Positions 1 through 41,044 of a stretch of 41,044 nt of DNA are shown piece by piece. The position numbers and the translations under genes are program-made. The notes beneath the pieces were generated by a model. The model saw only the letters and a list, made by a program, of their open reading frames with translations, ran no database searches and was not told where the DNA came from. Every line of letters begins with the position of its first letter. The first letter of the stretch is position 1. The DNA comes from Pleurocapsales cyanobacterium LEGE 10410 (GTDB lineage Bacteria > Cyanobacteriota > Cyanobacteriia > Cyanobacteriales > Xenococcaceae). Location of the stretch: the NCBI GenBank assembly GCA_015207195.1, contig JADEXJ010000041.1, forward strand, positions 1 to 41,044, in the 5' to 3' direction.

Positions 1-49
1 TTCAGGAAGTTGAAGCATTGCGTTTTCAACAATTAAACTTATTGATAAC

Positions 50-80
50 AGTCTCTCATGTTTTGGGAGACTGGCTTTTT
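50..80 (+). terminator. Candidate intrinsic terminator for a gene upstream of the window
   Basis: AGTCTC (50-55) and GAGACT (67-72) are exact inverted repeats separated by 11 bases, followed by GGC and five T. This is a plausible short rho-independent terminator reading rightwards. The gene it would serve lies off the left edge. A frame is open from base 3 to 170 through this point, so the hairpin may instead lie in the end of a partial gene. The stem is short, hence the modest confidence. Confidence 0.4.
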
Positions 81-154
81 CAATTCCCCTCTCTGCTTAC
101 CTTTCAACTCTGTTGTCGCCCCCACAGAAAGGCTTCAGAATTACGGTTATATAG

Positions 155-379
155 TTATCTCAAAAGCTGAATAAACTCCTCTACAGTTAAATTTGCTTGC
201 CGAATAATTGCGCGTAAAGTCCCTCGATCTAATTCTTTGTGATTGGGAATAATTACTGTATTGCGGGGTTCTTCTCTCACTAAAACAACATGGCTACCGC
301 GTTGTCTAACTATAGCAAAGCCTGTTTTTTTTAAAGCTTTAATACATTCTGAACCAGAAACAACTGGCAATTTACTCAT
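155..379 (-). CDS. hicA: HicA-type toxin, mRNA interferase (YcfA/HicA family)
   Basis: The 74-residue product is the size of HicA toxins, which fold as a double-stranded-RNA-binding-like domain and cleave mRNA in the cytoplasm. It begins with the family pattern of a short KLP..SG..CIKAL segment, then GF.....GSHVVL. The conserved catalytic His is residue 30 in GSHVV. The IIPNHKELDRGTLRAIIRQA segment and the C-terminal helix are also typical. Its start overlaps the end of the upstream hicB by 4 bp (376-379), as expected for a translationally coupled antitoxin-toxin pair in the hicB-hicA order. No truncation or key substitution is visible. Family assignment is firm; toxicity in this host is inferred. 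Confidence 0.9.
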   Translation of the reverse strand: MSKLPVVSGSECIKALKKTGFAIVRQRGSHVVLVREEPRNTVIIPNHKELDRGTLRAIIRQANLTVEEFIQLLR

Positions 380-603
380 ACCAAAACAACTTCTAGTCGA
401 TCTTCTGGAACACTCTCCCCTCTTTCTTCTAAAACTTCTATATAAAGAGAAATTGCTTCTTCTATATTTGCTAATGCCTCTTCACGAGTCTTCCCCTGAC
501 TAATACAACCAGGTAAACTAGGTACTTCAACTACAAAGTGACCATCTTCGCCAGGATATAAGAGAACTTGACGTTGTTGTTGCAATTTGATTTTAGTATT
601 CAT
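376..603 (-). CDS. hicB: HicB-type antitoxin
   Basis: The product is 75 residues long. A partial RNase H-like fold is recognisable from YPGEDGHFVVEVPSLPGCISQGKTREEA, followed by an amphipathic helix (ANIEEAISLYIEVLEERGE). This is the HicB antitoxin core that binds and blocks HicA. After the helix it ends in a short strand (RLEVVLV), with no visible C-terminal helix-turn-helix or ribbon-helix-helix. It is thus the short HicB form and may not itself bind DNA. It is the first gene of the minus-strand pair and its last four bases overlap the start of hicA. No clear promoter hexamers were seen in 604-646. Confidence 0.88.
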   Translation of the reverse strand: MNTKIKLQQQRQVLLYPGEDGHFVVEVPSLPGCISQGKTREEALANIEEAISLYIEVLEERGESVPEDRLEVVLV

Positions 604-646
604 AGTTCAATGTTGGCATAGTTTAATTGTCAATCATTTTAATTCA

Positions 647-1041
647 TTAATCTAGCGCGGTTGCTCTTGCTATAGTATTATGAAAAGCTTCAAAATCAGC
701 ATTCTCAAATTCTGACGTACCTACTGTTATTTGATATACTGTATCGAATTTATCCAGTTTTTTAGACGTAATTCCCATTCTGGTTCATCTTTGAAAAATT
801 CCTCAAGCCATTGGTAATACCAATAATTGTTGCCGTAAGCTTCGGGCGATCGCTCGATAAAAAATCAACTTTCACTTGGTTTTTTTTGAGTCTTTTGCTG
901 TTCTGGCTCTTTATTTATAGTTTCTTCGCAGTCTATAGCAAGTTTACGAGCAATTTCTGATTGTTCTTTTATTTGCGTTTCCAACTCTTTTGCCATTGCT
1001 ACTAATGCCTTTAATTCTTTCTCGTCTGGTAGTTTATTCAT
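647..1041 (-). pseudogene. Broken hypothetical gene with one in-frame stop and one apparent frameshift; its first 58 codons are intact
   Basis: The ATG at 1041 overlaps the stop of the upstream gene as ATGA, suggesting coupled translation. The first frame gives 58 residues (MNKLPDEKELKALVAMAKEL..., charged helical, ending KKPSES) to a TGA at 865-867. The same frame continues without a break as FFIERSPEAYGNNYWYYQWL..., a strongly coding-like segment, to a TAA at 727-729. The likely continuation (KLDKFDTVYQITV...ARATALD, stop at 647) lies in another frame and joins at an A6 run, where one extra A would restore a single frame. I read this as a gene of about 130 codons broken by a nonsense change and a 1-base deletion. 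Alternatively, the 58-residue ORF is a complete small protein and only the rest is debris. I do not recognise the family. Confidence 0.5.
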
Positions 1042-1385
1042 AACAATGCTTCTAATCTCTGGACTATATTTTCTAAACCTATTTTTGATTCTATGGTTTT
1101 TCCTTGTAAGTTATTTAGCTCTTCTCCCACAGATTGAATCTTTTCTAAAGACAAAGTTTCTCGTCTTAATAACTCAATTATGATTTGAATTCTTCGTTTA
1201 TAAACATCTACTAAAAATAATGAGTTGTTGAGATATCCATAAAACTGAACTAAAAGATTGTTATTAGGGAATCGGTCTAGTAATGGTCTTAATATAGCAA
1301 GTCCATGTTTTATTTGTTGCTGAATATAATCCAGCTCAAAGTTTAATCTTTCTATAGTAGATTGTATTTCTGGGGGGATGCTCAT
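1038..1385 (-). CDS. Hypothetical helical protein, 115 residues
   Basis: I do not recognise this protein. The 115 residues are predicted mostly helical. There is an N-terminal helix (IQSTIERLNFELDYIQQQI), a middle segment rich in aromatic and hydrophobic residues (LLVQFYGYLNNSLFLVDVYKRRIQIIIELL), and a C-terminal coiled-coil-like stretch (SLEKIQSVGEELNNLQGK...GLENIVQRLEALL). No catalytic motif, signal peptide or metal site is apparent. Its stop overlaps the start of the downstream small or broken ORF by 4 bp, so the two were probably co-translated. It starts about 80 bp after the chlH stop on the same strand and could be reached by read-through from chlH, though nothing shows a functional link. 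Confidence 0.65.
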   Translation of the reverse strand: MSIPPEIQSTIERLNFELDYIQQQIKHGLAILRPLLDRFPNNNLLVQFYGYLNNSLFLVDVYKRRIQIIIELLRRETLSLEKIQSVGEELNNLQGKTIESKIGLENIVQRLEALL

Positions 1386-1464
1386 CTACTGAGTATATTT
1401 ATTTATATTTATTTTTGTTGGCGAATTAAGCATACTAGTTTCTAGAATCGAAGTAAATTTTCTC

Positions 1465-4400
1465 TCAAACAGTAACTCCTTCCAACTCATCTTCTGTAGA
1501 CTCGTATAATTCTCTCAACTTCTCTAACTTCTCTTCATCGGCATTCCACAAACCCCGTCCGTGTGCTTCAAGCGATCGCGCTACAATATTACGAAAGGCT
1601 TCAGGATTGGCATCTCGTAACTTCTGTGCCATCTCTGCATCTAGGGTATAGGTATCTACTGCTTGGTCGTATACCCAGTCATCTTTAAAGTTAGCCGTAC
1701 CACCCCAACCAATTAGTGCCGTCATGCGTTGGGAGATTTCATAAGCACCGCCAGAACCCTGATTCGCCATCGCCTCTGCCCATTTAGGATTGAGTAACTT
1801 AGTACGGTATTCCATGCGGAGTAAGTCTTTTAACTTGCGGGGGTTGGTATCTTTAGAAAAGCTTTCGACAAAAGAGGTAGATACTTCTTTACCGCTTTGC
1901 TTTTCGGCTGCTAGTTTTAAACCGCCCGTATTGCCATAATACTCTTGAATATCGGTCAAACCGTATTCCACCGAGTCGATTTCCTGCACGATTTGACTGC
2001 TTGTCTCTAATAACTGAGATAATACTTCTGGTCTTGCTTGTCCTTTATCCTTACGTCCATAACTAAAGACATTACGGTTTTTCCAGGTGTCGGCTAGTTC
2101 GTCACCAGATTCCCAATTGCTGTCTACTACCTGGTCGTTAACCAAAGAACCAAAATCGCCAGCAGGGTTAGAAAACATTCTGGCTGAGGCATTTTCCACC
2201 CCTTTACCTTGTAGTGCTAAACAATGCTTGCGAATGTAGTTGTTTTCTACCGATTCCTCCGCTTCTGCTGCCCGTCGGAATAGATCATCTAGCAACTCGA
2301 TAATATTAATAAAAGTATCGCGGAAGATACCCGACAGGTTAGCCAAAACATCGATGCGGGGATGTCCCACTTCTTCTATTGATTTCAATTCATAACGCAC
2401 AATTCTCCCCGTACCCTCTTTGACGGGTTCAGCCCCCACCAACTCCAATAAAATACCCAAAGACTCACCTTTAGTCTTAATCGAATCCAATCCCCACAGC
2501 ATTACCGCTACGGTTTCGGGATACGCCCCTTTCTCCGCCAAATTCTGTTGAATAATCTTTCTGGCAATCTCTTTACCTCGTTCATAAGCAGCAGGAGAAG
2601 GCATCCGATAGGGGTCTAAAGCATGAATATTTCTGCCCGTTGGCAATACTCCGCTACCATCCCGCAACAAATCTCCCCCAGGGGCAGGTGGTATATATTC
2701 CCCGTTTAAACCCCGCAATAGATTAACCATCTCATCGGTATTTTGCGCCAACAAATCCCTGATTCTTGTCGCTTCTTCTAAAGACGCAAAATTTTGCGTC
2801 TCTACGTTATCTCTCTGCGCCTTATGCGAAGCTGTATTCTTTAGGGCTGCGTCTTTGCGTGAGACAATCCCCTCAATCTCACTCTCGGACAACTCACCAT
2901 CAAAATACGCTTCCAAGTACGACTTCAAACCCTCTTCGCTGGGCTGTTCCCCCAAAACGTGCAAACCAGAAGAAAACAAACGCTGTTCCAACACCTGCAA
3001 ATATTCATACACCCGTACAAAGTACTGATTAATTACACTCTTGCTAAACAGCTTCGCATTCTCGAAGGTAAAGCTAATTCCCTGTTTCAATCCCTCCTCA
3101 AACTTACAGTCCTTTTCCAAGCCTGCATCGACAATCTTCTGACAGATAATATCCCGCAGAGCATAATTCTTCTCTGTGTCCTCGCGGTACTCCCCAATCA
3201 ATTCCCGCAGCGCGATTAATTCTTTATACAAACCCGCCCGTCCATAAGGGGGAACATTGTGAGAAATTAGCACGCCGTAACCCCGACGTTTTGCCAACAT
3301 CGATTCTGAGGGATTATTGGCTGCATAGATATATAAGTTGGGAATGTCTCCGAGTAAAATATCCGACCAAGAATAACCCGTATTACCCAGAGGCGAACCT
3401 GGTAGCCATTCCACCGTACCGTGCATGCCAAAGTGAACCACCGCATCGGCTTGATATTCGTTTTGCAACCATTTATAAAAAGCGGTGTACTGAGGATGGG
3501 GAGTTAAATCTTTTTCAAACATCAACCGCATGGGGTCTCCTGCTATTCCCAGAGGTGGCTGTACGCCAATCCAAACGTTACCCAATTGAATACCGCCAAT
3601 ATGGAACTCATCGCCATAGGTTTTGATTCCCGTACCTGTTAGAGACTGCCACTGTTTTTCGACTTTGGTAGTTTGGAGGTAGCCCAGCCATTTTTCCAAG
3701 GTTCTAGCATTGACTTGTGAACCGACCTCTTTATCTAAGGGGGTTGCTTCGTCGGCTTCTTTAACCTGTTTGATAATTTCTTCGCCGTCTTCTGGTAGTT
3801 CTCCCACGTCATAACCCTGGGCTTTTAAAGCGTGGAGGAAGTTGAGCAAACTTTTGGGTACGTTTAGTAATGCTGCTGTACCCGTTGCGCCGTAGCCAGG
3901 AGGGAAGCCGTATAAAATGACCGCGATTTTTCTTTCTGGGGTGGGTTTGTGTCGCAGATCGATCCAGTTTTTGACTCTACCAGTTAGACGATGGAGTCGT
4001 TCGGGTACAAGATAGATATCTTCTCCTACTAAACCACCTAGCGGGACAGTATCGATCGCCCCGTCTAATTCGGGCAGGGAATATAGCACCACACTCTGTA
4101 AACCACCGATACCCTGACGTGTCCAGGAATAGATATCTTGAATCAGTAAAGGTGCAGCAACGATATAAGGAACGTTTTTAGCTGTAAGGATGCGTTTGGC
4201 TACTTCTACCTGCCTTCCCGCTTCCATCGAACCTGCGGGACCTCCTACTAGGGGAAAGCCAATAGTCGAAACAATGGCATCTACTTTTACCGCATCATCT
4301 TTGAGAGAAAGTATTTCTTTATTTTCCTGTTGTCTCTGCTGTTGTTCGTAGTCAGTAGTCAGCCAATCACGCACGATAACGTGACCTTCAACACCGTTGA

Positions 4401-5214
4401 TAAATACGGGGAGGGGAATTAGTCCCTGAGATTCAAAATGTTTAATTAACTGGGGTATATAGGGTTGTTTGGTAATGACGTGCTTGCGATACAATAATAT
4501 TCCGATAATTGGTAGAGACGCGAAATTTCGCGTCTCTACGTGGTTTTTGTACCAATCTAGATAATCCTGGGGGGAAGTAAAATATCCCCGATATTCGGGA
4601 TGCAATAAACCCATGTTGGGGGTTTCAATCGGCTGGGGAATCTCACCAACGGTTAAACCCAGATATTTTTCGGCTAATACCCAACACATCGAGGCGACGT
4701 TTTCTGTTCCCCCCGCATTCCAATAACTATAGATAATTAGCCAGTTGCGTAAATCCTGGACTTTTTTTGCAGGAATATACTTGAGTAATTTAGGACCAGT
4801 TTTCAAGAAACTAAGATAACCAGCCAGCTTGTCTTCTTCCCTACTGTTGCCAAACTTACTGAGAATAAATTTAACAGGTTTAGGCATTCCCTTTGGTTTG
4901 TCGCCAATGGCAAACTTACCCAACCGCGTCAGACTCATTAACTCCAAAGCTGACTCAAATACCAGCCTGATGGGAATATCTTTTACTCTTTCCCGCAGCC
5001 AAATTACCTGGTCGTAGTCAAAGATCAAGCTAGCAAAGAAGACATCGGCGGACTGAAGCGCAGTTTCTACTTGATCGGGATTTGCCGTAAGGTCGCGATC
5101 GCTAAAAAAGATCACCTCCAAACCATCACACCGTGCCATTGCCATCTCAGCAGCCTGACGATAGAGGTTGGCGTTAAAAGATTCAAATCCCGCGATCGCA
5201 ACAATCCGTTTCAT
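1465..5214 (-). CDS. chlH: Chelatase large subunit, ChlH/BchH (CobN) family, short paralogue
   Basis: This is the porphyrin-binding catalytic subunit of a Mg-chelatase-type complex, which works with ChlI and ChlD to insert Mg2+ into protoporphyrin IX. The N-terminal region (about 1-160) fits the DUF3479 domain found only in ChlH/BchH (FFASLIFDYDQVIWLRERV, then FESALELMSLTRLGKF). The rest is the CobN/Mg-chelatase domain, with VDAIVSTIGFPLVGGPAGSM, VVHFGMHGTVEWLPG, LYIYAANNPSE and LIGWGGTANFKDDWVYDQAV. At 1249 residues it is shorter than the main cyanobacterial ChlH (about 1330). It is probably the second ChlH-type copy many cyanobacteria carry, so metal and role (backup Mg-chelatase or other) are uncertain. 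Two in-frame palindromic repeats encode VETRNFASL (near residue 226) and VETQNFASL (near 803). I saw no cobalamin-riboswitch signature upstream. Confidence 0.85.
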   Translation of the reverse strand: MKRIVAIAGFESFNANLYRQAAEMAMARCDGLEVIFFSDRDLTANPDQVETALQSADVFFASLIFDYDQVIWLRERVKDIPIRLVFESALELMSLTRLGKFAIGDKPKGMPKPVKFILSKFGNSREEDKLAGYLSFLKTGPKLLKYIPAKKVQDLRNWLIIYSYWNAGGTENVASMCWVLAEKYLGLTVGEIPQPIETPNMGLLHPEYRGYFTSPQDYLDWYKNHVETRNFASLPIIGILLYRKHVITKQPYIPQLIKHFESQGLIPLPVFINGVEGHVIVRDWLTTDYEQQQRQQENKEILSLKDDAVKVDAIVSTIGFPLVGGPAGSMEAGRQVEVAKRILTAKNVPYIVAAPLLIQDIYSWTRQGIGGLQSVVLYSLPELDGAIDTVPLGGLVGEDIYLVPERLHRLTGRVKNWIDLRHKPTPERKIAVILYGFPPGYGATGTAALLNVPKSLLNFLHALKAQGYDVGELPEDGEEIIKQVKEADEATPLDKEVGSQVNARTLEKWLGYLQTTKVEKQWQSLTGTGIKTYGDEFHIGGIQLGNVWIGVQPPLGIAGDPMRLMFEKDLTPHPQYTAFYKWLQNEYQADAVVHFGMHGTVEWLPGSPLGNTGYSWSDILLGDIPNLYIYAANNPSESMLAKRRGYGVLISHNVPPYGRAGLYKELIALRELIGEYREDTEKNYALRDIICQKIVDAGLEKDCKFEEGLKQGISFTFENAKLFSKSVINQYFVRVYEYLQVLEQRLFSSGLHVLGEQPSEEGLKSYLEAYFDGELSESEIEGIVSRKDAALKNTASHKAQRDNVETQNFASLEEATRIRDLLAQNTDEMVNLLRGLNGEYIPPAPGGDLLRDGSGVLPTGRNIHALDPYRMPSPAAYERGKEIARKIIQQNLAEKGAYPETVAVMLWGLDSIKTKGESLGILLELVGAEPVKEGTGRIVRYELKSIEEVGHPRIDVLANLSGIFRDTFINIIELLDDLFRRAAEAEESVENNYIRKHCLALQGKGVENASARMFSNPAGDFGSLVNDQVVDSNWESGDELADTWKNRNVFSYGRKDKGQARPEVLSQLLETSSQIVQEIDSVEYGLTDIQEYYGNTGGLKLAAEKQSGKEVSTSFVESFSKDTNPRKLKDLLRMEYRTKLLNPKWAEAMANQGSGGAYEISQRMTALIGWGGTANFKDDWVYDQAVDTYTLDAEMAQKLRDANPEAFRNIVARSLEAHGRGLWNADEEKLEKLRELYESTEDELEGVTV
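2782..2801. repeat. Palindromic repeat copy inside chlH (20-bp perfect palindrome)
   Basis: AGACGCAAAA followed by its exact reverse complement forms a 20-bp palindrome. The right flank continues CTACG, as in the copy at 4512-4539, while the left flank has drifted. Read with chlH it encodes VETQNFASL without disturbing the frame. It differs from the other copy mainly by compensated changes near the centre (CGAAA|TTTCG versus CAAAA|TTTTG), so pairing is preserved. Confidence 0.85.
4512..4539. repeat. Palindromic repeat copy inside chlH (28-bp perfect palindrome)
   Basis: GTAGAGACGCGAAA (4512-4525) is followed directly by its exact reverse complement (4526-4539), a perfect 28-bp palindrome. 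It lies in a linker of chlH and is translated as VETRNFASL in the same phase as the copy at 2782-2801. GTAGAGACG...CGTCTCTAC palindromes are, to my knowledge, a common dispersed repeat class in cyanobacterial genomes. Confidence 0.9.
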
Positions 5215-5348
5215 ATCTCAAGTTTCTTTATGTATTCCTACTTATGATTGTAAAGAAATTTGAAAGTAAAGGTGATATAGTTTCTTACTCTTGTTCTTTA
5301 TTTGAAATATTTGGCAGTATATAAGTTTAGTTTGCTCTTGTTTTAAAC

Positions 5349-5383
5349 AAAAAAGCGATCGCCTTGTTGAAAGTGCGATCACT
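5349..5383 (-). terminator. Intrinsic terminator, minus strand, with a HIP1 site as one arm
   Basis: Read on the minus strand, AGTGATCGC, a 12-base loop, then GCGATCGCT form a 9-bp stem (one G-U pair), followed directly by TTTTTTGTTT. One arm is a HIP1 octamer. It lies about 100 bp downstream of the stop of the minus-strand 52-residue peptide gene, which it would terminate. Confidence 0.6.
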
Positions 5384-5483
5384 TAAGATAATAGCTGTTA
5401 TAAATTAGTTATAGATTGGTTGCAAATAGTTTGATATATTTTACAAATAATACTTAAAGATAAAATGGTTGCAAATGAAGTTT

Positions 5484-5642
5484 TTAAAGATAAAAACAGA
5501 ATAAACCCATCCAAGGCATCTCAAAACACCATTGACCTGGAGACATTGCAGAGTCGTTTTTATTGCTCATTGCTTGAGCGGGTAAAACATTAAAGCTAAA
5601 AATATTGATCGCTAGTAGAAGAAAAGATAGTTGCTTTTTCAT
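5484..5642 (-). CDS. Small secreted peptide, 52 residues
   Basis: This is a short gene of unknown function. It starts ATG and encodes MKKQLSFLLLAINIFSFNVL followed by PAQA. That is a well-formed Sec signal peptide: two Lys, a hydrophobic core, and cleavage probably after PAQA. The mature part is about 28 residues (MSNKNDSAMSPGQWCFEMPWMGLFCFYL), with two Cys, two Trp and a hydrophobic C-terminus. A hairpin plus T-run on the same strand lies about 100 bp downstream, supporting an independent transcription unit. No strong ribosome binding site is visible. It could be a small periplasmic or exported peptide; no family is recognised. The surrounding gap (5215-5958) holds nothing else I can support. 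Confidence 0.55.
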   Translation of the reverse strand: MKKQLSFLLLAINIFSFNVLPAQAMSNKNDSAMSPGQWCFEMPWMGLFCFYL

Positions 5643-5958
5643 GAGATTAAGTAGTTAAAAAGTATAAGTTTTATTGAAGTTTGTTTTGTTTATATAAAGC
5701 AAGTATAAAGTTGCTGTTTTGGATTACCAGTGACTATCATCACCCTCAAAATATAGACTTCATCACTCGATAAATAAACGTATTCTAGTTAATTGATGAC
5801 TATCTCCTGCTAGGGCATTGCGGTTTGTAGCATCCGACAAAAATATTTCAGGGAAATTAATATCCAAAAATCGGCACTTGGATCACTAAATCCCAGATCC
5901 TACAGAGATAGCCAGACACCAAACAAATAAACTTATATAGCTATAGCTTTGATGAAGC
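5643..5958. other. Intergenic gap, no gene seen
   Basis: This AT-rich spacer lies between the divergent small-peptide gene and the esterase gene. I see no ORF with coding character, no RNA gene and no clear hairpin. It presumably carries the divergent promoters, but no convincing -35/-10 pair stands out. Confidence 0.5.
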
Positions 5959-6639
5959 ATGGAGCAAAGTTATATGCTGAACAAGAGATATTTTTTTTCT
6001 GGATCACAATTATTTATGCAGCCAAACATCGAAGCCATTTCCGCAATGCCCAACGAGGGCAACCCCAAATATTTACTCGTCGTGCTACACGGTTGGGGGG
6101 CTAACTATCAAGATTTTGTTCCCTTTGCCAAGGTGCTGAACTTTCCTGGTTTTGGCTATTTATTCCCTAATGCACCTTTCGATCACTTTCAAGTGCCAGG
6201 AGGGAAGGCTTGGTATGCTTTGGAGACTCAAGATTTTACGGGTTTAGCTCAAAGTCGCCAGCTATTATTTAACTGGTTGACTTCTCTCGAAGCTTCTACT
6301 GGTGTACCACTTAATAGAACAGTTTTGGCAGGATTTTCTCAGGGAGGAGCAATGACTTTAGATGTGGGGTTAAGTTTACCCTTTGCTGCCTTATGCTGCT
6401 TTAGCGGATATTTACATTATCAGCCTCAAGCAGAGGAAAACCAGACTTTCCCCCCAACCATAATCATTCATGGCAAACAAGATCCTGTAGTGCCTTTGGC
6501 TGCTGCTACTAAAGCGAGAGATGAATTAACAAAAATCGGTGTTGGCGTACAATACCGAGAATTTGAAATGGCTCATGAGGTTCGAGATCCAGCGATCGCC
6601 TACTTTAAACAGTTTATTATAGACCGAGTTATCAGGTGA
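5959..6639 (+). CDS. Phospholipase/carboxylesterase-type alpha/beta hydrolase
   Basis: A cytosolic serine esterase of the phospholipase/carboxylesterase (acyl-protein-thioesterase-like) family. The oxyanion-side motif LHGWGA lies at 43-48. The nucleophile elbow GFSQGG is at 125-130 with Ser127. The acid is Asp175 in HGKQDPVV and the base His206 in MAHEV, giving a complete triad in the expected order and spacing. The full reading frame gives 226 residues. Homology to the family begins only around residue 24, and no Shine-Dalgarno supports the first ATG, so the ATG at 6016 (residue 20) is an equally good or better start. The substrate cannot be told from sequence. It stands alone, convergent with the next gene. 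Confidence 0.85.
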   Translation: MEQSYMLNKRYFFSGSQLFMQPNIEAISAMPNEGNPKYLLVVLHGWGANYQDFVPFAKVLNFPGFGYLFPNAPFDHFQVPGGKAWYALETQDFTGLAQSRQLLFNWLTSLEASTGVPLNRTVLAGFSQGGAMTLDVGLSLPFAALCCFSGYLHYQPQAEENQTFPPTIIIHGKQDPVVPLAAATKARDELTKIGVGVQYREFEMAHEVRDPAIAYFKQFIIDRVIR

Positions 6640-6822
6640 AAAGTAGCAAGAGTAGAAGGATAATTAGTTAGTAGGGCATTGCACAGCTTAAGAAATAGTT
6701 AATTAAAGTCGAACCACCGCAAATTATGACTGTTTACCTCTGGTTATTGTTAGTATCCTGTTCGATCTTTGTTGACTTCAAACCTTCAAACTAATAACCA
6801 AAAATAGCTTCTAGCCAACGGA

Positions 6823-7161
6823 CTATTGTTCGTATAAAATTTGCTCAAAACAGAATTGTCCTACCTCTATTAAAGCTGTCTCCGCTTCCTTATCTGTTGC
6901 AGATGCTGCGGTTAGCTGTTTGAATTCCTCTAGACTATGCTGTCGCTGAAACTCACTAATGGTACAGTCGCACAGTCTACGAGCTTCTATTTCATCCAAC
7001 CCTTCGCCTACAGAAGTTTGAATACACTCTTGGTTATAGTCTTGAATAAATTCTGCTGGATACTGATGTGCTGTTTCAGCCCTCATCGAACCTTCTGCAA
7101 CGACTACGGGATTAATAGCTAATACAGATAAGCTTAACAAAGAGGAATAAAGATATTTCAT
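6823..7161 (-). CDS. Secreted hypothetical protein with paired cysteines, 112 residues
   Basis: No family is recognised. The N-terminus (MKYLYSSLLSLSVLAINPVVVAEG) is a signal peptide with likely cleavage around residues 22-24, so the protein is probably periplasmic. The mature domain is acidic and helical with four Cys: one in NQECIQT, a CDC pair in RRLCDCTISEF, and one in GQFCFEQ. The spacing could support two disulfides, and the layout resembles small periplasmic helical proteins with a (C...CxC...C) pattern. It is divergent from queG and shares a short upstream region with it. Confidence 0.7.
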   Translation of the reverse strand: MKYLYSSLLSLSVLAINPVVVAEGSMRAETAHQYPAEFIQDYNQECIQTSVGEGLDEIEARRLCDCTISEFQRQHSLEEFKQLTAASATDKEAETALIEVGQFCFEQILYEQ

Positions 7162-7269
7162 AGAGTTTGATTTTATTTCAGTTCAATAAAGTTGTGATTG
7201 GTTAGATTCAACAGCAATTGTATAGTCTTTAGATGTTTCCTAGTTCAAGTATGTTCCTCCTTCAAAACC

Positions 7270-8199
7270 ATGATCGATAGTTCCCAGATTAAAGCCAAAG
7301 CCATAGAGATGGGGTTTCATTTGGTAGGTATTGCCAACATAGACAATCATCAAGACAATGCTGTGGAACATCTCAAAAGCTGGCTGGCTGCGGGTTACCA
7401 GGCTGATATGGCATGGATGGCAACCCCTACAAGAGAAGATATTCGTGCCTATATGCCAGAGGTGCGATCGCTTATTTGCGTGGCACTCAATTACTACACC
7501 CCCCATCAACATTCTGACGATCCTCAAATCGGGAAAATTTCTCGTTATGGCTGGGGCAGAGACTATCACAAAGTTGTCGGGAAAAAGCTTAAGGCTTTGA
7601 GCAACTGGTTGCGATCGCTCGATGAATCGGTTATGGTTCGCTATTCTGTGGACACAGCTCCAATTCAGGATAAGGTTTGGGCGCAACGAGCTGGGCTGGG
7701 TTGGATTGCCAAAAACGGCAACCTGATTACTAGAAAATATGGCAGTTGGATCTTTTTGGGGGAAGTATTAACCAATTTGGAATTAACTTTCGATGCACCT
7801 CATACCAGTCACTGTGGTACTTGTAACCGTTGCCTAGATGCTTGCCCTACCAGCGCAATTATCAAACCTCATGTAGTTGATGCCAACCGCTGCATTGCCT
7901 ATCATACAATTGAAAATCGCGAGCCAAAACTTCCTCAGGCAGTTGCCAAAAATTTATCTGGTTGGGTAGCTGGGTGTGATATCTGCCAGGATGTTTGCCC
8001 CTGGAATCAACGTTTTGCCCAAGAAACAGATATTGATGATTTTCAGCCTTATGCTGCTAATATTCAGCCTCAATTAACAGAATTGGCTAGCATTTCTGAA
8101 GCAGAATGGGATCGTCGCTTTCGTGCCTCTGCCCTAAGAAGAATTAAGCCAAATATGTGGCAGCGCAATGCTCGTGCTAATCTAAATAAGGACGAGTAA
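7270..8199 (+). CDS. queG: Epoxyqueuosine reductase QueG
   Basis: Cobalamin-dependent, iron-sulfur reductase that converts epoxyqueuosine to queuosine at the wobble base of GUN tRNAs in the cytoplasm. The chosen ATG gives 309 residues beginning MIDSSQIKAKAIEMGF, where family homology starts; the longer frame from 7198 adds an unconserved 24-residue leader. The catalytic-region motif RYSVDTAPI has Asp128. Two [4Fe-4S] sets follow, HCGTCNRCLDACP (Cys182, 185, 188, 192) and, after Cys208, GCDICQDVCPWN (Cys236, 239, 243). It needs B12, which fits the presence of cbiT elsewhere in the window. It is followed after 84 bp by the HAD gene on the same strand. Confidence 0.93.
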   Translation: MIDSSQIKAKAIEMGFHLVGIANIDNHQDNAVEHLKSWLAAGYQADMAWMATPTREDIRAYMPEVRSLICVALNYYTPHQHSDDPQIGKISRYGWGRDYHKVVGKKLKALSNWLRSLDESVMVRYSVDTAPIQDKVWAQRAGLGWIAKNGNLITRKYGSWIFLGEVLTNLELTFDAPHTSHCGTCNRCLDACPTSAIIKPHVVDANRCIAYHTIENREPKLPQAVAKNLSGWVAGCDICQDVCPWNQRFAQETDIDDFQPYAANIQPQLTELASISEAEWDRRFRASALRRIKPNMWQRNARANLNKDE

Positions 8200-8283
8200 A
8201 CGTTTTTATTAGATAAATATTAGACTTATTACTAACTATAATTACGGTATCAATTACCTATATACATATATATTGAGGATTAA

Positions 8284-8964
8284 ATGACTGCTAAGGTAAT
8301 TTTATTTGACTTTGATGGTACTATTGCGGATACATATCAAGCGGTTGCCAATATTACTAACCAATTATCTACTGAATTTGGCTACAAAGCATTGGATCGC
8401 GAACAATTATTATTAATTAAAAATTTAAGCTCTCGTGAAATTGTCAAGCAGTCAGAAATATCTGTTTTCAAACTACCTTTTTTGGTTAGACGAATTAGAA
8501 TAGAGTTGAGCAAAGAAATTGCTGGACTAGACTCGATTCAAAATATTGAACAGGTTCTGTTTGAGTTGCAGCGTAGAGGTTACGTTTTGGGGATTATCAC
8601 CTCTAATATCCAAGAGAATGTTGACATATTTCTAGCAAAAAATCAGCTAAGTTCTTTGTTTAGCTTTATCCACTCTAGTACGTCTATCTTTGGCAAACAT
8701 CGAGTTATTAATCGAGTTGTTAGAGAATACAAATTGAATAGATCTGATGTAGTTTATGTCGGTGATGAAACCAGAGACATTAGATCCGCTAGAAAAAGTC
8801 GGGTACGGGCGATCGCCGTAAGCTGGGGCTTTAATTCAGCAGCAATCCTTCAAAAATATCAACCCGATTATCTTGTAGATTGCCCCCAAGAATTATTAGA
8901 GGCGATCGCTACTTGGCAGGTTCATAAAGCTCAAACTCATAAAGCTCAAACTATTGCTAACTAG
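8284..8964 (+). CDS. HAD-superfamily hydrolase, phosphoglycolate-phosphatase-like
   Basis: Soluble phosphatase of the HAD superfamily. Motif I is FDFDGT with nucleophile Asp9 and Asp11; motif II is GIITSN; the motif III lysine lies near SIFGKHR; motif IV is YVGDETRDIRSAR. The insertion between motifs I and II has the all-helical cap of the Gph/PgmB-like group. Phosphoglycolate phosphatase is a possible role, relevant to photorespiration, but the substrate cannot be fixed. The C-terminus has a short duplication (HKAQTHKAQT), apparently from local duplication at 8929-8951. ATTGAGGATTAAATG gives a reasonable ribosome-binding context. Confidence 0.85.
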   Translation: MTAKVILFDFDGTIADTYQAVANITNQLSTEFGYKALDREQLLLIKNLSSREIVKQSEISVFKLPFLVRRIRIELSKEIAGLDSIQNIEQVLFELQRRGYVLGIITSNIQENVDIFLAKNQLSSLFSFIHSSTSIFGKHRVINRVVREYKLNRSDVVYVGDETRDIRSARKSRVRAIAVSWGFNSAAILQKYQPDYLVDCPQELLEAIATWQVHKAQTHKAQTIAN

Positions 8965-9045
8965 TGGCGCACCAAGAATCTGCGTTCATCTGTGTTTATC
9001 TGTGGACTTTTCTAATGCCTCAAATTAACCTTGACGCGCCACTAG
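8961..9045. repeat. 85-bp element with 10-bp terminal inverted repeats
   Basis: CTAGTGGCGC at 8961-8970 is exactly inverted as GCGCCACTAG at 9036-9045. The interior holds CTGCGTTCATCTGTGTTTATC, cut here to its recognisable core, which is a sequence type often seen as dispersed repetitive DNA. The left end overlaps the stop codon of the HAD gene (CTAG). It is far too small to encode a transposase, so it is at most a MITE-like or REP-like element. Confidence 0.55.
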
Positions 9046-9098
9046 GAGAAGGCAAATCTACCCAGCAAAACATTAACTAAACTCCAGTATCGATTGTC

Positions 9099-10001
9099 AT
9101 GAAAGTAGACAATAACAATCCTGACTTTTTGCTGTTTGCTCAACACGGTTGGGCTGATACGGGCAATAGTATCGGTTCATTGGCAAAAGCAGTAGCCAAC
9201 GCTCAAACTTTGATTACCGTACCTAGTTTGGGATTGATTAAAACCTTTATTAGAATTGAACCTCTAGTCGAGCAATTAGAGCAAATCGCTGCGAACGTAA
9301 TCAACAATCACCCAGATACTCCGATCAAAATTGTGGGACACTCTATGGGAGGTTTGCTTTGGCTGGAGGTACTAAATCGTAATCCTCAGTGGTGGAACAA
9401 GGTACACTCATTAATTTTACTTGGTTCTCCTGTTGGGGGGTCAAACATAGCCCGTATTATCGATCCTTTAAACCTTGGTATCGGCACAGCAGCAGACTTA
9501 GGTAAAAGTCGCCGAGACATGGCAGAAAAAATTGCTCAACAGATTCCGACTCTCTCGGTTGCTAGCGACATGGGCATGGGTACAGACGGTTTGGTAACCG
9601 TAGAAAATACTAAGTTCGACTATGCTAACTGGCTGCTAGTATCAGATATCCCCCATAGTGCCATGAGATATCATTCCGAGATGATTCCTGTCATTCAAGA
9701 CTTTTGGATCGATCCTCAATTGGGCTTTCTTGCTACAGAAAACCTTGCTAATCGGTTGATTCGGCTGCTGCGTTCAGTACCAGGAATGACTGATGCCGAT
9801 TATCGGGATTTTGAGCGATCGCAAGTAGTTGTCAGTTTTGCCGATGGTGTTACTCTTCATACCTGGAATCATCCTTTAGGTGTAGCTCACGTTTATCTGA
9901 GTAAAAATAGCCAACAGTGTCTTTATGCTGGCTATGTTGGATTACTTCATGCCAAGGATTTACGTCGGGCGATCGCAGAAATTCGTCAGCATATTTTATA
10001 A
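9099..10001 (+). CDS. Alpha/beta hydrolase, lipase/PGAP1-like
   Basis: The 300-residue protein has an alpha/beta-hydrolase core without a signal peptide. The N-terminal strand FLLFAQHGWADTG supplies the HG oxyanion motif. The nucleophile elbow is IVGHSMGG (residues 78-85, Ser82), typical of lipases and PGAP1-like hydrolases. The catalytic His is probably in VSDIPHSAMRYH and the acid in the GTDGLV region. The last 100 residues (from about PGMTDADYRDFERSQ) look like a separate C-terminal extension. It ends about 75 bp before tRNA-Gln. A lipid or thioester substrate is plausible but not shown. Confidence 0.8.
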   Translation: MKVDNNNPDFLLFAQHGWADTGNSIGSLAKAVANAQTLITVPSLGLIKTFIRIEPLVEQLEQIAANVINNHPDTPIKIVGHSMGGLLWLEVLNRNPQWWNKVHSLILLGSPVGGSNIARIIDPLNLGIGTAADLGKSRRDMAEKIAQQIPTLSVASDMGMGTDGLVTVENTKFDYANWLLVSDIPHSAMRYHSEMIPVIQDFWIDPQLGFLATENLANRLIRLLRSVPGMTDADYRDFERSQVVVSFADGVTLHTWNHPLGVAHVYLSKNSQQCLYAGYVGLLHAKDLRRAIAEIRQHIL

Positions 10002-10027
10002 AGCGAGGGAGAATTTTCCCAAATTAC

Positions 10028-10058
10028 TTGACAAACTTAGGTGATAAATTGCTATGAT
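10028..10058 (+). promoter_or_regulatory. Sigma-70-type promoter of tRNA-Gln
   Basis: A consensus -35 TTGACA at 10028-10033 and a near-consensus -10 TATGAT at 10053-10058 have a 19-bp spacer and end 18 bp before the mature tRNA. The spacer is slightly long, but both hexamers are strong and correctly placed. Confidence 0.8.
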
Positions 10059-10076
10059 GTCTATGTTGAAAAACGG

Positions 10077-10148
10077 TGGGGTGTCGCCAAGCGGTAAGGC
10101 AGCGGTTTTTGGTATCGCCATTCCTAGGTTCGAATCCTAGCACCCCAG
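10077..10148 (+). tRNA. trnQ-UUG: tRNA-Gln (anticodon UUG)
   Basis: A full cloverleaf can be folded. The 7-bp acceptor is TGGGGTG with CACCCCA; the D stem is GCC/GGC; the anticodon stem GCGGT/ATCGC encloses loop TTTTGGT with anticodon TTG; the T arm CTAGG-TTCGAAT-CCTAG is perfect. The discriminator base is G and the CCA tail is not encoded, as is common in cyanobacteria. It reads CAA, and CAG by wobble. Confidence 0.97.
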
Positions 10149-10347
10149 TTTTATGAAGTTATTGTCTAACTGGGCTTTAATCTATTTGAGCTGTTCTCAG
10201 CTAACTCAACTTCTTTATTGCGACATCTCTCTGTCGATCTCTTTTCCGAGTCTCTGGTTACCCGTAAGTTTTTTTGGTTTTAGCGATCGCTCATCTATCA
10301 ACTAATTTGTTATAAAGGGGAAAACAGTATTTAAAAAGATCGCACAG

Positions 10348-10467
10348 ATGAAATATCGCAGATGTAGACCTGAAAAGCGCGTGTATCGTAATTTAGCTTT
10401 GGGAATTATTACCTTTGTAGTTTTTGCGATGGTTTTACCAATAGTAGATTGGGGAATGATGCCATGA
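10348..10467 (+). CDS. Possible small single-pass membrane protein, 39 residues
   Basis: An ATG opens a 39-codon frame encoding a basic N-terminus (MKYRRCRPEKRVYRNLA) followed by one hydrophobic segment (LGIITFVVFAMVLPIV) and a short DWGMMP tail. This is a classic positive-inside single-span topology, and small proteins of this type are common in cyanobacterial thylakoid complexes. No family is recognised and the ribosome-binding context is weak. It lies alone in the 437-bp gap between tRNA-Gln and cdsA. The rest of that gap shows only a HIP1 site near 10283. Confidence 0.4.
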   Translation: MKYRRCRPEKRVYRNLALGIITFVVFAMVLPIVDWGMMP

Positions 10468-10585
10468 ATATTCACACGTATAAAATTAGAATTAAAAATT
10501 AAAACTGGTTATTCACCTTGAATACGAACTAATTAGAACTAATAAAATTGCCAGAATATAATTCACATTAAGCGTTGTTTATCAT

Positions 10586-11464
10586 CTACCAAGCTGTCAA
10601 TAAAGGCAATAATAAAGTAAAGAAATAATAGACCAATGGAGCAGTAAAAACGTAGCTATCTGTTCGATCTAAAATTCCCCCATGCCCAGGGATTAGCTGT
10701 CCAGAATCTTTGACCCCCGCATCTCGTTTCATCATTGATTCAGTCAAATCTCCCAGCAAGCTGGTAACCCCGACCAAAGTTCCCAGCATAACGCCACTAA
10801 TTCGCCAGGCAGGAAAATCGAAATACCAAGCTCCTAATTCAGCCACAATCAAGCTACCAACTACACCAAAAATAGCCCCTTCTACAGTTTTTTTAGGACT
10901 AATATTAGACAGCCTCGTTCTACCAAAGCTTTTGCCCATAGTGTATGCGCCAATATCTGCTGCCCAAATACAAGCCATAACCAAAAACGTCAGAGTTAAG
11001 GCGGTAGGAAACTGATTTGGATTGAGCCAAGAGTCTGGCCAATAGCCGTTTAAAGGTAAATTGCTGTAATTATTAGTATGGGGAAGGTTAACTCGTAAAC
11101 GAACCCAAAAAGTAGGCAAATAGCCTGTATAAAACAATCCCAAGATGGAACTAGAAATATCAGCAATAGTAGCCATCTTAGGTTGAAATAGTAAATAAAA
11201 GCAGATGACCGTTCCCCCCAGACAAAACATCGCATCAGTTACGTTGGGAGCAATGGAGGCACTGAGCAATAGAAGCAGGGAGACAATCAAAGTGGTTTTG
11301 CCAGCAGGTTCGATTCCTTTGGCACGAACCAATCGAAAATATTCTAACTGTGCCAAAACCATTAAAATACCAATACCAATGGTAAAGTACCATCCTCCGA
11401 GAATAATCATTCCCAATGCTAAAGCGATCGCCACTATCGAGCTAAATATACGAGACAAAGGCAT
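10586..11464 (-). CDS. cdsA: Phosphatidate cytidylyltransferase CdsA
   Basis: Integral membrane enzyme making CDP-diacylglycerol from CTP and phosphatidic acid, the branch point to phosphatidylglycerol. The protein has 292 residues and about eight hydrophobic segments. The family signature (S-x3-KR-x4-KD-x5-PGHGG-x2-DR-x-D) is complete near the C-terminus, as SMMKRDAGVKDSGQLIPGHG then GILDRTDS. Upstream, the conserved ADIGAYTMGKSFGRTRLSNISPKKTVEG segment is present. It is the last of three minus-strand genes after the decarboxylase and cbiT, with a repeat-rich gap before it. Length and motifs are normal. Confidence 0.95.
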   Translation of the reverse strand: MPLSRIFSSIVAIALALGMIILGGWYFTIGIGILMVLAQLEYFRLVRAKGIEPAGKTTLIVSLLLLLSASIAPNVTDAMFCLGGTVICFYLLFQPKMATIADISSSILGLFYTGYLPTFWVRLRVNLPHTNNYSNLPLNGYWPDSWLNPNQFPTALTLTFLVMACIWAADIGAYTMGKSFGRTRLSNISPKKTVEGAIFGVVGSLIVAELGAWYFDFPAWRISGVMLGTLVGVTSLLGDLTESMMKRDAGVKDSGQLIPGHGGILDRTDSYVFTAPLVYYFFTLLLPLLTAW

Positions 11465-11810
11465 AATGCGTTGCTACTACAAACGCTGAAGTATGAATGT
11501 AAGATTCAGTTTAAGACCGAAAAGTGAAAGCAAACCTCACCAGGTAATGGCTGGGTGCAATTCACCTTATGAAAGGTTAACAAATTAATGGATGAACTCC
11601 TAGTATTTTTTTTTACCAACAGCGATCGCTCTCGAACGAGGAACAGAGGGAAGTAAAAGCAAGAAGTAAGAAGTAAAAAGTAAGAAGTAAAAAGTTAAGA
11701 AGTAAAAAGTTAAGAAGTAAGAGGTAAAACAACGTCACGGTATTCTTTAGGATGACCAATGACTAATGACCAATGACTAATGACCAATGACTAATGAACC
11801 AAGATCTAGT
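11465..11810. repeat. Intergenic gap with two short-tandem-repeat arrays and a dispersed-element copy
   Basis: No gene is seen. From 11651 to about 11729 there are irregular repeats of AAGTAAGAAGTAAAA-like units. From 11751 to 11796 there are three near-perfect copies of the double heptad TGACCAATGACTAA. Between them, 11736-11756 reads CACGGTATTCTTTAGGATGA, a diverged copy of the dispersed element (consensus CGGTATCCTTTAGGA) found elsewhere in this window. Such heptad arrays are a known feature of cyanobacterial intergenic DNA. They are not CRISPR: there are no unique spacers. Confidence 0.85.
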
Positions 11811-12401
11811 CTATAATTTTTCTCCACTAAGGATAAACATTGGATTAACCGCAGCGAAAGTCTGGTGAATTCCCCTAGTTTCCAAACGGTTGACCGCTGA
11901 CTGAACTACTTCAATATTACGAGCCTGTAGTTCTGCCAAACCTTCAGAGATGATGTATAAGTTTTCTAAGTTATTAACCGTAGCAACAATCCGCCCTTCT
12001 GGTTGAAGATATTTCCAAGTTTGTTTGAGTATGTCCTTAATCGGCTTGCCTCCTTCGATACATACTAGGTTTGGTTGGGGCTGGAGATCCTTCAGGCATT
12101 CGGGCGCACTACCCTGAATAACCTTGACGTTATTGACTTCAAAGCGATCGCAGTTACGTTTGATCAATCTGGCAACTTCATCATCTCTCTCGATCGCAAT
12201 TATTTGTCCTTCGGGACAAAGCAACCCTATTTCCACAGGGATCGTTCCCGTTCCTGCACCAATGTCCCACAAAACTGAATTGGGCTTCATCCGCAACGAA
12301 GAGATAATTAAAATACGTACTTCTCTTTTACTCAAAGGGATTCCTGGTAGACGCTCAAATAATTTGTCGGGAATACCAGGAGTTTTATAGGGCCAGAGCA
12401 T
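11811..12401 (-). CDS. cbiT: Precorrin-6Y/cobalt-precorrin methyltransferase CbiT
   Basis: SAM-dependent methyltransferase of the corrin pathway, decarboxylating C15-methyltransferase. The protein has 196 residues, as expected for free-standing CbiT rather than the fused CobL. It opens with PGIPDKLFERLPGIPLSKREVR, the characteristic CbiT start. The SAM-binding motif is LWDIGAGTGTIPVE (about 44-57), followed by acidic ERDDEVARLI at the end of the second strand. VNRLETRGIHQTFAAVNPMF at the C-terminus is also typical. The three-gene minus run decarboxylase-cbiT-cdsA is compact at its first junction (65 bp). Together with queG it indicates a cobalamin-making and -using organism. Confidence 0.92.
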   Translation of the reverse strand: MLWPYKTPGIPDKLFERLPGIPLSKREVRILIISSLRMKPNSVLWDIGAGTGTIPVEIGLLCPEGQIIAIERDDEVARLIKRNCDRFEVNNVKVIQGSAPECLKDLQPQPNLVCIEGGKPIKDILKQTWKYLQPEGRIVATVNNLENLYIISEGLAELQARNIEVVQSAVNRLETRGIHQTFAAVNPMFILSGEKL

Positions 12402-12466
12402 AATTAGGTATTAAATTTTAGATATTAATATAGACCGATATCTATCAACTTAGTTAGTTTATTCCG

Positions 12467-13924
12467 CTATCGAAGTATCTGTATGGTTTCTAGGGTTGGA
12501 TCGTTACACCCTGTAATAGTTCCCCCCGCAGCCAAAATTTGTTTGAGGTATTCGATTGCTTCTGTGGTAATCATTTCACCAGGCATTAATAGGGGAATAC
12601 CAGGGGGATAAGGACAAATCAACTCACCGCATAGGCGATTATCTGCTTCGCTCATCGGTATAGTTTCAGTTGCTGCAAAATAAGCCTCTCTAGGAGAAAT
12701 GATCGACTGATAGCTGATAGCTAGTGGCTGTCCTTTGGGACTTCGCTTTGCATTATGGCTATTGACTTTTGTCCGTGACAGAATTTGACAGGCTTGAATA
12801 AGTTTTTGGATGTCTTCAGTGCTATTACCAGGAGAGATAATAAAGGTCAGGTGTTGCAATAGGGGTAGTTCGCAGGTAACTCCTAACCGTTCGTGCAATA
12901 TTTCGTCGGCTTCAAAGCCAGTTATTCCTAATTTGGCTACGTCAACCGTTAATCTGGTAGGGTCGAAGTATTGACATCCAGGCTGTATTTCTGGCTCAAA
13001 CACCGATAGATTTGGTATTTGCGCTATTTGCCTGGCTCGCTCGGCTAAGGCAATAGTTTTACTCATTAATTCTTCGCCTTGGGTCGCCATTTGTTGCCTG
13101 GCAGCATCTAAAGAGGCAAGAAGCAGATAGCTGGGGCTGGTAGACTGAACCAACTGTAAGGCTTTACTGATTTGATGCTCCCTAACTCGGTTTCCCTGAA
13201 GATGCAGCATGGATGCCTGTGTCATCGCACTCAACACCTTATGAGTAGACTGTACGGTCAAATCTGCCCCGACACTCATTGCCGATGGCGGTAAATCGGT
13301 ATGAAAAGCAAAGTGCGCGCCGTGTGCCTCATCTACCAGCAAAGGTATATCGTACTGATGGACAATTTTGGCGATCGCCTTCAAATCGCTACATACTCCC
13401 TGATAGGTAGGGTGCAGCATCATCACCGCTTTGGTATCGGGATGTTTCTCTAAAGTTTGTCTTACTGTTTCTGGAGTGACGTTGTGAGTTAATCCTGCTT
13501 GCCGATCGTATTCTGGATTGATAAATATCGGTATTGCCCCAGACAGAACCAAACCTGCGATCGCCGATTGATGAATGTTTCTCGGTAAAATTATCTTCTC
13601 TCCTGAGCTACAGGTAGCTAAAATCGCTGCCACAATGCCACAGGTTGAACCATTAATCAAAAACCAGGTTTTTTCTGCCCCAAAAGTCATGGCTGCTAGC
13701 TTTTGTGCCTCGGCGATCGCGCCTTGGGGTGCAAATAAGTTATCTAGTTCTGGGAGTTCTGGCAAATCTGCCCTAAATACTGCTGCCCCAATCAAGTCTT
13801 CAATTTTGTCGTTGATGCCCTTGCCTTGCTTATGTCCTGGAGCATAAAAAGCAGCGTGAGGTTTACCAGCAGACTCAATCAAAGCATCTAACAAGGGGGT
13901 TTTCATCCAATAATTATTAGGCAT
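12467..13924 (-). CDS. Orn/Lys/Arg decarboxylase family protein (PLP-dependent)
   Basis: PLP-dependent amino-acid decarboxylase of the group with a free-standing catalytic fold and no N-terminal wing domain (485 residues). Visible features are FYAPGHKQG at the start, the glycine-rich NGSTCG cofactor segment (91-96), VDEAHGAH (197-204) with the ring-contacting Asp198, and STHKVLSAM with Schiff-base Lys229. The C-terminal domain has PYPPGIPLLMPGE. Lysine, arginine or ornithine cannot be chosen from sequence. Start: ATG at 13924 or the internal Met at 13906. A dispersed repeat (12731-12752) lies in frame in the variable inter-domain segment (NAKRSPKGQPL). Confidence 0.88.
   Translation of the reverse strand: MPNNYWMKTPLLDALIESAGKPHAAFYAPGHKQGKGINDKIEDLIGAAVFRADLPELPELDNLFAPQGAIAEAQKLAAMTFGAEKTWFLINGSTCGIVAAILATCSSGEKIILPRNIHQSAIAGLVLSGAIPIFINPEYDRQAGLTHNVTPETVRQTLEKHPDTKAVMMLHPTYQGVCSDLKAIAKIVHQYDIPLLVDEAHGAHFAFHTDLPPSAMSVGADLTVQSTHKVLSAMTQASMLHLQGNRVREHQISKALQLVQSTSPSYLLLASLDAARQQMATQGEELMSKTIALAERARQIAQIPNLSVFEPEIQPGCQYFDPTRLTVDVAKLGITGFEADEILHERLGVTCELPLLQHLTFIISPGNSTEDIQKLIQACQILSRTKVNSHNAKRSPKGQPLAISYQSIISPREAYFAATETIPMSEADNRLCGELICPYPPGIPLLMPGEMITTEAIEYLKQILAAGGTITGCNDPTLETIQILR
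12731..12752. repeat. Diverged dispersed-element copy inside the decarboxylase gene
   Basis: On the minus strand this reads GCAAAGCGAAGTCCCAAAGG, resembling the consensus GCGAAGCGGTATCCTTTAGG and the GCGAAGCGGTCCC variant at 35466. It is translated in frame as AKRSPKG in a linker. The match is imperfect, so assignment is tentative. Confidence 0.4.
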
Positions 13925-14272
13925 TTGCGCTCAAGTACTTCCTATCTCACTGTGAATTATAATTAACCAAAAAATATCAAGTTAGTCATCAGCATTGCCA
14001 GGTGAGAACCAACGACTAATAACTAACACTCAAGCTCGCTAATTTCAACCCTACAGAGCAATACATTTTACCTAACAAACATTGTTTCAGACTTGAACAA
14101 ATGTTGGCAGCTTAACCCAGCTTTATATAAACCATTTTTTTAATAAAGATTAAGTAAAAACGAACTATTACTATCGCTTTGTCAGTAATTTTTCTGATAT
14201 TGTTTAAAAGCAATAGATTAATAAGAATAAAGGTATACAAAATTGTATTTATTCAATACTTGTCATAAATTC
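13925..14272. other. Divergent intergenic region upstream of decarboxylase and response regulator
   Basis: No gene is seen. The region is AT-rich and includes a short heptad remnant (GACTAATAACTAACACT near 14011). It must carry the promoters of both flanking genes. A palindromic-looking ATACAAAATTGTAT lies at 14235-14248 and TTCATGAA overlaps the regulator start. These could be binding sites, but nothing in the sequence proves it. Confidence 0.4.
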
Positions 14273-14991
14273 ATGAATGATAAAAAAAAATTCTTATTGT
14301 AGATGACGACTTGTCTCTACAACACTTGATAGAAAGATTTTTAAGCTATAACAATTATCATACCGAAGTCGCTTCAAACTGCAAACTTGCCAGACAAAAG
14401 TTTAAAATATTTCAGCCAGATTTGGTAATTCTTGACGTTAATTTACCTGACGATTTGGGATTTAATCTTTGTGAAGAACTGCGAAAAACCAATGTAATGA
14501 TTGTTATGTTAAGCTCTATGGCTGATAATAACTATATCTTGGAGGCATTTGCTAGGGGGGCAGACGACTACATTACCAAACCATTCGATCTGCAAATAAT
14601 CAAAGCCAAGATCGATGCTTTGTTCAGAAGAAGCGATCGCCATAGTTCTCTTGCCAAAATCGAACAACTTTTAGTAGTCGATAAATTAAAAATTAATTTT
14701 TATCGTCGCGAAGTTATGCTTAATAATCATCTAGTTTCACTAACCGCTTTGGAATTTGACTTATTATATTTCTTAGCCAATAATCCTAATCGAGTTTGGG
14801 ATCGAGCAGAATTAATTTCAGCAATTTGGCAAAAAGATGACTACAACGGAGACGATCGCAAGGTAGATATTCATATTGGTCGGATACGCAAAAAAATTGG
14901 CGATCTTGGCGGGAAGTTTATTAAAACCGTTTGGGGTAGAGGCTATATGTTTGAGTTATCCAGTTCTAATGCAGTAAAATTGGCAGACTGA
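14273..14991 (+). CDS. OmpR/PhoB-family response regulator, start out of frame across an A9 tract
   Basis: Two-component regulator with an N-terminal receiver and a C-terminal winged-helix DNA-binding domain. The receiver shows ILIVDDD, the phosphorylation site in LVILDVNLPD, VMLSSMADN and the conserved Lys in YITKPF. The effector shows LTALEFDLLYFLANNPNRVW, RKVDIHIGRIRKKIG and TVWGRGYMF. The only sensible ATG (14273) encodes MNDKKK, but with nine A at 14282-14290 that frame hits TAG at 14300. The receiver frame (ILIVDDD) has a stop immediately upstream at 14281-14283 and no ATG. Seven or ten A would make one frame. A TTG at 14311 would drop beta-1 and the acidic pocket. This is either transcriptional slippage or a broken start. 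It lies 24 bp upstream of ychF. No partner kinase is in the window. Confidence 0.8.
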
Positions 14992-15015
14992 ACCTAAAAG
15001 CCAATACAAGTCGTC

Positions 15016-16107
15016 ATGTTAAGAGCAGGAATCGTCGGATTACCAAATGTGGGTAAATCTACTATGTTTAATGCCTTAGTTGCCAATGCTAAGGCAGATG
15101 CAGCCAATTTCCCTTTCTGTACCATTGAACCAAATGTCGGCGTAGTATCCGTACCAGACGCTCGCCTAGAGGTACTGTCTAAACTATCTAATTCTCAAAA
15201 GCTAGTACCAACCAGAATTGAGTTTGTTGATATTGCAGGGTTAGTCAAAGGCGCGAGTAAGGGGGAAGGATTGGGTAATCAGTTTCTCGCCAATATCCGC
15301 GAGGTTGATGCGATCGTCCATATGGTACGTTGTTTTGACGATGACGATATTATTCATGTTGCGGGCTGCGTCGATCCCGTAAGAGATATTGAAACCATTA
15401 ACTTAGAGTTAGTCTTGGCGGATCTGGCACAGGTAGAAAGGCGCATCACTAGACAGCGTAAGAGTGCCAAAAATGACAAAAATGCTCAAGCGGAAGTCGA
15501 ACTACTCGACAGAATTAGTCAAGTTCTTAATGACGGTAAATCTGTACGCACTATGGATTTATCCGAAGAAGAATTACTAACAATTAAACCTTTGGGGTTA
15601 CTAAGCAACAAACCAATTATCTATGCTACGAATGTTTCGGAAGACGATCTGGCTACTGGCAATGAATGGGTAGAATCCGTTCGTCAGTTTGCCAGTGATG
15701 AAGCTGCCAAGGTAGTGGTGGTTTCGGCACAGGTAGAGTCTGAGTTGGTCGAACTTTCAGCCGAAGAAACACAAGACTTTCTCGAAGCTTTGGGAGTAGA
15801 AGAAGGCGGTTTAAAATCTTTGATTCGAGCTACCTACGATCTTTTAGGCTTGCGTACCTATCTGACTACAGGAGAACAAGAAACCCGCGCCTGGACGATA
15901 ACTGCGGGAACTAAAGCCCCTCAAGCAGCAGCCGTAATCCACACCGATTTTGAGAAGAAGTTTATTAAGGCGGAAACTATTAGCTACGAAGATTTGGTGG
16001 CAACAGGCTCGAAGAATGCAGCCAAAGAAAAAGGCTTGTTACGCTTGGAAGGTAAAGATTATGTTGTCCAAGAAGGGGATGTGATTGAATTTCGGATCGG
16101 GGGCTAG
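15016..16107 (+). CDS. ychF: Redox-regulated ATPase/GTPase YchF
   Basis: Obg-family P-loop NTPase that prefers ATP and associates with ribosomes. The protein has 363 residues, the normal length. The P-loop is GLPNVGKST (8-16), followed by NFPFCTIEPN switch I and VDIAGLVKGASKGEGLGNQF switch II, with the YchF-specific variant of NKxD (TNVSE). The central coiled coil (LADLAQVERRITRQRKSAKN) and the C-terminal TGS domain (LTTGEQETRAWTI...EGDVIEFRIGG) are complete. It follows the response regulator closely on the same strand. A dispersed-element copy starts right at its stop codon. Confidence 0.96.
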   Translation: MLRAGIVGLPNVGKSTMFNALVANAKADAANFPFCTIEPNVGVVSVPDARLEVLSKLSNSQKLVPTRIEFVDIAGLVKGASKGEGLGNQFLANIREVDAIVHMVRCFDDDDIIHVAGCVDPVRDIETINLELVLADLAQVERRITRQRKSAKNDKNAQAEVELLDRISQVLNDGKSVRTMDLSEEELLTIKPLGLLSNKPIIYATNVSEDDLATGNEWVESVRQFASDEAAKVVVVSAQVESELVELSAEETQDFLEALGVEEGGLKSLIRATYDLLGLRTYLTTGEQETRAWTITAGTKAPQAAAVIHTDFEKKFIKAETISYEDLVATGSKNAAKEKGLLRLEGKDYVVQEGDVIEFRIGG

Positions 16108-16132
16108 TACTGCTTCGCCTAAGTAGCAAGTT
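16106..16132. repeat. Dispersed-element copy at the 3' end of ychF
   Basis: CTAGTACTGCTTCGCCTAAG, followed by TAGCAAG, closely matches the reverse complement of the element that forms the 3' end of the MPBQ methyltransferase gene (24215-24238). It begins in the last codons and stop of ychF. Confidence 0.6.
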
Positions 16133-16198
16133 AGATATACTTGCTGGGGAGAATATACAGATCGAAATATACAAAAATGGCTTCTGGAGATTTTTATA

Positions 16199-16306
16199 AT
16201 GATTGACTTCAACACCATGACTTTGAACAACAGATTTTTACAGGCGATCGCTTGGCAAAGATTTGTCGGGTTTAATCCTTGGCGATTGTTTAAAGCTAGA
16301 GTGTAA
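16199..16306 (+). CDS. Possible 35-residue ORF upstream of the fusion regulator gene
   Basis: ATG at 16199 opens 35 codons (MIDFNTMTLNNRFLQAIAWQ, then RFVGFNPWRLFKARV) ending 23 bp before the 842-residue gene. A second ATG is at codon 7, and a 9-codon ORF overlaps its start. The aromatic, amphipathic C-terminal part could be a small peripheral membrane peptide or a leader peptide. It could equally be chance; nothing identifies it. A HIP1 site lies within it. Confidence 0.3.
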   Translation: MIDFNTMTLNNRFLQAIAWQRFVGFNPWRLFKARV

Positions 16307-16329
16307 GTAATCGAGTTGAGGATTACTGC

Positions 16330-18858
16330 ATGAATTTACCCGATCTCGTATCCTTCCTCCAGCAAAAAACCTGTCTGAGCATCTTATCAACCGTAGTTTT
16401 AGAAGCGATCGCAGCTAATTTTACCGAACAGACTATTGCTGCCAATCAAACTCTGATTATAGAAGATACTGAGCCTGAAGGCTTATACGTTGTTCAAGCA
16501 GGCAGGCTGGCAAGTAACAGCCAATCAGAATCTCGTTCTAGTAGTTTATTATCGGGGACGGTATTAAATCTATATGCTCTATTGTTAAAACAGCCGACCC
16601 AATATGAGGTTACAACTATTAGCGACAGCACAGTCTGGTTTATTAGTAGTGATAAATTTCGAGAATTAATCGAGCAATATTCTGAAATAACTCAAGCTTT
16701 TTCTCAACAATTAGCAACAGAAGTTAAAGAATTATCCCAACAGCTATTATTTGAACAAGAACGCCAGGTAATCTTAAGACCTTATCTAGTGAGTAAGGCA
16801 AAACGGGGAGTCATTGGCAAAAGCCGTTATGCCACCAGATTGCGATCGCAGATCAAACAGGCTGCCCAAACCAGACAATCAGTCTTGTTGTTTGGTGAAC
16901 CAGGACTAGAAAAAGATAATCTAGCAGCCCTCATTCATTTTGGTTCCGCAGCCCGTCGGCAACCAATTATTCAAGTAGATTGTTCTAAATTACAAACTAG
17001 TGGCGCAGAATTATTCGGTCGTAGTGGTGGCAAACCAGGATTAATTGCTTCCCTCCAAGAAGGCACCTTGATTTTAAACAATATTCATTTATTGCCCAAG
17101 GAGTTATTGCCCGCGATCGTCAATTTGGTTAAAAATAATCAATATACTCCTGTGATGCGTCCTGGAGGAGATTTTCGCGAACCTCAAACTTCTCAAGCCA
17201 GAATTATTCTAATCACCGAGCAAACCGTTCCTGCAATCAATTCTGTGGTGGATAACATCATCAGAGTTCCTCCCCTCAGAGTACGTAAAGCAGATCTGGA
17301 CGAGCAGATTAACTATTATCTCAACTTAATTGGACGCAACCAGTGTTTGCAGAAGACCAAAATTACTCCTGAAGCAATCAGAAATCTCCAGGCTTATGAC
17401 TTTCCCAACAACTTACGGGAATTAGAAAGTATAGTTGAACGGGCATTAACTCAACTTGAGGGTTGTGATGACATTACCGAAGAAATAGTCTGGCAGTCTC
17501 AAAGTAAAAAGAAACAGTATCGACTCAATTTACTCAACAAATATCCCCAGCTACGTCATTTTCTGCGGAGTGACTGGTTTCCCGACAGGATCAACTATGG
17601 TTTCGTTCTAGGCTTTTATACTTTAGTAGTCATAGTTCTCTTTGTCGCGCCTCAAAACCGTCAGGAGAATTTTGCCCTTAACTTATTCTGGGCGTGGTGG
17701 TGGCCCCTAATTTTGATTGGATTTCCTGTTGTCGGCAGGCTGTGGTGCGCGGTGTGTCCTTTTATGATCTATGGTGAAATTACCCAAAAGCTATCCTTAA
17801 TTTTGTTTCCTAGACAGTTAAAAAAATGGCCGAGAAACTCTGCCGAACAGTGGGGAGGCTGGTTTCTGTTTGGTCTGTTTGCCCTGATCTTGCTTTGGGA
17901 AGAACTCTGGAATCTAGAAAATACGGCATATCTTTCCGCTTGTTTGCTGCTGTTAATTACCGCAGGGGCAATGATCTTTTCGGCTATCTTTGAACGACGC
18001 TTTTGGTGTCGCTATCTCTGTCCCATTGGGGGGATGAATGGTCTGTTCGCCAAACTTTCGATGACTGAATTACGAGCGCAACAGGGAACTTGTTCGGCAG
18101 AATGCACTACTTATCAATGTTATAAGGGTGGTCCTGCTAAGGGGGAAGGACAGGAGACTAACGGCTGTCCCCTCTACTCTCACCCCGCACAGCTGACTGA
18201 TAATCGAGACTGTGTTTTGTGCATGACCTGTCTTAAAGCCTGTCCCCATCGCTCGGTAGAATTTAACCTTCGTCCTCCTGGGATCGAACTTTGGACGACT
18301 CATAACCCTCGTAATTACGAAGTAGCCTTATTATTTTTGTTGCTGAACGTGGTCTTCTTACACCGTTTACCTGAAATATCAGCTTGGTTGGGTTTAGATC
18401 TCCATCTAGAAAGATTTAGCAACCACGCCTTAGTATCCATAGTGATTTTGAGTATGCCTGTGGTTGTTCCTCTAATCGCTCAGGGCATCAACCTACTGAT
18501 AGGTAAATTAAATCGTAAATACAAACCCCGCAGATTTGTCGAGTTAGCCTATGGCTATTTGCCCTTAGTGTTGGCAGGTAACCTGGCTCATTATCTCGAT
18601 CTCGGCTTATCCGAAGGGGGGAGAATCTTACCCGTAGCTATGGCAACCTTTGGTTTAAACGGTTCGAGCCTGCCGATACTGGTAGCTCATCCTGCGGTAA
18701 TTGCTTTTTTACAGGGATCTTCTCTGGTTGTTGGTGTGCTGTTATCTATTCTGCTCACTCAAAAGATTGCCCGACAGCAGTTTAAATATTTACTTCCACA
18801 GCATCTAGCTGTTATCGGTTTGGCGATCGCTATGGGGCAGGTAATTGTCGGGTTTTAG
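16330..18858 (+). CDS. cNMP-binding / degenerate AAA+ / NapH-NosR-like polyferredoxin membrane fusion protein
   Basis: The 842 residues fall into three parts. Residues 1-145 resemble a Crp-type cyclic-nucleotide-binding fold (NQTLIIEDTEPEGLYVVQAGRL). Residues about 155-390 resemble the sigma-54-activator AAA+ domain: VIGKSRYATRLRSQI, a P-loop-like GEPGLEKD (189-196), ELFG, Walker B position LILNNI (247-252, DE replaced by NN), PLRVRKADL and NNLREL. The GAFTGA loop is missing and there is no helix-turn-helix, so sigma-54 activation is excluded. From about 420 there is a polytopic membrane domain with GRLWCAVCP (469-477), RRFWCRYLCPIGG (556-568), further Cys at 588, 592, 597 and 613, and a ferredoxin motif CVLCMTCLKACP (628-639). 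About five more spans follow. Function is unknown; a ligand-controlled electron-transfer or redox-sensing membrane protein is my inference. Confidence 0.85.
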   Translation: MNLPDLVSFLQQKTCLSILSTVVLEAIAANFTEQTIAANQTLIIEDTEPEGLYVVQAGRLASNSQSESRSSSLLSGTVLNLYALLLKQPTQYEVTTISDSTVWFISSDKFRELIEQYSEITQAFSQQLATEVKELSQQLLFEQERQVILRPYLVSKAKRGVIGKSRYATRLRSQIKQAAQTRQSVLLFGEPGLEKDNLAALIHFGSAARRQPIIQVDCSKLQTSGAELFGRSGGKPGLIASLQEGTLILNNIHLLPKELLPAIVNLVKNNQYTPVMRPGGDFREPQTSQARIILITEQTVPAINSVVDNIIRVPPLRVRKADLDEQINYYLNLIGRNQCLQKTKITPEAIRNLQAYDFPNNLRELESIVERALTQLEGCDDITEEIVWQSQSKKKQYRLNLLNKYPQLRHFLRSDWFPDRINYGFVLGFYTLVVIVLFVAPQNRQENFALNLFWAWWWPLILIGFPVVGRLWCAVCPFMIYGEITQKLSLILFPRQLKKWPRNSAEQWGGWFLFGLFALILLWEELWNLENTAYLSACLLLLITAGAMIFSAIFERRFWCRYLCPIGGMNGLFAKLSMTELRAQQGTCSAECTTYQCYKGGPAKGEGQETNGCPLYSHPAQLTDNRDCVLCMTCLKACPHRSVEFNLRPPGIELWTTHNPRNYEVALLFLLLNVVFLHRLPEISAWLGLDLHLERFSNHALVSIVILSMPVVVPLIAQGINLLIGKLNRKYKPRRFVELAYGYLPLVLAGNLAHYLDLGLSEGGRILPVAMATFGLNGSSLPILVAHPAVIAFLQGSSLVVGVLLSILLTQKIARQQFKYLLPQHLAVIGLAIAMGQVIVGF

Positions 18859-19032
18859 TTCTAATATCAGGTTCGGATGAACAAGTTAAAACGAAAGTAG
18901 GGAGTAGGGAGTTTTATTAGTTTTTAGTTATTAGTTTTTCAGACAAGGTTTTGAGTACCTGATGAATGCATATTTTATTTAAGGACTTGATATAAGCTGA
19001 AAAATAGTCTCTTATAATTTCTCAGATTTGAT

Positions 19033-20613
19033 TTAACGGCGATCGCGAGTAATCAGCTGCCATGGTAGATTAACTCCTAAAAGCTGATACTGCTCTAAAT
19101 TTAACGAAGATATTAGTTCTGGAGTAATCAGAAAATAAACGCTGTTCTCCTGCTGCCAATGTTGCTGTAACTCAGCATTTGATCGCGGAACGATCACGCG
19201 ATCGCTATAAAATTCTAGAGCGGGACGAAGATGGGGATAAGAAGTATAGATAATTTGTCGGGGAGGGGTCTGCTGTTTGATTATTTCAGCTACGGGTTTT
19301 ACGGGAAAAGCCTCATTTAGCTCCCATAGCCAATAGTTAGAGTTAAACAACAACCAGAGGGAGAGATAAAAACCAGCAACAATTACAGGAATAAAATAGC
19401 GCGACTGTCGCCATAATAATACTGCTGCCAAACTCAAGCTGACCGCTACCAGCAATAAAATTGACCCCAAATCTAACTGGCGTTCTACTACTGCATAGTA
19501 AGCACCACCCATCCAGCAAACTAAGGCGACCAAACTCAAGCATATTTTCTGGTAATAACCAAACTGTTGCTTGCTCCAAGCTGTTGCCAAACCAGCCCCC
19601 ACCAACAAAGACAATCCAGGATAGATGGGAATAATGTACCAGGGTAATTTAGTCACCATCAAAGACACAGCCAGCAGATAAACTCCACTCCAGACTAGAG
19701 CTAGTTTTCCCCAGCTGTGGTGACGCTGACGCAAGGCTAATTTAACTCCATGAGGCAGAAAAATGAGCCAGGGCAAGCTATACTTGGCAATTTCTAATAA
19801 ATAATACCAAGGAGGGGCATAGATACTGCTGATGGGCTTCCAAATGCGCTGAAAGGTCTGTTGTCCAAAGCTAGTACCCAAAAATTGCCGACCATAGTGT
19901 AAATACTGTAGTCCATACCAGGCGATCGCAGGTAACAAACCTAAGACAACACCGCTCCATAAATAAGAACTAAGCAGCAACCTAGGACTATCCCAGCCGA
20001 CGAAAATTATAATAATTCCCCCCAGCAAGACCCCCATCATCATGCCTTTGGTCAAACAAATCAAACCAATCCCCAAGCCAGTTCCCAGCAACCAGCGCGG
20101 ATATTTACGTCCCCGCAACAAACACCACACCGCCAAACAAAACCAACAGGTAACTGCGCCATCTAGCATAGCTACTCGACCATGACGAGCCACGGGTAAC
20201 AGGGTTAAATAAACTAAAGCCGAGAACAGAGCTGGTAAGCGAGTGGCAAAGACTTCCCTACCGATGAGATAGAGCAGGGGAACACAACAAGCGGAAAGGA
20301 CAGCGGGAACGATCCTAGTACTCCATTCGCTGATGCCAAACAAGCTATAAGTCAGAGCGACTAGTCCGTGGATTAGAGGGGGTTTATTCCAATAGGGAGC
20401 GTCATAATTAATTGTGGGATAGAGCCAAGTTTGACTCTCTGGTGAACTACGCCAAATATTGCGCGCCACCCCCGCCACAATCCCTTCATCCCAATCTCTG
20501 AGGGGCAGCTCTCCCAGGTTAGATGTATAAAGCAACACGGCAGCAACTAACAAACCGAGCAAACAAAGGCGATCGCTACTAACAAATCTATTACTGTCTC
20601 CCCATCTCCCCAT
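19033..20613 (-). CDS. Membrane glycosyltransferase, GT39/ArnT-like (PMT_2)
   Basis: Polytopic protein of 526 residues with about ten or more hydrophobic spans. The first extracytoplasmic loop holds the catalytic-type acidic motif RDWDEGIVAGVARNI (Asp40, Asp42, Glu43), typical of lipid-phospho-sugar-dependent transferases of the ArnT/PMT_2 group. YWNKPPLIHGL and GRVAMLDGAVTCW follow as in that family. The soluble C-terminal part is short. The first eight residues (MGRWGDSN) come from a CTCCCCAT repeat, so the true start may lie a little further in. The acceptor (lipid A-like, glycan or protein) is unknown. No neighbouring gene suggests a pathway. Confidence 0.8.
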   Translation of the reverse strand: MGRWGDSNRFVSSDRLCLLGLLVAAVLLYTSNLGELPLRDWDEGIVAGVARNIWRSSPESQTWLYPTINYDAPYWNKPPLIHGLVALTYSLFGISEWSTRIVPAVLSACCVPLLYLIGREVFATRLPALFSALVYLTLLPVARHGRVAMLDGAVTCWFCLAVWCLLRGRKYPRWLLGTGLGIGLICLTKGMMMGVLLGGIIIIFVGWDSPRLLLSSYLWSGVVLGLLPAIAWYGLQYLHYGRQFLGTSFGQQTFQRIWKPISSIYAPPWYYLLEIAKYSLPWLIFLPHGVKLALRQRHHSWGKLALVWSGVYLLAVSLMVTKLPWYIIPIYPGLSLLVGAGLATAWSKQQFGYYQKICLSLVALVCWMGGAYYAVVERQLDLGSILLLVAVSLSLAAVLLWRQSRYFIPVIVAGFYLSLWLLFNSNYWLWELNEAFPVKPVAEIIKQQTPPRQIIYTSYPHLRPALEFYSDRVIVPRSNAELQQHWQQENSVYFLITPELISSLNLEQYQLLGVNLPWQLITRDRR

Positions 20614-20719
20614 GACGCGCCAGCTAATCCTTTAGGACTCCCTCTCTCCCCATCACACACAATAAATAGACAAATGTAAAAAGTCTACCCTTGTAAGCTA
20701 TCTCCCATTCACCAGTCTC

Positions 20720-21097
20720 TTATTCGGGATAACCGCTAACTGCACCAGGATAACCGCTAACTTCTGAAGCATCGTTATCTCTTTTTGAACCTAATAGTTC
20801 CAGGCGATCGACTTTGATTGTTGGACGAGAGCGTATTCCCCCCGTATTTTTGTCTGTCCAGGTTTCAATTTTTAAAGAGCCTTGAATACCGATTAGTTTA
20901 CCTTTTTGGACGTAATTACCTGCTACTTCAGCAGTTTTGCCCCACATTTCCAAATTAAACCAGTCTGGCTGATCGCTATTACGACTGCGACGATTGACTG
21001 CCAAAGGTAGCTTACACAACATCGAACCCGACTGAAAATGAATTATTTCTGGTGCAGCACCAGCACGACCGACTAAATTAACAACATTAAGAGCCAT
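20720..21097 (-). CDS. ssb: Single-stranded DNA-binding protein, short form without acidic tip
   Basis: OB-fold protein of 125 residues with the cyanobacterial SSB pattern: MALNVVNLVGRAGAAPEI, LAVNRRSRNSDQPDWFNLEMWGKTAEVA, NYVQKGKLIGIQGSLKIETW and IKVDRLELLGS. It ends in DASEVSGYPGAVSGYPE rather than the DDDIPF-type acidic tip that recruits partner proteins. Short tail-less SSB paralogues are known in cyanobacteria beside a longer tailed one, so this may be an auxiliary SSB. The repeated SGYP at the end comes from a direct DNA repeat (GATAACCGCTAACT, twice in 20728-20762). The start ATG follows an AAAGAAAGCTC leader. Confidence 0.9.
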   Translation of the reverse strand: MALNVVNLVGRAGAAPEIIHFQSGSMLCKLPLAVNRRSRNSDQPDWFNLEMWGKTAEVAGNYVQKGKLIGIQGSLKIETWTDKNTGGIRSRPTIKVDRLELLGSKRDNDASEVSGYPGAVSGYPE

Positions 21098-21214
21098 GAG
21101 CTTTCTTTAGTACTAAAGAACTAAAATACAATTTCTTAGTCTAGCAAATTATAGCTAAGGGTCATTTAAAATAAATGTGGATTTAACTAGCGTTCCGTTA
21201 CTAAGCGTAAGTAA

Positions 21215-21272
21215 GGTGGGCAAATTTCATCAGCTAACAACGTTCGAGTGACTCAGGTTATTTTTGCCCACC
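21215..21272. repeat. Intergenic inverted repeat (GGTGGGCAAA / TTTGCCCACC)
   Basis: GGTGGGCAAA at 21215-21224 is exactly inverted at 21263-21272 with a 38-base loop, between the divergent ssb and hydrolase genes. GTGGGCA...TGCCCAC pairs are a common dispersed repeat type in cyanobacteria. There is no T-run directly after it, so it is not a typical terminator. Confidence 0.65.
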
Positions 21273-21363
21273 CTACCGACTAACAACTAACTTTTAGCAA
21301 AATTTATTAATTAGTTAGACAATAGTAAAAGATACAAAACTTAAAACTAATTTTAAAAACCTT

Positions 21364-22245
21364 ATGAGCGCGATCGCAATTACCGACCCAAAAATTTGGC
21401 ACTGGCGGGGTCACAAAATAACCTATCAACAAGCTGGAGATACTGGCGCGGGGGTAGTGCTAGTACACGGGTTTGGGGCATCTTGGGGACACTGGCGTAA
21501 AAATTTACCCGTACTAGGAAAATCTTGTCGTTGTTATGCGCTCGATCTAATTGGCTTTGGTGGTTCGGACAAACCTCAACCAGGAACGGTTGACTATACT
21601 TTTGAAACCTGGGGAGAACAAGTAGCAGATTTTTGTCGTGAGGTAGTAGGTAGTCCTGCTTTTTTGATTGGTAACTCGATCGGCTGCATTGTAGTCATGC
21701 AAACGGCGGTCGATTATCCAGATCTAACTTTAGGAGTGGCAGCGATCGACTGTTCTGTCAGGTTATTACACGAACGCAAAAGAGCTACCTTGCCCTGGTA
21801 TCGTAACTACGGCTCGTTGGTGATGCAAAAGGTATTGGGTAATAGAGCGATCGGCAATTTCTTTTTTAAGCAAATCGCCAAACCCAAAGTAGTCCGCAAA
21901 ATTTTGCTCCAGGCTTATCGTCGTCCTGAAGCAGTCAACGACGAACTAATTGATATTTTGATGAAACCATCCTCAGACCAGGGAGCAGTAGATGTTTTTC
22001 TCGCTTTTACTCGCTATTCTCAAGGTCCACTACCCGAAGACCTATTGCCCCGCCTTACCTGTCCGACAATTTTGTTGTGGGGGACAGAAGATCCTTGGGA
22101 ACCGATCGCTATGGGTAAAGAATTAGCTGCAATACCGACCGTAGATGAATTTATTCCCCTAGAAGGTTTGGGTCACTGCCCCCAGGATGAAGCCCCAGAG
22201 GTAGTTAATCCAATCTTATTCAACTGGATCGAGCAACATCAATAA
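21364..22245 (+). CDS. Alpha/beta hydrolase, pheophytinase/chlorophyll-dephytylase-like
   Basis: Soluble alpha/beta hydrolase of 293 residues. The oxyanion motif is VHGFGASWGHWRKN (34-47). The nucleophile elbow is IGNSIG (102-107, Ser105), the acid Asp243 in WGTEDPW and the base His271 in GLGHCPQDE, a complete triad. GFGASWGHWR..., CYALDLIGFGGSDKP and an Asn before the serine are typical of the plant/cyanobacterial pheophytinase and chlorophyll-dephytylase subgroup. Removal of phytol from pheophytin or chlorophyll is therefore a reasonable but unproven role. Related epoxide or haloalkane hydrolases are the alternative. It is convergent with the permease, with only 2 bp between stops. Confidence 0.82.
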   Translation: MSAIAITDPKIWHWRGHKITYQQAGDTGAGVVLVHGFGASWGHWRKNLPVLGKSCRCYALDLIGFGGSDKPQPGTVDYTFETWGEQVADFCREVVGSPAFLIGNSIGCIVVMQTAVDYPDLTLGVAAIDCSVRLLHERKRATLPWYRNYGSLVMQKVLGNRAIGNFFFKQIAKPKVVRKILLQAYRRPEAVNDELIDILMKPSSDQGAVDVFLAFTRYSQGPLPEDLLPRLTCPTILLWGTEDPWEPIAMGKELAAIPTVDEFIPLEGLGHCPQDEAPEVVNPILFNWIEQHQ

Positions 22246-22247
22246 TC

Positions 22248-23924
22248 CTAGACAATTTTTAAACCATATATCACTACCAAACCAAGGACTCCCGCACCAA
22301 AAACATAGTAACAAAGGGGAAGTAGTACTTGACGAATTAGCAAACCTTCACAACCAATTAAGCCAACTGTAGCCGAAGCAGCAACCACGTTAGAAACGCA
22401 AATCATGTTGCCAGCAGCAGCTCCCATTGCTTGCAGGGCAACAACTATCGCCCCAGAAATATCAATTTCTGTAGCCACCCCAAATTGGAATAGGGAAAAC
22501 ATCATGTTGCTAACGGTGGCACTACCAGCAATAAAAGAACCCATTGCGCCAATGCTGGGAGCAAACAAAGGCCAACTTTGACCAGCTAGGCTAGAAACTC
22601 CTTCGGCTAGAGTCAGGGGCATACTAGCAAGACCAGATTGGTTGAAGCCAGAATTGATAAATACTCTTGCCATTGGTACGGCTGCTGCTAAAACTAAGCT
22701 AGTTCCTCTCAGGGTGGTGACGGCATCGAGGGTTGCCTGGGTTAAAGCTTTAGACTTTACTCGATGAAGAAAATAAGTCAAAATTACCACCAAGATAAAT
22801 ACCGTTCCAGGTAGATAAAAAGGTTCGGAATTGATGCTGATTTCCGTTCCCAAAATATTAGAGAAACTAAATTTTGCTGTCTTGAGTAATCTTTGAAAAG
22901 GTAACAGTGGTAGTCGTGATAGCATCAGAAATAGCCCGACCAATACATAAGGGAGCCAGGCTCTGGACAAGGACATTTTCCTTTCAGTATGGTTGATAAC
23001 TGCCGTTAAACTGCCCCTCCAGCCATCTCCCCATGCCTCTGGTGGGGGAAAGTTCCAGATTTGCTTTGGCATTAAAAAATTTTTCTGCGCTGCCGTAACC
23101 ACGATCGCCAGTCCGACTAGTCCACCGATTAGGGAAGGGAATTCTGGTCCTAGAAATACCGCGGTCAGAGTCGAGGGAATAGTAAAAGCCAGCCCAGCAA
23201 ACAGAGCAAACTGCCATACCTGTAAACCTTCCCACCAAGATTTGCGCTGACCGAAATAGCGAGTCAGGCAAGTTACCATCAACAAGGGAATCAAAGTGCC
23301 AACAATGCTATTGAAAATCCCGACCCTAACTACAATTCGCTCAAAATAATCTGCGTAGGTAATGCCCAGTTCAGAAGTATAATCGTTGACCACCACCGCC
23401 CCTTCCAGTCCAGTATTAATTCCCAACAGCACGGGAATACCAACCGCTCCAAAAACTACCGCAGTACTGTTAGCGATCAAAGCGATCGTTACGGCTGCCA
23501 GGGCAGGAAAGCCCAAGGCTACAAGCAACGGACTACAGACAGCAGCGGGAGTTCCAAAACCAGAAGCACCTTCGAGAAAGCTACCAAACAACCACACAAT
23601 AATTATTGCCTGAATACGTCTGTCGGGAGATATTCCCAGCAGTCCCTGACGAATAGTGGCGATCGCTCCAGATGCTCTTAAAACATTGAGCAGTAAGATT
23701 GCCCCAAAGATGATGTAAAGAATCTCTGCTGCCATAACCAGTCCCTGAAGGGTCGAAGCGATCCAGACCGAGATGGGGACTCGCCAGATTGACCAGGCAA
23801 TTATTGCAGTTACTAAATAAGCTACTGGCATTGCTTGTTTTGCTGGACGTTTGGCAATTACGAGCAACAAAAAAACCGTTAAGATCGGGGCTAGAGATAG
23901 TAGATAAAGACCTAACTGCATCAT
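22248..23924 (-). CDS. lctP: L-lactate permease family transporter (LctP; lactate/glycolate)
   Basis: Inner-membrane permease with more than ten spans (558 residues), the normal LctP length. Family landmarks include LFGSFLEGASGFGTPAAVCSP, IANSTAVVFGAVGIPV, TERKMSLSRAWLPYVLVGLF, MARVFINSGFNQSG and GAMGSFIAGSATVSNMMFSLFQ near the C-terminus. The family moves L-lactate, D-lactate or glycolate with protons. In a photosynthetic cell glycolate, the photorespiratory product, is as likely as lactate. No lactate or glycolate oxidase gene is adjacent. The start is either of the two leading Met codons. Confidence 0.92.
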   Translation of the reverse strand: MMQLGLYLLSLAPILTVFLLLVIAKRPAKQAMPVAYLVTAIIAWSIWRVPISVWIASTLQGLVMAAEILYIIFGAILLLNVLRASGAIATIRQGLLGISPDRRIQAIIIVWLFGSFLEGASGFGTPAAVCSPLLVALGFPALAAVTIALIANSTAVVFGAVGIPVLLGINTGLEGAVVVNDYTSELGITYADYFERIVVRVGIFNSIVGTLIPLLMVTCLTRYFGQRKSWWEGLQVWQFALFAGLAFTIPSTLTAVFLGPEFPSLIGGLVGLAIVVTAAQKNFLMPKQIWNFPPPEAWGDGWRGSLTAVINHTERKMSLSRAWLPYVLVGLFLMLSRLPLLPFQRLLKTAKFSFSNILGTEISINSEPFYLPGTVFILVVILTYFLHRVKSKALTQATLDAVTTLRGTSLVLAAAVPMARVFINSGFNQSGLASMPLTLAEGVSSLAGQSWPLFAPSIGAMGSFIAGSATVSNMMFSLFQFGVATEIDISGAIVVALQAMGAAAGNMICVSNVVAASATVGLIGCEGLLIRQVLLPLCYYVFGAGVLGLVVIYGLKIV

Positions 23925-24180
23925 TCTTGGTATTTACTGGTGTCTGGCTTATTACCAAGTGTTCTGGGTTTAAAGCCTTGTTTTTTTAGGACAACGTTTT
24001 CAGCTATTAGCTATTAGCTTCAATTGAGTACCTGGATAGAGAGTTAAAGTTGTTAAATGTTCGTCTTATACAAAGTGGTTGTCATCAAACGACATTTAAA
24101 AGTCGTGATGCTTTAAGATTTAACTCTAGTAGATGAAGGCTTAAGTAAAGACACCATGATTGTTAACCTGAAACCCTTAC

Positions 24181-24240
24181 TATCTCTTACTTACTACTTA
24201 CTACTTACTACCTACTACTTAAGCGAAGCGGTACTAGCTA
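24181..24240. repeat. Heptad array joined to a dispersed-element copy at the 3' end of the methyltransferase gene
   Basis: CTTACTA-type heptads run from 24181 to 24219 and abut TAAGCGAAGCGGTACTAGCT (24219-24238). The second part lies inside the last codons of the minus-strand methyltransferase gene and supplies its stop. The same heptad-plus-element join is seen at 29406-29520, 11736-11796 and 31200-31250. Confidence 0.75.
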
Positions 24241-25207
24241 CTTCAGTTTCGGCTGTTGACAACGGAGTTGCATCAGCCCGTATGGCACGAAACATACCAA
24301 AGCGACAAAGACCAGCACCAAAAGCCAACCGCATCAATAGTAAGGTAGGAACTTCTCGCAGAGATTTGATCAAGCCAGAAAAACCAAATAAAATCAATCC
24401 CTTGGGTTTAACTATTCCCTGCCAAATAGAATCGATCCAAGAAGGAAGAGTTTCCTGTGTCCAGTCGGCAGTTACTACTTCTCCCTCAACCAACCCAGTC
24501 TCGGTCAAAAGTTCTGCAAAACCTTCAATACTAGAAAATGCAGGATGCGACCATTGATCTAATAACTGCTTCATTACAGGCTTTTCCCAGAAGTTCAAGG
24601 GGACGGTGCGATCGTCTCGCTGATTCCAGTCTGCTACGACCAAAATTCCTCCAGGCTTCAGCACTCGCAACAATTCCCGTGCAAACACTGCTTTGTCGGG
24701 CATATGAGGACCAGCCTCCACCGACCAAACCACATCAAAACTGGCATCGGGAAAAGACAAAGCCATGGCATCGTCTACTTTAAATTTGGCACTGACTCCC
24801 TCAGGAGTTAATTCTTGAGCGCGTTTCACCTGTTGGGGACTGATAGTAACACCCACAACGTCAAAGCCATAATCTTTTGCCAAGATACGGCTGCTGCCTC
24901 CAATGCCACAGCCCACGTCTATTAATGTAGTACCCGCAGGTAACTGATCCAGACCACCCCAGCGCACCATTTCGTGTACGAAGTCATATTTAGCAGCAAT
25001 AAAGCCCTTCGATTCTGGGGGTGAGCCATAGTGTCCTAAATGAATATGTTCGCCCCAGTAGAATTCTAAAATACCGTCTTCTGTCCACTCGTCATAGGAG
25101 TTAGCCACAGAATCCGCTGATTCATAACTTCTAGCTGTGAGTAAATAAACTACAATGCCACCCGTCAGCAAAATCAACAAAAATCCCAGTATATAGAATA
25201 AATTCAT
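24215..25207 (-). CDS. MPBQ/MSBQ methyltransferase (plastoquinone and tocopherol synthesis; Sll0418-like)
   Basis: Membrane-anchored SAM methyltransferase methylating 2-methyl-6-phytyl- and 2-methyl-6-solanyl-benzoquinol, a step to tocopherol and plastoquinone. The 330 residues begin with one hydrophobic span (FYILGFLLILLTGGIVVYLL). They then follow the cyanobacterial Sll0418 pattern closely: SVANSYDEWTEDGILEFYWG, HIHLGHYG, the SAM-binding IDVGCGIGGSSRI, VVWSVEAGPHMPDKAVFARE, VADWNQRDDRTVPLNFWEKP and LLMRLAFGAGLCRFGMFRA. The C-terminal tail ATPLSTAETEVASTASLK lies beyond the expected end near MFRAIRADA. Its last codons and stop come from a dispersed repeat. Function is known for the family; the tail is the odd part. 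Confidence 0.93.
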   Translation of the reverse strand: MNLFYILGFLLILLTGGIVVYLLTARSYESADSVANSYDEWTEDGILEFYWGEHIHLGHYGSPPESKGFIAAKYDFVHEMVRWGGLDQLPAGTTLIDVGCGIGGSSRILAKDYGFDVVGVTISPQQVKRAQELTPEGVSAKFKVDDAMALSFPDASFDVVWSVEAGPHMPDKAVFARELLRVLKPGGILVVADWNQRDDRTVPLNFWEKPVMKQLLDQWSHPAFSSIEGFAELLTETGLVEGEVVTADWTQETLPSWIDSIWQGIVKPKGLILFGFSGLIKSLREVPTLLLMRLAFGAGLCRFGMFRAIRADATPLSTAETEVASTASLK

Positions 25208-25368
25208 GAAAATGAATGTTTAATATATATTTACAATTTTTTCAATATAGCAGTGTTTGGCAATCTTGAGGTCAGACATCATTAGGAATTACAGTAAAAT
25301 ACTTCGTAGGTAAATTGCCTCTTCCAAAACGACGGTCAGCGTAAAGAGAAATAAGAGTAATTTGTTCG

Positions 25369-27120
25369 ATGGTCAAGCAAAACGTATATCGTGATAAATT
25401 TATTCTGCAATTACAGGGTCGAGATTTTATTAACATCATAATAATTGCCATAACCTGGATTTTTGCCCTTATTTTGGTCAATCCAATCGGAGATTTTCCT
25501 CTAAACGATGACTGGGCTTATGCAGAATCTGTCAAACATCTTTTAGAAACAGGAGACTTTCAACTGCCAGGATGGGCGGTTGCTAATTTATTACCTCAAG
25601 TTTTGTTTGGAGCTTTGTTTTGTCTGCCATTTGGTTTCTCGTTTACAGCACTGAGATTTTCTACCTTGACTTTGGGTTTGATAGGAATTATTGCAACCTA
25701 TGGATTGCTCAAAGAAGTTTCTCACCAGAGAATAGCACTTATAGGGGCTTTAATCGTAGCAGTCAATCCCCTATACTTTGCCCTTGCTAATACTTTTATG
25801 ACTGATGTACCTCATTATGCGGTAACAGTTTTATCTTTATATTTTTTTGTTATCGGAATAAAGAAGAATTCTTTAACGACAATTGTTATCTCCGTTGTGA
25901 TTGCTGTGATTTCGCTATTAATTCGTCAAACAACCATAGCTTTGTTTGCTGGATATGCTATTGCCTACGTTGTTAAAAATAAAGCCAAGATTAAGTCTTT
26001 AATTATGGCAGCATTATTATTCGTGTTGTTACCAGCAGGGGTACAGCTACTTTTTTCTGCTGTTTTTTGGCCCAAAAACTATGGTAATTATGGAGTTAAG
26101 GAACAGGAAATCGTATCACAATTAGTTGGCGCAGATACGAGTGCGATCGCCCAGTTTGCATATTTCGCTTTATGTGCCTTGTTGTATCTAGGATGCTTTC
26201 TTTTGCCCTGGTTACTCATTGTATTTGCTTTACAATCAGCTGGCATTAAGTCTCAAGGGAGAAAAATACAAGTAAGTTTATTGCTATTTCTGATAACTTC
26301 CGTAGGTGTCTGGCTCGTTGTGAAGCAAACCAGAATGCCCCTCAGAGGTAATGTTATTAATGATTGGGGGATTGGTCCTTTAACTTTAAGAGATACAATC
26401 TTATCTCCTCCAGGAACGATCCCAAATTATTTAGCAGCTTTTTGGATTGTCGTAACAATTTTCTCTGTTGTGGGAGCAGGGCTATTATTGCTATTTTTGG
26501 TTCTATCTACGATTCAATTATTAACCACTAAGGGGATTGCTAATAAGCGATCGCTAATCTTACTAAGTAACTCTACTATATTTATCTATTTTTTACCCTT
26601 AGGAATTAGTTTTTTCTTCGACCGTTATCTGATATTACTTTTGCCGTTATTGATGATGATGGTCTTAACCACCGTCGGAAAGATCCCGCAGGTTAAATTG
26701 GATTGGAAAACAAGTTTTGTAAGCTGGTTAATAATCTTATTCATCGGCGCATTTACAGTTGGCACAACCCATGACTATCTATCTTGGAATCGGATTCGAT
26801 GGCAGGCGATCGAGAATTTAATCCAAGAACAGCAAATTTCTCCCAGGCGTATAGATGGGGGCTTTGAATTTAACGGCTGGTATCTTTATAGTTCTGATTA
26901 TCCTGTCTATAAAAATAGAAAAGCCGAAATACCCTGGTGGTGGGTCGAACAGGATGATTATCTAGTTGCCTTTAGTCCTGTTGCAGGGTATGACGTAGTA
27001 AAACAATATTCCTTGGAAAACTGGCTTCCTTTTAAATTCGATCGCATTTTGGTTTTGCAAAAGACTGACGTTGCCCGATTAATAGCAAACCCCAATCTGG
27101 ATTTAGAGGAGAGGGAATGA
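25369..27120 (+). CDS. Membrane glycosyltransferase, ArnT/PMT_2-like
   Basis: Polytopic protein of 583 residues with about twelve hydrophobic segments. The N-terminal span is followed by the loop NPIGDFPLNDDWAYAESVKHLLETG, carrying the paired acidic residues typical of GT39/GT-C transferases. FALANTFMTDVPHYAVTVLSLY resembles the next conserved loop of the family. The C-terminal soluble stretch (FEFNGWYLYSSDYPVYKNRK, WWWVEQDDYLV) is about 100 residues. The donor is probably a polyprenyl-phosphate sugar and the acceptor is unknown. It is related only distantly to the GT at 19-20.6 kb. It is convergent with the usp genes. Confidence 0.78.
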   Translation: MVKQNVYRDKFILQLQGRDFINIIIIAITWIFALILVNPIGDFPLNDDWAYAESVKHLLETGDFQLPGWAVANLLPQVLFGALFCLPFGFSFTALRFSTLTLGLIGIIATYGLLKEVSHQRIALIGALIVAVNPLYFALANTFMTDVPHYAVTVLSLYFFVIGIKKNSLTTIVISVVIAVISLLIRQTTIALFAGYAIAYVVKNKAKIKSLIMAALLFVLLPAGVQLLFSAVFWPKNYGNYGVKEQEIVSQLVGADTSAIAQFAYFALCALLYLGCFLLPWLLIVFALQSAGIKSQGRKIQVSLLLFLITSVGVWLVVKQTRMPLRGNVINDWGIGPLTLRDTILSPPGTIPNYLAAFWIVVTIFSVVGAGLLLLFLVLSTIQLLTTKGIANKRSLILLSNSTIFIYFLPLGISFFFDRYLILLLPLLMMMVLTTVGKIPQVKLDWKTSFVSWLIILFIGAFTVGTTHDYLSWNRIRWQAIENLIQEQQISPRRIDGGFEFNGWYLYSSDYPVYKNRKAEIPWWWVEQDDYLVAFSPVAGYDVVKQYSLENWLPFKFDRILVLQKTDVARLIANPNLDLEERE

Positions 27121-27159
27121 GTCGGCGATCGCTCTTTTGATCGCCAATCAGCTTGAAGA

Positions 27160-27711
27160 TCAGGCATAAACTTTTGTGGTTTCCAGTTCCTTCCCTGAAG
27201 ACGCTCTTTCTATAGCGGGAGTCTGGACTAATAATACCGAACAGGGGGCATGATGAACTACATAGTTGCTTACGCTACCTAACAATAGTTCTTGGAGACT
27301 CGAATGTCCTCGTCTACCAACGATCGCGATATCTGCATCACAAGATTCGGCAAAATCGCAAATGGTCGTACTTGGCTCTCCAGTAATTTGACTAAATTCA
27401 GCCTGTACTCCTGCTGCGATCGCTCGACTGGTATAAAAACGTAATAGTTCTAATCCTTTTTGTTTGAAAAGCTCCCACTCTTTCTCGTATACCATATTTG
27501 CTTGACGCATTATCTGAGGATCGAGATGAATACAGCGATCGAGGGAGTAGGTAAAATAAGAAGACATGATCGGCGCGCCTTCTTCTTCTTCAGACAACAC
27601 GTGGAGCAAGATTAAGTTGACTCCAGTAGCCTTGGCCAAAGTTAGGGCTTGGTCAAACACTTGCCTACTTGCTGCTGAAAGATCGATTGCTACTAAAATT
27701 TTGTTAAACAT
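27160..27711 (-). CDS. Universal stress protein, single UspA domain
   Basis: Cytosolic UspA-fold protein of 183 residues. It begins MFNKILVAIDLSAASRQVFDQAL and ends with the ATP-binding pattern VGRRGHSSLQELLLGSVSNYVVHHAPCSVLLV, which fits G-x2-G-x9-G(S/T) exactly, so nucleotide binding is likely. Between them is a long insertion (MSSYFTYSLDRCIHLDPQIM) typical of cyanobacterial USPs. It lies 130 bp downstream of the two-domain usp gene on the same strand, and the two may be co-transcribed. The signal it answers is unknown. Confidence 0.9.
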   Translation of the reverse strand: MFNKILVAIDLSAASRQVFDQALTLAKATGVNLILLHVLSEEEEGAPIMSSYFTYSLDRCIHLDPQIMRQANMVYEKEWELFKQKGLELLRFYTSRAIAAGVQAEFSQITGEPSTTICDFAESCDADIAIVGRRGHSSLQELLLGSVSNYVVHHAPCSVLLVQTPAIERASSGKELETTKVYA

Positions 27712-27841
27712 GGTGTTTGATTTCCGTTGATGGTTGGTGATTTGTGATTAGTAAAAAGGCTAATTCCCTTGGCTAGGGTCTTTTACTGATGCTTTGAGCA
27801 ACATTGATTTTGATTGGTTGGAAATTTCGTAGATCTTGTAT

Positions 27842-28990
27842 TTATGCTACGTCGGAGCGGTGTTTTTTAGCGATCGCTTGGCGGTCGTCGGTGAGTCTTT
27901 GGGGGCGATCGATTGCTTCTACTTCTGGCAATGCTGCTGCCTCTCCCATTTCAGGGCGAACGATCAGAACCGAACAGGGTGCGTGATGGGTGACATAGTT
28001 GCTCACGCTACCAAGAAACTTTTCTTTCCAGCCTTTGAGCTGGCGACTGCCAACTATAATCAAATCTGCCGACCAGTTACTAGCCAACTTGCAGATCATT
28101 TGTTGAGGATTTCCTCTCAATTGACTGTATTCAACGTCTATGCCAACGTCCATTGCTTCCTGGGTCAGACTCTGGAGAAACTCAATTCCTTGCTGCTCGT
28201 ATTCGGCAAATCTCATGTGATATCTGTTGTCATTACGATTGTTTAAGCTTGGATATTCGTCATCGGCAGGCAACACGGGATCATCCGCGTTCTCTCCAGA
28301 TACAATATGCAGCAGCATGATACTCGCTCCAGTAGTTTGCGCCAAAGATACTGCGGAATTAAACACAGATTTGTTTCTTTCAGAACTGTCTATTGCTACT
28401 AAGATTTTGTCTAGCATTGGTAAGTTTTCTGTTTTATTACTAAACAACAGGTATTGATTCAAGGTGAGTTCTGCGTGAGCTTCAGTTTCTTTGATAGTTG
28501 AGCGATCGCCTGGAGACTCTAAACCCGTGCGGACGATTAGAACCGAACAGGGTGCATGATGAGTTACATAGTTGCTTACGCTACCGAGAAACATTTCTTT
28601 CCAGCCTCTTAACCCCCGACTGCCAACCATAATCAAATCTGCCGACCAGCTACTAGCTAGTTCACAGATTGCTTGTCGAGGATTTCCCGTTAGTTGAACA
28701 AATTCAGTATTTACTCCAGTGCCGATTGCTTCTTGGGCTTTTTTTTGCAAGAACTTGAGTCCTGATTGTTGATATTCTTCAAGTTCTGCCTGGTACAAAC
28801 TGTATTCGTAATCGTCCACCACTGGATAACTAAGATAGCTAGGTAAGACAGGATAATCTGGTTCGTTTTCGGTCAAAACATGAAGCAGCATTAAGCTAGC
28901 TCCAGTAGATTGGGCTAAAACTACTGCCGAATAAAAAACTAACTTATTATTTTCTGGATAGTCTAAAGCTACTAAGATTTTATCGATCAT
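27842..28990 (-). CDS. Tandem universal stress protein, two UspA domains
   Basis: The 382 residues hold two clearly duplicated UspA domains. Domain 1 (1-about 155) runs MIDKILVALDYPENNKLVFY to VGSRGLRGWKEMFLGSVSNY and has the complete G-x2-G-x9-GS nucleotide motif. A linker (about 156-190) leads to domain 2, starting MLDKILVAIDSSERNKSVFN. Its motif reads VGSRQLKGWKEKFLGSVSNY, where the second Gly is Gln, so ATP binding there may be weakened. Both domains end with the same YVTHHAPCSVLIVR block. DNA similarity between the halves is visible by eye, implying a recent internal duplication. With the next gene it makes three USP domains in a row. Confidence 0.9.
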   Translation of the reverse strand: MIDKILVALDYPENNKLVFYSAVVLAQSTGASLMLLHVLTENEPDYPVLPSYLSYPVVDDYEYSLYQAELEEYQQSGLKFLQKKAQEAIGTGVNTEFVQLTGNPRQAICELASSWSADLIMVGSRGLRGWKEMFLGSVSNYVTHHAPCSVLIVRTGLESPGDRSTIKETEAHAELTLNQYLLFSNKTENLPMLDKILVAIDSSERNKSVFNSAVSLAQTTGASIMLLHIVSGENADDPVLPADDEYPSLNNRNDNRYHMRFAEYEQQGIEFLQSLTQEAMDVGIDVEYSQLRGNPQQMICKLASNWSADLIIVGSRQLKGWKEKFLGSVSNYVTHHAPCSVLIVRPEMGEAAALPEVEAIDRPQRLTDDRQAIAKKHRSDVA

Positions 28991-29614
28991 AATTGAATGT
29001 TTCTTTGATTACAGTCAGCAGGATGGTCAAATATCTGGTTACTTAGGCTACTTGCAGTTTGGTTTTAAGAAATAAACTTCTCAACCTCGCTACATCTTTA
29101 CCGTCGCTGGGTAAAGTAGATCGGCTAAAGGCTGGTTCGGGATACCTCACCATTAAAGTTCCTCGTCCTACTTTTACCTGATGACTGCTACTGCATTAAC
29201 AATGCTTTTAGATTGATAGTTTTGTTTTAAATAAATAATTTGAGGAACTTGTGAAGATGGGAGTAATTAACAGCTGGTTGCCAATGAATTTAGAGCTTCA
29301 CGTCACCAAAAGCGATGGGGAAGCCAGCTTCTTATAGAGGTTGGAGGATATTCGCCCCGACGCTTTGTTATTTGTCCTTTGTCCTTTGTCCTTTGTCCTT
29401 TATCCGAATGACCAACGACTAACAACTAACGACTAACGGCTAACGACTAACGACCAACGACCAACGACCAACAACTAATATGCGAAGCGGTATCCTTTAG
29501 GACGACTAACGACCAACGACTAGAAATATTCAGAATAATTGCCAGGACAGCTTGGTTAAAATACCCAATAGAGAGATAATAAGAATCGATTAATTGAGTA
29601 TATTTTCCTGCTGT
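28991..29614. repeat. Long intergenic gap with heptad arrays and a dispersed-element copy
   Basis: No gene can be supported. Bases 29369-29402 are TTTGTCC heptads. Bases 29406-29520 are CGACTAA/CGACCAA heptads interrupted at 29479-29503 by TGCGAAGCGGTATCCTTTAG and GACGA, a dispersed-element copy. The proximal 28991-29330 part is not repetitive. Its only frame with a start is about 26-28 codons (near 29258-29336), which I do not call. The promoter of crtE presumably lies in the last 80 bp. Confidence 0.75.
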
Positions 29615-30544
29615 ATGGTACAAGCCAACAAGAAATCCAAAGAGCCACAACAACCTACTGTATTCGACTTACAAAACTATCTGAAGCAACAAAAAGGTGT
29701 GGTGGAACAGGCGTTGGATCGATCGATTGCGATCGCTAAACCAGAAAAAATTTACGAAGCAATGCGATATTCTTTGCTGGCTGGTGGCAAAAGATTGCGT
29801 CCCATTCTTTGTTTGGCAACCTGTCAGCTAACTGGCGGTACTGTAGAAATGGCAATGCCCACGGCTTGCGCCTTAGAAATGATTCATACCATGTCCCTGA
29901 TTCATGATGATCTGCCCGCAATGGACAATGACGATTTTCGTCGAGGCAAGCCCACCAACCATAAGGTATATGGTGATGATATTGCTATTTTGGCAGGAGA
30001 CGGTTTGCTAGCTTATGCCTTTGAATACGTTGCTACTCAAACCAAAAATGTCGCGCCAGAAAATATCCTCCGAGTAGTTGCCTGTTTGGGGCGTACCGTT
30101 GGTGCTGCTGGTTTGGTCGGCGGACAAGTACTAGATTTAGAGTCTGAGGGCAAGTCTGACATTACCGCCGAGACTCTCAGCTTTATTCATACCCATAAGA
30201 CAGGGGCGTTACTGGAAGCCTCGGTGGTGTCTGGAGCTATTTTGGCTAATGCTTCAGCAGAAGATATAGATAAGCTATCGCAATATGCACAAAATATTGG
30301 TCTAGCTTTTCAGATAATTGATGATATTTTAGATATTACTGCTACAGACGAACAGTTAGGTAAAACTGCTGGAAAAGATTTATCTGCACAAAAAGCTACC
30401 TATCCTAGTTTGTGGGGATTAGAAAAATCTCGTCTCAAAGCCAGGGAGTTGGTTGATAATGCGATCGCTCAAGTGGCTGACTATGGTGCAGCAGCCGAAC
30501 CTTTGAGAGCAGTGGCAAAATATATTGTGACCCGCGATCGCTAG
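29615..30544 (+). CDS. crtE: Geranylgeranyl diphosphate synthase CrtE
   Basis: Soluble trans-prenyltransferase condensing IPP units to GGPP for carotenoids, phytol and quinone tails. The ATG chosen gives 309 residues; a TTG at 29594 would add seven (MSIFSCC) that are not conserved. The first Asp-rich motif is [15 protein letters not shown]. The second is [16 protein letters not shown] and [10 protein letters not shown] are also in place. Residues before the first Asp motif ([12 protein letters not shown]) fit short-chain (C20) synthases. It is followed after 47 bp by the DUF212 membrane gene on the same strand, a pairing I recall from other cyanobacteria. Confidence 0.95.
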
Positions 30545-30591
30545 AATAGCAAATTTATAAATGATGTTTTTCGAGGCAAAGAAGACAATCC

Positions 30592-31059
30592 ATGCAGGAA
30601 GTTGCTGACATCTTACACAATCAGATATTAATGGTCGCACTCTTAGCCTGTGTCACAGCTCAGGGATTAAAGTTAGTTATTGACCTGATCAGAAGTCGAA
30701 AATTAAACGTTACTTATTTACTCTCTCCTGGGGGAATGCCTAGCGCACACTCTGCCTTGGTAGGTGCCTTGGCAACCAGCGTTGGTTATACTAAAGGCTG
30801 GTCTTCTACAGAGTTTGCGATCTCCTGTCTATTCGCCATTATTGTCATGTACGATGCTGCTGGAGTGCGTCAAGCAGCAGGGAAACAAGCAAAGATACTC
30901 AATCAGATAGTCGATGAATTGTTTCAAGAAAAACATCATTTTAATGAAGAAAGGCTAAAAGAGCTACTGGGTCATACTCCTTTTCAAGTTTTAGTTGGTC
31001 TTAGCTTGGGAATTATTATTGCCATGGTCTTTTCTAAATATGTTTGGGTGACTACTTGA
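30592..31059 (+). CDS. DUF212 divergent PAP2-family membrane protein (YuiD-like)
   Basis: Small membrane protein of 155 residues with about four spans, of the DUF212 (YuiD) family, described as distantly related to PAP2 phosphatases and vanadium haloperoxidases. The diagnostic loop is LLSPGGMPSAHSALVGALAT, followed by MYDAAGVRQAAGKQAKILNQI and LKELLGHTPFQVLVGLSLG. Its nearness to crtE suggests a role in prenyl-diphosphate or lipid metabolism, but this is inference from position. Length and motifs are normal for the family. Confidence 0.88.
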   Translation: MQEVADILHNQILMVALLACVTAQGLKLVIDLIRSRKLNVTYLLSPGGMPSAHSALVGALATSVGYTKGWSSTEFAISCLFAIIVMYDAAGVRQAAGKQAKILNQIVDELFQEKHHFNEERLKELLGHTPFQVLVGLSLGIIIAMVFSKYVWVTT

Positions 31060-31199
31060 GGAGTCCGCAGTTTGAAGTTATAGTAATTCCAATTAATTTC
31101 CTCACGATTGACTGATTTTTCGTTAGTAGTTAGTGGGGTTAAAGGGGATTCTAACTTGGTTACTCATATAGCAATCGAGCTAAAGATTAGGACATCTTG

Positions 31200-31255
31200 T
31201 AAAATTGCTACTCGCTATATGCGAAACGGTATCCCTTTAGGGACTCGCTACTCAC
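31200..31255. repeat. Dispersed-element copy flanked by GCTACTCGC repeats
   Basis: ATGCGAAACGGTATCCCTTT followed by AGGGA (31219-31243) is a copy of the dispersed element. It is flanked on the left by TTGCTACTCGC (31205-31215) and on the right by CTCGCTACTCAC (31243-31254), so again it sits between short repeats. The remainder of the gap 31060-31336 shows nothing else. Confidence 0.65.
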
Positions 31256-31336
31256 GAACAGATAAATTGTGTAACCTCTTAATCTAAGCTTCAACGGCTA
31301 TACCTATGGTTGCTATTTGGAATGACCGTGGCTTAC

Positions 31337-32125
31337 TTACGGAGTCAGTTCAAACTCATCAAATTTGACTACGGCTGAATTTGGCTGGCGAGTATCATAA
31401 TGATAGCTGCTGACCGTTCCCGTTTCGGTATTAAAAATACTAAAGACGGTGAGATCGTTATTGGCAATATAGGGCAAGGGTTGTCCAGAATCGTCAGTCA
31501 AAGGAGCAATATTTGGCACGATCGGCTCTAAACCATTAGGGTTGCCTGTTTCTGTGTAGTTTTGCTGGTTATAGGTCGGAATTTTCCGTTTGTTATCCCC
31601 CAGATGCGCCCCATAACTATTACCTACATTAGAAGATTCTAAAAAGTGCATTCCCGAAGAGTTTTGAAAGCGATTCCAGAGATGGGAATGTCCATAATAG
31701 ACTAGCTGTACTCCTGCTGATTCTAAAAGAGGAATCAAATCGCGGATAATATAGTCATTTTCGATGGGATAATCGTAGTGGCGTGATTTTACTGCCCCAT
31801 TCTCCCCGTAAGACACCTTCGGCTGAGGATCGGTATAGGGTGGCACGATATTTCCTCCTAGAGTGTGGGCAGGATGGTGAAACATGACTATTTTATATTT
31901 AGCCTGTTGATAAGCCTCGCTCTGTAATTCCTGCTTTAACCACTCGTATTGAGGACTGCCTTTAGCTATAGGTTCAAAAATATGTTGTCCATAACCCCAA
32001 TTATTTATAGGTAATGACATATACTCTTCAGTCGTTGGCTTGACTGGGATCCGAAAGTTTAAAATACCTACAATAGCTAAAACAACTATTACGGTAATTA
32101 TGTACTTATTCATGGGCAAAACCAA
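31337..32125 (-). CDS. Metallophosphoesterase-like protein lacking the N-terminal metal-binding half
   Basis: The 262-residue protein starts with a membrane anchor or signal (MNKYIITVIVVLAIVGILNF) and goes almost directly into the C-terminal half of a calcineurin-like phosphoesterase. EWLKQELQSEAYQQAKYKIV is the usual segment after the GNHE box, FHHPAHT (82-88) gives the third metal-ligand His, and YYGHSHLWNR (144-153) the last. The first blocks, DxH, GD and GNH(E/D), are absent and do not occur upstream, so the dinuclear site cannot form in full. It is probably an internally deleted remnant, though the frame is intact. Start: ATG at 32125 or 32113. A secreted or periplasmic location is likely. 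Confidence 0.7.
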   Translation of the reverse strand: MVLPMNKYIITVIVVLAIVGILNFRIPVKPTTEEYMSLPINNWGYGQHIFEPIAKGSPQYEWLKQELQSEAYQQAKYKIVMFHHPAHTLGGNIVPPYTDPQPKVSYGENGAVKSRHYDYPIENDYIIRDLIPLLESAGVQLVYYGHSHLWNRFQNSSGMHFLESSNVGNSYGAHLGDNKRKIPTYNQQNYTETGNPNGLEPIVPNIAPLTDDSGQPLPYIANNDLTVFSIFNTETGTVSSYHYDTRQPNSAVVKFDEFELTP

Positions 32126-32272
32126 AGCTACTCGACTATTTTAAAGCAGCTTCGGTTATTGATGTTTCTTTGAATTGTTTTTTATAGTTTCCAATCGTAG
32201 GATTGATTAACTTGGCTTAATCTTCGTAATGTCTAATTAGGCTTACTAACCCTCAGCTTACTCAGCTAACCG

Positions 32273-33424
32273 ATGGAAACATTTGAATCTACCCAACAAA
32301 TTAAGTTACAAGAGTTGGCATCGGTTTTTTTCAAGTTAGGTATGGTGGCTTTTGGTGGTCCTGTTGCCCATATTGCCATGATGGAAGAAGAGATCGTCAA
32401 ACGCCGTCGCTGGCTTACCACGGAGAAGCTGTTAGATTTGCTGGGGGTAACTAGCTTGATTCCTGGTCCTAATTCTACTGAGTTGGCAATTCACATTGGT
32501 TACGAACAAGCTAGCTGGCAGGGTTTATTTATAGCTGGTTTTTGCTTTATTCTGCCCGCCATGACTTTGGTATGGATTTTTGCTGCGGTCTACGCTAAAT
32601 ATCAAGCATTACCTCAAATTGAAGCCTTACTTTACGGCATTAAACCTTTAATCGCCATAATTATCATCAAAGCATTATGGAAACTAGGAAGCAAGGCGGT
32701 CAAAGATATTCCTACAGCGATCGCCAGCATCGCCGTAATTATGGCTTTTTTTGCTGGGGTCAACGAAATTTTATTGTTACTCCTAGCAGGATTGGGAGTC
32801 ATGCTGATTAAATCTCGAATCGACGGCATGACGGGAATTGCCCTAATTGCTATTGCTCAAGGAAATATACAGGTAAACGGCTTAGTCAAACCCTTTCCTA
32901 GCAGTTGGTGGAGTGTATTTCTATTTTTTCTAAAAGTTGGTTCGGTTCTGTATGGCAGTGGCTATGTTCTATTAGCTTTTTTGCAGCGAGACTTAGTAGA
33001 GCGATCGCAATGGCTGACTTCTCAACAATTATTAGACGCTATTGCCATCGGACAATTAACTCCTGGACCAGTATTTACCACCGCTACCTTTATTGGTTAT
33101 CTACTTGCAGGAAACTTAGGTGCGATCGCTGCCACTGTTGGCATCTTTTTACCAGCCTTTATTTTAGTCGGTCTAATTAATCCCTGGGTAGATAAATTAC
33201 GTCAGTCTGTTTGGTTGAGTGGTTTTTTGGATGGAGTAAATGCTGCATCTTTAGGATTAATGGCAGCCGTCACCTATACTCTGGCACGGACTGCTGTGGT
33301 AGATTGGTTTACGGTTTTATTGCTGGGGTTGGGCGCGATCGCTTTATTTCGATGGCAAATTAGTTCAATGTGGCTGGTGGTGTTTGGCGGAACAGCGGGT
33401 TTGCTCTGGCAATGGTTGGGTTGA
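32273..33424 (+). CDS. chrA: Chromate transporter ChrA (CHR family, two-domain form)
   Basis: Inner-membrane transporter of 383 residues made of two homologous halves, the long ChrA form. The N-terminal half has FFKLGMVAFGGPVAHIAMMEEE and LLGVTSLIPGPNSTELAIHIGY. The C-terminal half has FLKVGSVLYGSGYVLLAFLQ and LLDAIAIGQLTPGPVFTTATFIGYL. The FGGP and PGP motifs needed in the family are present. Chromate efflux is known for some members, but many bacterial ChrA-like proteins have no tested substrate. It is convergent with mrdA, with 11 bp between stops, and is not in an operon with other metal genes. Confidence 0.92.
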   Translation: METFESTQQIKLQELASVFFKLGMVAFGGPVAHIAMMEEEIVKRRRWLTTEKLLDLLGVTSLIPGPNSTELAIHIGYEQASWQGLFIAGFCFILPAMTLVWIFAAVYAKYQALPQIEALLYGIKPLIAIIIIKALWKLGSKAVKDIPTAIASIAVIMAFFAGVNEILLLLLAGLGVMLIKSRIDGMTGIALIAIAQGNIQVNGLVKPFPSSWWSVFLFFLKVGSVLYGSGYVLLAFLQRDLVERSQWLTSQQLLDAIAIGQLTPGPVFTTATFIGYLLAGNLGAIAATVGIFLPAFILVGLINPWVDKLRQSVWLSGFLDGVNAASLGLMAAVTYTLARTAVVDWFTVLLLGLGAIALFRWQISSMWLVVFGGTAGLLWQWLG

Positions 33425-33435
33425 CGTTGATGGCA

Positions 33436-35232
33436 TTAGGGAGTAGTTTTTTCCGTGTTCGAGCTATCTGGCTTAAAATAGGCTTCCATTACCTGTCTAG
33501 CTATTGGTGCAGCGATCGAGCCACCGCCACTGCCAGAATGTTGGGTAAAAGCTACTACTACAATTTCTGGTTGCTCAAAAGGAGCATAAGCTCCAAACCA
33601 AGCGTGAGCTTTACCTGGAGGTGCTTCTGCCGTACCGCTTTTTCCTGCTCCTGGAGGAGTATCTGGGGAGTTGAGCCTCGTTCCCGTACCGCGCTCGACC
33701 ACGGCTCTGAGTCCTTGCTGAATTGTGGAAAGTGTTGTCGGTTTAAGATTCAAACTAACTTGAGAAAATTGTGCAGTTTGATTATCTTTTTTCAATAGAT
33801 GGGGTTTTACCAGATAACCGTCATTAGCGATCGCACTAAACATGACCGCTACCTGCAAAGGAGTTGCGCTAGTGAATCCCTGACCGATAGACATATTTAC
33901 CGTATCTCCCACCGTCCAGCCCCAATTTCTAAAATTACGGCGTTTCCAGGCATCATCGGCGATCAAACCTGCTGTTTCTCCTTCTAACTCTATGCCTGTT
34001 GGTTTGCCAAACCCAAATTTTCGCGCCCACTTAATTAATTCCCTTCCCCCCGCTCCACGACCAACCTGTCCAAAAAAGGTATTGCTACTCCAAGCCATCG
34101 CAGATACGTATCCCATTCGCCCAAAACCCTTGCGGTTCCATTCCCGAAATTTAGTTCCACTCACATTTATATAGGGATATGTGCCTAAAACTGTATTAGG
34201 GGGATACTTTCCCGACTCTATACCCGCTGTAGCTGTAATAATTTTAAAGGTAGAGGCGGGAGGAAAGGCTCGCAAACCCAGATTTAAAAATGGATTTCCC
34301 TGAGACTGTAATTCTTGCCAGATTTTAGGAGTAATGGGAGCAGAAAAAATATTAGGATCAAAGCTCGGATAGCTAGCCATAGCCAATACTTCACCGTTGT
34401 TAGGATCGAGAGCAACAACTGCTCCTTTTCTTGTTCCCAATGCAGTTTCGGCAGCCTGTTGCAGTTTGGCATCAATTGTCAAAGTTAGATCTTTGCCTGC
34501 TTTGGCTGGCTTTTGTCCCAAAAAGCTAACAATGCGTCCTGCACCATCAACCTTTAATCTTAATCCTCCCCATTCTCCTCGTAGTTGAGACTCGTAGGCA
34601 GATTCTACTCCCATTTTGCCCATAACATCACCGAGACGATAGCCCTCAGACTTTTTCTGCTCAAGTTCTTGAGGATCGAGTTCTCCTGTATAACCCAAAA
34701 TATGGGCAGCTAGTTTTCCTTGGGGATAGTGCCGTATTTTGCCATCATCTATTTCAACCCACTTCAACTGAGAATGATATTCTTCCAGTATGGTAATTTG
34801 CTCTGGAGTAAGATTACGGGCGATCGGAATCAAGCTAGGGTAGTTATATCCTGCTGTTTCGACTCTCTTTTGGAGATCTTCTGGGTCAATGTCGAGTATT
34901 TGTGCGATCGCATTGCGGTTTTTTGCCCAGTTTTTCTCCTTTTGTGCCTTGGGCCATAAATATGCCGAGAAGGATAGGCGATTGGTAGCCAGAACTTCGC
35001 CATTGCGATCGAAAATACTTCCCCTGACTGGTGGCTTGGGAACAATACGGGTATGATTTTGCTCAGCTTTTTGTAGGTTAAGCTCTCCCTGTTGCAGCTG
35101 TAAATAGCTCAAACGCCAACCAATCCCACCAAAGAAAATTAAACTAATTATCGTGACGATGGGGATTGCCTGAAGTTGATTTCCTACCGTGCGATTAGTT
35201 GAATCTTGAGGTTTATTTAGTATAGAACCCAT
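33436..35232 (-). CDS. mrdA: Penicillin-binding protein 2, peptidoglycan D,D-transpeptidase
   Basis: Class B PBP of 598 residues for elongation-type wall synthesis. An N-terminal membrane anchor (IPIVTIISLIFFGGIGWRLS) precedes the dimerisation/pedestal domain with RGSIFDRNGEVLATN. The transpeptidase domain has the active-site ASTFK (Ser327, Lys330), the SSN motif at 382-384 and KSGT at 531-534, all intact. GYTGEL and GVESAYESQLRG support PBP2 over PBP3/FtsI. No rodA or mreC gene is next to it here. Start ATG at 35232 is the only sensible one. Confidence 0.94.
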   Translation of the reverse strand: MGSILNKPQDSTNRTVGNQLQAIPIVTIISLIFFGGIGWRLSYLQLQQGELNLQKAEQNHTRIVPKPPVRGSIFDRNGEVLATNRLSFSAYLWPKAQKEKNWAKNRNAIAQILDIDPEDLQKRVETAGYNYPSLIPIARNLTPEQITILEEYHSQLKWVEIDDGKIRHYPQGKLAAHILGYTGELDPQELEQKKSEGYRLGDVMGKMGVESAYESQLRGEWGGLRLKVDGAGRIVSFLGQKPAKAGKDLTLTIDAKLQQAAETALGTRKGAVVALDPNNGEVLAMASYPSFDPNIFSAPITPKIWQELQSQGNPFLNLGLRAFPPASTFKIITATAGIESGKYPPNTVLGTYPYINVSGTKFREWNRKGFGRMGYVSAMAWSSNTFFGQVGRGAGGRELIKWARKFGFGKPTGIELEGETAGLIADDAWKRRNFRNWGWTVGDTVNMSIGQGFTSATPLQVAVMFSAIANDGYLVKPHLLKKDNQTAQFSQVSLNLKPTTLSTIQQGLRAVVERGTGTRLNSPDTPPGAGKSGTAEAPPGKAHAWFGAYAPFEQPEIVVVAFTQHSGSGGGSIAAPIARQVMEAYFKPDSSNTEKTTP

Positions 35233-35707
35233 AACAGCTGTAGCAAGGTAAAAGTCGCTTTCTAAAAAGTTAGTAGTTGATAGTAATTATGCCTAGCACT
35301 TTGACCATAAAGTACTGGGATTAGTTTGTATTAATCTTGTTCTTAGTTTTCCCAATTTAAATCATAGCCGTATCATCAAGAGGCTCAATAGTAGAAAATT
35401 TAGACCCTACCTTAATTTCAAGATACAAGGATACCGCGATGGACGCGAAGGACACGAAGCTATATGCGAAGCGGTCCCTACGGGATTCCTAAAGGATACA
35501 CCTTCGGATAACCGTTAACGAAGTGTACCCTTTAGGGAAACATATATCCTTTAGGAATCCTTGACCGACCAAGGGTACCGTGACCCCCATTCGAGGACAA
35601 GCGTGAAGCTAATCCTTTAGGGCAAGACAAAGACGATTCGGTTCGCCGCATGTACGCTCAAATTAACTCTCCCCATCTCCCTATCTCCCCATCTCCCTAT
35701 CCCCCCA
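35233..35707. repeat. Intergenic gap with clustered dispersed-element fragments
   Basis: No gene is seen. From about 35461 to 35625 there are several copies or fragments of the dispersed element in both orientations: ATGCGAAGCGGTCCCTACGG at 35463, TCCTAAAGGATACACC, GTACCCTTTAGGGAAAC at 35524, ATATCCTTTAGGAATCC at 35544 and CTAATCCTTTAGGGC near 35612. The segment ends in CTCCCCATCTCCCTAT repeats (35670-35703). The first 200 bp are unremarkable and presumably hold the mrdA promoter. Confidence 0.75.
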
Positions 35708-36868
35708 TCACTCAGGTATGTTGGAGAAATTCTTAAACCAACCCCGTCGCCAAAAGAAATACACTAGACTAGCTGCCGTTGCCAGCATCAATGCCCAACA
35801 AGCAGGATAGCCCCAATACCAGGCTAATTCTGGCATATTCCAAGGAGAAACATCAGTATTGAAGTTCATTCCGTAAATACCTGCGATGAAGGTAAGAGGA
35901 ATAAAGATACTAGAAATTACCGTCAGCAGCTTCATAACTTCATTCATTTTGTTGCTGATGGCAGAAAGATAGATATCAGTCAGGCTCGAAGCTAGTTCGC
36001 GATAGGTTTCAATAATATCGATGATCTGTACTGTATGGTCGTAACAGTCTCTTAAAAACACCAAAATCTCTGGATCGAGTACATTACTACCATCTCTGAT
36101 TAAAATGTTAAGAGCGTTTCGTTGAGGCCAAATTGCGCGTCGCAGAGCTAAAAGTTCTCGTTTGATTTGATATACCTTGGCTAAACTTTGGTTGCTAGGA
36201 TTAAAAATCACCTCGTCTTCTAGATCTTCGATCTTTTCACCATAAATTTCTAGGACGGGAAAAAAACCATCAATAATGGCATCCCAAAGAGCATAGGCTA
36301 AATAACTAGTACTCATATCTCTGATTGCGCCTTTGTTGTATTTAATTCGCCTTCGTACAGGCTGCAAGCAATCTTTTTCAGGATATTCTTGTACGGTCAA
36401 CACGTAGTTTTTGCCTACTATCAAGCTTACCTGTTCCAACCAAAAGCCCTCTCCTGAAGGTTTGGGTACAACCATTTGAGTAATAATTACTAGCTGTTGA
36501 GCCAGAGGATAATCTTCTATCTTTGGTCTTTGAGGAACATTGACCACATCTTCTAAAACCAGAGGATGTAAACCGAATACTTTACCCAATCGCTGCAAAA
36601 TGTTTTCACTACCCAAACCTTTGACATCAACCCAAGATACGGATTCTGTATTTAGATATTTAGCACAAGCTTCAGGGGTTAAATTACTAACGTAATTTGC
36701 GCGATCGCTGCTGTAGTCAATCAGCACAATGTTAGGTAACTTTGCATCTTCCTCGATGGTAAGCGTCCCTGGAATACTACCTGGCTGCTCATAAGCATAG
36801 TCGAATAAATCTTCTTCCTCTGGTTGTAATGGTTTTTCATTAAGGTCTACCTGATTTTCATAGCTCAT
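35708..36868 (-). CDS. corA: CorA-family magnesium/cobalt transporter
   Basis: Membrane ion channel of 386 residues, expected to be a homopentamer. A large N-terminal cytoplasmic domain is followed by two C-terminal spans. The first, ISSIFIPLTFIAGIYGMNF, carries the family signature YGMNF (Gly333-Met334-Asn335). The following loop (NTDVSPWNMPELAWYWGYP) has the acidic residue expected near the pore mouth. The second span is WALMLATAASLVYFFWRR and ends in a basic tail. Mg2+ uptake is the usual role, with Co2+ or Ni2+ possible. It is separated from the upstream minus-strand gene by a terminator. Confidence 0.94.
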   Translation of the reverse strand: MSYENQVDLNEKPLQPEEEDLFDYAYEQPGSIPGTLTIEEDAKLPNIVLIDYSSDRANYVSNLTPEACAKYLNTESVSWVDVKGLGSENILQRLGKVFGLHPLVLEDVVNVPQRPKIEDYPLAQQLVIITQMVVPKPSGEGFWLEQVSLIVGKNYVLTVQEYPEKDCLQPVRRRIKYNKGAIRDMSTSYLAYALWDAIIDGFFPVLEIYGEKIEDLEDEVIFNPSNQSLAKVYQIKRELLALRRAIWPQRNALNILIRDGSNVLDPEILVFLRDCYDHTVQIIDIIETYRELASSLTDIYLSAISNKMNEVMKLLTVISSIFIPLTFIAGIYGMNFNTDVSPWNMPELAWYWGYPACWALMLATAASLVYFFWRRGWFKNFSNIPE

Positions 36869-36910
36869 GAGCAGATTTCCGCGCTTTGGGTACTAAATAA
36901 ATTATTACTC

Positions 36911-36938
36911 AAAAAAATACCAGCGAGTGCTTCGCTGG
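36911..36938 (-). terminator. Intrinsic terminator, minus strand, upstream of corA
   Basis: Read on the minus strand, CCAGCGA, a five-base loop (AGCAC) and TCGCTGG form a 7-bp GC-rich stem, followed by TATTTTTTT. It would stop transcripts coming from the rqcH side before corA. Confidence 0.75.
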
Positions 36939-37249
36939 CTAGATAAAATGTTGTTGTTTAAGCCTGGAAGAATCTTTGGTTGCGCGTTCCTCAATTGGCA
37001 ACTTTAAATCTTTGACTTAACTAAGAATTGTAACAGAAGATACGGTACTTTGTAAAAAAACAATAAAAGTATCATCTATTACCTCGATCTTACGCTAGAA
37101 GGTTATAATGGCAGCGATCGCGATCGTTAAATTCAAGCTGTGAAATTAATTTAAAAAATATCTTGATAATTCGTCGTGTTGCTCGATACCTTTTGCTAGA
37201 GATTACCCTGTATTGGTAGGCAATGAGCTGATGCTATTGTGTACCCGCC
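36939..37249. other. Intergenic gap between rqcH and corA, no gene seen
   Basis: AT-rich, without a coding-like frame. A perfect TATAAT at 37104-37109 on the plus strand has no good -35 and no gene behind it. A HIP1-rich stretch follows at 37112-37127. A small minus-strand RNA ending at the hairpin at 36911-36938 is conceivable but nothing marks its start. Confidence 0.4.
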
Positions 37250-39010
37250 CTACGAAGACTTGTTGTGGGCAACGTTGCTGTTTACTACGTATTCTTTAGC
37301 CACCTGAGGTCTACCCCAAATTACGGTTTCATGTTTATAGATTGCCATTCCTGGTTTTGCCCCTTTGGGCTTATAGACGTGTTTGGGTTTGGTGTAAACT
37401 ACTGGCACTTGTTCACTATCACGAGCCTGACTATAGTAGGCTGTAATATCCGCCGTAAACTGAAGGTCTGGTTCACTAGGTACTGCGCCAGGTTCGAGAC
37501 GCAACAAAACATGACTACCAGGTATTTCTTGGGTATGGAACCACAGATCGTATTCTACGGCAGTCCGAAAACTTAAGATGTCGTTTTGCCGATTATTGCG
37601 ACCTACCCATAGTTCACAACCCGATGGTGCAGTATAGCGATAGGGCTGAGATTCATCTTTTTGCTTATCTACCTGACGTTCGCTGGTGAGATAGCCTTGC
37701 TGGATCAGTTCTTCTCTAATTTCTGCTAGAGCCTGCAAATCTTCGGTTCCGTTTAGTTTTCCGCTCTGTAGCTGATTTAGGGATGTTTGCACCTGGGAAA
37801 GATAATTAATTTCGGCGTCTACTTCTGCTAATAAAGGCACCACCGCACCCTTAGCTCGTTTGAGTTTCTGGCTGTTTTTATAAAGCACCTGAGCATTCTG
37901 TACCGCGTTTTTTTCGGGAGTAAGCTTGATCTTAATGGGTTCATCTGTCTCAAAGTCATTTAAAATTATTGATTTCATTCCTGGCTGCCATTGGTGGGGA
38001 TGTGCCATTAATAGATCGCCCTGTTGGCGATAGCTTTCCGCATCGGCAGACTGCTGTAAACGCTGGCGGAAAGTATTGGCTTTGAGGTTGAGCTTTTTAA
38101 GTAAATTGGTTAGCTTCTGGTTTAGCTGATGATATAGCTGTTTAAACTGCTGTAGATTAACTTCGTCTGTATAGTAGCGGTTGAGTAAGGTTTGTACTGA
38201 ATCTACTGACTCAATTTTGTCCCATCCCAAGACGGTGTAACCATCTGTACGCCAGCCAGGATCGAACTGCTCTTGTTCTAAAACTATCAGCCACTTTTGC
38301 CAATAACTAAACAGTTCCTGCCAATCTTCTGGTTGCAAGGTAGCGGTGTTCTGTTGAGGAGACAAACCCGCAGCGATCGCAATTTCTTCGGCAACCTTGG
38401 GACTCAAACCGCGATAGGACTTGAGTAACTGGCGTTTAAGCTGACCAGGGATTAAACTTACTCTTTCCTGCCAGCGTTCAAAGGATTCTTCGAGCTTGGG
38501 AGTAGTGCCAGTCAGGGCGGGGGGAACTTCGTAACGTTGACCAGTTTGGATCGGGCGGACGCTAGATTGAGCGGAACTTATTTGACGGGCGGGGGTAATG
38601 ATTTGTCTTTCGGCATCGGTGAGAATTACGTTGCTATATTTACCCATAATCTCTACGTATAGATGCCATAGGGCTGGTTCTCCTGGGCGTTGGGCGAACT
38701 GTAGGTCTAATACCCTCTCCCAAGGCGCGATCGCTTCAATCTCGATCAGTGCCAAACCATTTAGCTGGTGGCGTAGCTGATCGCTAAAGGTAAAAGTATC
38801 TTTGACGCGGGGTGGCGGATCGCCAAGATTGATTCGGGCTGCTTCTGGATGCCAACTGATAGTTAGCCAGGGTTTTGCTTTGAGGGTGCGTAGGGCTAAG
38901 GAAATAGTAAAGCGATCGCGCTGATATACTTGCTCCAAGCGAGAAGGAATCCAGTCTCGTTTTAGCTCCACGCAGCTTGCCATTAAGGTCGTGTAATCAA
39001 CTGGTTGCAT
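37250..39010 (-). CDS. rqcH: RqcH/Rqc2-type NFACT protein, ribosome-associated quality control
   Basis: Cytosolic protein of 586 residues of the NFACT family (RqcH in bacteria, Rqc2 in eukaryotes), which binds obstructed 50S subunits and directs alanine tailing of stalled chains. The NFACT-N domain is seen from MQPVDYTTLMASCVELKRDW through HLYVEIMGKYSNVILTD. It is followed by helix-hairpin-helix (LLKSYRGLSPKVAEEIA) and coiled-coil regions (about 290-420). The C-terminal NFACT-R domain has LWVGRNNRQNDILSFRTA and YDLWFHTQEIPGSHVLLR. Older annotations call it fibronectin-binding protein. It stands alone on the minus strand. Confidence 0.92.
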   Translation of the reverse strand: MQPVDYTTLMASCVELKRDWIPSRLEQVYQRDRFTISLALRTLKAKPWLTISWHPEAARINLGDPPPRVKDTFTFSDQLRHQLNGLALIEIEAIAPWERVLDLQFAQRPGEPALWHLYVEIMGKYSNVILTDAERQIITPARQISSAQSSVRPIQTGQRYEVPPALTGTTPKLEESFERWQERVSLIPGQLKRQLLKSYRGLSPKVAEEIAIAAGLSPQQNTATLQPEDWQELFSYWQKWLIVLEQEQFDPGWRTDGYTVLGWDKIESVDSVQTLLNRYYTDEVNLQQFKQLYHQLNQKLTNLLKKLNLKANTFRQRLQQSADAESYRQQGDLLMAHPHQWQPGMKSIILNDFETDEPIKIKLTPEKNAVQNAQVLYKNSQKLKRAKGAVVPLLAEVDAEINYLSQVQTSLNQLQSGKLNGTEDLQALAEIREELIQQGYLTSERQVDKQKDESQPYRYTAPSGCELWVGRNNRQNDILSFRTAVEYDLWFHTQEIPGSHVLLRLEPGAVPSEPDLQFTADITAYYSQARDSEQVPVVYTKPKHVYKPKGAKPGMAIYKHETVIWGRPQVAKEYVVNSNVAHNKSS

Positions 39011-39245
39011 AACTGTAAAGAGGATATAGACTTAAGTAGTTATTAAATTTCTGTGATTTTAGCTACAAAGTGTTTATATTAGTGGTAAAAGCTAAAATTT
39101 CCTTAAATAATCCCGATTCATATCTTTTTTAGCTTGTAAATCAAAATTTTTAACTATAGTATTAAAACTATTAAAACTGCATCTCCTGTATCTATAAACT
39201 TGGCGATCGGCTATCTCAATCGCAATTAGCAAATAATTAATAATT

Positions 39246-39506
39246 ATGGATATTCAACTAATCAATATTGGTTTTGGTAATATTGTTTCAGCTAATCGTA
39301 TTATTGCTATTGTCAGCCCAGAGTCTGCACCCATCAAAAGAATTATTACTGAAGCCAGGGAAAAAAGCTTGCTAATCGATGCAACTTATGGTCGTCGCAC
39401 TCGCGCCGTAATTATTACAGATTCTTCTCATGTGGTATTGTCAGCAATACAGCCAGAAACTGTAGCTCATCGCTTTGTAGTCAATAAAGATCACAAAGAA
39501 TCTTAG
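39246..39506 (+). CDS. remA: RemA-like DUF370 protein
   Basis: Small protein of 86 residues matching DUF370: [60 protein letters not shown]. In Bacillus subtilis the homologue RemA is a DNA-binding regulator of matrix genes. The cyanobacterial role is not established. It lies 19 bp upstream of gmk, a gene order also seen in Firmicutes, so the pair is almost certainly an operon. The conserved RR near TYGRRTR is intact. Confidence 0.9.
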
Positions 39507-39525
39507 CCTAACCAGATTATCATTA

Positions 39526-40086
39526 ATGTCAGTCGAACAGCCAGGTAAACTTATTGTTGTTACAGGTCCTAGCGGTGTGGGCAAGGGGACTCTCATTAGT
39601 CTACTGGTGCAACGCCATCCTCAACTAAAAATATCGATTTCGGCTACCACCAGGCAGCCCCGACCAGGGGAGACAGCAGGAGTAGATTATTATTTTTTGA
39701 GCAAACAAGACTTTGAGGCAGCAATTGCCGATGGGAAACTGCTGGAATGGGCAGAATATGCAGGAAACTATTATGGTACGCCCCAAGCTGGAGTTACGGA
39801 GCAGATCGAGGCGGGTAACTATGTCATTCTAGAAATAGAATTGGCAGGAGCTAGGGCGATCGCCAAGATTTTTCCCGACGCACGACGTATTTTTGTGTTA
39901 CCTCCTTCAATCGAGGAACTAGAACAGAGAATTAGAACTAGGGGCAAAAACTCTGAAGAATCGATCGCCAAACGGTTACAGATTGCTAAACAAGAAATTG
40001 CTGCCAGCAAAGAGTTTGATTTTGAGGTTATCAATAGCGATTTAGAAACGGCGATCGCCGAACTGGAGAAGGCAATTTTTGCTTAA
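39526..40086 (+). CDS. gmk: Guanylate kinase
   Basis: Cytosolic kinase converting GMP to GDP with ATP. The protein has 186 residues, the usual size. The P-loop is GPSGVGKGT. The GMP-binding segment shows SATTRQPRPGETAGVDYYF, followed by LEWAEYAGNYYGTP. The lid region has RIRTRGKNSEESIAKRL, and FEVINSDLETAI matches the adenine-side strand. It is the second gene after remA in a tight pair. No rpoZ follows. Confidence 0.96.
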   Translation: MSVEQPGKLIVVTGPSGVGKGTLISLLVQRHPQLKISISATTRQPRPGETAGVDYYFLSKQDFEAAIADGKLLEWAEYAGNYYGTPQAGVTEQIEAGNYVILEIELAGARAIAKIFPDARRIFVLPPSIEELEQRIRTRGKNSEESIAKRLQIAKQEIAASKEFDFEVINSDLETAIAELEKAIFA

Positions 40087-40236
40087 ATAAAAATTATTAG
40101 AGGAAAGAGAGTAACTAGCAACATCTATCTCAAGGTAGTGTTATCCCTCCAGTATCTAATGCTGGATCTACAATTTATCGTCCCTAAATTAGCTACAATT
40201 ACAATCAATTAAAACTATTTTGTAAGGCATAGCTGC

Positions 40237-40848
40237 ATGATTCCTACCGTTATTGAAAGTTCGGGGCGCGGCGATCGCGCCTTTGATATTTATTCTCGTT
40301 TACTTAGAGAAAGAATTGTCTTTTTAGGACAGCAGGTCACCGATGAGATCGCTAACTTAGTCGTGGCTCAACTACTATTTTTGGAAGCGGAAGACCCTGA
40401 AAAAGATATTTACTTATATATTAACTCCCCTGGTGGTTCGGTATCCGCAGGAATGGGGATGTTCGACACCATGAATCAAATCCGCCCTGATGTTTGTACA
40501 ATCTGCATCGGTTTGGCTGCGAGTATGGGTGCTTTTCTACTTAGTGCAGGACAAAAAGGTAAGCGGATGAGCCTGCCCAACTCCCGTATTATGATTCACC
40601 AGCCTTTAGGTGGCGCACAGGGACAGGCAACAGATATTGAAATTCAGGCAAAAGAAATTTTATATCTCAAGCAAAAGCTCAACGGACATTTAGCAGACCA
40701 TACAGGTCAACCCCTATCAAAAATTGAGGAAGATACCGAACGTGACTTCTTTATGTCCGCCGAAGAATCTCAAGAATATGGTTTAATCGATCGGGTGATT
40801 TCTCGCCGTCCTTCTGCTACCAATCCTCCCCAACCCGTAGAAGCTTAA
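40237..40848 (+). CDS. clpP: ATP-dependent Clp protease proteolytic subunit ClpP
   Basis: Serine protease subunit forming the heptameric rings that work with ClpC/ClpX. The protein has 203 residues. The catalytic triad is complete: Ser96 in GLAASMGAF, His121 in MIHQP and Asp170 in DTERDFF, so this is a ClpP and not an inactive Clp[18 protein letters not shown] is the conserved handle-side segment. Cyanobacteria usually have several clpP/clpR copies; this one is not paired with clpR or clpX here. It begins 150 bp after gmk and is followed by a strong hairpin terminator. Confidence 0.95.
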
Positions 40849-40882
40849 GCAACAAGCAGTAAAACAACTCGGTTAAATACTA

Positions 40883-40923
40883 AGCGATCGCAATTACTAT
40901 GTATGGCGCGATCGCTATTTTTA
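40883..40923 (+). terminator. Intrinsic terminator of clpP built from two HIP1 sites
   Basis: AGCGATCGC (40883-40891) and GCGATCGCT (40908-40916) form a perfect 9-bp stem around a 16-base loop, followed directly by ATTTTTAT. Both arms contain the HIP1 octamer. It lies 35 bp after the clpP stop on the same strand. Confidence 0.7.
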
Positions 40924-41044
40924 TCTTTTCTTCCAAAAGAAGACCCTCGCGTACATGCGGCTAACTATGCGCCTTTGTGCGATGGGATGAATTTTGGGCT
41001 GGGTTTAGGTTAACTATTTAATATTAACTCTAGATTTTTTGATG

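Follow-up and report, generated by a model that had tools for sequence, protein, structure and literature searches.

Within the window (the whole 41,044-nucleotide stretch of Pleurocapsales cyanobacterium LEGE 10410 DNA analysed here), a single gene encodes an 842-amino acid (aa) protein in which a Crp-like sensor fold, a sigma-54-activator (bEBP)-type AAA+ domain, and a membrane iron-sulfur carrier are joined. The fusion of these three parts is real. Its AAA+ domain is retained and not decaying: the Asn-Asn pair that stands in place of the Walker B acids hardly varies, and purifying selection acts on the domain. Selection has thus preserved a bEBP-type AAA+ domain that has lost its catalytic parts, in organisms that lack sigma-54, and the fusion suggests re-use of a transcription regulator's control unit to steer electron flow. 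Each single part is of a known kind; the link of a sister clade to cysK is new. The gene and its parts are arranged as follows.

16330..18858 (+): whole gene, 842-aa fusion protein (open frame, ATG start, homologue searches)
16429..16680 (+): Crp-like cNMP-binding fold, residues 34-117, cassette Glu lost (Pfam, alignments)
16681..16785 (+): long helix, residues 118-152, running into the AAA+ domain (structure model)
16813..17229 (+): sigma-54-activator-type AAA+ core, residues 162-300 (Pfam, alignments, fold comparison)
16894..16920 (+): P-loop GEPGLEKDN, residues 189-197 (sequence, motif counts)
17065..17085 (+): Walker B stretch TLILNNI, residues 246-252, Asn for both acids (motif counts)
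17278..17475 (+): AAA+ lid, residues 317-382 (Pfam)
17575..17988 (+): four predicted membrane helices, residues 416-553 (structure model, hydropathy)
17746..17760 (+): first membrane Cys motif, CX2CP, residues 473-477 (sequence, motif counts)
18007..18024 (+): second membrane Cys motif, CX3CP, residues 560-565 (sequence, motif counts)
18091..18246 (+): ferredoxin part, residues 588-639, eight conserved Cys, two predicted [4Fe-4S] sites (motif counts)
18313..18852 (+): five more predicted membrane helices, residues 662-841 (structure model, hydropathy)

A preliminary description of this DNA had proposed an unbroken 842-codon frame made of three parts, and both the frame and its composition are borne out. 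Pfam finds, in one chain, cNMP_binding (34-117, E 4.9e-12), Sigma54_activat (PF00158; 162-300, E 5.1e-14), AAA_lid_14 (317-382, E 4.2e-10), and the 4Fe-4S domain Fer4_5 (540-576, E 2.3e-8). The best 25 of 39 NCBIfam matches include NorR, NifA, NtrX, and NapH among others, all below cut-off. The P-loop, ELFG (227-230), LILNN (247-251), NNLREL (360-365), and the Cys motifs of the membrane and ferredoxin parts all lie where that description had placed them. A local assembly error is not the source of the fusion: one-frame homologues are present throughout the genus (13/13 genomes, its own included; all full-length except the copy in G008, which ends at a contig edge) and across the class. In a full-chain AlphaFold model, with a pTM of 0.61, the arrangement of the domains is not reliable, and contacts between them provide no basis for argument.

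The reading that we favour, with slightly less than even confidence, is that of a membrane-bound iron-sulfur electron carrier gated by a built-in regulatory head. The C-terminal half would connect the quinone pool with a soluble partner by electron transfer, the role that NapH/NosR-type modules are thought to have. The Crp-like fold and the long helix would lie on the cytosolic side, joined straight to the bEBP-type AAA+ domain, which may bind nucleotide and very probably does not hydrolyse it. The order sensor-helix-AAA+-output is that of a one-component bEBP, with a redox output standing where the DNA-binding one would be; the head would take its conformation or oligomeric state from its ligand or nucleotide state and, through this, open or shut the electron path. 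Nucleotide binding, oligomerisation, gating, quinone as the partner, and the direction of flow are all parts that we infer. Control of membrane electron transfer by the AAA+ fold, or redox sensing, had been proposed for it at the outset; either may apply. If the head does gate the membrane part, a transcription-factor control unit has been re-used to regulate electron flow.

The descent of the AAA+ part from bEBPs, which had been claimed, is upheld by the PF00158 match, by alignments to bEBPs, and by its fold. Compared with solved folds by Foldseek, the AAA+ model lies closest to the ATP-bound Walker B mutant of NtrC1 (3m0e; TMt 0.83, 2.0 Å), and the best solved sequence match of the head is VpsR (PDB 7v2b; E 1.9e-18 over 149-373). 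Motifs were counted in 157 deduplicated frames plus P0001, a duplicate of one of them (158 rows); leaving out seven rows with <300 aligned membrane-half residues gives 131 rows of the window's own (main) clade and 20 other rows, the latter including L045 (a main-clade member at 59%), a Deinococcus sequence, and two partial frames. The P-loop Lys is present in every scorable row, 128/128 main (one of which duplicates the window) and 17/17 other. The P-loop had been described as altered, and it is indeed changed, mainly by Gly194 to Glu relative to GESGTGKE of NifA and GESGTGKET of VpsR, with the lysine intact. Residue 196 is Asp in 128/128 main rows; in the others it is Thr (12/17) or Asp (5/17).

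The replacement of both Walker B acids by Asn is nearly complete in the main clade (Asn250 in 128/129 scorable rows, Asn251 in 129/129). Other rows have Asp (9), Asn (6), Glu (1), or another residue (2) at position 250 and Asn (11), Gln (4), or another residue (2) at position 251, and no scorable row has Glu at this second position. Strings resembling the GAFTGA loop (GAF[TS]G or FTGA) occur in 0/158 rows (157 distinct), as had been claimed for the window, and none of these rows combines this loop with an intact Walker B. The losses go beyond those first described. The arginine-finger string DL[YF][YF]R is likewise found in 0/158 rows (157 distinct), the NifA segment FREDLYYRL has no counterpart in the alignment of the 842-aa protein, and at position 363, where the window has Arg, 54/129 main rows have Arg and 52/129 have Lys. 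Because the Walker B acids and any GAFTGA- or DLYYR-like strings are absent and residue 363 is not conserved, ATP hydrolysis by the head is, to judge by its motifs, very unlikely. The label "dead" that the AAA+ domain had been given therefore fits hydrolysis only; nucleotide binding may persist, given the P-loop Lys and the canonical GxGKT of the sister clade. The protein shares the AAA+ fold and lid with NtrC, NifA, and PspF (TMt up to 0.83) but lacks their GAFTGA loop, Walker B acids, arginine-finger segment, DNA-binding domain, and sigma-54 partner. VpsR, a soluble transcription regulator, likewise shows no GAFTGA string in the alignment, and in its Walker B motif (LLLND) Asn takes the first of the two acid positions; the 842-aa protein differs in having Asn at the second place too, a membrane redox output, and no HTH that could be found.

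Against a gated carrier, the head may be a mere scaffold: an unresponsive AAA+ domain that bears the Crp-like fold and keeps the membrane proteins assembled, in dimers or in rings. The loss of the Walker B acids and the arginine-finger segment and the lack of conservation at Arg363 would fit such a structural role. However, a mere scaffold would need neither the P-loop Lys nor the Asn-Asn pair, both of which the main clade keeps, nor the canonical GxGKT that is found in the sister-clade AAA+ copies read, and we consider this explanation somewhat unlikely.

Selection was gauged from uncorrected pN/pS in 12 sequences of the genus and its neighbours. The ratio is 0.38 for residues 1-152, 0.23 for the AAA+ part (160-388), 0.11 for 396-660, and 0.25 for 661-842; with pS at 0.64-0.72, near saturation, constraint is if anything understated. 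The AAA+ part, which had been proposed to be reused, is therefore held under purifying selection. When rows are compared in the alignment, it is absent only from partial or frame-broken copies and from the Deinococcus relative. Split or frame-broken copies (L183, L050, L051 and L066, L061) occur in single assemblies and reflect either sequencing error or decay. Frames of 1134-1137 aa are present in three genomes (G037, G052, and G066); the long variant in G037 (L041:298-3645) has two AAA+ domains, the first with GEAGVGKVN and LVLDH, the second with GEPGLGKDN and LLLNN.

Cyanobacteria had been said to have no sigma-54, and its DNA-binding domain (PF04552) was not found in the window's genome. 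Among 116 class genomes one exceeds the cut-off, through a marginal 38-position match in a 94-aa frame. An earlier survey lists 29 cyanobacteria without sigma-54 or its activators (PMC3162934). Among the Sigma54_activat matches listed for the class, the strongest appear to be this fusion family (coordinates spot-checked), which thus appears to be the main bEBP-type AAA+ protein of cyanobacteria. One strong sigma-54-activator match (E 1.4e-74) lies outside the fusion family, at G068:C856:542-1042 (L188), in an assembly of ~1230 contigs, and is perhaps a contaminant.

The N-terminal part shares with the Crp/Fnr sensor domain the cNMP_binding fold and the long helix that follows; by analogy with Crp, this would be a dimer helix. 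It departs from Crp/Fnr in having Leu for the cassette Glu in most rows (120/122 scorable main rows, aligned to 5j3u) and no HTH that could be found. The place of the cassette Arg is held by Thr, Ala, or Val in 111/122 scorable main rows, with no Arg among the residues shown; in 25 rows an Arg lies two columns beyond, where it may be a shifted Arg. Cyclic nucleotides are thus unlikely ligands, judging by these residues. The sensor part is also absent or mostly absent in several members (e.g., L040, L043, L046, L087, L059, and L060), and members read of a short family, f12, start at the AAA+ domain, having lost the sensor fold and kept the remainder.

These observations bear on another explanation, that of a redox sensor: the iron-sulfur membrane domain would monitor the quinone or ferredoxin pool, with the head signalling to a protein partner, for example RNA polymerase. 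For such a contact with RNA polymerase we assume the mode of action of VpsR, an atypical activator, as the model, and VpsR is the solved chain closest to the head. In addition, RdhC, a protein of the NosR/NapH kind, was at first proposed as a transcriptional regulator (PMC5928378). Yet neither Pfam nor the best 25 of 39 NCBIfam matches report an HTH or another DNA-binding domain outside the AAA+ and cNMP parts, and the f12 members read do without a sensor fold while keeping the remainder. We consider a redox sensor rather improbable and again prefer the gated carrier.

The C-terminal half is predicted to be a polyferredoxin of nine helices that resembles NapH and NosR; no solved structure related to it was found. 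The structure model places helices at 416-439, 448-468, 502-526, 533-553, 662-687, 696-727, 736-773, 788-814, and 818-839, the third and seventh being weak by hydropathy. Lys and Arg number 5, 12, and 6 in loops 469-501, 554-661, and 725-739 and 1 in the short inside loop 815-817, against 1, 0, 1, and 0 in the loops on the opposite side; this pattern of charge puts the Cys motifs, both predicted clusters, and the head on one (cytosolic) side. Twelve Cys are conserved in the scorable rows, with one exception each at 631 and 638. Both membrane motifs had been described as CxxCP; this holds for the first, and the second is CX3CP. Of the cluster Cys, 628-639 fit CX2CX2CX3CP, while 588/592/597/613 are otherwise spaced, all four being conserved; parts of the ferredoxin stretch have pLDDT <50 in the model. 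When compared with solved structures, the membrane model gave nothing at E<=0.001 by fold, and by profile the best match (E 0.038) covers the ferredoxin motif only.

NapH, NosR, and RdhC have four helices and two CX3CP motifs in common, and the membrane segments of NapH are a proposed quinol oxidase (PMC5928378). In the fusion, too, a unit of four helices and two Cys motifs precedes a ferredoxin part. It differs in scoring far below the curated cut-off of the NapH/MauN model TIGR02163 (50.8 bits vs 213.05), in its CX2CP first motif and irregular first cluster, in adding five C-terminal helices and a regulatory head, and in having no recurrent neighbour genes. Stand-alone 4Fe-4S membrane proteins encoded on plasmids of Deinococcus ficus (452 aa) and Halobaculum halophilum (440 aa) match a 447-aa query at 31.6% over 5-389 and 25.4% over 1-397, respectively; at these lengths they are too short to include the head. 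The Deinococcus ficus plasmid protein is L168:7965-9323, kin of the membrane half with no regulatory head.

A survey across cyanobacteria, suggested at the outset, finds a relative at E<=1e-30 in 173/242 class genomes. Sorting by hand on E-values and a sister-clade search assigns ~159 of the 173 to the main clade, seven (G014, G017, G039, G057, G068, G217, and G230) to the sister clade only, and G079, G131, G151, G158, G186, G232, and G252 to f12, all but G158 and G252 having been read. Phylum members outside the class yielded no match at E<=1e-15 (0/58 genomes). Among named loci the window's closest kin are Pleurocapsa and Myxosarcina. Present in most sampled class genomes, the fusion appears to be unstudied: no published work on it was found among open PubMed Central papers.

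The main clade has no conserved neighbour or operon. The best neighbour family is found at 12/98 loci (loci >=8 kb, frames >=90 aa, several loci being cut by contig ends), so there is no known partner, and no conserved upstream motif is visible by eye in one alignment of close relatives. Identity with Fed9 (slr2059) of Synechocystis was considered and set aside: Fed9 is reported to adjoin txlA in many genomes (PMC4284462; see also PMC8887894 and PMC4307280), and the main-clade gene has no such recurrent neighbour, a comparison made by gene context.

A tree built from 108 rows and 300 columns of the membrane domain sets apart both the sister clade (9 rows, 100/100) and the f12 group (4 rows, 100/100). 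This tree is arbitrarily rooted and has one very long outgroup branch, and its bootstrap had yet to settle fully. The sister-clade loci (L170, L171, L173-L183, and L192-L220) include two on plasmids. In the 13 first examined, a cysK-like frame lies downstream on the same strand in 11, within 40 bp in 9, and one such protein compared with NCBIfam scores above the cysK cut-off. In an overlapping set of 29 loci, from the 29/242 class genomes that have the sister clade at >=59% identity or as fragments, cysK (cysteine synthase) starts <=1.2 kb downstream on the same strand in 20 (<=100 bp in 15); the other nine have none in the available downstream sequence, which in one is only 136 bp. As a control, a cysK-like stretch occurs in 2/117 main-clade loci, kilobases off, with flanks of <=1.5 kb for 37 loci and up to 10 kb for the other 80. 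Since the main-clade gene is also present in 22 of the 29 genomes, the two clades are not alternatives.

Rieske PetC-like, rhodanese, YgaP-type membrane, DUF302, DUF4079, Tll0287-like, and flavoprotein genes each recur near 3 to 5 of the 13 sister loci (for each, Pfam was run on one or two representatives), and single loci add DsrE, MerR-, ArsR-, and Rrf2-type genes. The flavoprotein has a weak likeness, far below cut-off, to the sulfide:quinone reductase model, and DUF302 and sqr are linked in Synechocystis (PMC5061849). A further candidate role is the maturation of a metallo- or sulfur enzyme, or delivery to it, in the manner of CcoG or NosR, with the head as a conformational switch. This would fit the likeness of the membrane module to NapH, hence NosR, and the genes next to the sister clade, which are cysK and, at some loci, those for DsrE, rhodanese, and Rieske proteins; but no client gene recurs near the main clade, and we regard this role as improbable.

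With the gated carrier as the preferred reading, the neighbouring genes suggest that the sister clade is a sulfide-dedicated version, and its cysK link points to sulfide as an entry point. A bolder proposal, which we consider improbable, is that these proteins form a distinct class of signal-gated electron valve, a one-component bEBP-built regulator with a membrane ferredoxin-quinone output in exchange for DNA binding, in most sampled class genomes, the stand-alone main clade being a general ferredoxin-plastoquinone valve and the cysK-linked clade its counterpart for sulfide. To our knowledge, the protein of one ferredoxin-plastoquinone route is not settled, and under this proposal the main clade would be a candidate for it. 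Sister-clade copies are at present annotated piecemeal, as 'cyclic nucleotide-binding domain-containing protein' or 'nitrogen assimilation regulatory protein'.
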